Positions 1 through 64,000 of a DNA stretch of 64,000 nt are shown in pieces. The first letter of the stretch is position 1. Every line of letters begins with the position of its first letter. Below the pieces are notes generated by a model. That model did no database searches. It had not been told where the DNA came from and saw nothing but the letters and a program-made list of their open reading frames with translations. The DNA is from Leucobacter chironomi DSM 19883. Its GTDB lineage: Bacteria > Actinomycetota > Actinomycetes > Actinomycetales > Microbacteriaceae. Location: assembly GCF_000421845.1 (NCBI RefSeq), contig NZ_ATXU01000002.1, positions 124,001-188,000 on the forward strand. The letters run 5' to 3'. Made by a program: the position numbers and the translations under genes.

Positions 1-492
1 CAGTCCCGCGACGTAGGCGGCCTGCGCCACGTGCGCGGCGGCGTCGACGGAGATGCTCACGAGACGCGCGGCCCGGGTCACCGGTGGATCCCACTGCTGG
101 TCCACGATCTCGTCGAGCGCGTCGTCGTCGAGCGTACGCAGGTAGGCCAGCTGCGCGTCCACCACGGCGGCGAGGTGGTCGAGCAGCAGCTCGGGGTCGT
201 CTACCACGACGGTGCGCGCCTCCTCGGGCGTGTGCCCGTACCCCATCTCGTGCGGGTCGAGGGGGAGCCCGAAGCGCCGGTCGAAGCCGGTCGCCGTCCA
301 GACCGGTTCGCGGCCGGAGAGCGCCGCGAGCTGCTCGTCGAGCTGGCGCGCGGCGTGCCACAGCAGCCACGCGATGGAGTTGTCATGGTGCGGGTGCGCG
401 TTCAGCAGACCCGGGGTGAGGGAGAGTCGCAGCGCCTCCGCGGCGGCCCTCGGCCGTTCGGCCAGGTCGATGAGAATGTCGATGGTGTGCAT
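1..492 (-). CDS. DinB-like (DUF664-type) protein, partial
   Basis: The gene runs off the left edge; 164 codons are visible from an ATG at 490-492. The translation looks like a DinB/DUF664 four-helix-bundle protein, a metal-binding fold found in thiol-dependent S-transferases (in actinobacteria often mycothiol-dependent) and in proteins of unknown role. Support is the early helix carrying WLLWHAARQLDEQL with His near residue 46, the preceding His cluster at 33-36, and a later DAAAHVAQ segment that would supply another metal ligand. It is the last gene of a minus-strand group with the SDR and FAD reductase upstream, 34 bases apart, so probably co-transcribed. Substrate cannot be told. The presence of mshC in the window makes a mycothiol link possible, but that is inference. 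Confidence 0.7.
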   Translation of the reverse strand, partial: MHTIDILIDLAERPRAAAEALRLSLTPGLLNAHPHHDNSIAWLLWHAARQLDEQLAALSGREPVWTATGFDRRFGLPLDPHEMGYGHTPEEARTVVVDDPELLLDHLAAVVDAQLAYLRTLDDDALDEIVDQQWDPPVTRAARLVSISVDAAAHVAQAAYVAGL

Positions 493-526
493 GTCGTGCT
501 GCCGCCGCGGGCTCGGAGCGTGGCCC

Positions 527-1327
527 TCAGAACGTCGCGACGGATCCTCCGTCCACTCGATAGTTCGAACCGTTCACGAAAGAGGCGCGATCGGAGCACA
601 GGAACGCGATGACTGCCGCCACCTCCTCAGGGGAGCCTCGTCGCTTGAGCTCGAGGAAGGGGCGCTCCTCGTCGAGGAAGGAGCGGATCGCCTCGTCTCT
701 CGTCACCCCCAGCTCGTCGGCGCGGCGATCCATCATCGCATCGGTCATCGGCGTGCGGATGAAGGCGGGGGAGACCGCGTTGACGAGCAGGCCCTGACCC
801 GCGTAGCTGCGGGAGAGCCCCTTTGCGAGCGCGAGCACTCCCGCCTTCGCGGCGCAATAGGGCAGCTCGTCGTCGTACGGCTGCACGGCATCCTCCGAGG
901 CGATGACCACGAGACGCCCCCGGCCGCTCGCGCGCAGATCGTCGAGGAAGGCACGGGTGACGCGAACGGGGGCGAGCAGGTCGACGTCGAGCGTCGAGAG
1001 CCAGCCCGCGTCGTCGATCTCGTGAAACTTGCCCTGGGCGCCGGTGATCCCCGCGCAGTGCACGAGCGTGTCGACGGGGCCGACGGCGGCGGCCGTGCGG
1101 CGCCGCAGCTCCTCGATGTCGGCCGGGCGGGTGAGGTCGGCAGGGAACGCGTGCAGCCGATCCGGCGCAGCGCCCAGATCCTGCGCGGCCGCGCGCAGCT
1201 GATCTGCATCGCGGTCGGTCAGCACGACCGTCGCCCCCTCCCTGAGCAGTTCGGCGGCGGTGCTCCAGCCGATGCCCGAGTCGCCTCCGGTGATGAGGGC
1301 CGTGCGGCCCGCGATGCCGAGATCCAT
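527..1327 (-). CDS. short-chain dehydrogenase/reductase (SDR)
   Basis: A 266-residue classical SDR, an NAD(P)-dependent oxidoreductase of the cytoplasm. The glycine motif TGGDSGIG lies at residues 13-20, the structural HCAG (usual NNAG) at 90-93, and the catalytic set is Ser144, Tyr157 and Lys161 (YCAAK). The C-terminus VNGSNYRVDGG is typical of the family. The open frame extends much further upstream, but the ATG at 1325-1327 is preceded by a strong AAGGAAGGAG ribosome site and starts exactly where SDR homology starts, so I use it. It sits 61 bases behind the FAD reductase gene and just before the DinB-like gene. Asp40-rich text after the second strand (LTDRDAD) suggests NAD(H) preference. 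The substrate is unknown. Confidence 0.85.
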   Translation of the reverse strand: MDLGIAGRTALITGGDSGIGWSTAAELLREGATVVLTDRDADQLRAAAQDLGAAPDRLHAFPADLTRPADIEELRRRTAAAVGPVDTLVHCAGITGAQGKFHEIDDAGWLSTLDVDLLAPVRVTRAFLDDLRASGRGRLVVIASEDAVQPYDDELPYCAAKAGVLALAKGLSRSYAGQGLLVNAVSPAFIRTPMTDAMMDRRADELGVTRDEAIRSFLDEERPFLELKRRGSPEEVAAVIAFLCSDRASFVNGSNYRVDGGSVATF

Positions 1328-1388
1328 GGTGCTCCTTCCTTGTGCGGCCGGATGCGGCCGGGTTCCGCTGGATGCTGCTGGAGGCCGC

Positions 1389-2594
1389 TCAGTCGTCGTC
1401 CTTCGTCGGGATGCGGCGCCGCAGCGCCTCGCGATCCGAGGCGTCGGCGTGCGCGATCGCGTCGCGGGCCGCGTCGCGGCGGCCCGCGACGCCCCAGAGC
1501 AGTACACCCGCAACACGATCTCCGTCGACGTAGTACACGACGCCCCGCTCGCCATCCCACTGCTCGACGGTCTCGAATGACGAGTCGAGGGTGCCGACCG
1601 CCTCGTAGCGATGACCGAACACCACCGAGTAGAAGAAGGGCGTGTGGTCGTAGGGCTCATCGGCGCCTGCGAGGTTGCGGCCTGCCCGGTGCCCCATCTC
1701 GACGGCGTTGTCGACGTGCTCGATGCGGCGCCGGCCGAGGATCTCGTCGGGGTAGGAGGCGATGTCGCCCGCGGCGAAGATCCGGGGATCGCTCGTGCGC
1801 AGCCGCGCGTCGACCAGCACGCCGTCGTCGGTGTCGAGGCCGCTCTGTCCGGCCAGTTCGATGTTCGGGGTCACCCCGACCCCCACCACCACCGCGTCGC
1901 AGCTCACCTCGCTCCCGTCCGACAGTGCGAGGCGCACCGCGCCGTCCGGCTCCACCTCCGCCCCCGCGGCCCGGGCACTCGGCACCAGCGTCACGCCGTG
2001 GCGCTCGTACATGCCCTGGAATCTGGAGGCCAAGCCGGACGGGAACTTCGATCCGCCCAGCACCGCGTCGGGGAAGATCAAGGTGACCCGGGTGTCGTTC
2101 TGCACGAGGGCCGCCGCCAGCTCGGTGCCGATGAAACTGCCCCCGACCACCGCCACGTGCCGCCCGTCGCCGGAGAGCCGGCGCAGCCGCCGGTAGTCTT
2201 CGACGGAGCGGAAGCAGACGATGCGATCGTCGTCGGGGAGGCCCGCCGTGTTCGGGGTGCCGCCCGTCGCGAGCAGTAGCTGCTCGTACCGCAGCTCGAT
2301 CCCGTGCTCCGTGCGCACGACGCGCTCGTCGCGGTCGATCGCCACCGCCCGCTCGCCGGCGAGCCGTGTCGCGCCCGTGTCGGCCTCGGTGTCGAGCCAG
2401 GCGTCGTCGAATGCGAAGGAGGCGTCGGTCCAGAGCTTCTTCGAGAGCGCGGGGCGCGCGACCGGGGGCGTCTCCTCCTCCGCCACGATGCCGATGGGGC
2501 CGTCGGGGTCGAGTTCGCGGATGCCGCGGGCCGCGCTGTCCGCGACCATGCCGCCGCCGATGATGAGGTACCGGTACTCGCTGCGCTCGGACAT
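1389..2594 (-). CDS. FAD-dependent NAD(P)H oxidoreductase, ferredoxin-reductase/AIF type
   Basis: A 401-residue pyridine nucleotide-disulfide oxidoreductase-like flavoprotein. Residues 9-19 (YLIIGGGMVAD) form the FAD-binding glycine motif, VAVVGGSFIGTELA near 168-181 the NAD(P)H motif, and TSDPRIFAAGDIA near 282-294 the second FAD motif. The C-terminal part resembles the reductase domain of rubredoxin/ferredoxin reductases and AIF proteins. Family members move electrons from NAD(P)H to a small carrier or act as quinone reductases. No carrier gene is next to it here. It heads the minus-strand group with the SDR and DinB-like genes. The ATG at 2592-2594 is the only start that keeps the full N-terminal Rossmann strand. 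Confidence 0.85.
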   Translation of the reverse strand: MSERSEYRYLIIGGGMVADSAARGIRELDPDGPIGIVAEEETPPVARPALSKKLWTDASFAFDDAWLDTEADTGATRLAGERAVAIDRDERVVRTEHGIELRYEQLLLATGGTPNTAGLPDDDRIVCFRSVEDYRRLRRLSGDGRHVAVVGGSFIGTELAAALVQNDTRVTLIFPDAVLGGSKFPSGLASRFQGMYERHGVTLVPSARAAGAEVEPDGAVRLALSDGSEVSCDAVVVGVGVTPNIELAGQSGLDTDDGVLVDARLRTSDPRIFAAGDIASYPDEILGRRRIEHVDNAVEMGHRAGRNLAGADEPYDHTPFFYSVVFGHRYEAVGTLDSSFETVEQWDGERGVVYYVDGDRVAGVLLWGVAGRRDAARDAIAHADASDREALRRRIPTKDDD

Positions 2595-2640
2595 GTCTTC
2601 ACGGTAGTCAGCGGCGGCGGCCCGACGGCAGGGCCTTGCG

Positions 2641-2708
2641 GGCGCCCCTCGGCAGTGCTAGCGGCGCCGCACCCGCGCGGCGCCCCTCGGCAGTGCTAGC
2701 GGCGCCGC
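2641..2708. repeat. 30-bp direct repeat, two exact copies
   Basis: The same 30 bases occur at 2641-2670 and 2679-2708, separated by eight bases. Each copy starts GGCGCCCCTCGGCAGTGC and ends CTAGCGGCGCCGC. The repeat lies in the 220-base gap between the divergent FAD reductase and the SHOCT-type gene. Confidence 0.95.
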
Positions 2709-2719
2709 GCGGGTGCGGC
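2666..2719. repeat. perfect 19-bp inverted repeat
   Basis: Arms 2666-2684 and 2701-2719 are exact reverse complements with a 16-base loop. The right arm is made partly from the second direct-repeat copy. It lies just upstream of the TAAACT box at 2733, so it could be a divergent regulatory hairpin or a terminator against read-in. No T-tract follows. Confidence 0.9.
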
Positions 2720-2732
2720 GGCTGCGGTGGGA

Positions 2733-2738
2733 TAAACT
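2733..2738 (+). promoter_or_regulatory. -10 box TAAACT for the SHOCT-type gene
   Basis: TAAACT fits the actinobacterial TAnnnT -10 pattern. It would give a leader of about 70 bases, ending with an AAGGAG ribosome site at 2804-2809. Confidence 0.55.
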
Positions 2739-2815
2739 TCGCGAGCGCACTCGAACTCGACGGCGTGCAGGCGCTCGGCGATCCCGATCGCCGGATCACC
2801 GCGAAGGAGTTCATC

Positions 2816-3200
2816 ATGTCTTTCTGGACCTCATTCTGGGACATCATCGTCTGGTTCTTCTGGATCTTCGTGTTCATCGCCTACCTCATGGCGCTGTTCT
2901 CGATCATCGGCGACCTGTTCCGCGACCGCACGACGAAGGGGTGGGTGAAGGCCATCTGGGTCGTCTTCCTCATCTTCGTGCCGTTCCTCACCGCCCTCGT
3001 CTACCTCATTGCGAGGGGCGAGGGGATGGGCCGCCGCGCATCGGCCGCCGCCGAAGAGCAGCAGCAGGCTGCCGAGGACTACATCCGCACCGTCGCAGGT
3101 GACAGTCCGGCCCAGCAGATCGAGCGCGCCCCAGCTCCTGACTGCCGGTGCGATCACCGAGGAGGAGTTCGCGGCGCTCAAGAGTCGCGCGCTCGCCTGA
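2816..3200 (+). pseudogene. small membrane protein with SHOCT-like tail, frameshifted
   Basis: The ATG at 2816 has a good AAGGAG ribosome site seven bases upstream. The protein has two membrane helices (about residues 8-32 and 44-65), then an Ala/Gln-rich stretch. The frame then breaks: from about 3129 the homologous tail, AGAITEEEFAALKSRALA, continues in another frame and stops at 3198-3200. Removing one C from the CCCC run at 3129-3132 restores a 127-residue protein ending in a SHOCT-like short helix-turn-helix motif, the usual architecture for this family (phospholipase D N-terminal-like plus SHOCT). Left uncorrected, the frame reads on to 3358 with nonsense sequence. It is either a real one-base insertion or a homopolymer read error. 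Family function is not known. Confidence 0.8.
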
Positions 3201-3223
3201 ACGCGAACGACTCATCGAGCGTG

Positions 3224-3259
3224 ACGGCCTCCCGGGCGCTCAGGCGCGCGGGAGGCCGT
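3224..3259 (+). terminator. hairpin terminator after the SHOCT-type gene
   Basis: Arms 3224-3234 and 3249-3259 (ACGGCCTCCCG / CGGGAGGCCGT) are exact complements, followed by TGTCCGTTTT. It lies 23 bases after the corrected stop codon. Confidence 0.75.
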
Positions 3260-3355
3260 TGTCCGTTTTCGCCGTCGGGCGCTGCGGCCGGGGCCGCGTC
3301 GAGGTACTGGGGTCGGACGCTGCGGCCGGGGCTCCCATTTGGGCGCGAGAGCGCG

Positions 3356-3361
3356 TAGGCT
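3356..3361 (+). promoter_or_regulatory. -10 box TAGGCT for the dehydrogenase lipoprotein
   Basis: TAGGCT sits 37 bases before the ATG at 3399, leaving a short leader that holds the GGAGG ribosome site. Confidence 0.5.
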
Positions 3362-3398
3362 CACCGGCAAGAGCCGCGCACGGCGAACGGAGGCCGAG

Positions 3399-4562
3399 AT
3401 GTCCGCGAACAGCTCGACTCGGCGCCGTGGCGGCGCGGCCGTCGCCGCGGTCGAAGTCACCGTCGCCGCGCTCACCTTGTTCGTCGGCTGCGCGAAACCG
3501 GAGACCCCGCAGGGCGGAGACGAATCCGGCGCGCCGTCGAGACCCGCGGAGGTGATCGCCACCGGGCTCGACGCGCCCTGGTCGATCGCGTTCCATCACG
3601 GCACACCGCTCGTCAGCGAGCGCGACACCGCCCGCATCGTGGAGCTCACCGCGGCGGGCGGGGTCCGCGAAGTGGGGCGGATCGAGGGCGTCACTCCGGC
3701 GGGCGAGGGCGGACTGCTCGGCATCGCCGTGCACGAGGAGCATCTCTACGTCTCCCTCACCGCGGGCGACCGGAACCGCATCGAGCGCTTCCCGCTCTCG
3801 GGAGAACCGGGTGCGCTCGCGCTGGGGGACGCGGAGACGGTGCTCGACGGCATTCCCGCCGCCGTCAACCACAACGGCGGACGCATCGCCTTCGGCCCGG
3901 ACGGGATGCTCTGCGCCACCACGGGCGACGCCGGTGAACCGGACGACGCCCAAGACCCCGACTCGCTCGCCGGGAAGATCCTGCGCCTCACCCCGGACGG
4001 GCAGGTGCCCGACGACAACCCGTTCCCCGCTTCGTTCGTGTACACCCTCGGCCACCGCAACCCGCAGGGTCTCGCCTGGGACGCCGACGGCGTGCTCTAC
4101 GCCTCCGAGTTCGGGCAGAACACCTGGGACGAACTGAACGTGATCGAGGCGGGCGGCAACTACGGCTGGCCGGAGGTCGAGGGTATCGCGGAGCGCAGCG
4201 GCTTCATCGACCCCGTGCAGCAGTGGACGCCGGCGGAGGCCAGCCCGAGTGGCCTGACCGTCGCCGACGGGCGGCTCTTCATCGCCAACCTGCGCGGCGA
4301 ACGACTGCGCTCGGTGCCGCTCGCAGACCTCGGCGCGGCGACTGTGCACCTCGCCGGAGACTACGGGCGTCTGCGCGACGCGGTGACCGCGCCGGACGGG
4401 ACGCTCTGGCTGATCACCAGCAACACCGACGGTCGCGGAGCGCCGAGATCGGACGACGACCGGGTGCTGCGAATCGACACGCGCGGGTTCGTCGGCGCCG
4501 GTCAGGCCCGGGCGCGCCGCGCCCGCCGCCGGGCCAGCACCCGGGTGGCGATGAGACCCTGA
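3399..4562 (+). CDS. PQQ-type sorbosone/glucose dehydrogenase-like lipoprotein
   Basis: A 387-residue exported protein of the soluble aldose sugar dehydrogenase family, six-bladed beta-propellers that oxidise sugars with PQQ in many members. The N-terminus has Arg residues, a hydrophobic stretch and a lipobox-like LFVGC (Cys31), so it is probably membrane-anchored outside the cell. Family motifs are VNHNGGRIAFGPDG (the NH pair at the cofactor site), TTGDAGEPDD, LGHRNPQGLAWD and GNYGWPEVEG. The ATG at 3399 follows AACGGAGG with ideal spacing; an upstream start lacks this. The last 20 codons are antisense to the end of mntC, a 61-base convergent overlap, and read as Arg/Ala-rich filler (ARARRARRRAS). 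No PQQ synthesis genes are in the window, so cofactor use is an assumption from the family. Confidence 0.85.
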   Translation: MSANSSTRRRGGAAVAAVEVTVAALTLFVGCAKPETPQGGDESGAPSRPAEVIATGLDAPWSIAFHHGTPLVSERDTARIVELTAAGGVREVGRIEGVTPAGEGGLLGIAVHEEHLYVSLTAGDRNRIERFPLSGEPGALALGDAETVLDGIPAAVNHNGGRIAFGPDGMLCATTGDAGEPDDAQDPDSLAGKILRLTPDGQVPDDNPFPASFVYTLGHRNPQGLAWDADGVLYASEFGQNTWDELNVIEAGGNYGWPEVEGIAERSGFIDPVQQWTPAEASPSGLTVADGRLFIANLRGERLRSVPLADLGAATVHLAGDYGRLRDAVTAPDGTLWLITSNTDGRGAPRSDDDRVLRIDTRGFVGAGQARARRARRRASTRVAMRP

Positions 4563-5371
4563 CGCGGCCCGAACAGGTAGGCCAGCGCGAACGCGGCCCC
4601 CTGCGCGAGCACGATCATGGGGCCGGAGGCGGTGTCGAGGTAGTAGCTCGTGTAGAGGCCGATGATCGCGCAGCCGGCTGCGACCGCGGGGGCGATCACG
4701 AGCATGCGGCCGAAGCGATCGGTGAGGAGGTAGGCGGTGGCGCCGGGGATGATGAGCATCGCGACCACGAGGATCACGCCGACCGCCTGCAGGGCGACGA
4801 CCGAGGTCATGGCGAGCAGGCCCAGCAGGATCGCGCCGAGGAAGCGCGGGTGCAGGCCGATGGCGTGCGCGTGGGTGGGGTCGAAGGCGAAGAGGGTGAA
4901 GTCGCGCCGCTTGACGATCAGCACGACGAAGACCAGGGCGGCGAGCACCGCGATCTGCAGCAGATCGGCGGCCGATACGCCGAGCAGGTTGCCGAAGATG
5001 ATGTGGGTGAGATCGGTCTGCGAGGGCACGACCGAGATGATCACGAGGCCGAGCGCGAACAGCGTGGTGAAGACGATGCCGATGGCGGCGTCCTCCTTCA
5101 CGCGGCTCGTGTCCCGCACCGCGCCGATGAGCGCGACGGCGAGCACGCCGAACACCACCGCCCCCAGCGCGAAGGGGGCGCCCACGAGGTAGGCGAGCGC
5201 GACGCCGGGCAGCACCGCGTGCGAGACGGCATCGCCCATCAGCGACCAGCCGATGAGCACGAGCCAGCAGGAGAGGAGCGCGCAGACGACCGAGGCGATG
5301 AGGGCCGTGGCGAGGGCTCGTGTCATGAAGTCGTAGCCGAGGGGATCGAGCAGCAGGTCGAGCGGGTTCAT
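4502..5371 (-). CDS. mntC: Mn/Zn-type ABC transporter permease
   Basis: A 289-residue polytopic permease of the ABC-3 family (MntC/ZnuB/SitD type), with about eight to nine membrane helices. The GDAVSHAVLPGVALAYL segment near the N-terminus is the family hallmark facing the ATPase, and LTDRFGRMLVIAP precedes the last helices. It forms the membrane channel for the metal delivered by MntA. Its ATG (5369-5371) overlaps the mntB stop by an ATGA junction, so translation is coupled. The 3' end overlaps the convergent lipoprotein gene by 61 bases. The C-terminus is unusually Arg-rich (LARRRARRARA). Only one permease gene is present, so the channel is likely a homodimer. Confidence 0.92.
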   Translation of the reverse strand: MNPLDLLLDPLGYDFMTRALATALIASVVCALLSCWLVLIGWSLMGDAVSHAVLPGVALAYLVGAPFALGAVVFGVLAVALIGAVRDTSRVKEDAAIGIVFTTLFALGLVIISVVPSQTDLTHIIFGNLLGVSAADLLQIAVLAALVFVVLIVKRRDFTLFAFDPTHAHAIGLHPRFLGAILLGLLAMTSVVALQAVGVILVVAMLIIPGATAYLLTDRFGRMLVIAPAVAAGCAIIGLYTSYYLDTASGPMIVLAQGAAFALAYLFGPRQGLIATRVLARRRARRARA

Positions 5372-6165
5372 GCGTCGTCTCCTCGTTGCGGGCGGTCGCC
5401 GTCGCGGTGCATGACGTCGAGCCCGAAGGCGAGCGCCAGCGCCTCCGGCTGCAGCACCGCCTCCGGGTCGCCGTGCATGAGCACGCGCCGCATGAGCAGC
5501 ACCGCCTCGTCGGCCAGGGCCGGGAGCGCGTGCAGATCGTGCGTGGATACCAGGATCGTGTGACCGTCGCTCGCGAGTTCGCGCAGCAGGCGGGTGATGG
5601 TGGCCTCCGAGCGCTTGTCGACCCCCGCGAAGGGCTCGTCGAGCAGCAGCGTCGTGGCCCCCTGGGCGATGCCCCGGGCTACGAAGGCCCGCTTGCGCTG
5701 GCCCCCGGAGAGCCGCCCGATCTGGCGGTCGGCGTAGTCGGTCAGCTCGACGCGTTCGAGTGCGCGGCCGACGGCCTCCCGGTCGGCGCGCCGGGGCCTG
5801 CGGGAGATCCCGAGGTGTCCGTAGCGCCCCATCATCACGACGTCGCGCACCGAGACGGGGAACGCCCAGTCGACGTCCTCGCTCTGGGGGACGTAGCCGA
5901 TCCGTCCTTCGCCGCGGGCGCGGGCGGGCGGATCGCCGTCGATGAGCACCGAGCCGGCATCGGGGCGGATCATGCCCATGATGGTCTTGAACAGGGTCGA
6001 CTTGCCCGAGCCGTTCATGCCGACGAGACCGCAGACGCGGCCCCGTTCGACGGTGAAGCTCGCCGAGTCGAGGGCGAGCACCTCGCCGTAGCGCACGGTG
6101 AGGTCGCGGATCTCGAGCGCGGGTGCGGGGGCGGTCGCGGGTGCGGAGTCGGCCGGGGTGCTCAT
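5368..6165 (-). CDS. mntB: Mn/Zn-type ABC transporter ATPase
   Basis: A 265-residue ABC ATPase. Walker A GMNGSGKST lies near residues 49-57, the Q-loop in VPQSEDVDW, signature LSGGQRKR, Walker B LLLDEPFAG and the switch His in VSTHDLH. The VPQSEDVDWAFP Q-loop wording is typical of the manganese/zinc/iron chelate subgroup (MntB/SitB). The N-terminus carries an Ala/Pro-rich extension of about 16 residues. It overlaps mntA upstream and mntC downstream by four bases each (ATGA), a tightly coupled three-gene operon. It powers import of the metal bound by MntA. Confidence 0.93.
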   Translation of the reverse strand: MSTPADSAPATAPAPALEIRDLTVRYGEVLALDSASFTVERGRVCGLVGMNGSGKSTLFKTIMGMIRPDAGSVLIDGDPPARARGEGRIGYVPQSEDVDWAFPVSVRDVVMMGRYGHLGISRRPRRADREAVGRALERVELTDYADRQIGRLSGGQRKRAFVARGIAQGATTLLLDEPFAGVDKRSEATITRLLRELASDGHTILVSTHDLHALPALADEAVLLMRRVLMHGDPEAVLQPEALALAFGLDVMHRDGDRPQRGDDA

Positions 6166-7112
6166 TCGGTGCTCCCGGTGAGTCCTTCGGCGATGAGCCG
6201 GGCATCGTGGCGGATCAGTTCGAGGTAGCTCGGCACGGGGCCGTCGGCCTCCGAGAGGGAGTCGACGTAGAGCACACCGCCGAAGGCGGCATCGGTCGAC
6301 TCGACGACCTGCCGCATGGGCTTGTCCGAGACCGTCGACTCGCAGAACACGGCCGGCACTGTGTTCTCGCGCACGAAGTCGATGGTGTCCGCGATCTGCC
6401 GCGGTGTCGCCTGCTGTTCGGCGTTGACCGCCCAGATGTACCGTTCGGAGAGGCCGGTGTCGCGGGCGAGGTACGAGAACGCCCCCTCGCAGGTGACGAG
6501 GGCGCGCTGCTGCTCGGGCAGTCCGGCGAGCTGTGCGATGAGCTCGTCGTGCACGAGCTGCAGCTCGGCGCGGTAGGCCTCGCCGTTGGCGGCGTAGTCT
6601 GCGGCGTGCTGCGGGTCGAGCTCGCTGAAGGCGGCGACCATGTTGCCGACGTAGAGCTGCGCGCTCCGCGGGCTCATCCAGGCGTGCGGATTCGGCAGCT
6701 CGGCGTGGGCGTCGTCGGCGATCGGGATCGGCTCGACGCCGTCGCTGACGACGGCGCGGGGAACGTCGAGGTCGGCCACGAACTGCTCGAACCAGGCCTC
6801 GAGGCCGAGGCCGTTGTCGAGGATCAGCTCGGCGTCGGCGGCACGGCGCACGTCGCTCGGCGTGGGCTCGTAGCCGTGGATCTCGGCGCCAGGCTTGGTG
6901 ATCGACTCGACGCGCAGGTGGTCGCCTGCCACGTTGCGGGCCATGTCGGCGAGCACCGTGAACGTGGTGAGCACCACTGGGCGCCCGTCGTCGGGCGCGG
7001 CCTCATCGGCAGCTTCGGCTGATCCGCAGCCTGCCAGGGTGCTCACGACGAGTGCGATCGCGGCGAGCGCGAGGCCGCGGCGGGCGGCGGTGCGGTGCGG
7101 GCGGCGGGGCAT
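6162..7112 (-). CDS. mntA: Mn-binding lipoprotein of ABC importer
   Basis: A 316-residue cluster A-I (TroA/PsaA family) solute-binding lipoprotein. The signal peptide ends in STLAGC, with Cys29 as the lipidated residue. The four expected metal ligands can be placed: His79 (AEIHGYEP), His143 (NPHAWMSP), Glu209 (VTCEGAFSY) and Asp284 (YVDSLSE). Family knowledge links the His-His-Glu-Asp set with Mn(II) (PsaA, MntC), whereas ZnuA has a third His, so manganese is the likely cargo. It is the first gene of mntA-mntB-mntC, the right order for translation of the most abundant component first. A promoter with a palindrome between -35 and -10 lies about 95 bases upstream, suggesting repression by a metal sensor such as MntR. 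Confidence 0.92.
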   Translation of the reverse strand: MPRRPHRTAARRGLALAAIALVVSTLAGCGSAEAADEAAPDDGRPVVLTTFTVLADMARNVAGDHLRVESITKPGAEIHGYEPTPSDVRRAADAELILDNGLGLEAWFEQFVADLDVPRAVVSDGVEPIPIADDAHAELPNPHAWMSPRSAQLYVGNMVAAFSELDPQHAADYAANGEAYRAELQLVHDELIAQLAGLPEQQRALVTCEGAFSYLARDTGLSERYIWAVNAEQQATPRQIADTIDFVRENTVPAVFCESTVSDKPMRQVVESTDAAFGGVLYVDSLSEADGPVPSYLELIRHDARLIAEGLTGSTE

Positions 7113-7205
7113 GGGGCTCCTGTGTTCGGGTGTGTGGGGGCGGTGTGCTGGGGTGCGGACCCGGCGCCGGTTCCGCAGGCGGAGGCGCGTGGTTCGATGG
7201 TGTCC

Positions 7206-7235
7206 ATTCTAAAGTTCGACACGGCGAACTTTCAA
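7206..7235 (-). promoter_or_regulatory. mntA promoter with palindromic operator
   Basis: On the minus strand TTGAAA (7230-7235) and TAGAAT (7206-7211) are separated by 18 bases, a good sigma-70-type promoter. An exact palindrome AAAGTTCG-N6-CGAACTTT fills 7211-7232, so a bound repressor would block RNA polymerase. The leader to the mntA start is close to 90 bases. A metal-responsive regulator (MntR/DtxR or Fur-type) is the obvious candidate, but the motif is not one I can assign. Confidence 0.7.
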
Positions 7236-7389
7236 GTCTGCGGTGCCGATGCTGATGGCTGAGCGGGCGACAGCCCCGTCCGGCGACCGCCGCAGCGGGA
7301 CGGCGACGCGGATCCCGGCTTGCAATGACCCGCACCGGCCGCAAAGGTAGTAGGGCCGGAACCGTTCGGCCGACAGGGGTGGAGGGGCC

Positions 7390-9354
7390 ATGACTTCGAA
7401 GGACCAGCAGGACGAGGGCGCCGCGCGCCCGGATCGTGAACCGCCCCACCCCGAGGAGAGCGGCGACGGCGGCGAGGTTCCGCCGGAGACGCTTGCGGAG
7501 GCCGTGCTCGCCTCCGAGGCGGAGCTCGTCGAGCAGCTGAGCCGGGTGGCCGCCGCGATCCCCTCCGACCCGGATCTGCCGGTCACCGTGCACCTGCCGC
7601 AGTCCGTGCAGATCGCCGAAGACGACTCCGACGCGCGCATCACCGAGAAGCTGCGGCGCCACGGGGTGCGCATCGGGCGCGGCATGATCTCACCGCGGGT
7701 CTTCTGGCCCGCGCTCATCGTGATCCTGCTCGTCTCGCTGTTCGCGATTCTCGCCCCCTCCCTCGCCGAAGGCGTCTTCACCGCCGTGCAGAGCTGGATC
7801 GTCGAGAACCTCGGCTGGTACTACATGATCATCGTGGCCGTGTTCATCGTGGTGGCGGTCGGCATCGCGTGCTCGCGGCTCGGGCGGATCCGCCTCGGCC
7901 GCGATGACGATGTCCCCGAGTTCGGCGCGCTCTCGTGGTTCGCGATGCTGTTCGCCGCCGGTATGGGCATCGGTCTCGTCTTCTACGGCGTGGGCGAACC
8001 GCTCACCTACGCGACGGTGCAGCCGAAGCCCGGCTGGGAGGGCGACCAGGCCGAGCTCGCCGGTCTCGCCATGGCGCAGACCTTCGTGCACTGGGGCCTG
8101 CACCCGTGGGCCATCTACGCGGTCATCGGGCTCGCGATCGCGTACGCGATTCACCGCCGCGGCCGGCCCGTGTCCATCCGCTGGTCGCTCGAACCCCTCT
8201 TCGGCGAGCGCGTGAAGGGCTGGGTGGGCGACGTGATCGACGTGCTCGCGATCTTCGGCACCGTCTTCGGCGTCGCGACCTCGCTGGGCCTCGGCGTGCA
8301 GCAGATCTCCGCGGGCATGGCCGAGATCGGGGTCGTCGACCGGGCGAGCAACACGCTGCTCGTGGTGCTCATCCTCGTCATCACCCTCATCGCCATGTTC
8401 TCGGTGATCAGCGGCATCGGCGCCGGCATGAAGTGGCTCTCGAACATCAACCTGTCGATGGCGGGCCTGCTGCTCATCAGCGTGCTGCTGCTCGGGCCGA
8501 CCCTGTTCCTGCTGCAGAACCTCACGGAGTCGATCGGCTTCTATCTCGCGAACGCGCTGCAGATGACCTTCGACGTGGGCGCCTACCAGCGCTCGCCCGA
8601 GGCCACGAGCTGGTTCTCCGGCTGGACGATCTTCTACTGGGGCTGGTGGATCTCGTGGTCGCCGTTCGTGGGCATCTTCATCGCCCGCATCTCGCGCGGC
8701 CGCACCGTGCGCGAGTTCATCGCCGGAGTGCTGCTCGCCCCCACGCTCGTCGGCGTCGTGTGGTTCTCGGTGATGGGCGGTGCGGGTCTCTACCGGCAGC
8801 TCTTCGGCGCCGGCGACCTCGTCGAGAACGGTGAGGTGCACGTCGAGAGCGCCCTCTTCAAGGTGCTCGGCGACTTGCCCTTCGGCACGGTGTTCTCCGT
8901 GCTCGGGATCCTGCTCATCGCGATCTTCTTCATCACGTCATCGGATTCGGGATCGCTGGTGGTCGACATGCTCGCCTCGGGCGGCCACCCCAACCCGCCC
9001 ACCTGGTCGCGGGTGCTGTGGTCGGTGCTCGAGGGAGTCGTGGCGATCGCCCTGCTGCTCGCCGGCGGACTGCAATCGCTGCAGGCGGCGGCGCTCGCGA
9101 CCGCATTGCCGTTCAGCGTGGTGCTGCTGCTCATGAGCTGGTCGACGCTGCGCGCGCTGCGCATCGACCATCGGGTGCTAGAACGCGCCGAGCGCATCGA
9201 GCGCCTCGACAGAGTCACCGAGCACATCTCGAACGAGCTGGCGGGCACGATCACCGACATCCCCGAACTCGAATCGTGGGTCGACGACCGCATCGACTAC
9301 CGCATCTCGCGCACCAGGGGCGCCTTCGGGCGCAAAGCGGGGGAGAAGCGATAG
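7390..9354 (+). CDS. BCCT-family compatible-solute transporter
   Basis: A 654-residue betaine/carnitine/choline transporter. A cytoplasmic N-terminal extension of about 95 residues, acidic and Pro/Glu-rich, precedes twelve membrane helices. Family motifs are the glycine-rich AGMGIGLVFYGVGEP helix that lines the sodium/substrate path and the aromatic WGWWISWSPFVG helix that forms the betaine-binding box. The C-terminal tail is charged (DHRVLERAERIERLDR), like the osmosensing tail of BetP. Members import glycine betaine or related solutes with Na+ and are often activated by osmotic stress. The ATG at 7390 follows GGAGGGG. It is divergent from mntA and stands alone. Exact substrate is not assigned. 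Confidence 0.9.
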   Translation: MTSKDQQDEGAARPDREPPHPEESGDGGEVPPETLAEAVLASEAELVEQLSRVAAAIPSDPDLPVTVHLPQSVQIAEDDSDARITEKLRRHGVRIGRGMISPRVFWPALIVILLVSLFAILAPSLAEGVFTAVQSWIVENLGWYYMIIVAVFIVVAVGIACSRLGRIRLGRDDDVPEFGALSWFAMLFAAGMGIGLVFYGVGEPLTYATVQPKPGWEGDQAELAGLAMAQTFVHWGLHPWAIYAVIGLAIAYAIHRRGRPVSIRWSLEPLFGERVKGWVGDVIDVLAIFGTVFGVATSLGLGVQQISAGMAEIGVVDRASNTLLVVLILVITLIAMFSVISGIGAGMKWLSNINLSMAGLLLISVLLLGPTLFLLQNLTESIGFYLANALQMTFDVGAYQRSPEATSWFSGWTIFYWGWWISWSPFVGIFIARISRGRTVREFIAGVLLAPTLVGVVWFSVMGGAGLYRQLFGAGDLVENGEVHVESALFKVLGDLPFGTVFSVLGILLIAIFFITSSDSGSLVVDMLASGGHPNPPTWSRVLWSVLEGVVAIALLLAGGLQSLQAAALATALPFSVVLLLMSWSTLRALRIDHRVLERAERIERLDRVTEHISNELAGTITDIPELESWVDDRIDYRISRTRGAFGRKAGEKR

Positions 9355-9427
9355 GGTGCGTCTCGCGGATCGTTGCCGTTCTCTGCCGCGGGGGCCGGCA
9401 GCCGAGATGAGAAGTCGAACGAACGAC

Positions 9428-9456
9428 TTGTTTTCTTGACCAGGGCAATCTAGTGT
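9428..9456 (+). promoter_or_regulatory. promoter of the 185-residue unknown gene, leaderless
   Basis: TTGTTT (9428-9433) and TAGTGT (9451-9456) are spaced by 17 bases. The -10 box ends six bases before the ATG at 9463, so the transcript probably starts at the start codon. Confidence 0.65.
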
Positions 9457-9462
9457 GGATCC

Positions 9463-10020
9463 ATGGCTTTCAGCGGTCTCGGCGCACTAGTGGATCAGCA
9501 GGTTCGGGCGATGAAGTCGCGCGATGTGGTGTCCTACCAGGTCACCGGTGGTTCCGCTCCCGGGATGTACGTGGACTTTCCTCTCAGGGGCGCTGTGAGC
9601 TTCGCCTGGGTCGGATATCGAGCTTCCCATCCGGATGCCACGACCGCCGCGATCGTGGCGACTGCGCCGATAGCCGATCTCGACGTTCTGCTCTTCGATC
9701 GACTCGGGCTGAAGCATCGGACGACATGGTCCGAGGCCGGTACGACGGTCCTCTTCGAAGGGACCGAGGGCGTCCAGGAGGTTCGCGTCTGGGCGGCTGA
9801 CAGCACGCATCTCGTGGCCGTTGCCGCCGACGGCGAGGTCGGGGTCGTGCTCCTCGCCCGAGGGGACTCGCACCCGGTCGCCGGTCAGCGGATCACGAGG
9901 GTGACGGCCCCGGATCCGTTCATCGACGAGTGGGCGACGGTGGTGCTGAGGGAGCCCGCGCGCTCCGCGGGCCACGGTCGCACCGGCGTCGAGCCCCCTA
10001 CATCCACTTCTTCAGCTTGA
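9463..10020 (+). CDS. hypothetical protein, 185 residues
   Basis: I do not recognise a family. The protein is soluble, with no signal peptide or membrane helix, and reads as alternating short strands (YVDFPLRGAVSFAWVGY, AAIVATAPIADLDVLLFD), suggesting a beta-rich fold. The base and codon use is less GC-extreme than in its neighbours, with more GAT, GAA, CAT and TCC-type codons, which could mean recent transfer. It has its own leaderless promoter. The 3' end overlaps the end of the convergent corA gene by 23 bases, and the last 20 residues are Ser/Thr/Pro-rich tail. Confidence 0.65.
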   Translation: MAFSGLGALVDQQVRAMKSRDVVSYQVTGGSAPGMYVDFPLRGAVSFAWVGYRASHPDATTAAIVATAPIADLDVLLFDRLGLKHRTTWSEAGTTVLFEGTEGVQEVRVWAADSTHLVAVAADGEVGVVLLARGDSHPVAGQRITRVTAPDPFIDEWATVVLREPARSAGHGRTGVEPPTSTSSA

Positions 10021-11095
10021 ACACCACGTACAGCAGCGCCGCGAACCCGACCATCCCGCCCACGGCGAGCGGATACCCGGCGGCCCAGTGCAACTCGGGC
10101 ATGAGGTCGAAGTTCATGCCGTAGACCGCGGCGATGAGGGTCGGCGCGAAGAGGATCGCCGCCCAACCCGAGATCTTCTTCATGTCCTCGTTCTGGCGCT
10201 GCGCCACGAGCGTGGCGTTGACGTTGAGGATCTGCGAGAGCGCGTCGCGCAGCTCGGTCGTCTCGGTGACGACGCGGGTGAGGTGGTCGGCGACGTCCTG
10301 CAGGTAGGCCTGCAGGGGGTCGGGGATCGCGTACTTGTCGGCGCCCTGCTGCAGGCGATGCACGACGCGGGTGAGCGCGGTGGTGGCGTGGAGCACGTCG
10401 ATCACCTCCTGGCTGAGGTGGTAGATGCGTTCGGCCGCGGCGGCGTCGCCGCTGAACACCTGGCGCTCGATCTGCTCCTTGTCGGTCTGCACCCCGTCGA
10501 GCACGGGGAAGTAGCCGTCGACGATCGTGTCGAGCAGCTGGTACACGATGCCCTCGGGGCCGAGTCGCAGCAGTTGCTCGTTCTCCAGCAGCCGGGCGCC
10601 CTCGCCGAGCGGGGCGCCCGGCGGTGCGACGGCGCCGGAGGCGATTTCGGTGCCGTCGGCGAGCCTCCCGTCCTGGCAGACGATCACCACCGCGCGCGGC
10701 CGCACGAGCAGGTGGAACTCGCTGAACTCCACCTCCTCGATCTCGTCGATGTACCGGGCCGAGCGCAGCACGAGGAACAGCACCTCGCCGTAGCGCTCGA
10801 GCTTGGGCCGCTGCCCGGCGTGCAGCAGATCCTCGACCAGCAACGGGTGCAGCTGCCACGCGGAGGCTAGCTCGGCGATGCTCTCGGGCGTGGGGGCGGC
10901 CATCACCGTGAGCGCCAGGTGCGAGGGATCGGCCCGAGTGAAAGCGAGAGACGCCTCGGGAGGGGCGCCGACTGCGAGCGGCTGCGGATGGCCGTCGACG
11001 ATGTGCCGGGTCAGTGCCGGTGCGGCCGTCGTCGCCGTCGGGGTGACGCTGCGCGCCCGATCCCGTGCCGCGCGCTTCAGTCGGTGCTCTGCCAC
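9998..11095 (-). CDS. corA: CorA-family Mg/Co transport protein
   Basis: A 365-residue CorA-type divalent cation channel. The long N-terminal cytoplasmic alpha/beta domain carries typical text (HPLLVEDLLHAGQRPKLERYGEVLFLVLR), followed by the helical stalk and two C-terminal membrane helices. The signature YGMNF follows the first of them and forms the outer mouth of the pore; the C-terminus KLKKWM gives the basic ring. Two GTG starts compete: 11101 has AAAGGG directly against it, whereas 11095 has AAAGGG six bases upstream, so I choose 11095. Family members form pentamers that let Mg2+ into the cell. The gene stands alone, with a short leader. Confidence 0.9.
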   Translation of the reverse strand: MAEHRLKRAARDRARSVTPTATTAAPALTRHIVDGHPQPLAVGAPPEASLAFTRADPSHLALTVMAAPTPESIAELASAWQLHPLLVEDLLHAGQRPKLERYGEVLFLVLRSARYIDEIEEVEFSEFHLLVRPRAVVIVCQDGRLADGTEIASGAVAPPGAPLGEGARLLENEQLLRLGPEGIVYQLLDTIVDGYFPVLDGVQTDKEQIERQVFSGDAAAAERIYHLSQEVIDVLHATTALTRVVHRLQQGADKYAIPDPLQAYLQDVADHLTRVVTETTELRDALSQILNVNATLVAQRQNEDMKKISGWAAILFAPTLIAAVYGMNFDLMPELHWAAGYPLAVGGMVGFAALLYVVFKLKKWM

Positions 11096-11123
11096 GCCCA
11101 CCCCTTTCGTCGAACCGTCTGGC

Positions 11124-11129
11124 AGTGTA
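11124..11129 (-). promoter_or_regulatory. corA -10 box TACACT
   Basis: TACACT on the minus strand sits 28 bases before the corA GTG at 11095, leaving a leader of about 20 bases that ends in the AAAGGG ribosome site. There is no room for an M-box type Mg riboswitch. Confidence 0.55.
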
Positions 11130-11152
11130 TCCCGAACGGGCGGACGACCGGG

Positions 11153-12049
11153 CTAGCCGGCGAGCGCCGCCGACACCGCCCGCTCGACCGTGGGATGCTC
11201 GAACGCGAAGCCCGAGCCCTCCAGCACGGTGGGCAGCACCCGGGCGTCGGCGAGCAGCAGCGAGTCGGCGGCGTCGCGCCCGAGGCCGAGGCGCAGCGCC
11301 CACGGGGGCGCGGGCAGCAGGAAGGGGCGGTGCAGCTGCCGCGCCAGCTCCCGACCGATGTCGTTCGCAGATGCGGCGTGCGGCCCGCAGAGATTCACCG
11401 GGCCTTCGATGTCGGCCGTGATGAGATGGCGGATCGCCCGCACTTCGTCGTCGAGCGAGATCCAGGGCCAGAGCTGCGTGCCGGCGCCCAGTGGCCCGCT
11501 CAGCCCCGCCCGCGTGAGGGCGAGCAGCGGCTTCAGCACTCCCTCGGCGTGCAGCAGGGGAGCGGTGCGCAGCAGCACCACTCGGGTCTCCCGCCCCGCG
11601 GCGCGGGCCTCCCGCTCCCACGCCCCGCTCAGCTCGGCGAGGAAGGTGCCGCCCTGCGGGCTCGCCTCGTCGAGCGTCTCGCCCGGCCGGTCGCCGTAGT
11701 AGCCGACCGCCGAGGCGCAGAGGAACGCGGGGGCTCGTCCACCGAGGCTGCGCAGCGCGGTCGCAAGCGTGCGGGTGGGGATCAGCCGCGACTCGCGCAG
11801 CGTGCGGCGGTACCCGGCCGTCCAGGGCAGCCGGCCGATGCTCGCCCCGTTGAGGCACACCACCGCATCGGCGCCGTCGAGCACCGCTGGATCGAGCGGG
11901 CGGCCATCGGTGAGCCACTCGACCTCGTGCGGGCCTCGCGCGGGTCGCCGCACGAGGTGCGTGATCCGCCGCCCCTCGGCCTGCAGCAGCCAGGTGAGCG
12001 CCCCGCCGATCAACCCGGAACCTCCCGCGATCACCACGTGTCCGTCCAT
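11153..12049 (-). CDS. TIGR01777-family NAD(P)-binding epimerase-like protein
   Basis: A 298-residue member of the SDR39U1/TIGR01777 family (YfcH-like), extended short-chain dehydrogenases related to nucleotide-sugar epimerases; the reaction is not established. The start VVIAGGSGLIGGAL is the nucleotide-binding glycine motif, CLNGASIG follows, and CASAVGYYGD holds the family Ser and Tyr. The C-terminal part (LLPAPPWALRLGLGRDAADSLL) is the conserved DUF1731 end of the family. The ATG at 12047-12049 has GAAGGGGGG upstream. It lies 58 bases from corA on the same strand and is divergent from selO. Confidence 0.85.
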   Translation of the reverse strand: MDGHVVIAGGSGLIGGALTWLLQAEGRRITHLVRRPARGPHEVEWLTDGRPLDPAVLDGADAVVCLNGASIGRLPWTAGYRRTLRESRLIPTRTLATALRSLGGRAPAFLCASAVGYYGDRPGETLDEASPQGGTFLAELSGAWEREARAAGRETRVVLLRTAPLLHAEGVLKPLLALTRAGLSGPLGAGTQLWPWISLDDEVRAIRHLITADIEGPVNLCGPHAASANDIGRELARQLHRPFLLPAPPWALRLGLGRDAADSLLLADARVLPTVLEGSGFAFEHPTVERAVSAALAG

Positions 12050-12163
12050 GATGCGCCCCCCTTCGCCTGCCACGATCCTAACTCCGGGTGCTGCGAGCGC
12101 GGCAGGGGGGCGGCCTCGTCGTGCTGAGCCCGGCTCCCTGAACGCGAGGGGAGGAAGCGGGCG

Positions 12164-12169
12164 TAGCCT
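12164..12169 (+). promoter_or_regulatory. selO -10 box TAGCCT, leaderless
   Basis: TAGCCT ends six bases before the ATG at 12176, so the selO transcript probably starts at its start codon. Confidence 0.55.
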
Positions 12170-12175
12170 CGGAGC

Positions 12176-13798
12176 ATGCGCATCCCAGTCCAGCCCGCCG
12201 CAGTCCCCGCGGCAGCCTCCCACCCGGAGACTGCGAGCGTCCGGCCGATCGACAATCCGCTCGACCGGCCCCTCGGCTCCGCCTTCGCCGAACGACTGCC
12301 CGAACTCGCGCTGCCCTGGCAGGCGATGCGGCCCGAACAGCCCGCGATCCTCGCCCTCAACGAACCGCTCGCGCGGGAACTCGGCCTCGACCCCGAGCAG
12401 CTGCGCGGCGAAGGGGGCACCCGCTGGCTGATCGGCGGCGACCACCCCGACGGCAGCCGTCACGTCGCCCAGGCCTACGCCGGGCACCAGTTCGGCACCT
12501 ACACCCCGCGACTCGGCGACGGCCGCGCCCTGCTGCTCGGCGACATCGCCGACACCCGCGGGAAGCTGCACGAACTGCACCTCAAAGGATCCGGCCGCAC
12601 CCCCTTCGCGAGAGGCGCCGACGGCCTCGCCGCCGTCGGCCCCATGCTGCGCGAGTACCTGATGGGGGAGGCGATGCACGCCCTCGGCATCCCCACCACC
12701 CGCGCGCTCGCCGTCGTCGCCACCGGCCAGCGCGTCATGCGCGACGAAGTCTTCGACCCCCTGCCGGGCGCCGTGCTCACGAGGGTGGCGAGCAGCCATC
12801 TGCGCGTGGGCACCTTTCAGTACGCGCGCGCTCTCGGCGACACCGAGGTGCTGCGCCGCCTCGCCGACCTGGCGATCGACCGGCACTACCCCGCACTCGC
12901 GGAGAGCGACAGCCGGTACCTGGGGCTGCTCATCGCGGTGGTCGAAGCGCAGGCGCGCCTCGTCGCCTCATGGGTGCTCGTCGGATTCGTGCACGGCGTC
13001 ATGAACACCGACAACACCACCATCTCGGGCGAGACCATCGACTACGGGCCCTGCGCCTTCCTCGACGCCTACGACCCCGCCGCGGTGTTCAGCTCCATCG
13101 ACCACCGGGGCCGCTACGCCTACGGGGCGCAGCCCGTCATCGCGGGCTGGAACGTCACCCGCTTCGCCGAAACCCTGCTGCCGCTCATCGCCGAGGAGAC
13201 CGACGGGGACCCCGCCACCGCCGAGCGCTTGGCCGTCGCCGCACTGCAAGACTTCGGGCGCGCCTACGACGACGCGTGGATCGCCGGCGTGCGGGCCAAG
13301 CTCGGGCTCGCCGCGAATCCCATCGATGACGACGAGGTGGTCGCGCTCGCCGCCGAGCTGCTGCAGGAGCTGGCAGCGGGGCGGATCGACTACACGCGCG
13401 CCTTTCGCGCGCTCGCCGAGACCGCACGCTCGGCGGCGGGCGGGGGCGCTGGTGGTGCTGGCGGTGCTGGTGGTGCTGGCGCTCGGGGTGCTGGCAGTGT
13501 AGGGTCCGCGATCCGCTATGAGGAACTGCTCGGCGAGCACGGCGGTGCCGGCCAGTGGCTGGGGCGCTGGCTGGCGCGCCGCCCCGATCCCGACGCCATG
13601 GACGCCGTGAACCCGCTCTACATCGCACGCAATCACCTCGTCGACGCGGCGCTCGTCGCCGCGACCGAGGGCGACCTGGCGCCTTTCGAGGCGGCGCTCG
13701 ACGCCGTGATGCGACCCTTCGAACCGCGGCCGGGCCTCGAGGCCTACGCGCTCCCCGGCCCGCCGGGCCGCCCCCACGTCACCTACTGCGGCACCTAG
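12176..13798 (+). CDS. selO: SelO-family protein AMPylator (YdiU/UPF0061)
   Basis: A 540-residue SelO pseudokinase. Family work shows SelO transfers AMP to Ser/Thr/Tyr of protein substrates in redox stress. Visible family text is [19 protein letters not shown], the [15 protein letters not shown] loop, [18 protein letters not shown], and the metal/catalytic region [11 protein letters not shown] followed by [10 protein letters not shown]. The C-terminus ends TYCGT, matching the usual Cys near the end, where eukaryotic forms have selenocysteine. Odd feature: residues about 421-441 are a Gly/Ala tandem run (13438-13500), inserted before the C-terminal helical part. Its own leaderless promoter is present. 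Length otherwise fits the family. Confidence 0.93.
13438..13500 (+). repeat. GGTGCTGGC-type microsatellite inside selO
   Basis: Near-perfect 9-base units (GGTGCTGGC/GGTGCTGGT) encode an uninterrupted Gly-Gly-Ala run in the SelO protein. Codon choice (GGT, GCT) differs from the GGC/GCC used around it, as expected for recent slippage expansion. Confidence 0.9.
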
Positions 13799-13960
13799 GG
13801 CAGCGCCTGCCCTCCCGGCTACGTCAGCGTCGCCCGGGGTCGAGAGGAGGATTTCGCACGGGTGCAGTGGTCCGCGAGCTGCGAAACCCGCCTTTCGGGA
13901 TACCCGCGGGGCTGGGCGGGAAGAAGGGTGGAAGCGGGGCGGAGTGCACTGATCCGCTGC

Positions 13961-14485
13961 TCAGGAGGTGGTGGCGAGCTCCTGCAGGGTGCCGCTCTCG
14001 AACCGGCGCCACCTGACGTCGTCGGAGTCGCGGAACGCGAGCGAGGTGATGCGGCGGCGCTTCGACTTGGTGATGGGCCTGATCTCGTTCTCGAATGACC
14101 CGATCTCGGAGGGGTAGGACCACACCCACTTCTCTGCGGTCTCGGCCAGGTAGTAGTCACCGGGAGGGAGCACCGTGAACGTCGCGGGCGACAACGGTTC
14201 GCCTGCTTTGCCGGTGATCTCGACGCGCACGTCGAAGATCATCTCCGAGGAGGAGTTCGAGATCACCATGCCGTATGAGCATTCGCGGTCGTCGGCGTCG
14301 ATCTCCGCGGCGACCCACGCCGAGATGGCGCGGGCCTGCGTGCGCTTCCGGTTCTGCGCCGCGGCCTGATCGCGAGCCGATTCGACTTGGAACAGCGACT
14401 TCGCCTGCAGGGCCGCCCCAGTCGCCGCCACGAGGGCGCCGACTGCCGCGAACGCCGAGATCCACTCGGGAGAGGTTCCTATCAT
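13961..14485 (-). CDS. hypothetical membrane-anchored protein, 174 residues
   Basis: I do not recognise the family. The N-terminus (residues about 6-28, EWISAFAAVGALVAATGAAL) is one membrane helix, followed by a charged Gln/Arg-rich helix likely to be coiled coil, then a beta-rich domain with VISNSSSEMIFDVRVEITG that resembles the layout of phage or plasmid-borne membrane proteins of unknown role. The C-terminal part has a basic patch KSKRRR. The ATG at 14483-14485 lacks a strong ribosome site. Base composition is lower in GC than the neighbours, hinting at transfer. It stands alone between selO and fabG. Confidence 0.65.
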   Translation of the reverse strand: MIGTSPEWISAFAAVGALVAATGAALQAKSLFQVESARDQAAAQNRKRTQARAISAWVAAEIDADDRECSYGMVISNSSSEMIFDVRVEITGKAGEPLSPATFTVLPPGDYYLAETAEKWVWSYPSEIGSFENEIRPITKSKRRRITSLAFRDSDDVRWRRFESGTLQELATTS

Positions 14486-14621
14486 GCTGTCCACTTTAGG
14501 GGCAATCGCTATCTCTTTGCTCGTATATATCTGTGCATCCCGCGCCCCGGTGACCATCTCTGTGTCTTGCCCCGCATGATCGCTCCCGGTGCCCCGCCCC
14601 ACCTCGCGGCGCGCTGTTGAC

Positions 14622-14670
14622 AGGCGAGTTTCGCATGAGGTGAGCCCCCTGTGGCCTGCGAAATCCGCCT
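14622..14670. repeat. inverted repeat, 14-bp arms
   Basis: Arms 14622-14635 (AGGCGAGTTTCGCA) and 14657-14670 (TGCGAAATCCGCCT) pair at 12 of 14 positions with a 21-base loop. A related core, TGCGAAACCCGCCT, also occurs once on the other side of the membrane-protein gene near 13880, so the gene is flanked by similar sequence. Confidence 0.7.
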
Positions 14671-14813
14671 CTCGCCGAGCAGGGCGGCGCCAGGTGGGGC
14701 GGGGCGGGCAAGAGCAGACGGACGAGGCGGGAACGGAGGAGGGCGAGGCAGGGCGGCGAGCCGGGTGGAGCACGACGAGGGCGGGCAGCACCCTTCGGGC
14801 CAGACGGGAGGGG

Positions 14814-14819
14814 TAACCT
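14814..14819 (+). promoter_or_regulatory. -10 box TAACCT for the fabG-like gene
   Basis: TAACCT lies 34 bases before the ATG, followed by a short leader with an AAGGGAG ribosome site. Confidence 0.5.
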
Positions 14820-14853
14820 GAGCGGAGGAAGCAGGCGCGCAAGGGAGCGGATC

Positions 14854-15615
14854 ATGGACACACTTCGGCCTCGGACGGCGATCGTCACCGGAGCGGCCCG
14901 CGGGCTCGGACGCGCGATCGCCCTCGAACTCGCGCGGCGCGGCGCGCAGCTCGCGCTCTTCGACCTCGATCTCGACGGTGTGACGGAGACCGCTCAGCTG
15001 ATTCGCGGCTCGGGCGGCGAGGCCGCGGCGTTCGCCGTCGACGTCAGCGACGAGCAGAGTGTGCGAGACGGGGTGGCGGGCGTCGCCGAGCGCCTCGGGC
15101 CGCCGCTGATCCTCGTGAACAACGCGGGTGTGCTGCGCGACGACCTGCTGTTCAAGATGCCCGTCGAGAACTGGGACACGATCATGAACGTGCACCTGCG
15201 CGGCGCATTCCTGCTGAGCCGTGAGGCGCAGCAGCACATGGTGGATCACGGTTGGGGGCGGATCGTGAACATCTCCAGCACCTCGGCGCTCGGCAACGCT
15301 GGGCAGGCGAACTACTCGGCGGCCAAGGCCGGCATCCAGGGGCTCACGAAGACGCTCGCGCTCGAACTCGGCCGCTTCGGGATCACCGCCAACGCGGTCG
15401 CGCCGGGGTTCACGGTCACCGACATGACCCGTTCGGTCGCCGAGCGCCTGGGCATCGGCTTCGACGAGCTCGTCGCGCGCGAGGCCGCGGCGGTGCCGGT
15501 GCGGCGCGTGGGCACTCCCGAGGACATCGCGCACGCGGTCGCCTTCTTCGCCGACGAGGCGAGCGGATTCGTGTCGGGTCAGGTGCTCTACGTGGCGGGC
15601 GGTCCGCGCGGCTGA
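14854..15615 (+). CDS. FabG-like 3-oxoacyl-ACP reductase / SDR
   Basis: A 253-residue classical SDR closest in wording to FabG. The nucleotide motif TGAARGLGRAI lies near residues 12-22, NNAG near 88-91, and the catalytic ISSTSALGNAGQANYSAAKAG gives Ser, Tyr and Lys. Asp at the end of strand two (ALFDLDLDG) suggests NAD(H) rather than NADPH. FabG enzymes reduce 3-oxoacyl-ACP in fatty acid synthesis, but stand-alone paralogs like this one often act in catabolism or polyester pathways, so the substrate is open. A bidirectional terminator follows at once. No fatty acid genes are adjacent. Confidence 0.85.
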   Translation: MDTLRPRTAIVTGAARGLGRAIALELARRGAQLALFDLDLDGVTETAQLIRGSGGEAAAFAVDVSDEQSVRDGVAGVAERLGPPLILVNNAGVLRDDLLFKMPVENWDTIMNVHLRGAFLLSREAQQHMVDHGWGRIVNISSTSALGNAGQANYSAAKAGIQGLTKTLALELGRFGITANAVAPGFTVTDMTRSVAERLGIGFDELVAREAAAVPVRRVGTPEDIAHAVAFFADEASGFVSGQVLYVAGGPRG

Positions 15616-15630
15616 AGCGGTGACGCGGAC

Positions 15631-15679
15631 GCGGCAGGGCGTCCGGCCCGCCCCGAGGGAGCTCCGGACGCCCTGCCGC
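15631..15679. terminator. bidirectional hairpin terminator
   Basis: Exact 16-bp arms at 15631-15646 and 15664-15679 (GCGGCAGGGCGTCCGG and its complement) lie between the converging fabG-like and DJ-1/PfpI genes. No T-tract is present on either side. Confidence 0.75.
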
Positions 15680-15689
15680 GGGGAGCCCG

Positions 15690-16238
15690 TTACGGGGTCT
15701 GCCCGCGGTGCTTGCCCTCGGCGATCTCCTCGACGAGTTTCGCGTTGAAGGCGGGCAGGTCGTCGGGGGTGCGGCTCGTGACGAGGCCCTGATCCACCAC
15801 CACCTCTTCGTCCACCCACGTCGCGCCGGCATTGCGCAGGTCGGTGCGCAGGCTCGGGTAGGAGGTGACGGTGCGGCCCTGCAGCACGTCGGCGTCGGCG
15901 AGGATCCAGCCGCCGTGGCAGATTGCGGCGACCGGTTTGTGCTGCTCGAAGAAGTCGCGCGTGAACGCCACCGCGTGCTCATCGAGCCGGATGCGGTCGC
16001 CGTTCACCACGCCGCCCGGCAGCACGAGCGCGTCGTAGTCGGCGGCGCTCGCGTCGGCGGACGACCGGCTCACGATGGTCTCGTGCCCGTTCTTGCCGCG
16101 GATCGTGCCCGTGTTCGTCGAGACGATGTCGACCTCGGCGCCGTGCTCCTTCACTGCGGACAGCGGTTCGGTCAGCTCGGAGTCCTCGAAGCCGTTCGTG
16201 GCGAGGATCGCTACGCGCTTCCCGGTCAGGTGCGTCAT
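15690..16238 (-). CDS. DJ-1/PfpI-family protein (type 1 glutamine amidotransferase-like)
   Basis: A 182-residue DJ-1/PfpI protein, the group that includes intracellular protease PfpI, YhbO deglycase and general stress proteins. The nucleophile elbow AICHGGWIL holds the catalytic Cys-His pair, and an acidic partner Glu lies in TNGFEDSEL. Members act on glyoxal-modified proteins or have stress roles; activity here is not proven. A start upstream exists, but the ATG at 16236-16238 has TTGGGAGAA with good spacing and matches the family N-terminus (KRVAILATNGFE). It converges with the fabG-like gene and is divergent from the NAD-binding protein gene. Confidence 0.88.
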   Translation of the reverse strand: MTHLTGKRVAILATNGFEDSELTEPLSAVKEHGAEVDIVSTNTGTIRGKNGHETIVSRSSADASAADYDALVLPGGVVNGDRIRLDEHAVAFTRDFFEQHKPVAAICHGGWILADADVLQGRTVTSYPSLRTDLRNAGATWVDEEVVVDQGLVTSRTPDDLPAFNAKLVEEIAEGKHRGQTP

Positions 16239-16365
16239 GGTGTTCTCCCAATCTCGTTGCGTGCATCGGATCATCACCAGTCAACCGTCTCGGCGGCTGG
16301 GCGGGCACCCCGTTGCGTTGCCGTGCACGAGTCGCTATCTTGCGGGAGGCGCACGGTTCGCGGCA

Positions 16366-16408
16366 CCCGGCTCGTGATCCGGTTGCGCCCGGCTCGTGAT
16401 CCGGTTGC
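16366..16408. repeat. 21-bp direct repeat, two copies
   Basis: CCCGGCTCGTGATCCGGTTGC at 16366-16386 recurs exactly at 16388-16408. A second shared motif, GGCACCCCGTTGCG, occurs near 16304 and near 16419 in the same intergenic gap, so the region is a small mosaic of duplications. Confidence 0.9.
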
Positions 16409-16449
16409 AAGCCGATTCGGCACCCCGTTGCGCGAGCCGGTTCGGCGCG

Positions 16450-16455
16450 TAGGGT
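16450..16455 (+). promoter_or_regulatory. -10 box TAGGGT, leaderless
   Basis: TAGGGT ends seven bases before the ATG at 16463. This supports 16463 over the GTG at 16454, which overlaps the box itself. Confidence 0.5.
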
Positions 16456-16462
16456 GGAAGGC

Positions 16463-17113
16463 ATGGCACGGATCATCATCTTCGGCGGACACGGCAAGAT
16501 CGCGCTGCTCACGGAACCGCTGCTCGTGGAGCGGGGCGACCGGGTGACGGCGGTGATCCGCAACCCGGATCACGCGGAGGAGGTGCGAGCGGCGGGGGCG
16601 GAGCCGCTCGTCGCGGACATCGAAGGGCTCGACGTGGCGGCGCTGTCCGAGCTGATCTCGGGTCACGACGCGGTCGTGTGGTCGGCGGGCGCGGGCGGCG
16701 GCAACCCGGCGCGCACGCGCGCGGTGGATCACGAGGCCGCGGTGCGCAGCATGGATGCCGCCGAGCGTGCGGGGGTGCGGCGCTACGTGATGGTCTCCTA
16801 CTTCGGTGCGTCGCCGCAGCACGGGGTCGCCCCCGACCATCCGTTCTTCGCGTACGCCGAGGCGAAGGCCGCCGCCGACGAGCACCTGCGCGCCTCCGGG
16901 CTCGACTGGACGGTGCTCGGGCCGAGCGCGCTCACCCTCGATCCCGGCACCGGGCGGATCGACGCCGATGCGCAGCAGTCGGAGAGCGTGCCCCGGGCCG
17001 ACGTCGCGGCGGTCGTCGCGGCGGTGCTCGCAGACGACGGCACGATCGGCCGCACGATCCGCTTCAACGCGGGCGGTACGCCGGTCGCCGAGGCGGTGGC
17101 GGCCGGGGCCTGA
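16463..17113 (+). CDS. NAD(P)-binding atypical SDR protein
   Basis: A 216-residue atypical short-chain dehydrogenase (NAD(P)H-binding, YwnB/HSCARG-like group). It starts with the Rossmann motif IIIFGGHGKIA, has VIRNPDHAEEV after strand two (a basic residue suggesting NADP), and SYFGASPQHG plus YAEAKAAAD in place of the classical Ser-Tyr-Lys region. Such proteins serve as redox sensors or as flavin/quinone-related reductases; no reaction is assigned. The start choice is set by the leaderless -10 box. A tiny membrane-protein gene follows after 17 bases. Confidence 0.8.
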   Translation: MARIIIFGGHGKIALLTEPLLVERGDRVTAVIRNPDHAEEVRAAGAEPLVADIEGLDVAALSELISGHDAVVWSAGAGGGNPARTRAVDHEAAVRSMDAAERAGVRRYVMVSYFGASPQHGVAPDHPFFAYAEAKAAADEHLRASGLDWTVLGPSALTLDPGTGRIDADAQQSESVPRADVAAVVAAVLADDGTIGRTIRFNAGGTPVAEAVAAGA

Positions 17114-17130
17114 GCCTCGGCGTCGACGGC

Positions 17131-17262
17131 ATGCAGCCGCCGGGGCTCGTGCGCGCCGGGCTCACCGCGGTGCGCACGCACATCTTCATCTCGTTCGCCT
17201 TCGACGCGCTCGTCGTGGCGATGGTGGTTTCGTGGATCTCGGGCCTCATCGCCCCGGGCTGA
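17131..17262 (+). CDS. 43-residue single-helix membrane protein
   Basis: A short frame from ATG 17131 to TGA 17262. The N-terminal half is basic and the C-terminal half (FISFAFDALVVAMVVSWISG) is one hydrophobic helix, the layout of small inner-membrane proteins. It starts 17 bases after the NAD-binding protein gene and would be co-transcribed. The ribosome site is weak. It fits the high-GC third-position pattern, so I think it is real but with limited confidence. Confidence 0.45.
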   Translation: MQPPGLVRAGLTAVRTHIFISFAFDALVVAMVVSWISGLIAPG

Positions 17263-17310
17263 GCGAGCGGATCGGCGGGACATCGGTGCGGATTCCGCGC
17301 AGCGCGCGGC

Positions 17311-18072
17311 TCACTCGCTCGTGGTCGTGGTCCGTTCCAGCAGCCGGTCGGGGATCACCGAGATGAGGGGTCGGGTGAGGCGGTAGCGCCAGTCCGAGAC
17401 GACCACGGCGCGGCCCCGGTGCAGCCCGCGCAGCCCCTCGCGGGCGACTCTGCGGGTGTCGGCCCACGCGATGCGGGGCAGCCGGGGCAGGTGGTCCGCG
17501 CCCATGCGCTCGTGGAACTCCGTGTCGAGCAGGCCGGGGCAGAGCGCCGTGATCCGCACGCCCGATCCGCGATATCGGGCGTTCAGCGAACGCGAGAGCG
17601 AGACGACCGCGGCCTTCGCCGCCCCGTAGCTGCCGCTCGGGGTGAAGGCGGCGACACTCGCGACGTTCATGATCCAGCCGCGACGGCGGGCGAGCATACC
17701 CGGGATCGCGGCGTGCGCAAGCCGGAGCGGCACCCACGACAGCAGCTCGTGCAGGCGCCGCTCGTCGGAGATGCGGCTCGATTCGAACCCCTCGTACACG
17801 CCGAAGCCCGCGTTGCTGATGAGGATGTCGACGGGGGAGTCGGGGTCGGCGACGCGCTTCGCCGCTCGTTCGAGTCCGTCGGGCTCGGTGAGGTCGGCGG
17901 CCAGCACCTCGACGGCTACGCCGTGCTCGTGCCGCAGTCGCCGGGCCAGCTCTTCGAGCCGGGCTTCGTCGCGGGCGACGAGCACGAGGTTCACGCGGCG
18001 CTCGGCGAGCTGCCGTGCGAGTTCGGCGCCGAGTCCGGCGGAGGCCCCGGTGACGAGCGCGAGATATGCCAT
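17311..18072 (-). CDS. short-chain dehydrogenase, DltE/YqjQ type
   Basis: A 253-residue SDR. The glycine motif TGASAGLGAELA lies at residues 8-19, VARDEARLEELA after strand two suggests NADP, SNAGFG is the NAG motif, and the active site reads NVASVAAFTPSGSYGAAKAA, giving Ser, Tyr and Lys. C-terminal residues ARYRGSGVRITALCPGLLDTEF are typical of the DltE-like group, whose members reduce lipid- or steroid-like ketones. It shares a 47-base divergent gap with the VanX-like gene. Confidence 0.85.
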   Translation of the reverse strand: MAYLALVTGASAGLGAELARQLAERRVNLVLVARDEARLEELARRLRHEHGVAVEVLAADLTEPDGLERAAKRVADPDSPVDILISNAGFGVYEGFESSRISDERRLHELLSWVPLRLAHAAIPGMLARRRGWIMNVASVAAFTPSGSYGAAKAAVVSLSRSLNARYRGSGVRITALCPGLLDTEFHERMGADHLPRLPRIAWADTRRVAREGLRGLHRGRAVVVSDWRYRLTRPLISVIPDRLLERTTTTSE

Positions 18073-18107
18073 GCCGCTCAGTCTCTCATCCGGCGCTCGG
18101 GATCCCC

Positions 18108-18113
18108 TAGGCT
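18108..18113 (+). promoter_or_regulatory. -10 box TAGGCT for the VanX-like gene, leaderless
   Basis: TAGGCT ends six bases before the GTG at 18120 and fixes that codon as the start; the nearby ATG at 18115 is out of frame. Confidence 0.55.
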
Positions 18114-18119
18114 GATGCC

Positions 18120-18980
18120 GTGCCAGCGCCTCAGACCATCGCCGTCGTCGGATTCGTGCTGCTCGCCGTGCTGGCGCTCGGATCGCTGCTGCTGGTGCGC
18201 AGGCTCGCGTCGCGCCTTGCGAGGATCGCGGCGCTGTCGGTTGGGGTCGTGCTGCTGCTCGGCGCCGCGGCCGGTGCGATCGGCGCGGTCGCGGCCGGTT
18301 CGGCGCAGCGGGAGCTTCCGGCTCCGGCCGCGGAGCGGATCGACGGGCGTGCGGATGCTGCGGAGCAGCGCACCATGCCCGACGACTTCGTCGACGCCCG
18401 TGAGCTCGAACCCGGCATCGAGGTCGAGCTGCGCTACGCGGGCACCCGCAACTTCACGGGGCAGGTGGTCGACGGCTACGAGACCGACGATCGGGTGATC
18501 CTGCAGCGCGATGCGGCGGCCGCGCTCGCCGGGGTGCAGCGGGAGCTCGCGGCGGAGGGCCTCGGTCTGCGCGTCTACGACGCCTACCGCCCCACGCGGG
18601 CGGTGCGGTTCTTCATGGACTGGGCCCGCACCGACGACGATTCGACCCGAGCGGAGTACTACCCCGACTTCGAGAAGCCGCAGCTCTTCGAACTCGGCTA
18701 CATCGCCGAGCGATCGAAGCACTCGCTCGGCGGCACCGTCGACCTCACCCTCGTCGACCTCGCCGGCGGCGAGCCGCTCGACATGGGCGGCCCGTTCGAC
18801 TTCTTCGGCGAGCGGTCGCACTACGATGCCGAGGGCCTCGCCCCGGAACAGGCCGCCAACCGGGCGCGGCTGCGTGAAGCGATGATCGCCGGCGGTTTCG
18901 AACCCTACGAGCTGGAGTGGTGGCATTTCTCGTACCCGCTCGACGACGACGCCCGACCGGTCGACGCGCCGGTGCGCTAG
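18120..18980 (+). CDS. membrane-anchored VanX/DdpX-like D-Ala-D-Ala dipeptidase
   Basis: A 286-residue zinc peptidase of family M15D. Two hydrophobic helices (about 7-26 and 37-60) anchor it so that the catalytic domain is outside. The zinc and catalytic residues are visible: SKHSLGGTVDL (His and Asp of the SxHxxGxxxD motif) and ELEWWHF (catalytic Glu, zinc His). DAYRPTRAVRFF holds the conserved Arg. VanX cleaves D-Ala-D-Ala in vancomycin resistance; chromosomal relatives recycle peptidoglycan dipeptides. There are no vanH/vanA genes here, so a recycling or housekeeping role is more likely than resistance. Its stop overlaps the convergent yibE/F gene by four bases. Confidence 0.87.
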   Translation: MPAPQTIAVVGFVLLAVLALGSLLLVRRLASRLARIAALSVGVVLLLGAAAGAIGAVAAGSAQRELPAPAAERIDGRADAAEQRTMPDDFVDARELEPGIEVELRYAGTRNFTGQVVDGYETDDRVILQRDAAAALAGVQRELAAEGLGLRVYDAYRPTRAVRFFMDWARTDDDSTRAEYYPDFEKPQLFELGYIAERSKHSLGGTVDLTLVDLAGGEPLDMGGPFDFFGERSHYDAEGLAPEQAANRARLREAMIAGGFEPYELEWWHFSYPLDDDARPVDAPVR

Positions 18981-20188
18981 ACGCTCGGCGCCTCGGCGGG
19001 CGATGCCGCGTCTGCGGAGCCGGTCGAGGGCGCGGGTGCGAAGCAGACCGCCGCCCTGGTGGCGATCGGTACGGCGAGCACGAGCCCGATGCTGCCGCAC
19101 AGGGTGCGCACCGCCTCGATCGCGATGTCCTCGTGGGTGAGCAGCGAGAGCAACGGCCGGTTGTAGAGGTACACCAGGATCAGCACGCCGAGCGCCGCCC
19201 CGACGTACGCGAAGAACACCGTGTACACGGTCGAGGCGATGTGGTCGCGCCCGATCCGCATCGCGCTCGCGTACACCTCGTGCCGCGGCATCGCGGGGGC
19301 GGCGGCGCGCAGCTCCCACACCGACGATGCCTGGGTGATCGTGACGTCGTTGAGAATGCCGAGCCCGGCGATGATGACGGAGCAGCTGAGCAGCCCGCGG
19401 AAGTCCATGTGCTCGGCCACGCCTGCGAGCGTGCCCGAGGCCTCGTCGCCGATGCCGCTGAGGCGCGTCGCCTGTGTGGCGATCAGCGAGACGCCGGCCA
19501 TGATCGCGATGCCGCACAGCGTGCCGACGAGCGCCGAAGTGGTGCGCATGTTGAAGCCGTGCACCAGGTACAGGATCACGAACATGATCGCGCTCGACGC
19601 GATGACCCCGACGAGCAGGCCGGGAGAGCCGGCCACGAGCGCAGGCAGCAGGAAGGCGAGGAGCACGGTCGCGCTGATCCCGAGTGCGAGGAGGGCGAGC
19701 AGACCTCTGAGCCTGCCCACCGCGATCACCACCGCGACGAAGACGAGCGCGAGGATCGCGAGCGGCAGGCCGCGGAACACGCCCGACACGCTGTACTGAT
19801 TCGCGAGCCGGTAGCGGGTCTCGGCGGTGGGCGCGTGCGGGGAGGCCATGAGCTCGATACGGTCGCCGGCTTGCAGGCCGGCCTGGGTGATGGCGCCTCG
19901 AGCGGTGATATCGACGACGTGGCCGGCGTCGTCGCCGCTGCGAATGCCGATGGAGAAGGTCAGGCACTCGTCGGCCGTGCTGCCGGCGGCTTCGGCGCAG
20001 CCCTCGGTCACCGCGAGGAGTTCGCCGGTCTCGAAGGTGGTGCCTTCCGCGACGAGGGGCGCACGGTCCGCTGCCCGGGCGACTCGGTCGGAGTCGGGCC
20101 AGAGGGCGATGAGGCCCCAGACAGTCGCGGCCGCCACGAGTGCGAGCACTGCGAAAGCGACGAGCTTGATAGGAGTAACGATTCTCAT
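18977..20188 (-). CDS. YibE/F-family membrane protein
   Basis: A 403-residue polytopic protein of the YibE/YibF family. After one N-terminal helix there is an outside domain of about 110 residues containing a Cys pair (EGCAEAAG, DECLTF), then seven to eight helices with the family text AILALVFVAVVIAVGRLRG, VSLIATQATRLSGIGDEA and GLGILNDVTITQASSVWEL. The function of the family is not known; a transport role is often assumed. The ATG at 20186-20188 sits eight bases after a TACGAT box, so it is probably leaderless. A 17-base near-palindrome covers the start codon and would make a good repressor site. Confidence 0.85.
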   Translation of the reverse strand: MRIVTPIKLVAFAVLALVAAATVWGLIALWPDSDRVARAADRAPLVAEGTTFETGELLAVTEGCAEAAGSTADECLTFSIGIRSGDDAGHVVDITARGAITQAGLQAGDRIELMASPHAPTAETRYRLANQYSVSGVFRGLPLAILALVFVAVVIAVGRLRGLLALLALGISATVLLAFLLPALVAGSPGLLVGVIASSAIMFVILYLVHGFNMRTTSALVGTLCGIAIMAGVSLIATQATRLSGIGDEASGTLAGVAEHMDFRGLLSCSVIIAGLGILNDVTITQASSVWELRAAAPAMPRHEVYASAMRIGRDHIASTVYTVFFAYVGAALGVLILVYLYNRPLLSLLTHEDIAIEAVRTLCGSIGLVLAVPIATRAAVCFAPAPSTGSADAASPAEAPSV

Positions 20189-20202
20189 TACCAATTATCG
20201 TA
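20175..20202 (-). promoter_or_regulatory. yibE/F -10 box and palindromic operator over the start codon
   Basis: On the minus strand TACGAT occupies 20197-20202. A palindrome GTAAYGA-N3-TCRTTAC spans 20175-20191, with one mismatch between arms, covering the expected transcription start and the ATG. Such placement suits a repressor; the AT-rich TAATGAGAAT half resembles Zur/Fur-type half-sites, but the assignment is only a guess. Confidence 0.45.
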
Positions 20203-20256
20203 GTGCCCTGAGCGACGTCCGGCGTCATGCCCCGGCCCCGTGTCGGAGGCTGCGGC

Positions 20257-20262
20257 TACGCT
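20257..20262 (+). promoter_or_regulatory. -10 box TACGCT for the M20 peptidase gene, leaderless
   Basis: TACGCT ends six bases before the ATG at 20269. Confidence 0.5.
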
Positions 20263-20268
20263 GGAGGC

Positions 20269-21582
20269 ATGAGCAGCGAGATCACCGACCCCCAGCTCTC
20301 CGAGACCGCGCGCGTGGCCCGCGATCTCATCCGCATCGACACCACCAATCGCGGAGGCGGCGACGCCGAACCCGAGCTCCCGGCAGCCGAGTACGTGGCG
20401 GCGTATCTGCGGGAGTTGGGGCTCGAGCCGCAGATCTTCGAGTCGCTGCCCGGCCGCGCGAGCGTCGTCGCGCGCGTGCCGGGCGCCGAGTCCGAGCTGC
20501 CGGCCCTCGTGCTGCACGGCCACCTCGACGTCGTTCCGGCGGATCCCGCGGGCTGGAGCGTCGACCCCTTCGCCGGGGTGATCGCCGACGGCATGCTCTG
20601 GGGGCGCGGCGCGGTCGACATGAAAGACATGGACGCCATGATCCTCACGGCCGTCGCCGAGCTGCTGCGGGCGGGGGAGCGGCCCCGCCGCGAGATCATC
20701 CTGGCCTTCTTCGCCGACGAGGAGAACGGCGGCGTCTACGGCTCGCACCACCTCGTCGAGCACCACCCCGAGCTCTTCGCGGGCGCCACCGCGGCGATCA
20801 GCGAGGTCGGCGGCTACTCCATCGACGTGGCCGGCACCCGCGCCTATCTCATTCAGACCGGCGAGAAGGCGCTCGACTGGATCCGCCTGCGCGCCCGGGG
20901 CACCGCCGCCCACGGCTCGCGGGTCTGGCACGACAACGCCCTCACGCGGCTCGCCGAGGCCATCGCCGCGCTCGGGCGGCACGAGTGGCCGGTCACCCTC
21001 TGCGACACCACGCGCGACCTCGTCGACCAACTCGCCGCCATCCTCGGCGAAGACGCCCGCGAGGTGGCGCCCGACGAACTCGTGCTGCGTCTCGGCAAGA
21101 GCGGCGGCTTCATCCAGGCGAGCCTGCGCAACACGAGCAACCCGACGGTGCTCACCGCGGGCTACAAGCACAACGTCATCCCCGACACCGCCGAGGCGCT
21201 CGTCGACGTGCGCTCGCTGCCCTCGGAGCAGGGCGACGTGCTCGCCCGCGTGCAGGCCATCGTGGGGCCGGACATCGAGATCGAGACCGTCCACTCGGAC
21301 ATCGGTCTCGAGGTGCCCTTCGCCGGCGAGCTCGTCGACGCCATGACCGAGAGCCTGCGCCGCGCCGACCCCGAGGCGCGCGTGCTGCCCTACCTGCTGT
21401 CCGGCGGCACCGACAACAAAGCCCTCTCCAGACTCGGCATCGCGGGCTACGGCTTCGCGCCGCTGCGCCTGCCCGCCGACCTCGACTTCCCGGGCATGTT
21501 CCACGGGGTCGACGAGCGCGTGCCGCTCGACGCCCTCGACTTCGGGCACCGGGTGCTCGTCGACCTGCTGCGCCGCTACTGA
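20269..21582 (+). CDS. M20-family metallopeptidase
   Basis: A 437-residue M20 zinc peptidase (ArgE/DapE/Acy1/CPG2 group). The first zinc His and catalytic Asp are in LHGHLDVVP, the bridging Asp in WGRGAVDMKDMDAM, the general base and zinc Glu in FFADEENGG, and a later His in AGTAAHGSRVWHDN-like text marks the dimerisation/lid domain. The C-terminal SGGTDNKALSRLGIAGYGF and PGMFHGVDE supply the last zinc His. Members remove acyl groups or cut dipeptides; the substrate is not clear. The upstream in-frame ATG at 20227 is ruled out by the leaderless promoter. It is divergent from yibE/F. Confidence 0.88.
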   Translation: MSSEITDPQLSETARVARDLIRIDTTNRGGGDAEPELPAAEYVAAYLRELGLEPQIFESLPGRASVVARVPGAESELPALVLHGHLDVVPADPAGWSVDPFAGVIADGMLWGRGAVDMKDMDAMILTAVAELLRAGERPRREIILAFFADEENGGVYGSHHLVEHHPELFAGATAAISEVGGYSIDVAGTRAYLIQTGEKALDWIRLRARGTAAHGSRVWHDNALTRLAEAIAALGRHEWPVTLCDTTRDLVDQLAAILGEDAREVAPDELVLRLGKSGGFIQASLRNTSNPTVLTAGYKHNVIPDTAEALVDVRSLPSEQGDVLARVQAIVGPDIEIETVHSDIGLEVPFAGELVDAMTESLRRADPEARVLPYLLSGGTDNKALSRLGIAGYGFAPLRLPADLDFPGMFHGVDERVPLDALDFGHRVLVDLLRRY

Positions 21583-21664
21583 CCGGGCGGGCGCCAGGGC
21601 AGGGCGCCGCCGATCCGCTGCCGCGCACGATCCGCCGCTCCAAGGCTTCGCGGCGCCCCTGAGC

Positions 21665-21670
21665 TATCCT
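21665..21670 (+). promoter_or_regulatory. uppP -10 box TATCCT
   Basis: TATCCT lies 50 bases before the uppP start, giving a leader of about 43 bases that ends in GAAAGGA. Confidence 0.45.
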
Positions 21671-21719
21671 GGACGGCGGCCCGGAACGGCCGCACGCCTC
21701 CATCCGCCACCGAAAGGAC

Positions 21720-22604
21720 ATGATGGGCTTCTTCGACGCGATTCTGCTGGGCATCCTGCAGGGTCTCACCGAGTTCCTCCCGATCTCCTCGAGCGCGCAC
21801 CTGCGCATCGCGAGCGAGCTGCTCGGCATCGGCGACGCCGGCGCCGCGTTCACCGCGATCACCCAGATCGGCACCGAGGCGGCGGTCATCGTCTTCTTCT
21901 GGCGCGATATCGTGCGCATCATCGGCCAGTGGGGGCGCTCGCTCGTCGGCAAGGCGCCGCGCCGCGACCCCGACGCTCTCATGGGCTGGTGGATCATCCT
22001 GGGCTCGATCCCCATCGTGGTGCTGGGGCTGCTCTTCGAGGACGCGATCGACACCACGCTGCGATCTCTCTGGTTCACGGCCACGATGCTCATCGTGTTC
22101 GGTCTGCTGCTCGGCGTCGCCGACAGGGTCGGGCGCAAGGAGCGCCCCCTCCGAGAGCTCACCTGGAAGCACGGCCTGCTGTACGGCGGCGCCCAGGCGC
22201 TCGCGCTGATCCCTGGCGTCTCCCGATCGGGCGGCACCATCACCGCCGGCCTCCTCATGGGCTACACCCGCGAGGCCGCGGCGCGCTACTCGTTCCTGCT
22301 CGCCATCCCCGCGGTGCTCGGATCCGGCTTCTACAAGCTCTTCAAGGAGGTGCGCGAGCCGAGCGGCGGCGCCCCCATGTCGCTGACGCTGCTCGCCACG
22401 GCCATCGCCTTCGTCGTCGCGATCTTCGTGATCAAGTTCTTCATGAGCTACATCTCGAAGCGCAGCTTCATGCCGTTCGTGATCTACCGCCTGGCGCTCG
22501 GCGCCGTGATCTTCGTGCTGCTCGGCACGGGCCTGCTCGACGCCGAGGGCGGCACGGCGGCCGCGCAGACCGCCGGAGCGGCGACGGTCGGGGTGATCCG
22601 ATGA
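21720..22604 (+). CDS. uppP: undecaprenyl-diphosphatase UppP (BacA)
   Basis: A 294-residue membrane phosphatase that dephosphorylates undecaprenyl diphosphate so that the lipid carrier can be reused in wall synthesis; it gives bacitracin tolerance when overproduced. The two conserved blocks are [13 protein letters not shown] (residues about 17-29) and [13 protein letters not shown] (about 161-173), which hold the catalytic Glu, Ser, His and Arg. About eight membrane helices are present. Two ATG codons stand in tandem (21720 and 21723); AAGGA spacing favours 21723, a one-residue difference. The stop overlaps mshC by an ATGA junction, so the two are coupled. Confidence 0.95.
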
Positions 22605-23869
22605 GAACCTGGACGCCCCCCGAACTGCCCGCACTGCCCGGCACCGGCCTCGCCCCGAAGCTGTTCAACACCGCGACCGGGCGCTTCGAGCACCCCGCGA
22701 TCTCGGACGGCCGGGCGCTGCTCTACGTGTGCGGCATCACCCCCTACGATGCGACTCATCTCGGCCACGCCTTCACCTACCTCGCGTTCGACATCATGCA
22801 GCGCGCCTGGCGCGATGCCGGCCTCGAAACGGTCTACGCGCAGAACATCACCGACGTCGACGATCCGCTGCTGGAACGCGCCGAGGCGACGGGCGTCGAC
22901 TGGCGCGCGCTGGCCGACGAGCAGATCGGGCTCTTCCGCTCAGACATGTTCCGCATGGGCATGATCCCTCCCGAGCACTACGTGGCGGTCACCGAGCAGA
23001 TCGACGAGATCGCCGCCGCCGTGCGCGAGCTGGTGGAGCGGGGCCTCGCCTACGCGGTGCCGACCGAGGAAGCCGCGGGCGACGATCTCTACTTCGATAC
23101 CGACGCGGCCGAGCGCGAGTCGCAGTGGCGGCTCGGCGACGTCGCGCCCTACGACCGCGGCACGATGCTGCAGCTCAGCGCCGAGCGCGGCGGCGATCCG
23201 CAGCGACCGGGCAAGCGCAACCCACTCGATCCGCTGCTGTGGCGCGCGGCGCGCGCGGGCGAGCCGAGCTGGCCGAGCCCGGTGGGCGAAGGACGGCCCG
23301 GCTGGCACATCGAGTGCTCGGTGATCGCGACGCGGGCGCTCGGCGGGGCCTTCACGGTGCAGGGTGGCGGGTCCGATCTCGTGTTCCCGCACCACGAGTT
23401 CACCGCGGCGCACGCCACCGCCAGCTCGGGTACACCGCTCGCGCACGCCTACTGCCACGCAGGCCTCGTCGCCTACCAGGGGCACAAGATGTCGAAGTCG
23501 CGCGGCAACCTCGTCTTCGTGTCGAAGCTGCTCGACGGCACGCACGGCGCCTGCGCCGGGGTGCCGGCGGATCCGTCGGCGATCCGTCTCGGGCTGCTCG
23601 CGCACCACTACCGCTCCGAGTGGGAGTGGCACGACGCCGACCTGGAGACCGCGAACCGTCGGCTCGAGGCTTGGCGCGAGGGGCTCGCGCGGCGCGGCGA
23701 TGACCCGGCCTCCTCGGTCGCGGTGCTGCAGCAGCTGCGGGCGGCGCTCGCGAACGATCTCGACACGCCGGTGATGCTGGCGACGCTCGACGCCGCACTC
23801 GACCGCGGCGTCGACGATCCGGTGCTCATCTCCGACGCCGTCGATGCGCTGCTGGGCGTGAAGCTGTAG
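22601..23869 (+). CDS. mshC: mycothiol ligase MshC
   Basis: A 422-residue class I aminoacyl-tRNA synthetase-like ligase that joins cysteine to GlcN-inositol, using ATP, in mycothiol synthesis. It derives from cysteinyl-tRNA synthetase. The HIGH-type motif is in [17 protein letters not shown], zinc ligands include the Cys of VCGIT and HIECSV plus PHHE, and KMSKS is at residues 296-300 in [11 protein letters not shown]. It lacks the C-terminal anticodon domain of a true CysRS, which separates it from cysS. It is translationally coupled to uppP, a neighbourhood common in actinobacteria. Mycothiol replaces glutathione in this lineage. Confidence 0.95.
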
Positions 23870-23884
23870 CGCGGGCTGCGCGGC

Positions 23885-23949
23885 TATCGAGTCGGCCGGT
23901 GCTGTACGAGTCGGCCTACGATTCGCGCGAATGTCAGGCCGACTCGATA
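23885..23949. repeat. inverted repeat between converging mshC and PAC2 genes
   Basis: Exact 13-bp arms TATCGAGTCGGCC (23885-23897) and its complement (23937-23949) enclose a 39-base loop that holds a third copy of the core GAGTCGGCC. The position suits a bidirectional terminator, but there is no T-tract. Confidence 0.75.
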
Positions 23950-24002
23950 CGAAGGGGCCGGCTCGATCGCAGCTTGCTCGCGGTGGCGGATCGCGGCGCG
24001 GA

Positions 24003-24980
24003 TCAGCGCTGCTCGGGGTCCGCGTCGTCGTCGTGATCGTCGGGGTCGCCCGTGAGATCCGCCTCGCTCGGGCCGGTCTGATCGGCGCCGCGCGATCCGC
24101 CCTCGAGGAACTTCTCGAACTCCAGCGCGAGCGCGTCGCCGGTGGCCTCGGCCGCCATCGCCTCGTCGCGCGACTCCTCCAGGCCGCGGATGTAGCGCGA
24201 CATGTCTTCGTCGGCGGCTGCGATCCGGTTGATGTTGGCCTCCCACTCGTTGGCCTGCACCAGCAGCTCGCCGCGCGGGATCACGATGTCGAGCAGCTCC
24301 TCGAGCTTGTCGAGGAGCGCGAGCGTCGCCTTCGGCGAGGGGGCGCTGTGCACGTAGTGGGGCACCTGCGCCCAGAGCGAGATCGCCGAGATGCCGGCCT
24401 GCGCGAGCGCGAGATCTACGACGGTCGCGATGCCCACGGGCCCCTCGTAGCTGCTGCGCACGGCGCCGGTCTCGGCGCGCCGCTCGGCGCTCTCGGTCGA
24501 GACCGAGACGGCGATGGGGCGCGAGTGCGGGGCGTCGGAGAACATCGCGCCGAGGATCACGACCGTGTCGACGCCCCACACGTCGATCAGCTCGACGATC
24601 TCGTCGGCGAAGTTCTGCCAGTCGCGGGCGGGCTCGACACCGGCCAGCAGCAGCAGGTCGGTGACGGGGCTGCCGTCGATGCGCCGCAGCGTCTCCTCGT
24701 CGGGTCGGGGAGCGGCGGCCTCCTCGCCGGGCCGCTGCACGGTGCCGTAGAGGCGCGTGTCGGGCCACTCGAGCACCCGGTTGCCGTCGGAGTCGAACAC
24801 CAGCTTCGGGCGGTGCACCTGGAAGTCGACGTAGCCCTCGGAGCCGATGACGTGCAGCACCTCCGCGTCGATCAGCCCGCCCAGGTGCTGCAGCACCTCG
24901 GTGGTGGCGTCGCCGGCGTCGCTCCAGCCCTGGAAGGCGACGATGAGCACGCGGGGCTGCGGGGAGGCGGTCTCGGACAT
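24003..24980 (-). CDS. PAC2-family (proteasome assembly chaperone-like) protein
   Basis: A 325-residue PAC2-domain protein. Actinobacterial and archaeal members are named after the eukaryotic proteasome assembly chaperone, but their role in bacteria is not settled. Family text includes VLIVAFQGWSDAGDA at the N-terminus, LLLAGVEPARDWQNFADE, and SLWAQVPHYVHSAPSPKATLALL. The C-terminal 40 residues are acidic and disordered (DPDDHDDDADPEQR). The ATG at 24978-24980 follows GGAGGGT, and a TATCCT box ends seven bases before it, so the message may be leaderless. It converges with mshC. Confidence 0.87.
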   Translation of the reverse strand: MSETASPQPRVLIVAFQGWSDAGDATTEVLQHLGGLIDAEVLHVIGSEGYVDFQVHRPKLVFDSDGNRVLEWPDTRLYGTVQRPGEEAAAPRPDEETLRRIDGSPVTDLLLLAGVEPARDWQNFADEIVELIDVWGVDTVVILGAMFSDAPHSRPIAVSVSTESAERRAETGAVRSSYEGPVGIATVVDLALAQAGISAISLWAQVPHYVHSAPSPKATLALLDKLEELLDIVIPRGELLVQANEWEANINRIAAADEDMSRYIRGLEESRDEAMAAEATGDALALEFEKFLEGGSRGADQTGPSEADLTGDPDDHDDDADPEQR

Positions 24981-24987
24981 ACCCTCC

Positions 24988-24993
24988 AGGATA
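24988..24993 (-). promoter_or_regulatory. -10 box TATCCT for the PAC2 gene, leaderless
   Basis: TATCCT on the minus strand ends seven bases before the ATG at 24980. Confidence 0.5.
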
Positions 24994-25034
24994 TCGACAC
25001 CGCTCCCCGTCTCAGACGCGGGTGCTGCCGTCGC

Positions 25035-25098
25035 TATGGGATCTGCCGTCGCTATGCCGCTCCGGGGCGGATCAGGCATAGCGACGGCAGATCCCATA
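25035..25098. repeat. perfect 24-bp inverted repeat upstream of the HAD gene
   Basis: Arms 25035-25058 and 25075-25098 are exact complements with a 16-base loop. The left arm also takes part in a direct repeat: CTGCCGTCGCTATG occurs at 25025-25038 and 25044-25057. The structure sits in the divergent gap between the PAC2 and HAD genes, 30 bases before the HAD -10 box. Confidence 0.95.
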
Positions 25099-25127
25099 TC
25101 TTGGGCCGCCGGCTCCGGCCTCGGCAC

Positions 25128-25133
25128 TACACT
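25128..25133 (+). promoter_or_regulatory. -10 box TACACT for the HAD gene, leaderless
   Basis: TACACT ends seven bases before the ATG at 25141 and favours it over the ATG at 25135. Confidence 0.55.
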
Positions 25134-25140
25134 GATGCGG

Positions 25141-25848
25141 ATGAGTCCTCTTTCCCCGCACGAAGCGCCCGCGGCCGTCCTGTGGGACATGGACGGCACT
25201 GTCATCGACTCCGAGCCGCTGTGGCTCGACGCCGAGCTGTCCATGCTCGCCAGGTACGGCATCGAGCTGACCGCTGAGACTCGCGACCGCCTGATCGGAT
25301 CGGGTCTGCGCCGCGCCGCACTCGTCTTCCAAGAGCTGGGTGTGCCGCTCGGCATCGACGAGATCATCGCGGAGTGGGAGGCGGGCGTGATCGCGGGCCT
25401 CCGCGCGGCGGGGCCGCAGTGGCGGCCGGGCGCCGTGGAGCTGCTGGAGTCCCTCGCGGCGGCGGGGATCCCGAGCGCCCTCGTGACGATGGCCGTGCGG
25501 TCGATCGCCGACGCGGTGGTCGGGCTGCTGCCCGACGGGCTGTTCCACGGGATCGTCGCCGGCGACGAAGTGGCCCGCGAGAAGCCGGATCCCGACCCCT
25601 ACCTGCGCGGTGCGGCGCTTCTCGGAGTGCCGATCGAGCGATGCCTCGCGATCGAGGACTCGCCCACGGGGCTCGCCTCGGCCCGGGCGTCCGGCGCGGT
25701 CGCCATCGGCGTGCCGAACCTGCTCGAGCTGGGGGAGGCGCCGGCGCACGAGCTGTGGCCGACGCTCGCAGGCGTCGACGCGGATAGACTTTCCGAGCGT
25801 TTCCGCGGTCTGCGGAACGCCGATCAGACGACGGGAGCGCAGCGGTGA
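25141..25848 (+). CDS. HAD-superfamily phosphatase
   Basis: A 235-residue haloacid dehalogenase-like hydrolase of subfamily IA. Motif I is WDMDGTVIDSE (nucleophile Asp and acid/base Asp), motif II LVTMAVRS, motif III the Lys of EKPDPDPYL, and motif IV IEDSPTG. The helical cap sits between motifs I and II. Members dephosphorylate small phosphorylated metabolites; the substrate is not clear. It opens a plus-strand block: its stop overlaps the GTG of trmI (25845) by four bases. Pairing of this phosphatase with trmI is a common actinobacterial arrangement. Confidence 0.87.
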   Translation: MSPLSPHEAPAAVLWDMDGTVIDSEPLWLDAELSMLARYGIELTAETRDRLIGSGLRRAALVFQELGVPLGIDEIIAEWEAGVIAGLRAAGPQWRPGAVELLESLAAAGIPSALVTMAVRSIADAVVGLLPDGLFHGIVAGDEVAREKPDPDPYLRGAALLGVPIERCLAIEDSPTGLASARASGAVAIGVPNLLELGEAPAHELWPTLAGVDADRLSERFRGLRNADQTTGAQR

Positions 25849-26963
25849 GCGAGCAGCAGATCATGGACGACTCGACCTCGGAGGCCGGCAACGCCGAGCC
25901 CACGCCCGCCGAGCACGCGCCGGCCGCTCGCGGCCCGCTCGGCTACGGCGACCGCGTGCAGCTGACGGGCCCGAAGGGCCGTCTCAACACGATCACGCTC
26001 GTGCCCGGCGGCGAGTTCCACAGCCACCGCGGCATGATCCGCCACGAGGAGATCGTGGGGCTGCCCGACGCTTCCGTCCTCACGAACAGCAACGGCGAGG
26101 AATACCTCGCGCTGCGCCCGCTGCTCTCCGACTTCGTGATGTCGATGCCGCGCGGTGCCGCGATCGTCTACCCGAAGGACGCCGCGCAGATCCTCTCGCT
26201 CGCAGATATCTTCCCGGGAGCCCGGGTGGTCGAGGCCGGTGTCGGGTCGGGTGCGCTGTCGCTGCACCTGCTGCGGGGGATCGGCTCCGAGGGGCGGTTG
26301 TTCTCGTTCGAGCGCCGTGAGGAGTTCGCCGACATCGCCCGCGGCAACGTGGCGGCCTTCAAGGGGCGCGCCCCCGAGAACTGGACCGTCACCGTCGGCG
26401 ACCTGCAGGAGACGCTGCCCTCGACGTGCGAGGCGGCTTCGGTGGACCGCGTGGTGCTCGACATGCTCGCCCCCTGGGAGTGCGTGGACGTCGCGGCGCA
26501 GGCGCTCGCGCCCGGCGGTGTGCTCATCTGCTACGTCGCCACGGTGACGCAGCTCTCGCGCACGGCCGAGGAGATCCGCCGCAGCGGACTGTTCACGCAC
26601 CCGCAGTCGTCCGAGACGATGGTGCGCGGCTGGCACGTCGAGGGGCTCGCCGTGCGCCCCGATCACCGCATGGTGGCGCACACCGGCTTCCTCATCACCG
26701 CTCGCAGGCTCGCGCCGGGTACGCAGCTGCCGGAGCTCAAGCGCCGTGCCTCGAAGAGCGAGTTCACCGAGGAGGATCTCGCGAGCTGGCTGCCCGACAT
26801 CGGCGAGCAGGGCGACGCGGGCGCGTGGACGCCCCAAGCGGTGGGCGAGCGGGGCAAGAGCGACAAGGTGCTGCGCAAGAAGGTGCGGGAGACGCAGCGC
26901 TTCGCGCGGGAGCGCGGTGCCGAGGCCGACGCCGAGGGCGGCGACGCGCATTCCTCGCGCTGA
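25845..26963 (+). CDS. trmI: tRNA (adenine-58-N1)-methyltransferase TrmI
   Basis: A 372-residue TrmI-type methyltransferase that makes m1A58 in the T-loop of tRNA, using SAM. The N-terminal beta domain (GDRVQLTGPKGRLNTITL) precedes the Rossmann domain with the SAM motif VVEAGVGSGALSLHLLR. DMLAPWECVDVA is the conserved motif IV of the family, and YVATVTQLSRTAEEIR follows. The N-terminus has a disordered Ala/Pro/Glu stretch and the C-terminus a charged tail of about 70 residues. Start is GTG, coupled to the HAD gene. In many actinobacteria trmI is followed by the arc-dop-pup-prc cluster; here it is followed by an FKBP-like lipoprotein and pafBC. Confidence 0.93.
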   Translation: MSEQQIMDDSTSEAGNAEPTPAEHAPAARGPLGYGDRVQLTGPKGRLNTITLVPGGEFHSHRGMIRHEEIVGLPDASVLTNSNGEEYLALRPLLSDFVMSMPRGAAIVYPKDAAQILSLADIFPGARVVEAGVGSGALSLHLLRGIGSEGRLFSFERREEFADIARGNVAAFKGRAPENWTVTVGDLQETLPSTCEAASVDRVVLDMLAPWECVDVAAQALAPGGVLICYVATVTQLSRTAEEIRRSGLFTHPQSSETMVRGWHVEGLAVRPDHRMVAHTGFLITARRLAPGTQLPELKRRASKSEFTEEDLASWLPDIGEQGDAGAWTPQAVGERGKSDKVLRKKVRETQRFARERGAEADAEGGDAHSSR

Positions 26964-26970
26964 GGTTCGA

Positions 26971-26976
26971 TAGGAT
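26971..26976 (+). promoter_or_regulatory. -10 box TAGGAT for the FKBP-like gene
   Basis: TAGGAT lies just after the trmI stop and 61 bases before the ATG at 27038, so the FKBP-pafBC part of the block can be transcribed separately. Confidence 0.5.
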
Positions 26977-27037
26977 AGCCGGGTTCAGTTCGGCCGGCCC
27001 GCTCCGGCGGCCGAATCGGCTTCTCCGAGAGGTGCTC

Positions 27038-27961
27038 ATGCTTCGTCGACTCGTTCCCGCTACTGCAGCCGCCGCGCTGCTCCTCGCCGGCGCCACAGGC
27101 TGCAGCGCGCAGGCCTCGGCGGCAGATTGCGAGCCGACGCTCCACCCGGGTGCGCTGAGCGACGGCGTCACCGTCGAGGGCGGCTTCGGCGAGACCCCCG
27201 AGGTCTCGATCCCCGAGGATCTGCAAGTGCTCGCCACGCAGCGCACGGTGGTCGAGGAGGCGGCGGATCGCAGCAGCATCGTCGAGGAGCAGTCGCTCGT
27301 GGGCGTCAACATGGCCTTCTTCGATCCCGCGAGCGGTGAGCGGCTCTACGAGAGCCCCGGCTTCGCGGCCGCCGATCAGTCGGCGGAGTTCCTGCTGGTG
27401 TCCGAGGACGCGGCGAACCCGCTGAGCGAGTCGCTGCGCTGCGCGGCGCCCGGCGACCGCGTCGTCGTCGCGATCTCGCCCGAGGAGGGCTCGCAGCTCG
27501 CGATGCAGCTCGGTGGCGATCCCGAGGCCCCCCTCGTGGGTGTCATCGACGTCGTCTCGGCGGGCCCGCTCGCCGCGCACGGCCCGGTCCGCGGTCTCCC
27601 GAACGGGTTCCCCGCGGTCGTCACCGATCACGAGGGGCGCCCCGGCATCGTGCTGCCCCCGCGCGACGCCCCCGCCGGCACCACTTCGGCGGTGCGTGTC
27701 GAGGGTGACGGCGCAGAGGTCGGCGCCGAGGACAACGTCATCGCGCAGGTGCTCACCGTGGGCTGGGACGGCACCGTGCAGACCAACAGCTGGAACACGG
27801 GCCTCATGGGTCTCGGAAACGAGCAGCAGATCTCCCAGTCGGGCAACACCTTCCGCGAGCAGCTGACGGGTGCGAAGGTCGGTTCGCAGCTGGTCATCAT
27901 CGAGAACGAGTCGGACGCCGAGGCGAAGGTCGTGGTCGTCGACATCATCGGGGTCGGCTGA
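27038..27961 (+). CDS. FKBP-type peptidyl-prolyl isomerase-like lipoprotein
   Basis: A 307-residue lipoprotein. The signal peptide ends LLLAGATGCSAQ with Cys at about residue 22. The mature part reads as two FKBP-like halves: one around VGVNMAFFDPASGERLYESPG and a second around DNVIAQVLTVGWDGTVQTNSW with VGSQLVIIEN near the end, matching the fold of actinobacterial FKBP-type lipoproteins that lie next to pafBC in Microbacteriaceae. Several aromatic residues of the classical active site are missing, so isomerase activity is uncertain. Probable role is folding of exported proteins. The ATG follows GAGAGG. PafB starts seven bases after its stop. Confidence 0.85.
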   Translation: MLRRLVPATAAAALLLAGATGCSAQASAADCEPTLHPGALSDGVTVEGGFGETPEVSIPEDLQVLATQRTVVEEAADRSSIVEEQSLVGVNMAFFDPASGERLYESPGFAAADQSAEFLLVSEDAANPLSESLRCAAPGDRVVVAISPEEGSQLAMQLGGDPEAPLVGVIDVVSAGPLAAHGPVRGLPNGFPAVVTDHEGRPGIVLPPRDAPAGTTSAVRVEGDGAEVGAEDNVIAQVLTVGWDGTVQTNSWNTGLMGLGNEQQISQSGNTFREQLTGAKVGSQLVIIENESDAEAKVVVVDIIGVG

Positions 27962-27968
27962 GGCGCGG

Positions 27969-29030
27969 GTGACCGGTCGCGTTCCCGGCGAGCAGCGCGT
28001 CTTCAGCCTGGTTCTCGCCCTCGTCGTGAGCCCTCAGGGGCTCACGAAGCAGGAGCTGCTGTCGACTGTGCACGGCTACGCGGAGCGGTCGGGATCGACG
28101 TCGGCATCGGAGCGCGCGGCCCTCGACCGTCTGTTCGAGCGCGATAAGGAGCAGTTGCGCGAGCTCGGCATTCAGATCGAGACGCTCGATTCGCCGATGC
28201 AGCCGGGCAACAACCAGCTCACCCGGTATCGCATCTCGAAGGAGCAGCTGGAGTTTCCGAGCGAGCTGCGCTTCGACGAGCGCGAGCTGATGCTGCTCCG
28301 CCTCGCCGCGCTGGCGTGGAGCGAGGGCAGCCTGAGCGCGGCGTCGCGCCGCGCAGCGATGAAGCTGGAGGCGCTGGGAGCCGGGCTGGATGTGCAGCAC
28401 CTGGGCGTCGCCCCGAGTCTCGGCACGGCGGAGCCGGCCGCGGCGCCGCTGCAGCGCGCGATCGACGAGGGCCGGGTGGTGCGCTTCGACTACGCGCTGC
28501 CGGGCCGGGATGCTCCGCTTGCGCGTCGGGCGGCTCCGCTGCGGCTGCACCGGGTCGACGGGCGCTGGCATCTGATTTCGTGGGATCTCGATCGCGAGGC
28601 GGATCGGGTGTTCCTGCTCTCCCGCATCGCGGGGGAGGTGCGGCTCGGCGCTGAGCGCTTCGATCCGGCGCTGCGGGAGCGGGGGGAGCCCGCGATCGCC
28701 GAGCTGCTCGCGCTGCGGGAGAACCGGCGGGCCGAGGTGCTGGTGCGGCGCGGCAGTGTTGCGGAGGCGCGGCTCGCGCCCCGGGCCGTCGGCGCCGAGC
28801 CGGATGTGCGTCGCGATCGGCTGCGGCTGTCGATCGGGGTGCTCGACCCGCACCTCTTCGCGGAGGAGCTCATCGGGTACGGGGCCGATGCCGCGGTGGT
28901 GGCGCCCGAGTCGCTGCGCGGGCTCGTCCTCGACGGGCTGCAGCGGATCGCGGCGGCCCACGAGGCGGGCGCGTCTGCGCCGGCGGCGGAATCCGGCGCC
29001 GCGCAGGAGAAGGGAGCCGGCGTTGCGTAA
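27969..29030 (+). CDS. pafB: WYL-domain transcriptional regulator PafB
   Basis: A 353-residue protein with an N-terminal winged helix (QRVFSLVLALVVSPQGLTKQEL), a WYL domain centred on VVRFDYALPGRD and RRAAPLRLHRVDGRWHLISWD, and a C-terminal WCX-like extension. PafB works with PafC as a heterodimeric activator of the DNA-damage response in mycobacteria; the name comes from the proteasome accessory factor locus. The start is a GTG at 27969, set by the winged-helix beginning; no ATG fits. It overlaps pafC by eight bases. No pup, dop, prc or pafA gene is near. Confidence 0.92.
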   Translation: MTGRVPGEQRVFSLVLALVVSPQGLTKQELLSTVHGYAERSGSTSASERAALDRLFERDKEQLRELGIQIETLDSPMQPGNNQLTRYRISKEQLEFPSELRFDERELMLLRLAALAWSEGSLSAASRRAAMKLEALGAGLDVQHLGVAPSLGTAEPAAAPLQRAIDEGRVVRFDYALPGRDAPLARRAAPLRLHRVDGRWHLISWDLDREADRVFLLSRIAGEVRLGAERFDPALRERGEPAIAELLALRENRRAEVLVRRGSVAEARLAPRAVGAEPDVRRDRLRLSIGVLDPHLFAEELIGYGADAAVVAPESLRGLVLDGLQRIAAAHEAGASAPAAESGAAQEKGAGVA

Positions 29031-29994
29031 GCGGGTGCTCGCCCCTGACCGCGTGATGCTGCTGCTCGCGCTGGTTCCGTATCTGCGCGAGCACGGGCCG
29101 ACTCCCGTGCCGCAGCTCGCCGCGGCCTTCGACGTCGCCCCTGATCTGCTGCGCGGGCTGGTGCGCTTCCTCGGCACGGCCGGGGTGCCGGGTGAGACGC
29201 TGAGCTACCAGGATGAAGACCTCTTCGACATCGACTGGGACGCGCTGGAGCGCGACGACGTCGTGAGCCTCACCCGTACGGTCGCCGTCGACGACGCGCC
29301 GCGTTTCGCGCCCGCGGAGACGGCCGCCCTGATCGCCGGACTGCAGGCGCTCACGCCCATGCTGCCCGCCGATGATGCACGTCGGGCGCAGCAGACCGCG
29401 GCCAAGCTCGGCACGGCGCTCGGGGCGGCGGCGCCGGCGCTGTCCGTGACGGCGGATCCGCAGGACCCGCGGATCCCGCTCGTCGTCTCGGCGATCGACG
29501 CCGGCCGGGTGCTCGCCTTCGACTACCGCGACGCCGAGGGGCGCACGAGTCGGCGCACGGCCGATCCGATCGCGCTCACCCAGCACGCCGGATCCTGGTA
29601 TCTGCGCGCGCACTGCCGCGACCGCGACGCCGAGCGCAGCTTCCGCGTCGAGCAGATGAGCGGGGTGCGCGTGCTCGACCTTGCGGCCGAGCCGCACGCG
29701 CCGGCGAGCGAGGATGCGCGCTCCGCGTTCGAGCTGGTGGTGTCGCTTCCAGCGCACGTGCTGCCGAGGATCCGCGGCTTCGCCCCCGAGGTGATCGGCG
29801 AGGACGCGGCCGGCCGCGTGCGCGTGCGCGTCGAGGCGTGGCACGAGGGTGCCGCGATCCGGCTCGTGCAGGCGGCGCCGGGCGAGGTGGTCGTCGAGTC
29901 GCCCGAGCGCGCTCGCGAGGCGGTGCGCGCGTGGGCCGGGCGCGCGCTCGATGTCGCCGCCCGGGTGCCCGGTTCTGCAGGCTCACTGGGATAA
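29023..29994 (+). CDS. pafC: WYL-domain transcriptional regulator PafC
   Basis: A 323-residue partner of PafB with the same order: winged helix (DRVMLLLALVPYLREHG), WYL domain (RVLAFDYRDAEGRTSRRTADPIALTQHAGSWYL region) and C-terminal WCX-like part. The start is a TTG at 29023 preceded by AAGGGAG at 29010-29016; a GTG at 29035 is possible but has a poorer site. The pafB stop lies inside pafC, so the two are made together. The pafC stop codon at 29992-29994 is also part of the TAAACT box that drives tatC. Confidence 0.9.
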   Translation: MRKRVLAPDRVMLLLALVPYLREHGPTPVPQLAAAFDVAPDLLRGLVRFLGTAGVPGETLSYQDEDLFDIDWDALERDDVVSLTRTVAVDDAPRFAPAETAALIAGLQALTPMLPADDARRAQQTAAKLGTALGAAAPALSVTADPQDPRIPLVVSAIDAGRVLAFDYRDAEGRTSRRTADPIALTQHAGSWYLRAHCRDRDAERSFRVEQMSGVRVLDLAAEPHAPASEDARSAFELVVSLPAHVLPRIRGFAPEVIGEDAAGRVRVRVEAWHEGAAIRLVQAAPGEVVVESPERAREAVRAWAGRALDVAARVPGSAGSLG

Positions 29995-29997
29995 ACT
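29992..29997 (+). promoter_or_regulatory. tatC -10 box TAAACT, leaderless
   Basis: TAAACT overlaps the pafC stop codon and ends six bases before the tatC ATG at 30004. Confidence 0.6.
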
Positions 29998-30003
29998 GAG
30001 CGA

Positions 30004-30867
30004 ATGGCAGAACAGGCGCGGAAGAAGCGCAATCCCGAGGCGAGGATGAGCCTCGGGGACCACCTCGTCGAACTGCGCAAGCGCCTCATGATCTCCGCTC
30101 TCGCGATCGTCGTGGGCCTCGTCGTCGGCTTCATTCTCTCGCCCTACGTGTGGGACGTGCTGCGTCAGCCCATCTACGACATCGCCCAGGAGCAGGGGCG
30201 CACGGCGCAGATCAACTACGACGACATCACGGGCGCCTTCGACACGCGGGTGCAGATCGCACTGTTCATCGCGGTCATCATCTCGTGCCCGGTGTGGCTC
30301 TATCAGATCTGGGCGTTCCTCGCCCCCGGCCTCACCAAGCGAGAGAAGCTGTACGGGGTGGGCTTCCTCTGCACCGCGGTCCCGCTGTTCCTGCTCGGCG
30401 CCTACGCCGGCTGGCTCGTCATCCCGAACATCGTGCGCCTGCTCACGAGCTTCGCGCCGCCCGAGGATGCGGCCTTCATGAGCGCTCGCAAGTACCTCGA
30501 CTTCTCCACGAAGCTGCTGCTCGCGATCGGTGCGGGCTTCGTGATGCCCGCGCTGCTCGTCATGCTCAACTTCCTCGGCGTGGTCCGCGGCAAGTCGATC
30601 CTGAAGAGCTGGCGCGTCGCGATCCTCGTCATCATCCTGTTCGCCGGGATCGCGACGCCGGCGGTCGACCTCATGAGCATGTTCCTGCTGGCGGCGCCGC
30701 TGATCGTGCTCTACTTCGGCGCTGCCGGGATCGCGATCCTGCACGATCGGCGCGTCGACAAGAAGCGGGCAGCCGATCTCGCCGAGTACGGCATCGACGA
30801 CTCGGACACCGATGACAGCCCAGACGGCGACGGTCGCACGCGGGGACGACTGGGGAAGCAGTCGTGA
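30004..30867 (+). CDS. tatC: Sec-independent protein translocase subunit TatC
   Basis: A 287-residue TatC, the membrane receptor for twin-arginine signal peptides. The N-terminus carries SLGDHLVELRKRL, with the conserved Glu of the signal-peptide site, then six membrane helices; FLAPGLTKREKLYG with its FxxPgLtxxEk motif lies before helix 3. The C-terminal tail is charged and acidic. The start is a leaderless ATG nine bases after pafC. In related actinobacteria tatA lies between pafC and tatC; it is missing here, so TatA must be encoded elsewhere. The stop overlaps the helicase GTG by four bases. Confidence 0.95.
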   Translation: MAEQARKKRNPEARMSLGDHLVELRKRLMISALAIVVGLVVGFILSPYVWDVLRQPIYDIAQEQGRTAQINYDDITGAFDTRVQIALFIAVIISCPVWLYQIWAFLAPGLTKREKLYGVGFLCTAVPLFLLGAYAGWLVIPNIVRLLTSFAPPEDAAFMSARKYLDFSTKLLLAIGAGFVMPALLVMLNFLGVVRGKSILKSWRVAILVIILFAGIATPAVDLMSMFLLAAPLIVLYFGAAGIAILHDRRVDKKRAADLAEYGIDDSDTDDSPDGDGRTRGRLGKQS

Positions 30868-33266
30868 CGCAGCCGACCGGGGCAGCGGCCGGGCCGGACG
30901 GGCCCGTGACCGGGCCGGACGCGGCCGGCCCGCAGACGGCGCTCGACGCCTTCGCTGCCCGGGTCGGGTATCCGCTCGACGCCTTCCAGCGCACCGCCTG
31001 CGAACGGCTCGAAGAGGGCCGCAGCGTGCTCGTGGCGGCCCCCACGGGCTCCGGCAAGACCACCGTCGCCGAGTTCGCGGTCTATCTCGCGCGCCGCGAG
31101 CGCGATGCCCGCATCTTCTACACGGCCCCCATCAAGGCGCTCTCGAATCAGAAGTTCCACGAGCTCTGCGAGGAGTACGGCGAAGACGAGGTGGGCCTGC
31201 TCACGGGCGACGTGAACCTGCGCGGGGACGCCCCGATCGTGGTGATGACCACCGAGGTGCTGCGCAACATGATCTACGCCGACGGCGACGAGGGGCGCGC
31301 GGGCGGCCCGCGGGACGCGCTCGACGGTCTCGCCTTCGTGGTGCTCGACGAGGTGCACTACCTGGGCGACCGCTGGCGCGGTGCCGTGTGGGAGGAGATC
31401 ATCCTCCACCTGCCGCCGGACGTGCGGCTGGTGTCGCTGTCGGCGACCGTCTCGAACGCCGAGGAGTTCGGCGACTGGATGCACGCCGTGCGCGGCGACA
31501 CCGATGTGATCCTCTCGGAGCACCGCCCGGTGCCGCTCTACCAGCACGTGCTCACCTCGAAGGCGCTGCTGCCGCTCTTCGTGGGCCGCGACGGCGAGAC
31601 CGCTGCGACGGGCGGAGGCGGTCGCATCAACCCCGAACTGCGCCAGCTCGACGGCGGGCGGCGCGGCGACGACCGGGGCCGTGGCGGTCGCTCCGATCGC
31701 GGCGATCGGGACCGCGGACGCGACCGCGGTCACGGCTATGCGGATCGCGGCCGCACGCGGGGGCGCCCGCCGGTGCGCCGCACGCGCCGCGTGTCCCGCG
31801 CCGACATCGCGCGCGCCCTCGACGAGACGCGGCTGCTGCCCGCGATCGTGTTCGTGTTCAGCCGCAACGGCTGCGACCAGGCGGTGCGGCAGTGCCTGTT
31901 CGAGGGCATCGCGCTCACCACGCGCGAAGAGCGCGAGGAGATCCGGCGCGTCGCGCGATCCGCCACCATCGACATGAGCGACGAGGAGCGCCGCGTGCTC
32001 GGCGTGCGCGAGTGGATCGCGGGCCTCGAACGGGGCGTCGCCGCCCACCACGCGGGCCTGCTGCCGGCGTTCAAGACCGTCGTCGAGCACCTCTTCCAGC
32101 GACGCCTCGTGAAGCTCGTCTTCGCCACCGAGACCCTGGCCCTCGGCATCAACATGCCGGCGCGCGCCGTGGTGATCGAACGGCTCGACAAGTTCAACGG
32201 CGAGCAGCGCGTGCCGCTGACCTCGGGGGAGTACACGCAGCTGACGGGCCGTGCCGGGCGGCGCGGCATCGACACCGAGGGCCACGCGGTCGTGGTGTGG
32301 AGCGACGGGGTGGACCTCGAAGCGCTCGCCCACCTCGCCGGTGCGCGGTCGTTCCCGGTGCGGTCCAGCTTCCGGCCCACGCCGAACATGGCCGTCAACC
32401 TGCTGCAGCGCATGGACATGGAGCAGGTGCGCGAAACCCTCGAACTCTCCTTCGCGCAGTTCCAGGCCGACCGCGCCGTCGTCGATCAGGCCCGCGAGCT
32501 GCGCGCCGAGCAGGAATCCCTCGCCGGCTACGACGCAGCGGCGGCGCGGTCGCAGGGGGCGGATCGCAGGCGCTGGGAGGACCGCGCGCGCAAACTGCGG
32601 CGACGCATCGAACGGGGTCGCCGCCAGATCGCGTCGCGCACGGGCACCATCGCGCGCACCTTCGACCGAGTGGTCGAACTGCTGTTCGACCTCGACTACC
32701 TGCGGGGCCCGTCGTCGGAGCCCGAGGTGGCGCCGTGGGGAGAACTGCTGCGCCGCATCTACGGCGAGCGCGACCTGCTCGTGGCCGAGTGCCTGCGGCG
32801 AGACGCGCTGCGCGGCCTCGACGCGGCCGGCCTCGCGGCCATGTGCTGCGCGCTCAGCTACGAGCCCCGACGCGATGACGAAGGCGAACCCGGCCTGCCG
32901 GGCGGGCGCCTCTTCGCAGCCGCGCACGACCGGGTGCTCGACCTGTGGGTCGAACTCGACGACCTTGCGGAACGGTATCGGCTGCCGCGCAGCGAGATGC
33001 CGCACGCCGGCCTCGCCGCCGCGATGCACGCCTGGGCCGCGGGCACCCCGATCGAGCACGTGCTCGAACGCTCGGGCATCGGCGCCGGCGACTTCGTGCG
33101 CTGGACCAAGCAGACCATCGACATGCTCGACCAGATCGCGCAGGCGTGCGAGACCGCCGTGCGCGGCGGTCTCGACGAAGACCGCCTGGGCGAGCTCGCG
33201 AAACTCGCCCGCGAAGCGAAGCGCGGCGTGCGCCGCGGCATCGTCGAAGCGTCGAGCACCTCGTGA
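30864..33266 (+). CDS. helY: Ski2/Mtr4-like DEVH-box RNA helicase (HelY-like)
   Basis: An 800-residue superfamily 2 helicase, the HelY type found beside tatC in actinobacteria and related to the eukaryotic exosome helicases Mtr4/Ski2. Walker A is APTGSGKTT (Lys65), motif Ia FYTAPIKALSNQKF, the DEVH box in FVVLDEVHYLGD, motif III LSATVSNAEEFGDW, and motifs V-VI in FATETLALGINMPAR and QLTGRAGRRGIDTEG. The C-terminal part has the arch/DSHCT-like helical domain. Between the two RecA lobes, residues about 253-312 form an Arg/Gly/Asp-rich insert likely to be disordered and RNA-binding. Start is GTG at 30864, coupled to tatC. Likely role is RNA unwinding in decay or processing. Confidence 0.92.
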   Translation: MTQPTGAAAGPDGPVTGPDAAGPQTALDAFAARVGYPLDAFQRTACERLEEGRSVLVAAPTGSGKTTVAEFAVYLARRERDARIFYTAPIKALSNQKFHELCEEYGEDEVGLLTGDVNLRGDAPIVVMTTEVLRNMIYADGDEGRAGGPRDALDGLAFVVLDEVHYLGDRWRGAVWEEIILHLPPDVRLVSLSATVSNAEEFGDWMHAVRGDTDVILSEHRPVPLYQHVLTSKALLPLFVGRDGETAATGGGGRINPELRQLDGGRRGDDRGRGGRSDRGDRDRGRDRGHGYADRGRTRGRPPVRRTRRVSRADIARALDETRLLPAIVFVFSRNGCDQAVRQCLFEGIALTTREEREEIRRVARSATIDMSDEERRVLGVREWIAGLERGVAAHHAGLLPAFKTVVEHLFQRRLVKLVFATETLALGINMPARAVVIERLDKFNGEQRVPLTSGEYTQLTGRAGRRGIDTEGHAVVVWSDGVDLEALAHLAGARSFPVRSSFRPTPNMAVNLLQRMDMEQVRETLELSFAQFQADRAVVDQARELRAEQESLAGYDAAAARSQGADRRRWEDRARKLRRRIERGRRQIASRTGTIARTFDRVVELLFDLDYLRGPSSEPEVAPWGELLRRIYGERDLLVAECLRRDALRGLDAAGLAAMCCALSYEPRRDDEGEPGLPGGRLFAAAHDRVLDLWVELDDLAERYRLPRSEMPHAGLAAAMHAWAAGTPIEHVLERSGIGAGDFVRWTKQTIDMLDQIAQACETAVRGGLDEDRLGELAKLAREAKRGVRRGIVEASSTS

Positions 33267-33276
33267 GGGGCGTTCT

Positions 33277-35064
33277 GTGAGAGGTATTGTGAAGCGCCTG
33301 CCGTGGTGGGCGTCGCTGATCGCGGCCGCCGCCGGCGGCGCGCTGCTCGACGTGGCCAGTCCGGGCGTCGCCTGGTGGCCGGCGGCGTTCGCCGGAGTCG
33401 CGCTCGTGCTCGCGGCGGTGTGGCAGCAGCGCTGGCCGATCGGGCTGCTCGCCGGCACCGCCGCGGGGGCCGCGTTCTGGATGCCGCACATCTCCTGGCT
33501 CACGCTCTACCTCGGGCCGGTGCCGTGGCTGGGGCTCAGCGCGGTGATGATCCTCTGGTTCGCGCTGTTCGGGATCGCGGCTGCGCTGGTCACCCGCGCG
33601 CTTGGGGAGATTGCCGAATGGTGGCGTTCCATCCGGCTCGCTTCGCTCGCTGCCAGACCCAGCCAGTCACGCCACCATTCGGCAATCTCCCCAAGCGCTG
33701 ACCGGTTCGCCGATGCCTCCGAGACTGCGCGAACTCGTCGGTCGCGGGGGTGGTGGGTTGCGGTGGCGCAGACGATCGCGGTGGCGGGACTGTGGGTGCT
33801 GCGCGAGCAGGCGCAGGGATCGTGGCCCTACGGCGGTTTCGCGTGGGGTCGTCTTGCGCACACTCAGGCCGACGGCCCGCTCGCACAGGCCGTGTCGTGG
33901 ACCGGCTTCGCCGGACTCTCGGGACTGATCGTGTTCGCCTGCGCGTTGCCGGTCGCTGCAGCGTTCGCTGCGCGCTCCTCCCGTTCCGGGGCGGATCCGG
34001 CTGCGCGAGAGATCCCGCCCGCCCGCCCCGGGCGAATCATGCTGGCCGGGGGCGCCGCCGGGCTCGTGATCCTGCTGGTGCTGGTGCTCCTGCCGGCGGT
34101 GCCGCTGCAGCAGACCGGCATCCTGCGGGTCGCCGCCGTGCAGGGCAACTCGAAGTCGGGCATCTTCGACGACCGCGAATCGGGCGACGTGCTGCGCGAC
34201 CACATCGCGGCGACCGAGGATCTGCTCGACCGCCTCGAAGCCGACGACGAGACTGTCGACGTGATCGTCTGGCCCGAGAACAGCGCCGAGTTCGGTCTGC
34301 CCGCCAGCCCGCTGGCGTCGCAGCGCGTCGCGAAGCTCGCGAAGCGGGCCGGGGCGCCGATCGTGGTCGGCACGATCCTCGAGAATCCCGATGGCAGCTA
34401 CACGAACAGCTCCCTCGTGTGGGGCGCGGCGGGCTCCGAGCCCGCACGGTACGACAAGCGCTACCCGGTGCCCTTCGCCGAGTACATGCCGAACCGCGAG
34501 TTCTTCCACATGCTCGCCCCCGACCTCGTCGATCTCGTGCAGCTGGAGTACGCGGCGGGAGCGCTGCCGGCCGCGTTCGACGTGCCGACGGCGGTGGGCC
34601 CGGTCAGGGCCGGGCTCGCGATCTGCTTCGACATCATCTTCGATGCGCAGGCCGTCGCGATGACGGATGCCGGGGCCGAGGTGATCTTCGCGCAGACCAA
34701 CAACGCCGACTTCGGGCGCACCGACGAGAGCGTGCAGCAGCTCGCCATCGCCCGGCTGCGCGCGATCGAGACGGGGCGCGCCCTCGTCAACATCTCGACG
34801 GTCGGAACGAGCGCCGTGGTCGCGCCGGACGGACGCGACCTCGCCGCACTCGAACCGTTCACCGCCGGCGCGATGGTGGCCGAGGTGCCGCTCGTCACCG
34901 GACGCACCCCCGCATTCGTCGCCGGATCCGCGATCGCCGCGCTCTGGATGGTGCTGGGAGGCCTCGGTCTCGCAGCGGGCGTCGCCTCAGCGGTGAAGCT
35001 GCGGCTGCAACGCGGGGCCGTCGCAGCTGATGGAGAGGACCGCCGCAAGGCCGAGAGCGACTAG
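33277..35064 (+). CDS. lnt: apolipoprotein N-acyltransferase Lnt
   Basis: A 595-residue Lnt, which adds the third acyl chain to the N-terminal Cys of lipoproteins in the membrane. Eight or so helices surround the nitrilase-like domain, whose triad can be placed at Glu334 (WPENSAEFG), Lys394 (YDKRYPVPFAEYMP) and Cys450 (AICFDIIFD). Two GTG starts compete, 33277 (GAGGGG six bases upstream) and 33289 (GAGAGG four bases upstream). Odd: a 101-base palindrome (33598-33698) lies inside the gene and codes about 34 extra residues (WWRSIRLASLAARPSQSR region) in a loop between helices, without breaking the frame. Ten bases separate it from the helicase gene. Confidence 0.93.
   Translation: MRGIVKRLPWWASLIAAAAGGALLDVASPGVAWWPAAFAGVALVLAAVWQQRWPIGLLAGTAAGAAFWMPHISWLTLYLGPVPWLGLSAVMILWFALFGIAAALVTRALGEIAEWWRSIRLASLAARPSQSRHHSAISPSADRFADASETARTRRSRGWWVAVAQTIAVAGLWVLREQAQGSWPYGGFAWGRLAHTQADGPLAQAVSWTGFAGLSGLIVFACALPVAAAFAARSSRSGADPAAREIPPARPGRIMLAGGAAGLVILLVLVLLPAVPLQQTGILRVAAVQGNSKSGIFDDRESGDVLRDHIAATEDLLDRLEADDETVDVIVWPENSAEFGLPASPLASQRVAKLAKRAGAPIVVGTILENPDGSYTNSSLVWGAAGSEPARYDKRYPVPFAEYMPNREFFHMLAPDLVDLVQLEYAAGALPAAFDVPTAVGPVRAGLAICFDIIFDAQAVAMTDAGAEVIFAQTNNADFGRTDESVQQLAIARLRAIETGRALVNISTVGTSAVVAPDGRDLAALEPFTAGAMVAEVPLVTGRTPAFVAGSAIAALWMVLGGLGLAAGVASAVKLRLQRGAVAADGEDRRKAESD
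33598..33698. repeat. perfect 30-bp inverted repeat inside lnt
   Basis: Arms 33598-33627 and 33669-33698 are exact complements around a 41-base loop. Each arm contains GGGGAGATTGCCGAATGG or its complement. The element is in frame and lies in a region between membrane helices. It looks like an inserted palindrome rather than a coding need. Confidence 0.95.
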
Positions 35065-35169
35065 TCCGTCGCACCGCGAGGGTTCGTGGCGGCACTGGAA
35101 GCGACGTCGGCGGCGAGGTCGAGTGAGGCACGACGCACGGTGGGTGCAGTGCGTTCGGTGTGCGCCAGC

Positions 35170-35175
35170 TAGGAT
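35170..35175 (+). promoter_or_regulatory. -10 box TAGGAT for the sigma-fusion gene, leaderless
   Basis: TAGGAT ends six bases before the GTG at 35182. This is a housekeeping-type box, so the sigma-fusion gene may be made constitutively at some level. Confidence 0.55.
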
Positions 35176-35181
35176 GGACCG

Positions 35182-36471
35182 GTGCACACGCCCGGCCCTC
35201 ACCCCTCGGAGCACGCCGCCGAACGCGATCGGGTGATCGCTGAGGTCTTCGACTCGCTGCCGTACCTGATGGGGGCGGCGGTGCGCATCGCCCCGCACTC
35301 GTCGCGTCTTGATCACGAAGAGATGGTGCAGGCTGCGCTCGTGAAGCTGTTCGAAGCGATGGAGGCGAGGAACGAGCCGATCACAAACCCTCGCGCCTAT
35401 GCGGCCACGATCATGCGCAACAGCCACACGAACGAACTGGTCTCGGCTCGCTCGGGTACTCAGTCGTGGGGCGATCTCGACGCGCTGCCGAGCGAGTTCA
35501 TATCGGTGGAGGCTAACGCCGAGCGGATGAGGAGGGCGGAGCTGAGCGACGAGTTCGCACTGGTGCGCCGCGCCCTGTCTGCCGTGAACCCGGAGTACCG
35601 GCTGCTGTTGCAGCGAGTGGTGGTCGAGGGTCGCAGGCCCCGCGAACTGGCGGCGGAGCAAAGACGCGAGGCGCCCGCGATCTCATCGGCGGTGGCTCGG
35701 GCGAAGGCCGCGCTGCGTCGCGCGGTGCTGATCGAGTTGCTAGGCGAGGGCGCCGACGAGTGCGTCGAGAACGCCCGCCGCCTTCCGGAACGAGTGCGCG
35801 ACGACCCCGCTCTGCATCGCTCGTCAGAGCGCGGCATTGCCCACGTCGAGCAGTGCGACGCGTGCCGGGAGGGGTGGCGGCGATTCGCCGCGCTGGCGAG
35901 CGCACTGGGCGTGCTACCGCTGCTGACGGTGTCGTTGCGGTGGCGCGCGGCGGTCGGGTCCGACGGCGCCGGGGATCCGCACGAGGCGGGCGGGGGAACC
36001 GGCGGATCGCGGATTGCGGCGGTGCCCGGAGCTCGGATCATGGCGGCCGTGGGTTCGGTGCTGCTCGTCGCGGCGGTGGGGTGCGTGGGCGCGTTCGTCG
36101 TGTCGAGCGGCGCGGGCTCACGGACCGCCGCGGAGGCTGACGCGGAGCCCGGTCTGCGCTATCGGTTCGAGGCCGCGAGCATGCGCTCGGAAGCCGGCCG
36201 GGCGAGCATCCATATCGACTTCGAAGTGCTCGACGAGGTGAGCTGGCAGATGCGGGAGCTATCGATCGAGTTGCCCGGGGGCTCCGGTCTCATAGCGCCG
36301 GACGGCTGGTCGTGCCACGGCGCGAATCCGATCGCCTGCATGCCGGATTCCGCGCAGCCCGGGCCCGTGGTCTTCGGCGTGGAACTGGGCCATCCGGGGG
36401 ATTTCCGGGTGAGCTTCACCGCCGAGGCTGGCGGCGCGGCGCTGCGGGGCAGTGCCTGGAACACATTCTGA
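35182..36471 (+). CDS. ECF-like sigma factor fused to anti-sigma-type zinc motif, membrane helix and exported domain
   Basis: A 429-residue four-part protein. Residues about 15-90 match sigma region 2 (HEEMVQAALVKLFEAM, then NPRAYAATIMRNSHTNEL, a -10 recognition-type helix). Residues about 120-190 match region 4, with NPEYRLLLQRVVVEG and a helix-turn-helix. His221, Cys225 and Cys228 (HVEQCDACREGW) form the HxxxCxxC motif of zinc-containing anti-sigma factors. A membrane helix spans about 286-308, and residues 310-429 form a beta-rich domain outside with one Cys pair (SCHGANPIAC). So sigma factor and its likely inhibitor are on one chain, tethered to the membrane. Release would need proteolysis or a conformational switch. 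The large surface protein starts 105 bases downstream and is the obvious target or ligand. Confidence 0.8.
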   Translation: MHTPGPHPSEHAAERDRVIAEVFDSLPYLMGAAVRIAPHSSRLDHEEMVQAALVKLFEAMEARNEPITNPRAYAATIMRNSHTNELVSARSGTQSWGDLDALPSEFISVEANAERMRRAELSDEFALVRRALSAVNPEYRLLLQRVVVEGRRPRELAAEQRREAPAISSAVARAKAALRRAVLIELLGEGADECVENARRLPERVRDDPALHRSSERGIAHVEQCDACREGWRRFAALASALGVLPLLTVSLRWRAAVGSDGAGDPHEAGGGTGGSRIAAVPGARIMAAVGSVLLVAAVGCVGAFVVSSGAGSRTAAEADAEPGLRYRFEAASMRSEAGRASIHIDFEVLDEVSWQMRELSIELPGGSGLIAPDGWSCHGANPIACMPDSAQPGPVVFGVELGHPGDFRVSFTAEAGGAALRGSAWNTF

Positions 36472-36576
36472 GATAGACGTGTAGCAGCCGACAGATTCCG
36501 GCGTTCGCTTGTCCTACCAAGGATACGAGTCTGCGTGACGTCTGGGACGGGACGTCTTGAGTGGTAGAGGTGAAGT

Positions 36577-39500
36577 GTGAGTTTGTGGCGAGCGAGCCGG
36601 CTGCGAGACGCGATCACGGGACGAGCACGCGGCCTGTCGATTCTGATCGGTACGCTGATGCTCGCGGGCGCCGTCGTCGCGGGCGTCCTCTCTGCTTCTG
36701 CTCAGAGCGCTTCGGCGGCTGTCGTGGACGCCGACTGGCGCGAGGTCACCGAGGACGGCCTGCAATTGCGCGCCAAGGTGACGGAGGTCGCGGGCAACGC
36801 GAACGGCCCGCTGCGCGCCGGGGACAAGATCCACTTCCACCTCGCCGTGAAGAATGTCGGAACACAGGCGTTCACGGGCTCATTCGCGGCTGATGTCACT
36901 AACATGCTGGCCGCGATGTCCGATGAGCATCTCGCCTATGCAGATGCTTACAGAGACTTGCCGGAGACGGTGCAGATTGCCACACAGTCCTCTCCGACCC
37001 ACTACTGGTGGAATCAGAACTTTCACTATCCCGCGTACCGGCAGGATGGCAAGCGAGTTCACGATAGCTTCACGGTGCAGCCGGGAGGCTCGCACTACTT
37101 CAATATTCGATTCGACGTGTCGAACGACTACTCGCGGAGTGACGGACTCGTCGCCGCCTCCGCCTGCCTCGACGGAACCCGGGGCGGCACCCCGGCGCAC
37201 GCGTGCATCGATTGGGCCGAGCAGCGCGTTGCGCAGCAGTATCCCGACCTGCAGGTCGCCTCTCAAACGGTGACCAAGGTATCAGGCGACAAGAACGGCC
37301 CGGTGCGCGCCGGCGACATCTTGGAGTACGCCGTGACCGTGCGGAACAGCGGCACTAGCGACTGGACGGCACCCGGTGGCTGGGCGGTCGATCGTCGCTT
37401 CACATTTGGGACCGATCTCGGCGACGTGCTCGACGACACCGTGGCGTCGGGAACGATCCCGGGGCTCAGCGGAACCCAGGTGCGTCAGGGACCGACCGCA
37501 CTCGCCGCGGGCGCGACCTGGCAGCACAAGTTCCGCGTGCAGGTGACGAACGACTACGCGCGCGGTGACCAGGCGATGCACGCGCGGGCGTGCTTCACCG
37601 GGGACACGGGCAACCCTCTGGCCGGCGTGGACGGCGTGATCGAGGTGTGCGGCGACTACGACGAGCAGCTCGTCGCCGAACAGTACCCTGACGTTGATAT
37701 CACCTCGCTGGCGGTTACGAAGACCCTGGGCGACACGAACGGTCCGGTGCGCGCAGGCGATATTCTGCAGTACTCAGTCACGATGCGCAATAGCGGCCTC
37801 GGCGACTGGACGGCCCGAGCGCCTGGGCGAAGGATCGCCGGTTCAGCTTCTCCAGCGAACTCGGAGAGGTACTCGACGATGCGGTGGTCGTCTCCGCGAC
37901 CGGGCTCTCCGGAACGCGGGTGGGACAGGGCCCATTCGTGCTCAACGCGGGTTCCTCCTGGAGTTACACCTTCCGGGTGCAGGTGACGAACGACTACGCC
38001 CGAGGAGACCAGACGATGAACGCGCGGGCCTGCTTCACTGGTAACACAGGCAACCCCGCGGTCGGAGACGACGGTGTGATCGAGGTGTGCGGCGACTATC
38101 CCGAGCAGACCGTCGTGGAGCAGTACCCCGATGTGGAGGTGCGGCAGGCGTGGGTGAACACCTCGCGCGCAGGCAAGCCGATCCGCCCGCTGGACAACCT
38201 GCGCTACGAGGTGAGGCTCACGAATCCGGGTGCAGGTGATTGGCGCGCCTCGGCCGGGTGGGCGGTGGGGCACCCGGTCACGGTTCGCGTGCCGCTCGCG
38301 GATGTGCTCGATGACGTGACGAACGTCGGCACGCCCTCGGCCGGGGCGAAGATCACCGACGGAGTGCTCGAGTGGACGGGCCAGCTCCTCGCCGGAGGCA
38401 CGCAGACGTTCACGTTCACGGCTCGCGCCGGGACCGGCGCAGCACCCACTGTCACGGCCCAGCAGCTCGTCACACGCGCGTGCGCGGGCGGGAATGCGCG
38501 GCAGGCCCCGAGGGGCGTCGATCACGTGATCGAGGTGTGCGACGAGATATCCGCGCAGATCGGGGAGCGGTGGCGCATGTCGAGCACCGTGTTCGACGAG
38601 TCGGGGGATCCGCTCGGGTCGGGCGCGACGGTACGTCCCGGGGCACAGCTCACCTACCGGCTCGCTGCAGAGTCGGTCGGAGGCTGGCCTGTCGAGAACA
38701 CGTCCTTGACGTGGGATCTCTCGGGTCTCGTCGAAGGGGCCGAGATCGGTGGGCCCGTGCAGGTGCTCGTCGGCGGTGTGCCGGTCATGACGCTGCCGGT
38801 CGTGAACGACCGCGTGACCCTACCCGCGACGACCCTTCCCGCGGCCGGGGGAATCGTGCTGCAGGTGCCGGTGACGGTGATGGCGGATCTCGCGGATCGT
38901 GATCTGCGCACGGGCGGCACCGGCACGGCGACGCCGGCCGATGTCGCCGGCGGCATTCCGGCCGAGGGGTGCGGCACGGCGGGGGCGCCGTGCGGCACCC
39001 TGGTCCGGGTGCGCGCCGAGACCGTCGCACCCGCTCAGCCCACGGTCGTGCAGCCGGTGTGTGAGGCCGACTGGACGGTGAGTGCCCCGTCGGTGGCGCT
39101 GCCCGCCGACACCGCCCGGATCGCCTACGTCCTGAGCGGCGATGTCGAGCCGGGGGAGACGGTGACGGTCACGGCTACGGCTGCCGACGGCGTGCGGCTC
39201 ACCCTGTCCTCGGGGTGGGTGATCGCGGCCGACGGGCGGAGTGCGACCCGAGTGGTAGCGCTCGCGGACCCGGACTGCAGGAAGCCGGTGACCCCGGCGG
39301 CGCCTGCGGTGACGCAGACTGTGTGCGAGGCGGACTGGACGGTGAGCGCGCCTGAGGTGGTGGCGCCGAGCGATACGGTCGATCTCAGCTACACTCTCGC
39401 CGGCACGGTCGAAGCCGGCGCTCGTGTCACCGTCACCGCGACGGCCGCCGCAGGAGCTCGTATCGAGCCGGCTCCGGGATGGGTGGTATCGCCCGACGGA

Positions 39501-40994
39501 CGTACGGCCTCTTTCGAGGTGGTGCTTCACGACGTGTCGTGCGTCGAGCCGCCCGTGCAGGTGCCGCTGGGTGCGCTGGTGATCCAGCAGGCGTCCTGCC
39601 CGGCCGATTGGACGGTGAGCAACCCTGTCGTCACGCTCCCCGCCGACACGGCCGAGGTCGAGTACGTGTTGACGGGTGAGGTGCGCCCCGGTGGCACCAT
39701 CACCGTGACCGCGGCCGCGCTCGGCGACGTCGAACTCGCGCCCACCGCTGGGTGGGTGCTCGCAGCCGACCGCAAGAGCGCGACGTACACGACCACGCTC
39801 GCCGATCCGCCCTGCGCGCGCCCCGTCGCCCAGCTCGAGGCGCCCGTGGTAGTGCAGCCGGTCTGCGAGGACGACGGGGTGGCGAGCGCGGCTGATCTCC
39901 TCCCGTCCGAAGACACTCCCGATGTCGCATACTCGTTGAGCGGCGAGGTAGGGCCAGGCGGCACCGCCGTGGTCACCGCGACCTCGCTCGGCCAGGCTGT
40001 GCTTACGGGCGGTTCAGGCTGGGTGGTCGCGGCCGACGGTCTCAGCGCGACCTTCGCGGTCGTGTTCGATGACCCCTCCTGCACTCGCCAGGTGGTTCCT
40101 CAACCGCCTGTGGTCACCCAGCCGGTGTGCGAGGCCGACTGGAGTGTGCGCGACCCTGCGGTGCAACTGCCCACAGATACGCCGGACATTGCGTACACGC
40201 TGAGCGGTGAGGTGACACCGGGCGCCCGGGCGACTATCACCGCGACGGCGCACGGCAACGCGCGACTGAGCGCTGCGCCCGGCTGGGTCGTCGCGGCGGA
40301 CGGGCGCAGTGCCACCTACGATGCGGTGCTGAACGATGCGTCGTGCGTGAGACCGCCGGTGCAGATGCCGGTGGACGCGCTGGTGATCGAGCAGCCCGTC
40401 TGCCTGGCCGACGGCACAGTGAGCATGCCCTCGGTCACGCTCCCGTCTGACACCACCGAGGTGACCTACGCCCTGACGGGGGAGGTGCGTCCGGGCGGCA
40501 CGGTCACGGTGATCGCGACCGCGGAGGCCGATGCCGAACTGGTGGCCACGACCGGGTGGGTGCTCGCGGCCGATCGCAAGAGCGCGAGCTACACCACCAC
40601 GCTCGCCGATCCCGACTGCGACGGTGGCGGCGGTGGCGATATCGGCGGCCCCGGCGACGGTAGCGACGATGACGACCCCGGCGGGAACACCGACGGCGAT
40701 CCCGGCGACGGAGGCCCAGGCCCCGGCGACGGGAACAACGGAAGCGATACCGGCCCCGGGGGGCCCGGTAACGGCGGCGGCGCCGACGGCCCCGGTTACG
40801 GCGGCGCCGTCGGGGGCGCCGGCGTCGACGGTGTGGGCGGCGAGCTCAAGCCCGCGCACACGAAACTCGTGCAGACGGGCAGCGCGCCCGCTCAGCTGCT
40901 CGTGGCGGCGGCCGTCGCTGCGCTGGCGGGCCTGGTGGCGCTGGCTTTGGCGAGCGCCATGGGTCGCCCGAGGCACAGCGGATCGGCGCACTGA
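36577..40994 (+). pseudogene. giant repeat surface protein with LPxTG-like end, one-base frameshift
   Basis: GTG 36577 follows GAGGTGA and opens a protein with a signal peptide (ending ASAQSASAAV). Four repeats of about 115 residues follow, each with NGPxRAGDxLxYxVxxxNSG, VxNDYARGDQ-type text and a Cys pair. In the third repeat the frame breaks: one C is missing from the run at 37814-37816. Restoring it gives a continuous 1,472-residue protein, because the next frame resumes the same repeat (WAKDRRFSFSSELGEV). Then come six Cys-containing repeats of about 88-91 residues, a Gly/Asp/Pro-rich spacer, and a sorting signal: LVQTG (40866-40880), a hydrophobic helix, and the basic end GRPRHSGSAH. 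This suits sortase anchoring. It is either a real disruption, a phase-variation site, or a read error. No sortase gene is in the window. Confidence 0.85.
39040..40620 (+). repeat. six tandem Cys-containing domains in the surface protein
   Basis: Six units of about 88-91 codons, each starting near VxQPVCEADWTV and ending with a Cys after ATYxxxLxDPxC-like text. Third- and sixth-unit DNA is very similar around the KSATYTTTLADP segment, which points to recent duplication or recombination. Confidence 0.9.
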
Positions 40995-41004
40995 GCAGGC
41001 CGCA

Positions 41005-41039
41005 CCGGGTGCGGGAGCGCGTGATGCTCCCGCACCCGG
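41005..41039. terminator. bidirectional hairpin terminator
   Basis: Exact 14-bp arms CCGGGTGCGGGAGC (41005-41018) and its complement (41026-41039) with a 7-base loop, between the converging surface-protein and rbpA genes. Confidence 0.8.
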
Positions 41040-41051
41040 CAGGCGCGTCGG

Positions 41052-41408
41052 CTACTGCGCGCCGCGGCGGGAGCGCAGCAGCTGCAGTCGCTCTTCGAGC
41101 AGCTCTTCGAGCTCCTCGCGGGTGCGGCGTTCGATGAGCATGTCCCACGGCGTGCGCTGAGAGGATTCCTTCTCCTCGAACTCGGCCCGCGCCGCGCGGC
41201 CGGCCTCGTCGTCGAGGAAGCCGATTTCGCCGCTCTTCTGATCGACCCACTCGGCCGGCGGCTCGGCGTCGGCGTCGAAGAGCACCCGGAACCGCACCCC
41301 CCGGTCGGTCAGGTACTCGACGGCGCGTCTGGGCGAGAGCTCGACGCCCTCCTCGCCCTGCAGACTCGTCGCGCCGATGCGCGTTCCTCGTAGAGTTCGA
41401 TCAGCCAT
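41052..41408 (-). CDS. rbpA: RNA polymerase-binding protein RbpA
   Basis: A 118-residue RbpA, the actinobacterial protein that binds RNA polymerase and group 1/2 sigma factors and stabilises the open promoter complex. The N-terminal tail reads MADRTLRGTRIGATSLQ, the core domain YLTDRGVRFRVLFDADAEPPAEW, and the sigma-interacting helix RTPWDMLIERRTREELEELLEERL. The core lacks the zinc Cys residues of many RbpA proteins (normally around the VRFRVLF and EW positions), so this is the zinc-free type, as also known in mycobacteria. The ATG at 41406-41408 has GAGGAGG upstream. It converges with the surface protein gene. Confidence 0.94.
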   Translation of the reverse strand: MADRTLRGTRIGATSLQGEEGVELSPRRAVEYLTDRGVRFRVLFDADAEPPAEWVDQKSGEIGFLDDEAGRAARAEFEEKESSQRTPWDMLIERRTREELEELLEERLQLLRSRRGAQ

Positions 41409-41481
41409 GCTGGACCTCCTCGCCGGTGGTGAGCGGGCCGGTGCGCTCGCGGACTCCGCGGGCACCCCTGCCGTTCATTGC

Positions 41482-41487
41482 AGCGTA
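41482..41487 (-). promoter_or_regulatory. rbpA -10 box TACGCT
   Basis: TACGCT on the minus strand gives a leader of about 65-70 bases ending in GAGGAGG. The -35 is not clear. Confidence 0.4.
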
Positions 41488-41547
41488 CTCGCTCGCGTCG
41501 GGTTCGCGATACCCCTGTACATGGGGTGCCCGGGATGCGAGGTCCAC

Positions 41548-41553
41548 TACTCT
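41548..41553 (+). promoter_or_regulatory. -10 box TACTCT for the SDR gene
   Basis: TACTCT lies 36 bases before the GTG at 41589, with a GAGGAG ribosome site in the short leader. Confidence 0.45.
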
Positions 41554-41588
41554 GGGAGGCACGTAATTCGAAACGACGAGGAGCACTT

Positions 41589-42356
41589 GTGACTCAGATT
41601 CTTGAACCGGGCAGCCTCGCCGGCCGCCGCGCGCTCGTGACGGGCTCGTCACGGGGGATCGGCGCCGACACCGTCCGGTACTTCGCCGAGGCGGGAGCCG
41701 ACGTGGTCGTGAACTTCCGCAACAAGGCTCCGCGCGCCGAGAAGCTCGCGACGCAGCTGCGCGAGCTGGGCGTGCGCGCACTCGTGCAGGGCGCCGACCT
41801 CACCGACCCCGACTCGGTGGCGGCGATGATGGACGCCGTGCGCGAGGAGTTCGGCGGGCTCGACGTGCTCGTGCTCAATGCCTCGGGCGGCATGGAGGGC
41901 GGCATGGAGGAGGACTACGCGCTGAAGCTCAACCGCGACGCGCAGCTGTCGGTGCTCGACGCCGCGCTGCCGCTGATGGGCGAGGGTTCGCGCGTGGTGT
42001 TCGTGACCAGCCACCAGGCGCACTTCATCCGCACCACGCCCACGATGCCGGAGTACGAAGGCGTGGCGCTCTCGAAGCGCGCCGGCGAGGACGCGCTGCG
42101 CGAGCGCATTCCGGCCCTCGAAGAGCGCGGGATCGGCTTCACCGTCGTCTCGGGCGACATGATCGAGGGTACGGTCACCGCGACGCTGCTCAACCGTCTC
42201 AGCCCGGGAGCGATCGAGGAGCGCCGCGAGCAGGCGGGCAAGCTCTACAACGTCTCCGAGTTCGCGGCCGAGGTGGCGCGCGCCGCGGTCGATCCCGTTC
42301 CCGCCGACAACACCCGTCTGGTGGGCGACACCGGGAGCTTCAACGGGGAGGGCTGA
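41589..42356 (+). CDS. SDR-family oxidoreductase
   Basis: A 255-residue SDR. The motif TGSSRGIGADTV lies at residues 20-31, NFRNKAPRAEK after strand two suggests NADP binding, LNASGG replaces NAG, and the active-site region reads VTSHQAHFIRTTPTMPEYEGVALSKRAGE, where the Tyr-Lys pair is YEGVALSK rather than the usual YxxxK. This divergent spacing puts catalysis in doubt. The start is a GTG at 41589 with GAGGAG seven bases before it. A strong terminator follows, so it is a single-gene unit divergent from rbpA. Confidence 0.85.
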   Translation: MTQILEPGSLAGRRALVTGSSRGIGADTVRYFAEAGADVVVNFRNKAPRAEKLATQLRELGVRALVQGADLTDPDSVAAMMDAVREEFGGLDVLVLNASGGMEGGMEEDYALKLNRDAQLSVLDAALPLMGEGSRVVFVTSHQAHFIRTTPTMPEYEGVALSKRAGEDALRERIPALEERGIGFTVVSGDMIEGTVTATLLNRLSPGAIEERREQAGKLYNVSEFAAEVARAAVDPVPADNTRLVGDTGSFNGEG

Positions 42357-42374
42357 CCCTCCGCGACGCCGAAC

Positions 42375-42437
42375 AGCCGGTGTCCGATAGTCGAACGCGC
42401 CGAGGCGCGTTGCGGCGACTATCGGACACCGGCTTTT
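42375..42437 (+). terminator. strong rho-independent terminator
   Basis: Exact 19-bp arms (42375-42393 and 42416-42434) with a nested 8-bp hairpin in the loop (AACGCGCC-GA-GGCGCGTT), followed by TTTT. It ends the SDR gene and insulates gltB. Confidence 0.9.
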
Positions 42438-42479
42438 CTGCGCCCGGTTTCGAGTGGGCGACGGCAGTGTTTCGGTTGT

Positions 42480-42524
42480 GTTTCGCGAAACGCGGCTGTT
42501 CGGAAGTCGTCAAGATGTTCCGAA
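42480..42524 (+). promoter_or_regulatory. palindromes upstream of gltB, candidate nitrogen-regulator site
   Basis: GTTTCGCGAAAC (42480-42491) is an exact palindrome, and TTCGGAA-N12-TTCCGAA lies at 42499-42524. The elements GAAAC, GTTCG and GTCAA recur at 11-base steps, which is the spacing of GlnR half-sites in actinobacteria. The match is partial. Confidence 0.35.
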
Positions 42525-42607
42525 GATAATTCTGAAAGATTGGGCACGCTAGCGAATCATGTGCACAAAGTGCGCTGCTCGATTCGTTTCACCGAAGAAC
42601 CTGCTGG

Positions 42608-42613
42608 TAATCT
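42608..42613 (+). promoter_or_regulatory. gltB -10 box TAATCT
   Basis: TAATCT would give a leader of about 100 bases. The leader holds two hairpins, CCGCA-N5-TGCGG (42621-42635) and CCCGCGAC-N6-GTCGCGGG (42639-42660). Confidence 0.45.
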
Positions 42614-42720
42614 GGTCTCTCCGCAGCCACTGCGGGCCCCCGCGACGGCGCTGTCGCGGGCTACCGCCCGTCACTGGCTCCGCCCGGGCCGCCGACGTCC
42701 CGCCGAGAGAGAGGACGTCG

Positions 42721-47428
<4,708 letters not shown>

Positions 47429-47436
<8 letters not shown>

Positions 47437-48898
47437 TCCCCGAGGCTTTCTGAAGGTGCGCGAGCGCGAGCTCGCCCCGAAGCGCCCCGTCGCGCTGCGC
47501 CTGCAGGACTGGCGCGAAGTCGTCGACCCGGCCGACCCCACCCTCGTCGCCCGTCAGGCCGCGCGCTGCATGGACTGCGGCGTCGCGTTCTGCCACCAGG
47601 GGTGCCCGCTCGGCAACCTCATCCCCGAGTGGAACGACCTCGTCACCCGCGACCGCTGGCAGGACGCGATCGAGCGACTGCACGAGACGAACAACTTCCC
47701 CGAGTTCACCGGGCGTGCCTGCCCGGCACCCTGCGAATCGGCCTGCGTGCTCGGCATCAACCAGCCCGCCGTCACCATCAAGCAGACCGAGAACGGCATC
47801 ATCGACCGCGCCTTCGAGAACGGCTGGGTGCAGCCGCAACCCCCGGCCCGGCTCACCGGCAAGACCGTCGCGGTCGTGGGATCCGGCCCTGCGGGCCTCG
47901 CCGCGGCCCAGCAGCTCACCCGAGCCGGCCACACCGTCGCCGTCTACGAGCGCGACGAGCAGCCGGGCGGCCTGCTGCGCTTCGGCATCCCGGAGTTCAA
48001 GCTCGAGAAGCGCCTCGTGGCGCGCCGCATCGATCAGCTCAAAGCCGAGGGCACCCGCTTCCGCTGCGGCATCGAGATCGGCCGCGACATGTCGTGGAGC
48101 GAGCTGCGACGCCGCTTCGACGCGGTCGTCGTGGCGACCGGGGCGACGGTTCCGCGCGAGCTGCCGCTGCCCGGCCGCGAGTTCGCGGGCGTGCACTACG
48201 CGATGGACTACCTCACCGCCCAGAACCGCGCGCTCGCGGGCGATGGCGCCCACCCCGATGCGGCGTCGCCCGCCGAGTTCGACGCCGCGGGCAAGCACGT
48301 CGTCGTCATCGGCGGCGGCGACACCGGCGCCGACTGCATCGGCACCGCGCACCGCCAGGGCGCGAAGTCGGTGACGAACCTCGCGATCGGACGCCGCCCG
48401 TCGCCCACCCGCACCGACACTCAGCCCTGGCCCGTGCACCCGACACTGTTCGAGGTGTCGAGCTCGCACGAGGAGGGCGGCGAGCGCCGCTACCTGGCGT
48501 CGACCGTCGAGTTCGTGGGCGACGCCGAGGGGCGGGTGCGGGCGCTGCGGGTCGCCGAGACCGGATTCACCGAGCGCGGGCGCGAACCGATCGCGGGCAC
48601 CGAGCACCTCATCGACGCCGACCTCGTGCTCATCGCGATGGGCTTCACCGGGCCGGAGGCGGTCGAAGACCCGGGGCTGTTCCTGCAGCGCGGATCGCGC
48701 GGCGCCTTCGAACGCGCAGCCGACTACGCGACCGAGGTGCCCGGGGTGTTCGTCGCGGGCGACGCCGGTCGCGGGCAGTCGCTCATCGTGTGGGCGATCG
48801 CCGAGGGGCGGGCCGCCGCGGCCGCGGTCGACGCCCACCTCACCGGGCAGAGCGTGCTGCCGCGCCCCGTGACCGCTCACGACCGCGCCTTTGCCTGA
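47429..48898 (+). CDS. gltD: glutamate synthase small subunit GltD
   Basis: A 489-residue GOGAT beta subunit that feeds electrons from NADPH to GltB. The N-terminal Fe-S region has CMDCGVAFCHQGCPLGN and GRACPAPCESAC, giving the Cys for two 4Fe-4S clusters. The FAD motif is VVGSGPAGLAAAQQL, the NADPH motif VIGGGDTGADCIGTA, and the second FAD motif FVAGDAGRGQSLIVWAIAEGR. Start ATG at 47429 overlaps the end of gltB by eight bases, so the two subunits are coupled. A long hairpin lies in the gap downstream. Confidence 0.97.
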
Positions 48899-48962
48899 CG
48901 GCGGGCCTGCTGCGGGATGACGGCGGGCCTGCTTCGGGCTTCCTGCAGGCTTGCTGCTTGAA

Positions 48963-49019
48963 ATCGGGGTCGCTTGTGGCCGTGTCGCGGCCTCCGACAC
49001 GGCCACAAGCGACCCCGAT
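48963..49019. repeat. perfect 25-bp inverted repeat after gltD
   Basis: Arms 48963-48987 and 48995-49019 are exact complements with a 7-base loop. It starts 65 bases after the gltD stop. It may terminate the gltBD message although no T-tract follows. A second smaller hairpin, GGCCCGCC-N5-GGCGGGCC, lies near 49123-49143. Confidence 0.95.
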
Positions 49020-49162
49020 CTCATCAGGCCCGGCGAGTATGCGGAATGGCCGGGAGCGGACCGGGGAATAGCCGCGGCCTGCATGCGGAATAGCCGCGAG
49101 CCGACCGCGGTTGTAGCAGTCGGCCCGCCGCGTCGGCGGGCCGCGACTTCGAGGAGGCAGAC

Positions 49163-49807
49163 ATGACCAAGGTGACGGTAATCGGCGGCAGCGGCTACGC
49201 GGGATCGCACATCGTCGAGGCGGCGGCGGTGCGTGGGCTCGAGGTGACCAGCATGAGCCGTGGCGAGAGCGCGCAGCAGATCGCGGGCGCCACCTACGTG
49301 CGCGGTTCCATCACCGAGGCCGCGGATCGTGCCCGGGCGCTCGACGGCGCCGACGTCGTGGTCGTGGCCGTCTCGCCGCGCGGCGACATGGCCGGCCGGG
49401 TGCGCCCCGCCATCGCAGAGCTCGCCGCCGATGCGACTGCCGCCGGGGTGCGCCTCGGGGTGGTCGGCGGAGCCGGCTCCCTGCTGCAGAGCGAGGGCGG
49501 CGATCTCGTGATGAACGGCCCCGACTTCGCCGATGCGGTGAAGCCGGAGGCCTCCGAGATGGGCGGCGTGCTCGATGATCTGCGGGCCACGCCCGAGACG
49601 CTCGACTGGTTCCTCGTCAGCCCGGCGGCCACCTTCGGCGCCTGGGCCGCGGGGGAGTACCGGGGCGAGTACCGGGTCGGCGGCGACGTGCTGCTCACCG
49701 ATGCCGACGGCAATTCGGAGATCTCGGGCGCCGACTTCGGCGTGGCCGTGGCCGACGAGATCGAGCAGCCGCAGCACCGCCGTGCCCGCTTCACCGTCGC
49801 CTACTGA
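49163..49807 (+). CDS. NAD(P)-binding NmrA/YwnB-like protein
   Basis: A 214-residue atypical SDR. It opens with the Rossmann motif VTVIGGSGYAGSHIVEAA, has SMSRGES after strand two (NADP-type Arg), and LGVVGGAGSLLQSEGG and LVSPAATFGAW near the nucleotide and substrate sites; this is the wording of the YwnB/Rv-type NAD(P)H-binding group. The reaction is unknown; members are thought to be redox-linked reductases. The ATG follows GAGGAGGCAGAC. The stop codon falls inside the first unit of a 17-base minisatellite. Confidence 0.83.
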   Translation: MTKVTVIGGSGYAGSHIVEAAAVRGLEVTSMSRGESAQQIAGATYVRGSITEAADRARALDGADVVVVAVSPRGDMAGRVRPAIAELAADATAAGVRLGVVGGAGSLLQSEGGDLVMNGPDFADAVKPEASEMGGVLDDLRATPETLDWFLVSPAATFGAWAAGEYRGEYRVGGDVLLTDADGNSEISGADFGVAVADEIEQPQHRRARFTVAY

Positions 49808-49951
49808 ACACCGTCGCCTACTGAGCGCGGCGGCCTGCTGAGCGCGGCGGCCTGCTGAGCGCGACGGCCTACTGAGGACGCTCGCCTGCTGAGCCCAGTC
49901 GTGCATTGAGCACGGCCGTCCTTCGAGCACGGCCGCCTTCTCAGTGCCCGC
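49799..49951. repeat. 17-bp minisatellite, nine tandem units
   Basis: Nine consecutive 17-base units, consensus GCCTRCTGAGCRCGRCS, run without gaps from the last codons of the NAD-binding protein gene to about 35 bases before the methyltransferase start. Units 2-4 are nearly identical; the outer units are more diverged, as in an ageing slippage array. Confidence 0.9.
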
Positions 49952-49974
49952 CCCGCCGCGGGGCGCCGAGCGAA

Positions 49975-49980
49975 TACCCT
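49975..49980 (+). promoter_or_regulatory. -10 box TACCCT for the methyltransferase gene, leaderless
   Basis: TACCCT ends six bases before the GTG at 49987 and fixes that start. It lies directly after the minisatellite. Confidence 0.55.
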
Positions 49981-49986
49981 GGTGGG

Positions 49987-51582
49987 GTGGATCCTGAACT
50001 CATCGACAGCCTGCACGCCGACCTCGACGCGGCCGACTACCGCGCCGACTCGATCGCGGCGCTGCTGGGCGCCGGGGCGGACGCGGCACGTCAGCGCGGC
50101 GTGTTCGCTCCGGCGCTGCGGGCGCTGGCCGAGCGCGGCGGCAGCCCGCTGGCGACGCTCGTGCGGCTCTTCCTGCTCGCGGGCCGTGTCGATCGCGGCG
50201 AGTTCGACACCGCCGTACCGGCACTCGGCGCGGACGGCGCCCTCGCGCTCGGGCTCGTTCGGTCGGACGATGCCGACGGTCTGCAGGCGGCGCTCTCGTT
50301 GAACCCGGTGCTGGTCGCCGATGCGGGGAGCGAGGAGCCGCTGCACTGGTGGATCATCTCCGACCTCGACGACCAGCTGAGGCGAGGACCGGCACGCCCC
50401 GACCACGTCATGGGCGTCGGCGGCGCCACGCGCTCGCTCATCTCGCAAGCCCCGCCCGGGGAGACCGGACGCTGCCTCGACCTGGGCACCGGCTGCGGGA
50501 TCGTTGCCATGCATCTGGCGCTGCGCGGCGACGTCGTCGCGACCGACATCTCGGAGCGGGCCCTCATGCTGGCCCGGGCGAACGCCCGGCTGGGCGGGCT
50601 GGAGCAGCGGATCGAGTTCCGTCTCGGCGACCTCTTCGAGCCGGTCTCGGGAGAGCACTTCGACCTCGTGCTCTCGAATCCGCCCTTCGTGATCACGCCC
50701 CGCGACGACGGCGACGCCCCCGTCTACGAGTATCGCGACGGCGGCATGGCCGGCGACGGCCTCGCCGAGCGGGTCGTCGCCGAAGGGCCCGCGCACCTTG
50801 CGCCCGGCGGCACCCTGCTCTGCCTCGCCAACTGGGAGTCGCCGTGGGGGTCGAACGGTCTCGAACGCGTGCGCGGCTGGATCGAGGCGGCGGCCGACGC
50901 CGTCGGCCCGCTCGACGCCTGGGTGATCGAACGCGATCGCGTCGACCCCGCGCAGTACGCCGAGACCTGGGCCCGCGATGGCGGCGCGCGGCCGGGCACC
51001 GCCGAGTTCGAGGGGCTCATGGACGGCTGGCTCGATGACTTCGCGGCCCGACGGATCACGGCGATCGGCCTCGGCGTGATCCGCATCCGCAGGCGCCCCC
51101 TGGCCTCATCGCCCACAAGAGAGGGGACTGTCGTCGAGGGCGCTGTCGTCGAGCGCGCTGTGGCTGAGGGCACTGTCGTCGAGATCGACCAGGCCGCGGG
51201 CGCCTATGCGGGCGATCGCCTCGGGGGCGGGCTCGCCGCAGCGTTCGACGCCGGCGCGCGCGCCGCCCGCATGAGCGACGCGGAGGTGCTCGACACGCAC
51301 TGGCTGCGCACCGAGTCCGTGGTCGAGGAGCGCGAGCACACGCCGGGGGAGGAGGCGCCCCGCGCGATCCGCCTCACGACGGATCGGCCCATCGCCCGCC
51401 GTGTGGCAGCGGATCCGCTCATCGCCGCGGCGGTGGGCGTGTGCGACGGCGAGCTCTCGCTCGGCCGCATCGCGGACGCGCTCGCGACCCTCCTCGAGGT
51501 CGACCCGGATGCGGCCGCGGAAGCGCTGACCGCGGGATTTCGCGAGCTGGTCTGGCTCGGCATGCTCGTCCCGGCCGAGTGA
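49987..51582 (+). CDS. class I SAM-dependent methyltransferase, PrmC-like, with extra domains
   Basis: A 531-residue protein. An N-terminal helical domain (about 1-150) precedes a Rossmann methyltransferase with SAM motif CLDLGTGCGIVAMHLAL and the NPPF tetrapeptide (LVLSNPPFVIT) that marks N-methyltransferases acting on amides or adenine (PrmC/HemK, RsmC type). The C-terminal 130 residues form a winged-helix-like domain (DPLIAAAVGVCDGELSLGRIADAL). Actinobacteria have this large form beside ordinary PrmC; its target is not established. Residues about 377-400 are a tandem Thr-Val-Val-Glu-Gly run inserted between the domains. Start is a leaderless GTG. It converges with the TauE-like gene. Confidence 0.87.
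   Translation: MDPELIDSLHADLDAADYRADSIAALLGAGADAARQRGVFAPALRALAERGGSPLATLVRLFLLAGRVDRGEFDTAVPALGADGALALGLVRSDDADGLQAALSLNPVLVADAGSEEPLHWWIISDLDDQLRRGPARPDHVMGVGGATRSLISQAPPGETGRCLDLGTGCGIVAMHLALRGDVVATDISERALMLARANARLGGLEQRIEFRLGDLFEPVSGEHFDLVLSNPPFVITPRDDGDAPVYEYRDGGMAGDGLAERVVAEGPAHLAPGGTLLCLANWESPWGSNGLERVRGWIEAAADAVGPLDAWVIERDRVDPAQYAETWARDGGARPGTAEFEGLMDGWLDDFAARRITAIGLGVIRIRRRPLASSPTREGTVVEGAVVERAVAEGTVVEIDQAAGAYAGDRLGGGLAAAFDAGARAARMSDAEVLDTHWLRTESVVEEREHTPGEEAPRAIRLTTDRPIARRVAADPLIAAAVGVCDGELSLGRIADALATLLEVDPDAAAEALTAGFRELVWLGMLVPAE
51116..51184 (+). repeat. tandem repeat inside the methyltransferase gene
   Basis: About four imperfect 18-base units (ACTGTCGTCGAGGGC type) encode repeated (T/A)VVE(G/R). 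It lies in the linker between catalytic and C-terminal domains. Confidence 0.85.
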
Positions 51583-51600
51583 CCGCTCTGACCGGCCGGA

Positions 51601-52437
51601 TCAGCCGAGCAGCTCCCACACGCCGCGCACGAGCGTTGCGGCGGCTCCCGCGAACGCCAGCACGATGACGAAGCGCCGCACCTGACGCGAGCTCACGACC
51701 CGGAGCAGCCGCTCGCCGAGCGCGATACCGCCGATCAGCACGATCAGCACGATCGCCCAGAACCACCAGGGTGTCGCCGGCAGAGCCGCTGGGTCGAGGA
51801 TGAGCTTCGCCGACGTCGCCGTCGCGCTGATGAGGAGGAAATACGGCTGCAGCGTCGCGGTGAACGAGACCTGGGGCCAGCGGGTGAGCACCGCGTACGC
51901 GCTGACCGCCGGGCCGCCCACGCCCGCGAGCGCGCTCGTGACCCCGGAGAGCAGCCCCGCGACGGCGCGCGGCGCGCGCTGCTCGATGGAGAACCGGCCT
52001 CCCCGCACCGCGAGCGAACCACCGAGGGCGACGATCACGATCCCGCCCACCGCGACCGCGAGCACCGCGGGCGAGAAGAGCTGAGCCAGCCACGCGCCGA
52101 CGAGCGAACCGACGACGGCGAAGGCGCCGAGCCAGCGGAACAGCGACCAGTCGACGGAGCGCCACACGCGAGGCAGGATCAGGGCGCTCGACAGGATCGA
52201 CAGCGCGTTGACGAGCACCACGCCCGAGTGCGCCCCCAGCACGAGCACCATGAAGGGGGAGACGAGCATCGCGAAGCCGAGCCCCGCCATGCGCTGCGCG
52301 ACCGACCCCAGCAGGATGAGTCCGAGGATCAGCGCCCCGGTCGCGAGGGTCACGAGACCGCTCCCTCGTGCGGCCCGCCGTGCGGCCCACGTCGCGCGCC
52401 CGAGTGCTGCATCCGTCCCCCGCTCCGTCGCCTCCAT
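51601..52437 (-). CDS. TauE/SafE-family permease
   Basis: A 278-residue integral membrane protein of the sulfite exporter TauE/SafE (DUF81) family, with seven to eight helices. Family repeats are seen in GLGFAMLVSPFMVLVLG near the N-terminus and AGLLSGVTSALAGVGGPAVSAY in the second half. Members export or import sulfite, sulfoacetate or other organic sulfur anions; the substrate here is unknown. The ATG at 52435-52437 has no strong ribosome site. A GTG inside GSGLVTLATG is an alternative that would start nearer helix 1. It is divergent from hisD by 65 bases. Confidence 0.85.
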   Translation of the reverse strand: MEATERGTDAALGRATWAARRAARGSGLVTLATGALILGLILLGSVAQRMAGLGFAMLVSPFMVLVLGAHSGVVLVNALSILSSALILPRVWRSVDWSLFRWLGAFAVVGSLVGAWLAQLFSPAVLAVAVGGIVIVALGGSLAVRGGRFSIEQRAPRAVAGLLSGVTSALAGVGGPAVSAYAVLTRWPQVSFTATLQPYFLLISATATSAKLILDPAALPATPWWFWAIVLIVLIGGIALGERLLRVVSSRQVRRFVIVLAFAGAAATLVRGVWELLG

Positions 52438-52490
52438 CCTGTCAGACGGCGCGTCGGGCCCCCACCGGAACGCGGGAGTCGCGCTGCCGG

Positions 52491-52496
52491 TAAACT
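52491..52496 (+). promoter_or_regulatory. hisD -10 box TAAACT, leaderless
   Basis: TAAACT ends six bases before the GTG at 52503, making that codon the likely start. Confidence 0.55.
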
Positions 52497-52502
52497 GGGC
52501 GG

Positions 52503-53831
52503 GTGATGCGAACGATTGATCTGCGGGGGCAGCACCTCTCTCGCGCCGACCTGCTGCGGCTCGTGCCGCGCGCCGCACTCGACATGGGAACCGCGGTCGA
52601 CCGCGTGCGACCCCTCGTCGACGCCGTGCGGGATCGGGGCGAGGCGGCGCTGCGCGAACAGGCGCGCGACTTCGACGGCGTCGAGGGGCACGCGCTGCGC
52701 GTGCCCGCCGGGCGCATCGCGGCATCGCTCGAGACCTGCCCGCCCGAGATCCGCGCCGCGCTCGAACTGCTGATCGAGAAGCTGCGCCGCGCCTCGGCCG
52801 CGCAGGTGCCCGCCGAGCAGATCACCAGCTTCGGAGACGGGGCCGTCATCCGGCAGCGATGGCAGCCGATGGGCCGGGTCGGCCTCTACGCGCCCGGCGG
52901 CAAGGCCGCCTACCCCTCCTCGGTCATCATGAACGCCGTCGCCGCCCAGGCCGCGGGAGTGCCCGAGCTCGCACTCGCCTCGCCCGCGCAGGCCGACAAC
53001 GACGGACTGCCCCACGAGGTCGTGCTCTGGGCCGCGGCCCTCGCCGGCGTCGACGAGGTCTACGCCATCGGAGGCGCGGGCGCCATCGCGGCCTTCGCGC
53101 ACGGAGTCGAGAGCATCGGCCTCGCACCCGTCGACAAGATCTCGGGCCCGGGCAACGTCTTCGTGGCCGCCGCGAAGCGCGTCGTGAACGGCGTCGTCGG
53201 CATCGACTCCGAGGCCGGCACGACCGAGATCCTCGTGATCGCCGACGACACCGCCGACCCCCGCTTCGTGGCCGCCGACCTCATCAGCCAGGCCGAGCAC
53301 GACGAGGCCGCCGCCTCGGTGCTCGTCACGGACTCCGCCGACTTCGCCGAGCGCGTGCTCGCCGAGATCGCGCAGCGCTCGGCCGGCACGCGACACGTCG
53401 AGCGCGTCGCGACGGCGCTCGGCGGCCCGCAGTCCGCCGTGATCCTCGTCGACGACCTCGCCACGGCCGCCCGCGTCAGCGACGCCTACGGCCCCGAGCA
53501 CCTCGAGATCCAGACCCGCGACGACGAGTCCGTGCTCGCCGGGATCGGTGACGCCGGTGCGATCTTCGTGGGCGCCTATACGCCGGTCAGCCTCGGAGAC
53601 TACCTCGCCGGATCCAACCACGTGCTGCCCACCGGCGGCACCGCCCGCTTCGCCTCGGGTCTCGGCGCGCACACCTTCCTGCGACCCCAGCAGGTCATCT
53701 CCTACGACCGGGCCGCGCTCGCCGAGGTCGAGCAGCCCCTGCTCGCCCTCGCGGCGGCCGAGGGCTTGCCCGCCCACGGCGAAGCCGTCAGCGCCCGCTT
53801 CGAGTCGACGAGCGCGGGGGAGCAGGCCTGA
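52503..53831 (+). CDS. hisD: histidinol dehydrogenase HisD
   Basis: A 442-residue HisD that oxidises L-histidinol to L-histidine in two NAD-dependent steps, the last reactions of the pathway; it is a zinc enzyme. Family blocks are [55 protein letters not shown] (Gln-Ala-Glu-His, with a zinc ligand), and [26 protein letters not shown] 52503 and ATG 52506 are adjacent; the leaderless box favours the GTG. The rest of the his operon is not here. The stop overlaps the nrdR ATG (TGATG), so the two are coupled. Confidence 0.96.
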
Positions 53832-54313
53832 TGCACTGCCCCTTCTGCCGCCACCCCGACAGTCGCGTGATCGATTCCCGCACCGCCGACGACGGCCTCT
53901 CGATCCGCCGCCGCCGGCAGTGCCCCGAGTGCGGCCGCCGCTTCACCACCACCGAGACCGCGAGCCTCACCGTCATCAAACGGTCCGGCGTGGTCGAGCC
54001 CTTCAGCCGTGAAAAGGTGATGAGCGGCGTGCGGAAGGCCTGCCAGGGCCGCCCCGTCACCGAGGCCGACCTCGCGGTGCTCGCGCAGCGGGTCGAAGAG
54101 TCGGTGCGCTCCAGCGGTATCGCGCAGTTCGATGCCAACGAGATCGGCCTCGCGATCCTGCCCCACCTGCGCGAGCTCGACGAGGTGGCCTACCTGCGTT
54201 TCGCGAGCGTGTACCAGGCCTTCGAATCGCTCTCCGACTTCGACGACGCGATCGCCGAGCTGCGGGCGCATCCCGCCGGCGAGACCCCCGCACCGACCCC
54301 CACGGAGGACTGA
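53831..54313 (+). CDS. nrdR: transcriptional repressor NrdR
   Basis: A 160-residue NrdR, the nucleotide-sensing repressor of ribonucleotide reductase genes. It opens with the zinc ribbon [13 protein letters not shown]...CPECGRRF (four Cys), followed by the ATP-cone domain [33 protein letters not shown] and [15 protein letters not shown] short Ala/Pro tail completes it. The ATG overlaps the hisD stop and pyrD follows after three bases, so it is the middle gene of a three-gene unit. Its targets (nrd genes) are not in the window. Confidence 0.96.
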
Positions 54314-54315
54314 CC

Positions 54316-55362
54316 ATGCGTCTCTACCCGCTGCTCTTCAGCACCGTCCTGCGACGCATGGACCCCGAGACCGCGCACCACCTCGCGTTCAAGGTGATCC
54401 AGGCCGCGCCTTTCACCGCAGGCCTAGTGCGCCGCGTCTGCGCGCCGCATCCCTCGCTGCGCACTCGCGCGCTCGGCATCGACTTCCCGAGCCCTTTCGG
54501 CCTCGCCGCCGGCTTCGACAAGAACGCCGAGGGCATCCTCGGGCTCGGCGATTTCGGCTTTGGGCACGTCGAGGTCGGCACGCTCACCCGGCACGCGCAG
54601 CCCGGCAACCCGAAGCCGCGCATGTTCCGCCTGGTGGGAGACCGCGGCCTCATCAACCGCATGGGATTCAACAACGGCGGATCGGCCGCGGCGGTGCCGC
54701 GCATCGAGCGCGCCCGGCTGTCGCGCCGCCGCCCGGTGATCGGCGTGAACATCGGCAAGAGCCGCGTCACCGAGGTCGAGGACGCCGTGCAGGACTACGT
54801 CTGGAGCGCGCAGCGCCTCGCGCCGATCGCCGACTACCTCGCGGTGAACGTCAGCTCTCCCAACACGCCCGGGCTGCGCGGCCTGCAAGAACTCGAGATG
54901 CTCGAGCCGCTGCTCGCCGCCGTGCGCGACGCCGCGGGCAGCACCCCGCTGCTCGTCAAGATCGCGCCCGACATGGGCGACGAGCAGATCGACGGCATCG
55001 TGGCGCTCGCGAAGCGTCTCGGCCTCGACGGCGTCATCGCCACCAACACGACCATCTCGCGCGAGGGCCTGAGTGCGTCGGAGGGCGAGATCGAGCGCAT
55101 GGGCGCCGGCGGGCTCTCCGGTGAGCCGCTGCGGCAGCGCTCGCTCGAGGTGCTGCGCCGCATCCGCACCGTCGAGCCCGACCCCGACTTCTGCGTGATC
55201 TCGGTCGGCGGCGTCGCCACCGCCGACGACGTGCTCGACCGGTTGCGCGCCGGGGCCACGCTCGTGCAGGGCTTCACGGCCTACATCTACGAAGGGCCGC
55301 TCTGGGCTCGCGCCGTGAACCGCGGCCTGCAGCGCGCCGGATGGCGCCAGGCGGGGGAGTAG
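54316..55362 (+). CDS. pyrD: dihydroorotate dehydrogenase (quinone), class 2
   Basis: A 348-residue class 2 dihydroorotate dehydrogenase, FMN-dependent and membrane-linked, passing electrons to menaquinone in pyrimidine synthesis. The N-terminal amphipathic helices (RLYPLLFSTVLRRMDPETAHHLAFK) form the quinone tunnel that marks class 2. FMN and substrate motifs: GFDKNAEGI, NRMGFNNGGS, the catalytic Ser in NVSSPNTPGLRGLQ, LVKIAPDM, ATNTTISREG, GGLSGEPLRQRS and VQGFTAYIYEGP. The ATG at 54316 follows GGAGGAC. A terminator lies 50 bases downstream. Confidence 0.96.
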   Translation: MRLYPLLFSTVLRRMDPETAHHLAFKVIQAAPFTAGLVRRVCAPHPSLRTRALGIDFPSPFGLAAGFDKNAEGILGLGDFGFGHVEVGTLTRHAQPGNPKPRMFRLVGDRGLINRMGFNNGGSAAAVPRIERARLSRRRPVIGVNIGKSRVTEVEDAVQDYVWSAQRLAPIADYLAVNVSSPNTPGLRGLQELEMLEPLLAAVRDAAGSTPLLVKIAPDMGDEQIDGIVALAKRLGLDGVIATNTTISREGLSASEGEIERMGAGGLSGEPLRQRSLEVLRRIRTVEPDPDFCVISVGGVATADDVLDRLRAGATLVQGFTAYIYEGPLWARAVNRGLQRAGWRQAGE

Positions 55363-55414
55363 CCGCGCCCCGGCGCCCCCGGCCCTGCGCCCCTGCGTCC
55401 CGGCGCACAGCGAA

Positions 55415-55452
55415 GAACCCCCGGTCGATGCTTTCGCATCGGCCGGGGGTTC
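55415..55452. terminator. bidirectional terminator between pyrD and the DUF3043 gene
   Basis: Arms GAACCCCCGGTCGATG (55415-55430) and CATCGGCCGGGGGTTC (55437-55452) pair at 15 of 16 positions with loop CTTTCG. The right arm is followed by TCTCG and the left flanked by AA, fitting use by both converging genes. Confidence 0.85.
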
Positions 55453-55473
55453 TCTCGTGAGTATCGCGCCGGA

Positions 55474-56052
55474 TCAGCTGGGGAAGTTCCCGCGCTTGAC
55501 CTGCGGCTTCGGCATGCGCAGCGGGCGGAACTGGAACGCGCGCATCGCGGCGTACCACCGGAAGCCGGGCTGCACGCGATCCTCGCCGAACTTCTCGCCG
55601 AGGCGCTTCTTCAGCCGCATGCCGAGGAACACCGCATCGAGGATCGCGAGACCTACGAATGCCCAGATCACGACGAGGCTGATGATCTGCATGATGCCGG
55701 GGATGAAGGTCATCACGAGCACCACCAGCATCATGGGGATGAGCAGCTCGCCCACGCTCCAGCGGGCGTCGACGTAGTCGCGCACGTAGCGGCGCTGTGG
55801 CCCCTTGTCGCGCGGGGTGAGGAAGCGTTCCTCGCCCTGCATCATGCCGAGGCGGGCGCGCTCGCGGGCGTCGGCCTGCTGGCGCCGCTGCTCCTTCATC
55901 ATGGCCTTGTCGCGGGAGCCCACAATCGGCCGCGCATTCGCGGCCTCCGCCTGCTTGCGCGAGGGAGTCGGGCGCCCCTTGCCCGTGCTCGCCCCATTCT
56001 GAGCGTCGTTCTCGCCCGCGGCGGTCGCGTTGTCAGCGCCCTTCTTTGCCAC
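55474..56052 (-). CDS. DUF3043 membrane protein
   Basis: A 192-residue actinobacterial protein of family DUF3043, function unknown. The first 60 residues are charged and disordered (GKGRPTPSRKQAEAANARPIVG), with the family KEQRRQQADARERARLGMMQGEERFL segment, then two membrane helices (about 105-145) and a basic C-terminal part (GMRLKKRLGEKFGEDRV). The start is a GTG at 56050-56052 preceded by GAGAGGA; the frame stays open further upstream but without a ribosome site or family text. It converges with pyrD and is divergent from erpA. Confidence 0.88.
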   Translation of the reverse strand: MAKKGADNATAAGENDAQNGASTGKGRPTPSRKQAEAANARPIVGSRDKAMMKEQRRQQADARERARLGMMQGEERFLTPRDKGPQRRYVRDYVDARWSVGELLIPMMLVVLVMTFIPGIMQIISLVVIWAFVGLAILDAVFLGMRLKKRLGEKFGEDRVQPGFRWYAAMRAFQFRPLRMPKPQVKRGNFPS

Positions 56053-56170
56053 GCCTGTCCTCTCGATCGATGCGCACTGCGCGCGTATGCATGCGAGTCG
56101 TCCGTCGAATGCGGTCGACTCCTGCCTCAAGACTACCGTGCGCGGCTGACGCGATCCCCTGAGCCCGGCG

Positions 56171-56176
56171 TAGAAT
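56171..56176 (+). promoter_or_regulatory. erpA -10 box TAGAAT
   Basis: TAGAAT with TGACGC 18 bases upstream (56147-56152). The leader is about 35 bases with a GAGGAG ribosome site. Confidence 0.5.
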
Positions 56177-56217
56177 CGTAAGGACAAGGGTTCATCACGC
56201 GAGCGAGGAGTTACCGC

Positions 56218-56589
56218 ATGAGCACTGACACGATCGCAGCGGAGACGGCGGCCGAGGAGCGCGCCCACGGCGTCGCGCTGAGCGAGACCGCCCAGGAGAA
56301 GGTGCGCAGCCTGCTGGCGCAGGAGGGGCGCGATGATCTGCGCCTGCGCATCGCGGTGCAGCCCGGGGGGTGCTCGGGGCTGATCTACCAGCTGTTCTTC
56401 GACGAGCGGCAGCTTGAGAACGACGCCGTCGTGGACTTCGACGGCGTCGAGGTCGTGGTGGATGCGATGAGCATCCCGTACCTGAGCGGTGCCACGATCG
56501 ACTTCGAGGACACCATTCAGAAGCAGGGCTTCACCATCGACAATCCCAATGCCCAGGGCAGTTGCGCCTGCGGCGACAGCTTCAGCTGA
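56218..56589 (+). CDS. erpA: iron-sulfur cluster insertion protein, ErpA/HesB type
   Basis: A 123-residue A-type carrier that receives an Fe-S cluster and passes it to target proteins. The three conserved Cys are Cys52 (PGGCSGL) and Cys116/Cys118 (GSCACGDSF). The N-terminal 18 residues are an extra Ala/Glu-rich extension. In actinobacteria this gene commonly lies just upstream of ctaC, as here, next to the respiratory genes whose Rieske protein needs an Fe-S cluster. A nested hairpin at 56598-56643 separates it from the ctaC promoter. Confidence 0.93.
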   Translation: MSTDTIAAETAAEERAHGVALSETAQEKVRSLLAQEGRDDLRLRIAVQPGGCSGLIYQLFFDERQLENDAVVDFDGVEVVVDAMSIPYLSGATIDFEDTIQKQGFTIDNPNAQGSCACGDSFS

Positions 56590-56597
56590 ACGACGTC

Positions 56598-56643
56598 GAG
56601 CATTCGGAGTTCGCGACACCCGGTGTCGGTTCGGGGAATGCTC
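56598..56643 (+). terminator. nested hairpin between erpA and ctaC
   Basis: Outer arms GAGCATTC (56598-56605) and GAATGCTC (56636-56643) enclose CGACACC/GGTGTCG (56614-56628). Terminator-like, without a T-tract. Confidence 0.55.
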
Positions 56644-56653
56644 AGCTTCGCGC

Positions 56654-56659
56654 TAAGCT
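56654..56659 (+). promoter_or_regulatory. ctaC -10 box TAAGCT
   Basis: TAAGCT gives a leader of about 57 bases ending in GAAAGG before the GTG at 56724. It lies inside a small palindrome CAGCTT-N6-AAGCTG. Confidence 0.45.
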
Positions 56660-56723
56660 GTCAGGGAGTCATCAGCTTCGCCTGCCATCCGAGCCGGCGA
56701 GAAAACAGTTCGAAAGGTATGCG

Positions 56724-57596
56724 GTGCGTTCCAATCGTCGAATGAAGTGGGTCGCGGCCCCGGTGGTGCTCTCTGCAGCACTGCTGCTCGCCGGCTGCAC
56801 CCCCGAGCAGCAGCGGGGCTTCCTGCCCGAGGGTTCCGAGGGAGCCACCAACCACACGGACGGCGTCACCGGACTGTGGGTCACCTCCTGGATCGTGCTG
56901 CTCGCCGTCGGCATCCTCACGTGGGGCCTCATCATCTGGGCCACCATCGCGTACCGCCGTCGCAAGGGGCAGACGGGTCTGCCCGTGCAGCTCCGCTACA
57001 ACATGCCGATCGAGACCTTCTTCACCGTCGTTCCGGTGATCCTGGTCCTCGGCTTCTTCGCGTTCACCGCGCAGGAGCAGAACAAGATCGAGGCCCGCAT
57101 CGACAACCCCGACAACACCGTCGAGGTCATCGGCAAGCGCTGGGCGTGGGACTTCAACTACGTTGATGAGGACGTCTACTTCCAGGGCGTGCAGGTGCAG
57201 ACCGACGCCGAGGGCAACGCCGAGGAAGACACCATGCCGGTGCTCTACCTCCCGGTCGACCAGACCACCGAGATCCGTCTCGAGACCCGCGACGTCATCC
57301 ACTCCTTCTGGGTGGTCGAGTTCCTCTACAAGAAGGACATGATCCCGGGTCAGACCAACTACATGAGCTTCACCCCGACGAAGACCGGCACCTTCATGGG
57401 CAAGTGCGCCGAGCTCTGCGGCGAGTACCACTCGATGATGCTCTTCGAGGTGCGGGTCGTCGAGCAGGACGAGTACGACGCGTACATCGAGTCGCTGCGC
57501 GATGCGGGCAACACCGGCCAGGTGTCCGTCGAGTTCAACCCGAACCAGGAGCGCCTCGCGAACGACAACGACAACGCGAAGTCGCAGAACGACTAA
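56724..57596 (+). CDS. ctaC: cytochrome c oxidase subunit II (CtaC)
   Basis: A 290-residue subunit II of the aa3-type oxidase, a lipoprotein in this lineage: signal peptide ending LLLAGC with Cys25. Two membrane helices follow (about 50-75 and 92-115), then the outside cupredoxin domain. The CuA ligands are His in [11 protein letters not shown] and the set Cys-x-Glu-x-Cys-x3-His-x2-Met in [12 protein letters not shown]. It takes electrons from cytochrome c (QcrC type) to CuA. The start is a GTG at 56724 with GAAAGG six bases upstream; the ATG at 56742 would remove the basic N-region. ctaD starts 16 bases after the stop. Confidence 0.95.
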
Positions 57597-57612
57597 CGAG
57601 GGAAACAGAAAC

Positions 57613-59250
<1,638 letters not shown>

Positions 59251-59270
59251 TCTCGAGGAGAGACTGACCC

Positions 59271-59693
59271 ATGAAATCCAATATCGTCATCTTCTGGATC
59301 CTCACCGCGTACTTCGTGCTGCTGGCGGCGGTCTACACGATCTGGAACATGTCCGTGCACGGCTACCCCGAGTGGGCCGGCTCCACGGCGATCCTGCTCT
59401 CCGGCGGCCTCACCGGCTTCATCGCCTTCTACCTCGGCCTCGTCAAGAAGAAGCAGGGAGGCGTGCTCCACGAGGACCGTCTCGATGCCGACATCGATGA
59501 CGGCGACCCCGAGCTCGGCGAGTTCAGCCCGTGGAGCTGGTGGCCGATGTTCCTCGCATTCGGAGCCTCGATGGTGGTGCTGGGCCTGTGCGTGGGCTTC
59601 CACTTCTGGCTCTCCTTCCTGACCCTGCCGCTCGTCATCGTCGGCATCGTCGGCTGGGTGTACGAGTACTACCGCGGCCACTTCGCGCGATAG
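59271..59693 (+). CDS. ctaF: cytochrome c oxidase subunit IV (CtaF)
   Basis: A 140-residue actinobacterial oxidase subunit IV with four membrane helices in two pairs, separated by an acidic loop (HEDRLDADIDDGDPELGEF). Text such as NMSVHGYPEWAGSTAILLSGGL and FSPWSWWPMFLAFGAS is the family pattern. It is a structural subunit of the aa3 oxidase in the actinobacterial supercomplex. It is the third gene of ctaC-ctaD-ctaF; a GNAT gene follows after ten bases. Confidence 0.95.
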   Translation: MKSNIVIFWILTAYFVLLAAVYTIWNMSVHGYPEWAGSTAILLSGGLTGFIAFYLGLVKKKQGGVLHEDRLDADIDDGDPELGEFSPWSWWPMFLAFGASMVVLGLCVGFHFWLSFLTLPLVIVGIVGWVYEYYRGHFAR

Positions 59694-59703
59694 AGGCAGA
59701 CGC

Positions 59704-60147
59704 GTGAGCATCATCATCCGGCGCGCCCAGAGCGAAGACGTCTCAGCCGTCTTCGCTCTGGCCCGCCAGTTCACCACCGGGCGCGAGCCGATCGGTCGGG
59801 ACGAGTTCCTCATCGCTTTCGACAACGTGCTGCGGCACCGCGATCAGGAGACGAACGTGCTCTTCGTGGCCGAGCTCGAGGATCGTGTGGTCGGCTACTC
59901 GCTGATGACCGTATCGCGCCTGCTGCACGCACCCGGTCTCACCGCGCACCTGCAGGAGATCGTCGTCGACGAGGCCTCTCGTCGGCACGGCGTCGGCGAT
60001 CGACTCATGCAGGCGAATGAGCACTACTGCATGGGCCGTGGCGTGCGTCAGCTCTCCGCCTCGACCGCGCGGATCGGCTCCTTCTACAATCACCGCGGCT
60101 TCGAGCCCGTGGGCGAGCACTACCGCAAGGTCCTCGACCTGGGGTGA
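59704..60147 (+). CDS. GNAT-family N-acetyltransferase
   Basis: A 147-residue GCN5-related acetyltransferase using acetyl-CoA. The fold is seen in IIIRRAQSEDVSAVFALAR at the start, VAELEDRVVGYSLM, LQEIVVDEASRRHGVGDRLMQ (motif A, with the RxxGxG-type pyrophosphate loop read as RRHGVG) and STARIGSFYNHRGFEPVGEHYRK at the end. The acceptor is unknown. Start is a GTG at 59704; the gene follows ctaF by ten bases and overlaps the TetR GTG by four, so it is likely on the oxidase message. Confidence 0.88.
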   Translation: MSIIIRRAQSEDVSAVFALARQFTTGREPIGRDEFLIAFDNVLRHRDQETNVLFVAELEDRVVGYSLMTVSRLLHAPGLTAHLQEIVVDEASRRHGVGDRLMQANEHYCMGRGVRQLSASTARIGSFYNHRGFEPVGEHYRKVLDLG

Positions 60148-60569
60148 GCGCCTCGCAGCGTCGTGCTCGACGACGGCCCGGTGAGAACCGGGAACGCCTG
60201 ATGGAGGCCGGACTCGTGGAGTTCGGCCTCTTCGGCTACCACGGCGCCTCCACGAGCTCCATCGCCGCCAGGGCCGAGGTGCCGCAGCCGCACGTGTACG
60301 CCAGCTTCGAGACGAAGCAGCAGCTCTTCCTGGCCTGCTTCGACAGGCTCCGCGACTCTCTGCTCGCCGACGGGTCGGAACGCGCGTCAGCGGGCCTCCA
60401 ACGATTCCTCTTCCAGGCGGTGAGCGCTTCGGCCGATCCGGCGCTGCGGCTTCCGTTGCAGAGCAGCCTCGTCGAACTGCGCGACGCGCTCGGCGACTGC
60501 CGCTTCGAGGAGCTGCTCGCCGGCGGCGCGCGCTCGATGCTGAGCGCCGACCCGGAGCCGCGCGGCTAG
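60144..60569 (+). CDS. short TetR-family regulator
   Basis: A 141-residue protein with a TetR DNA-binding head: NRERLMEAGLVEFGLFGYHGASTSSIAARAEVPQPHVYASFETKQQLF is the classical helix-turn-helix region. TetR proteins are usually about 190-200 residues; here the ligand-binding part is only about 80 residues and ends in Gly-rich text, so it is short by two to three helices. The start GTG overlaps the GNAT stop (GTGA). It may be a truncated regulator or a naturally short form. A tandem 22-base repeat begins 47 bases downstream. Confidence 0.8.
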   Translation: MSASQRRARRRPGENRERLMEAGLVEFGLFGYHGASTSSIAARAEVPQPHVYASFETKQQLFLACFDRLRDSLLADGSERASAGLQRFLFQAVSASADPALRLPLQSSLVELRDALGDCRFEELLAGGARSMLSADPEPRG

Positions 60570-60615
60570 TTTCTGTGCCGCGCGCACGGTGCCGACGGAT
60601 CCCGCCCATCGCCCC

Positions 60616-60681
60616 CGGCATCTGGCGCATCCTGCACCGGCATCTGGCGCATCCTGCACCGGCATCTGGCGCATCCTGCAC
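60616..60681 (+). repeat. 22-bp tandem repeat, three exact copies
   Basis: The unit CGGCATCTGGCGCATCCTGC (plus AC) occurs at 60616-60637, 60638-60659 and 60660-60681, and a partial fourth copy begins at 60682. It lies between the TetR gene and the leader ORF of the patatin-like gene. Confidence 0.95.
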
Positions 60682-60733
60682 CGGCATGCGATACTCCTTC
60701 TGCATCGTGTTCCGTCGGAGGGAGGTGAGACCC

Positions 60734-60790
60734 ATGACCGCATTCGCAGTGGGTGCTCCCCAGCCGAGCACGATCGTGCGACCGGGATAG
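60734..60790 (+). CDS. 18-residue leader peptide candidate
   Basis: ATG 60734 has an excellent GGAGGGAGGTGA ribosome site and encodes MTAFAVGAPQPSTIVRPG, then TAG. It is short, 47 bases before the patatin-like gene. Just after the stop, GTCGCC (60791-60796) can pair with GGCGAC (60828-60833), which overlaps the ribosome site of the next gene, and GGGAG (60801-60805) with CTCCC (60833-60837). That suits a translation-attenuation leader. No known leader peptide of this sequence comes to mind. Confidence 0.5.
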   Translation: MTAFAVGAPQPSTIVRPG

Positions 60791-60837
60791 GTCGCCGACG
60801 GGGAGCCCGCCAGGCCGTCACATGAAGGGCGACTCCC

Positions 60838-61824
60838 ATGAACATCGATTCCTCACCATCTTCCACTCCGCAAGGCCCGACCCGAACTGGTCACCCGTCT
60901 GCACAGGCTGACGCGGGGTCTTCCCGTATCGCCGACCCTGGCTCTCCGCCCGTCTCCGTGGAGCGCGCGCTCGTGCTCGGCGGAGGCGGATCGACGGGCA
61001 ACGCGTGGCTGATCGGCGTCGTCGCCGGGCTCGCCGCCGACGGCGTGGATCCGCTCGACGCGGAGCTCATCATTGGCACCTCTGCCGGCGCCACGGCCGC
61101 AGCCCAGCTCACGGCAGCGGATCCCGCGGAGCTGTTCGCCGAGGTGTGCGTCGATCCGCCGGCATTCCCGCGCGGCCGCCCCGCGAAACCGCCGAGTGCG
61201 GAGGTCGCGGATGCGCTCAGCGCCACTGGGGCGATCATCGCCGACTCCCGCGACGCCGCGGACATGCGCCGGCGCATGGGCGCCCGATCACTCGCACTGG
61301 CCGCCGACAGCCGGACAGCGTCGACGCGCTGGCGCGAGATCGTGGCGGCCCGACTGCCGAAGCCCGACTGGCCGGAGACGCGGATGCTGATCACCGCGAT
61401 GAATGCGAGGACGGGGGATCCGGCCGTCTTCGACCGCCTGAGCGGCGTGCCGCTCGTGGACGCGGTGGCGGCGAGCTGCTCGAGCGGCGCCGCGTACCCC
61501 ATCGGAGGGGAGGCCTACACCGACGGCGGATACCGCTCCAACGCGGACAACGCCGACCTCGCGGCGGGGAGCGCGCGGGTGCTCGTGCTCTCGCCGTTCA
61601 GCGGGAGAACACGCACGCCGGAGGAATGGGGTCTGCACCTCGCCGCGCAGGTCGACGAGCTGTGGCGCGGCGGAAGCCGAGTCGAGACGGTGTTCCCGCC
61701 GCCGGAGGTGGATCACCTGTTCGGGATGAACGCGATGAATCCTGCGCTGCGGCCCGCGGCGGCGAGAGCCGGCTACGCGCAGGGGAGGGCTCTGGCAGAC
61801 GCACTGGCAGGCTTCTGGAACTGA
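60838..61824 (+). CDS. patatin-like phospholipase/esterase
   Basis: A 328-residue patatin-family protein (RssA-like). The oxyanion loop is LGGGGSTGNAW (near residue 47), the nucleophile Ser is in the GxSxG motif GTSAGAT (IIGTSAGAT), and the catalytic Asp is in TDGGYRSN, giving the Ser-Asp dyad of lipid acyl hydrolases. The first 40 residues are Ser/Pro-rich and disordered. No signal peptide, so it acts in the cytoplasm on lipids or thioesters; the substrate is unknown. The ATG follows GAAGGGCGA. A small upstream ORF and hairpin options suggest translational control. Confidence 0.88.
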   Translation: MNIDSSPSSTPQGPTRTGHPSAQADAGSSRIADPGSPPVSVERALVLGGGGSTGNAWLIGVVAGLAADGVDPLDAELIIGTSAGATAAAQLTAADPAELFAEVCVDPPAFPRGRPAKPPSAEVADALSATGAIIADSRDAADMRRRMGARSLALAADSRTASTRWREIVAARLPKPDWPETRMLITAMNARTGDPAVFDRLSGVPLVDAVAASCSSGAAYPIGGEAYTDGGYRSNADNADLAAGSARVLVLSPFSGRTRTPEEWGLHLAAQVDELWRGGSRVETVFPPPEVDHLFGMNAMNPALRPAAARAGYAQGRALADALAGFWN

Positions 61825-61849
61825 GATCTCGGCACCGTCGCGAACACGG

Positions 61850-61885
61850 GTGAGGCCCCGCAGGAATGAACCTGCGGGGCCTCAC
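61850..61885. terminator. bidirectional terminator between patatin and qcrB genes
   Basis: Exact 15-bp arms GTGAGGCCCCGCAGG (61850-61864) and its complement (61871-61885), loop AATGAA, in the middle of a 77-base convergent gap. Confidence 0.85.
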
Positions 61886-61901
61886 GCGTCAAAGGAGCGG
61901 A

Positions 61902-63515
61902 TCAGTGGCCGTCGTGGTGGCCCTGCTCCAGCTCGCCCTGGGTGGGCGGCACGATGCGGTCTTCGAAGAACCAGCGGCTGAAGCCGGCACGGAGGCGCTT
62001 CGAGAACGGGATACGGCCGTCGTCGTTGGGGCGGAGCATGAGCGGCGCGTAGTCGTGGTAGCTGACCAGCTGCCAGCGCTCGTAATCCGTGACGGGCTTG
62101 TGCACCTCGATGTACTCGCCACCGGGCAGACGCACGATGCGTCCCGACTCGTAGCCGTGCAGAGCGATCGCACGATCCTTCTTCTGCAGGCCGAGGCAGA
62201 TGCGCTTCGTCACCACGTAGGCGAAGATCGGGCCGAGGATCAGCAGCGCCTGGAGCGCGTGGATCACACCCTCCATCGAGAGCTGGAAGTGGGTCGCCAT
62301 GAGGTCCGAGCTGGCGCCGGCCCACATCACCGCGTAGAAGACCACGCCGGCGGCACCGATCGCGGTGCGGGTGGGGGCGTTGCGCGGGCGGTCCAGGATG
62401 TGGTGCTCGCGCTTGTCGCCCGTGACCCACGCTTCGATGAAGGGGTAGGCGGCGACGATCACCAGGAAGAGACCGATGATGATCAGCGGAAGCAGCATGT
62501 TCCACGACCAGGTGTAGCCGAACCACTCGGTTTCGAGCCCCGGAGGTACGAGACGGAGCATGCCATCGGCGAAGCCAATGTACCAGTCGGGCTGGGTGCC
62601 CGCCGACACGGGGGAGGGATCGTAGGGGCCGTAGTTCCAGATCGGGTTGATGCCGACGAACGAGGCGATCAGCACGATCACGCCGAACACGATGAAGAAG
62701 AAGCCGCCGGCCTTGGCCGCGTACACGGGGAGCACGGGGAAGCCGACCACGTTCTGCTGGGTCTTGCCCGGCCCGGGGTACTGCGTGTGCTTGTGGATGA
62801 CCACGAACGCGAGGTGCAGCGCGACGAACAGGATGACCATCGCCGGGAGCACCATGATGTGCAGCATGTAGAGGCGGCCGACGATGTCGGTGCCGGGGAA
62901 CTCGCCGCCGAAGAAGAAGTACGACAGGTAGGTGCCGATCACCGGGATGGCCTTGATGATGCCGTCGATGATGCGGAGACCGTTGCCCGAGAGCACGTCG
63001 TCGGGGAGCGAGTAACCGGTGAAGCCCTCGGCCATCGCGAGCACGAAGAGCACGAAGCCGATGACCCAGTTGAGTTCGCGCGGCTTGCGGAACGCGCCGG
63101 TGAAGAAGATGCGGAGCATGTGCAGGCCGATGGACGCGACGAACAGCAGCGCGGCCCAGTGGTGCACGTGACGCATGAGGAGGCCGCCGCGCACCGAGAA
63201 GGAGATGTCGAGGGTCGACGCCATAGCGGCCGACATCTCGACGCCCTTCATGGGCACGTAGGGGCCGGTGTAGTGGGTCTCGACCATGGTGGCCTGGAAG
63301 AACAGGGTGAGGAAGGTGCCCGACAGCAGGATCACGATGAAGCTGTAGAGGGCGACCTCGCCGAGCAGGAACGACCAGTGGTCCGGGAAGACCTTGCGGC
63401 CGAACTCCTTGACGGCGACGCCGATCTTGGTGCGCTCGTCGATGTAGTTCGCTGCGGCGGCGGTGAAGCGGCTGGAACCGCTCTGCGCGGGGGATTCAGT
63501 AACGGTGCTGCTCAC
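61902..63515 (-). CDS. qcrB: menaquinol-cytochrome c reductase cytochrome b subunit (QcrB)
   Basis: A 537-residue cytochrome b of the actinobacterial bc1-type complex that oxidises menaquinol. Haem-b His residues lie in LLMRHVHHWAALLFV and in helix 4 (MVILFVALHLAFVVIHKH). The quinol-site PDW-type motif appears in GTQPDWYIGFADGMLRL, and GYSLPDDVLSGNGLRI is the Qo-site loop. Like other actinobacterial forms it carries a long C-terminal tail (about 120 residues) that contacts the oxidase supercomplex. Start is a GTG at 63513-63515 overlapping the qcrA stop. It is the target of antibiotics such as telacebec in mycobacteria (family knowledge). Confidence 0.95.
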   Translation of the reverse strand: MSSTVTESPAQSGSSRFTAAAANYIDERTKIGVAVKEFGRKVFPDHWSFLLGEVALYSFIVILLSGTFLTLFFQATMVETHYTGPYVPMKGVEMSAAMASTLDISFSVRGGLLMRHVHHWAALLFVASIGLHMLRIFFTGAFRKPRELNWVIGFVLFVLAMAEGFTGYSLPDDVLSGNGLRIIDGIIKAIPVIGTYLSYFFFGGEFPGTDIVGRLYMLHIMVLPAMVILFVALHLAFVVIHKHTQYPGPGKTQQNVVGFPVLPVYAAKAGGFFFIVFGVIVLIASFVGINPIWNYGPYDPSPVSAGTQPDWYIGFADGMLRLVPPGLETEWFGYTWSWNMLLPLIIIGLFLVIVAAYPFIEAWVTGDKREHHILDRPRNAPTRTAIGAAGVVFYAVMWAGASSDLMATHFQLSMEGVIHALQALLILGPIFAYVVTKRICLGLQKKDRAIALHGYESGRIVRLPGGEYIEVHKPVTDYERWQLVSYHDYAPLMLRPNDDGRIPFSKRLRAGFSRWFFEDRIVPPTQGELEQGHHDGH

Positions 63516-64000
63516 TTGAGGCGCTCCCAGAAGCTCGGGCCGACAGGTTCATGGAAATCGCTCTGCGCGACGAGGTAGCCCTCGTCGTCGACGGTGATCG
63601 GAAGCTGGGGCAGCGGGCGCTTGGCCGGGCCGAAGACGACCTTCGCGTGCTCCGAGACGTCGAACTGCGACTGGTGGCAAGGGCAGAGCAGGTGGTGGGT
63701 GTGCTGCTCGTAGAGCGCCACCGGGCAGCCCACGTGCGTGCAGACCTTCGAGTAGGCGATGATGCCGTCGTACGACCAGTTCTCGCGCTCCGGGAGCTCC
63801 TTGAGCTCGGACTGGTCGAGACGCATCAGCAGCACGATCGCCTTGGCCTTCGCGTCGAGCAGCGTCTCGCTGCCGCCGCGCTCGTCGAGGCTGAGGTTGT
63901 GGAAGTCCTCGTGGTTGAGCGTCTCCGGGATCACGTGGAACGCGGAGCCGATGGTGACCTCGCTGGCCTTGATCGGCACGCCGGAGGGGTCGCGGGCGAG
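63512..64000 (-). CDS. qcrA: Rieske iron-sulfur subunit (QcrA), partial
   Basis: The 3' 162 codons of qcrA; the 5' end with its membrane helices lies outside the window. The 2Fe-2S ligands are in CTHVGCPV (Cys, His) and CPCHQSQFD (Cys, His), plus the disulfide Cys of each loop. GPAKRPLPQLPI is the conserved Pro loop. It passes electrons from menaquinol to cytochrome c (QcrC). The stop overlaps qcrB by a GTGA junction. An in-frame GTG at 63979 is internal: the open frame continues to the window edge as LARDPSG. Confidence 0.95.
   Translation of the reverse strand, partial: LARDPSGVPIKASEVTIGSAFHVIPETLNHEDFHNLSLDERGGSETLLDAKAKAIVLLMRLDQSELKELPERENWSYDGIIAYSKVCTHVGCPVALYEQHTHHLLCPCHQSQFDVSEHAKVVFGPAKRPLPQLPITVDDEGYLVAQSDFHEPVGPSFWERLK

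Follow-up and report, generated by a model that had tools for sequence, protein, structure and literature searches.

The window, a 64,000-nucleotide stretch of the Leucobacter chironomi DSM 19883 genome, contains on its plus strand an open frame with a GTG start (35182 through 36471) that encodes a 429-residue protein. Its parts are sigma region 2 (residues 26 through 88; 35257 through 35445), sigma region 4 (about residues 121 through 181, the lower bound being approximate; 35542 through 35724), a zinc anti-sigma (ZAS) motif consisting of C194 and H221xxxC225xxC228 (35761 through 35865), a predicted membrane helix (residues 283 through 308; 36028 through 36105), and a predicted outside β-sandwich that includes Cys378 and Cys386 (residues 318 through 428; 36133 through 36465). 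A surface-protein gene (36577 through 40994) follows on the same strand and is split into two overlapping frames within tandem DUF11-like repeats. The first frame (36577 through 37986) has a signal-peptide-like start and DUF11-like repeats; the second (37884 through 40994) has repeats and a sorting signal, formed by an LVQTG sortase motif (40866 through 40880), a hydrophobic stretch, and a basic tail.

A reading of the locus made beforehand from the letters alone (herein the sequence-only reading) had placed a huge surface gene downstream in the same direction. This neighbor is present and fits the linkage pattern described below; here, however, it lies in two overlapping frames, between which the repeat register shifts from 444 to 440 bases. 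The break may be a sequencing error, a mutation, or phase variation, which look alike in one draft assembly. If the locus were decaying, with a silent sigma fusion and a pseudogene as its target, a frame-broken surface gene would be expected, but the sigma frame is intact with all its motifs and error is inseparable from mutation in a single draft assembly; we consider decay very improbable. A role in anti-phage defense was rejected, as PADLOC gave no match to the fused sigma factor or to either frame of the surface gene.

Sigma region 2 is matched by Pfam (PF04542, E = 1.2e-6), and NCBIfam TIGR02937 covers sigma regions 2 to 4 (residues 40 through 181, E = 1.8e-12, above cut-off). No Pfam region 4 model matched the window protein taken alone; region 4 was assigned from TIGR02937, which extends to residue 181, and from a family profile compared with PDB entries. 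This profile (A5), built from 24 fused sequences including the window protein, aligns across both regions with ECF sigma factors of solved structure (SigL, E = 1.1e-16; CnrH, E = 2.7e-16), and a Foldseek search with the first part of the structural model returned ECF sigma factors of M. tuberculosis as top matches (E = 7.3e-5). Thus, the proposal that sigma regions 2 and 4 share the 429-residue chain is borne out, as is the wider claim that both regions, a zinc motif, a single helix, and an outside domain are on one polypeptide. The fused order recurs in many other independent genomes, in some of them on a single contig, and the fusion in the window is therefore no artefactual join of two genes.

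His221, Cys225, and Cys228 were confirmed at the positions given for them in the sequence-only reading, which had overlooked a fourth ligand, Cys194. All four zinc ligands are invariant across 24 aligned rows, in part by choice, because these rows were selected for being fused. A Cys lies 20 to 36 residues ahead of HxxxCxxC in 96 of the 108 distinct fused members of the sample described below, members that were themselves taken for HxxxCxxC. Of the 24 profile members, 8 match zf-HC2, the Pfam zinc finger reported for SCO4117 as well; the window member had no match to it at E ≤ 0.01.

Assignment of the membrane span rests on hydropathy, since the AlphaFold2 model (built from six sequences; mean pLDDT 68.6, pTM 0.38) shows residues 283 through 308 as helical at a pLDDT of only about 28 to 37. 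Basic residues are more numerous before the helix than after it in 59 of 100 members with a clear helix, equal in 30, and more numerous after it in 11; this charge trend favors an N-in/C-out topology. Two hydrophobic stretches after the zinc motif were scored in 66 of 111 members, and two helices would place the C terminus inside. The first of these stretches is short in the window clade, which together with the charge trend disfavors a second helix there. Hydropathy thus supports the single helix that had been proposed, and the AlphaFold2 model supports the outside domain as a β-sandwich of ∼110 residues. Its strands have block pLDDT values of about 69 to 92 from residue 321 onward, with the placement of domains in the model being unreliable (pTM 0.38). 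A single-sequence fold was poor (pLDDT 47.8), yet its ectodomain strands were much the same.

Foldseek matched the outer part to weak appendage-type sandwiches only (E = 3.5e-3 and worse), and the ectodomain had no Pfam match at E ≤ 0.001. We found neither a proline-rich stretch nor a carbohydrate-binding domain in the window protein sequence; a C-terminal sorting signal is also absent, and the protein does not qualify as a sortase-anchored surface protein. By eye, the ectodomain could plausibly be a DUF11 domain in common with the neighboring surface protein; this was unsupported by Pfam or by a profile of the window-ectodomain clade. The clade profile retrieved sigma fusions, including a split one (E = 5e-4), and no surface protein above noise, the best two further ORFs having E values of 0.012 and 0.045. 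The split member, in L053, has a fused sigma factor at 8730 through 9608 and its ectodomain on the next ORF (9611 through 10174), either as a split gene or through a frame break.

By its sequence, the window protein is of the ECF48/52/53 kind, but without the stalk and carbohydrate module of ECF52. It combines sigma regions 2 and 4, as recognized by TIGR02937 and by the family profile, with the zinc motif C/H...HxxxCxxC and with a membrane helix plus outside extension, as indicated by hydropathy, charge, and the ectodomain model; the proline-rich stalk and carbohydrate-binding domain expected of ECF52 were not found. The A5 profile also retrieved two members with NPCBM ectodomains (L203 and L205), which we take to be the domain smart00776. 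According to passages of PMC5826349, the ECF52 member SCO4117 of Streptomyces coelicolor combines an ECF domain with pfam13490, a membrane region, a proline-rich stretch, and smart00776; the window protein resembles it in having an ECF domain, zinc finger, one membrane region, and outside domain on one chain, and differs in its short Ig-like domain and its link to a sortase-substrate gene. Passages of PMC8999054 describe ECF48, ECF52, and ECF53 of Actinobacteria as extended at the C terminus by a fused ZAS-like zinc finger with one or two membrane helices, and proteolytic activation is expected of them; those passages mention no surface-gene link for ECF48 or ECF53. They also describe IutY of Pseudomonas putida (ECF243), similarly a membrane-bound chain that unites sigma and anti-sigma and is released by proteolysis, but one that serves iron-starvation cell-surface signaling in a Gram-negative organism (PMC8999054). 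The premise of the sequence-only reading that sigma and anti-sigma are normally separate, and their fusion abnormal, is not supported by these accounts of a known class with the same layout (PMC8999054 and PMC5826349); the fusion alone is therefore not new.

The context of the protein does seem new, namely the expansion in Leucobacter, the pairing with sorting-signal genes, and the paralogues with pilin domains. At E ≤ 1e-6 the A5 profile has matches in 52 of 54 Leucobacter genomes, with up to 25 per genome, counts in which plain ECF sigma factors may be included. At E ≤ 1e-40 its matches fall in 95 of 249 genomes of Microbacteriaceae and, across the class, in 97 of 296. Judged from the profile matches, the fused class seems to be expanded in Leucobacter. 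Our sample comprised 112 loci: the window, L059, L062, L064, a set of 28 (L031 through L058), and a set of 80 (L070 through L149), the last chosen in list order with duplicates and one locus with six in-frame stops skipped; the sample leaves out lower-scoring and unlisted profile matches. These loci yielded 118 profile matches, 111 of them with HxxxCxxC after residue 130, and a hydrophobic helix follows the motif in 101 of the 111. There are 108 distinct fused members, that of L064 being from another genus. A scan for named relatives gave six loci, from OLIS6, 7(1), AS15tlH2ME_24 (two), the Actinomycetota bacterium isolate LEU1, and a Micrococcales MAG. The window genome itself encodes three fused members; a further, shorter match was regarded as a plain sigma factor.

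Sorting signals were scored as L/I/V/M/A/F/Y/W/G-x-x-T-G in the final 60 residues, with a hydrophobic stretch and a basic tail, in ORFs of at least 150 residues; the rule overlooks genes truncated by the end of a stretch. Fused genes flanked by 3 kb or more on each side, 92 in all, were counted. A sorting-signal ORF lies within 1.5 kb of 61 of these 92 genes, compared with 3.1% of random positions, figures that are descriptive rather than P values because orthologous loci among the 92 are not independent. A strict rule (L or I first, at least 300 residues) again gave 61 of 92, with 1.0% at random. The control consisted of 4000 random pseudo-genes in 20 stretches of 20 kb taken at preset positions in five genomes; these stretches contain three sorting-signal ORFs (two under the strict rule), one of which (17688 through 20000 in L168) is directly beside a fused sigma factor (16377 through 17612), so that the control is not free of signal. 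The neighboring surface gene of the window therefore belongs to a real pattern.

The nearest sorting-signal ORF is upstream on the opposite strand in 24 cases, downstream on the same strand in 20, upstream on the same strand in 13, and downstream on the opposite strand in 4; a few of these may be spurious overlapping frames. In the window genome, all three fused sigma factors have a sorting-signal neighbor; that of the contig 3 member, counted from L224 where alone it is complete, is divergent, 2192 residues long, and ends in an LSTTG signal. Four plain-ECF loci contain three sorting-signal ORFs, none adjoining the sigma factor. Co-occurrence of sigma fusion and surface protein, for which the earlier reading had suggested a survey, holds in Leucobacter and extends to 6 of 10 loci from other Microbacteriaceae (L186 among the ten being the L064 locus again). 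Among the open-license literature matches listed, we found no report of such repeated pairing.

Proximity of this kind could also arise if the protein were an ordinary ECF52-like sensor of the envelope or of carbohydrates and the nearby surface genes were hitch-hikers in variable regions rather than its targets. Relatives from other Actinomycetes families are in keeping with such a role, their ectodomains being assigned by Pfam to NPCBM in the two members named above, DUF642 (L198), and Ig plus ricin-lectin (L204), and none of 10 chosen loci from four other families has a sorting-signal ORF within 1.5 kb. Hitch-hiking is harder to reconcile with the steep drop in the density of sorting-signal ORFs as the gap widens: 0.338 per kb at a gap of 0 to 1 kb and less than 0.02 past 5 kb, although the density rises a second time, to 0.097, at 4 to 5 kb. 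It also sits poorly with nine sigma factors whose pilin-like ectodomains are encoded in one locus with a pilin, and we regard it as rather unlikely.

Seven of these nine are fused Leucobacter sigma factors that end in a sorting signal (L054, L074, L118, L121, L131, L135, and L139; 7 of 108 distinct members), and two more, from another genus, adjoin a pilin (L220 and L221), for a total of nine genomes in two genera. Each of the nine has, beyond the membrane, a pilin C-terminal domain and a sorting signal of its own, and shares its locus with the pilin that it resembles, which ties the sensor to the surface product. In each of the seven Leucobacter loci a larger LPxTG ORF (1284 to 1353 residues) lies 43 to 165 bp downstream and a smaller one (515 to 680 residues) is also present; the sigma ectodomain is 44 to 58% identical to the C-terminal part of the smaller ORF over 142 to 199 residues. 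In L054 the smaller ORF matches GramPos_pilinD1, SpaA, and Gram_pos_anchor, and a sortase gene follows. When 101 ectodomains were searched against their own loci, seven matched a non-sigma ORF, every one of the pilin type. By whole-profile coverage, the pilin type occurs in 7 of 54 Leucobacter genomes and, with the three best candidates per genome scored across 398 genomes of the family, in two genomes of a single other genus.

The nine relatives resemble Spa-type sortase-assembled pilins in their pilin C-terminal domain, E-box, and sorting signal. In Leucobacter the E-box is kept in 7/7 sigma factors, and they differ from Spa-type pilins in the YPK motif, which is present in 7/7 of the pilins and 0/7 of the sigma factors checked; the window protein has neither such a domain nor such a signal. 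Lys436, Glu519, and Asn556, presumably the isopeptide triad as in Spa pilins, are invariant in the alignment of pilin-type sigma factors. All nine pilins have a sorting motif with proline (LPLTG in seven, LPMTG in two), and all nine sigma factors one without it (LARTG in three, LSNTG and LSMTG in two each, LAQTG and LVNTG in one each). Class E sortases recognize LAXTG according to passages of PMC5148588, so that four of the nine sigma signals fit class E, and we infer that sigma signals may be routed through a class E sortase. Co-evolution of each sigma ectodomain with its own pilin was unsupported; the own pilin scores best in only two of seven. The duplication is probably old.

In one branch of the family, the sigma factors may themselves be substrates of sortase. 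Their sigma part would be cytosolic, and their far end, which comprises a pilin domain, its isopeptide residues, and an L-A/S/V-x-TG signal, would be covalently joined to peptidoglycan or to a pilus, with the window protein as an unanchored cousin that senses the same class of event. We put this forward tentatively, as possible although we would sooner expect it to be wrong than right. If true, transcription of the pilus operon would respond directly to wall or pilus assembly, or to tension between the wall and the membrane, and the pilin-sigma fusions, if anchored, would amount to transcription factors stitched into the cell wall. Among the open-license literature matches listed (titles and abstract starts), none concerned sigma factors with a fused pilin or with a sorting signal.

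A possible −10 element, TAGGAT, lies at 35170 through 35175 on the plus strand, 6 nt before the GTG of the window gene, consistent with a leaderless start. The word TANNNT is found 5 to 8 nt ahead of the in-frame start in the window gene and in 7/7 Leucobacter pilin-type genes; it looks like a housekeeping promoter, and its position ahead of an in-frame GTG in all seven pilin-type genes suggests leaderless transcripts. Across the full set of 108 members, the word is a weak signal (preceding 15 of 342 in-frame vs. 8 of 342 off-frame start codons). A common ECF promoter upstream of the pilin-type sigma factors was rejected, as no ECF-type word in the seven upstream sequences used, of nine, rose above shuffles (best bipartite word 3/7; shuffles 3 to 4). 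The lack of a common ECF word, together with TANNNT before the start, counts against simple autoregulation.

We favor, as somewhat more probable than not, a one-component membrane-tethered ECF sigma factor that is held by its ZAS domain in cis and is cut and released on a surface signal to serve the neighboring surface gene. The cytosolic σ2-σ4 part would be kept inactive by the ZAS domain next on the same chain, and a single N-in/C-out helix would display the Ig-like β-sandwich outside. This outer domain would monitor the surface; what it reads is probably whether the adjacent sortase-anchored protein is being displayed or assembled. On signal, a first cut in the chain would fall outside and a second, made by a site-2 protease, inside the membrane, and the freed sigma part would direct RNA polymerase to the neighboring surface gene and to others. 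The computed basis for this model comprises the domain order, the zinc ligands, the hydropathy helix with a charge trend for its orientation, the predicted ectodomain fold, the linkage to sortase-substrate genes, and the presence of sortases and an M50 protease. The window genome encodes two sortases and a single M50 site-2 protease homologue, the M50 family also matching 14 of 14 control genomes. Release might instead need no proteolysis, if a change of conformation transmitted through the membrane freed sigma from the cis ZAS domain while the protein stayed tethered. The ZAS domain does directly follow region 4, and by eye the alignment has no conserved cleavage motif; a tethered sigma factor, however, would presumably reach few promoters, and IutY, the only characterized case of the mechanism in the passages of PMC8999054, needs Prc and RseP. 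We judge such a switch improbable, and proteolytic release remains our preferred reading.

Single-chain sigma switches of this kind form a large family in which many members have a sortase-substrate gene next to them, and they offer a directly testable route to surface-display sensing; to our knowledge, how Gram-positive bacteria sense the making or display of surface adhesins and pili is largely open. In outline, the arrangement is similar to SigI/RsgI, in which the outer domain of the anti-sigma factor is similar to components of the surface machine encoded by genes under the control of RsgI; there, sigma and anti-sigma are encoded by separate genes and belong to other protein families. SigI/RsgI of Clostridium thermocellum is named in passages of PMC10766802.

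Several loci differ in the surface protein beside the sigma factor. Close relatives of the window sigma factor (L059, 9459 through 10709; L064, 7855 through 10380; L032; and L033) adjoin surface proteins that by eye have RCC1-like repeats, and the L031 sigma factor adjoins one with leucine-rich and Listeria-Bacteroides repeats (Pfam); across these five loci the sigma type is constant while the surface partner changes. On the minus strand of L048, two fused sigma factors (8811 through 10202 and 16817 through 18214) are each followed by their own large sorting-signal protein (1464 and 1601 residues). A low-complexity stalk and a conserved tail, YFGDW-(T/S)-x-W, characterize the members in L147 (6940 through 8136; window genome, contig 11), L222 (6867 through 8003), and L223 (6368 through 7795), and the fused sigma factors of L043, L113, and L127 end in a different tail, DD...P-(N/H)-W; such conserved C-terminal tails are possible peptide tags for a surface partner.
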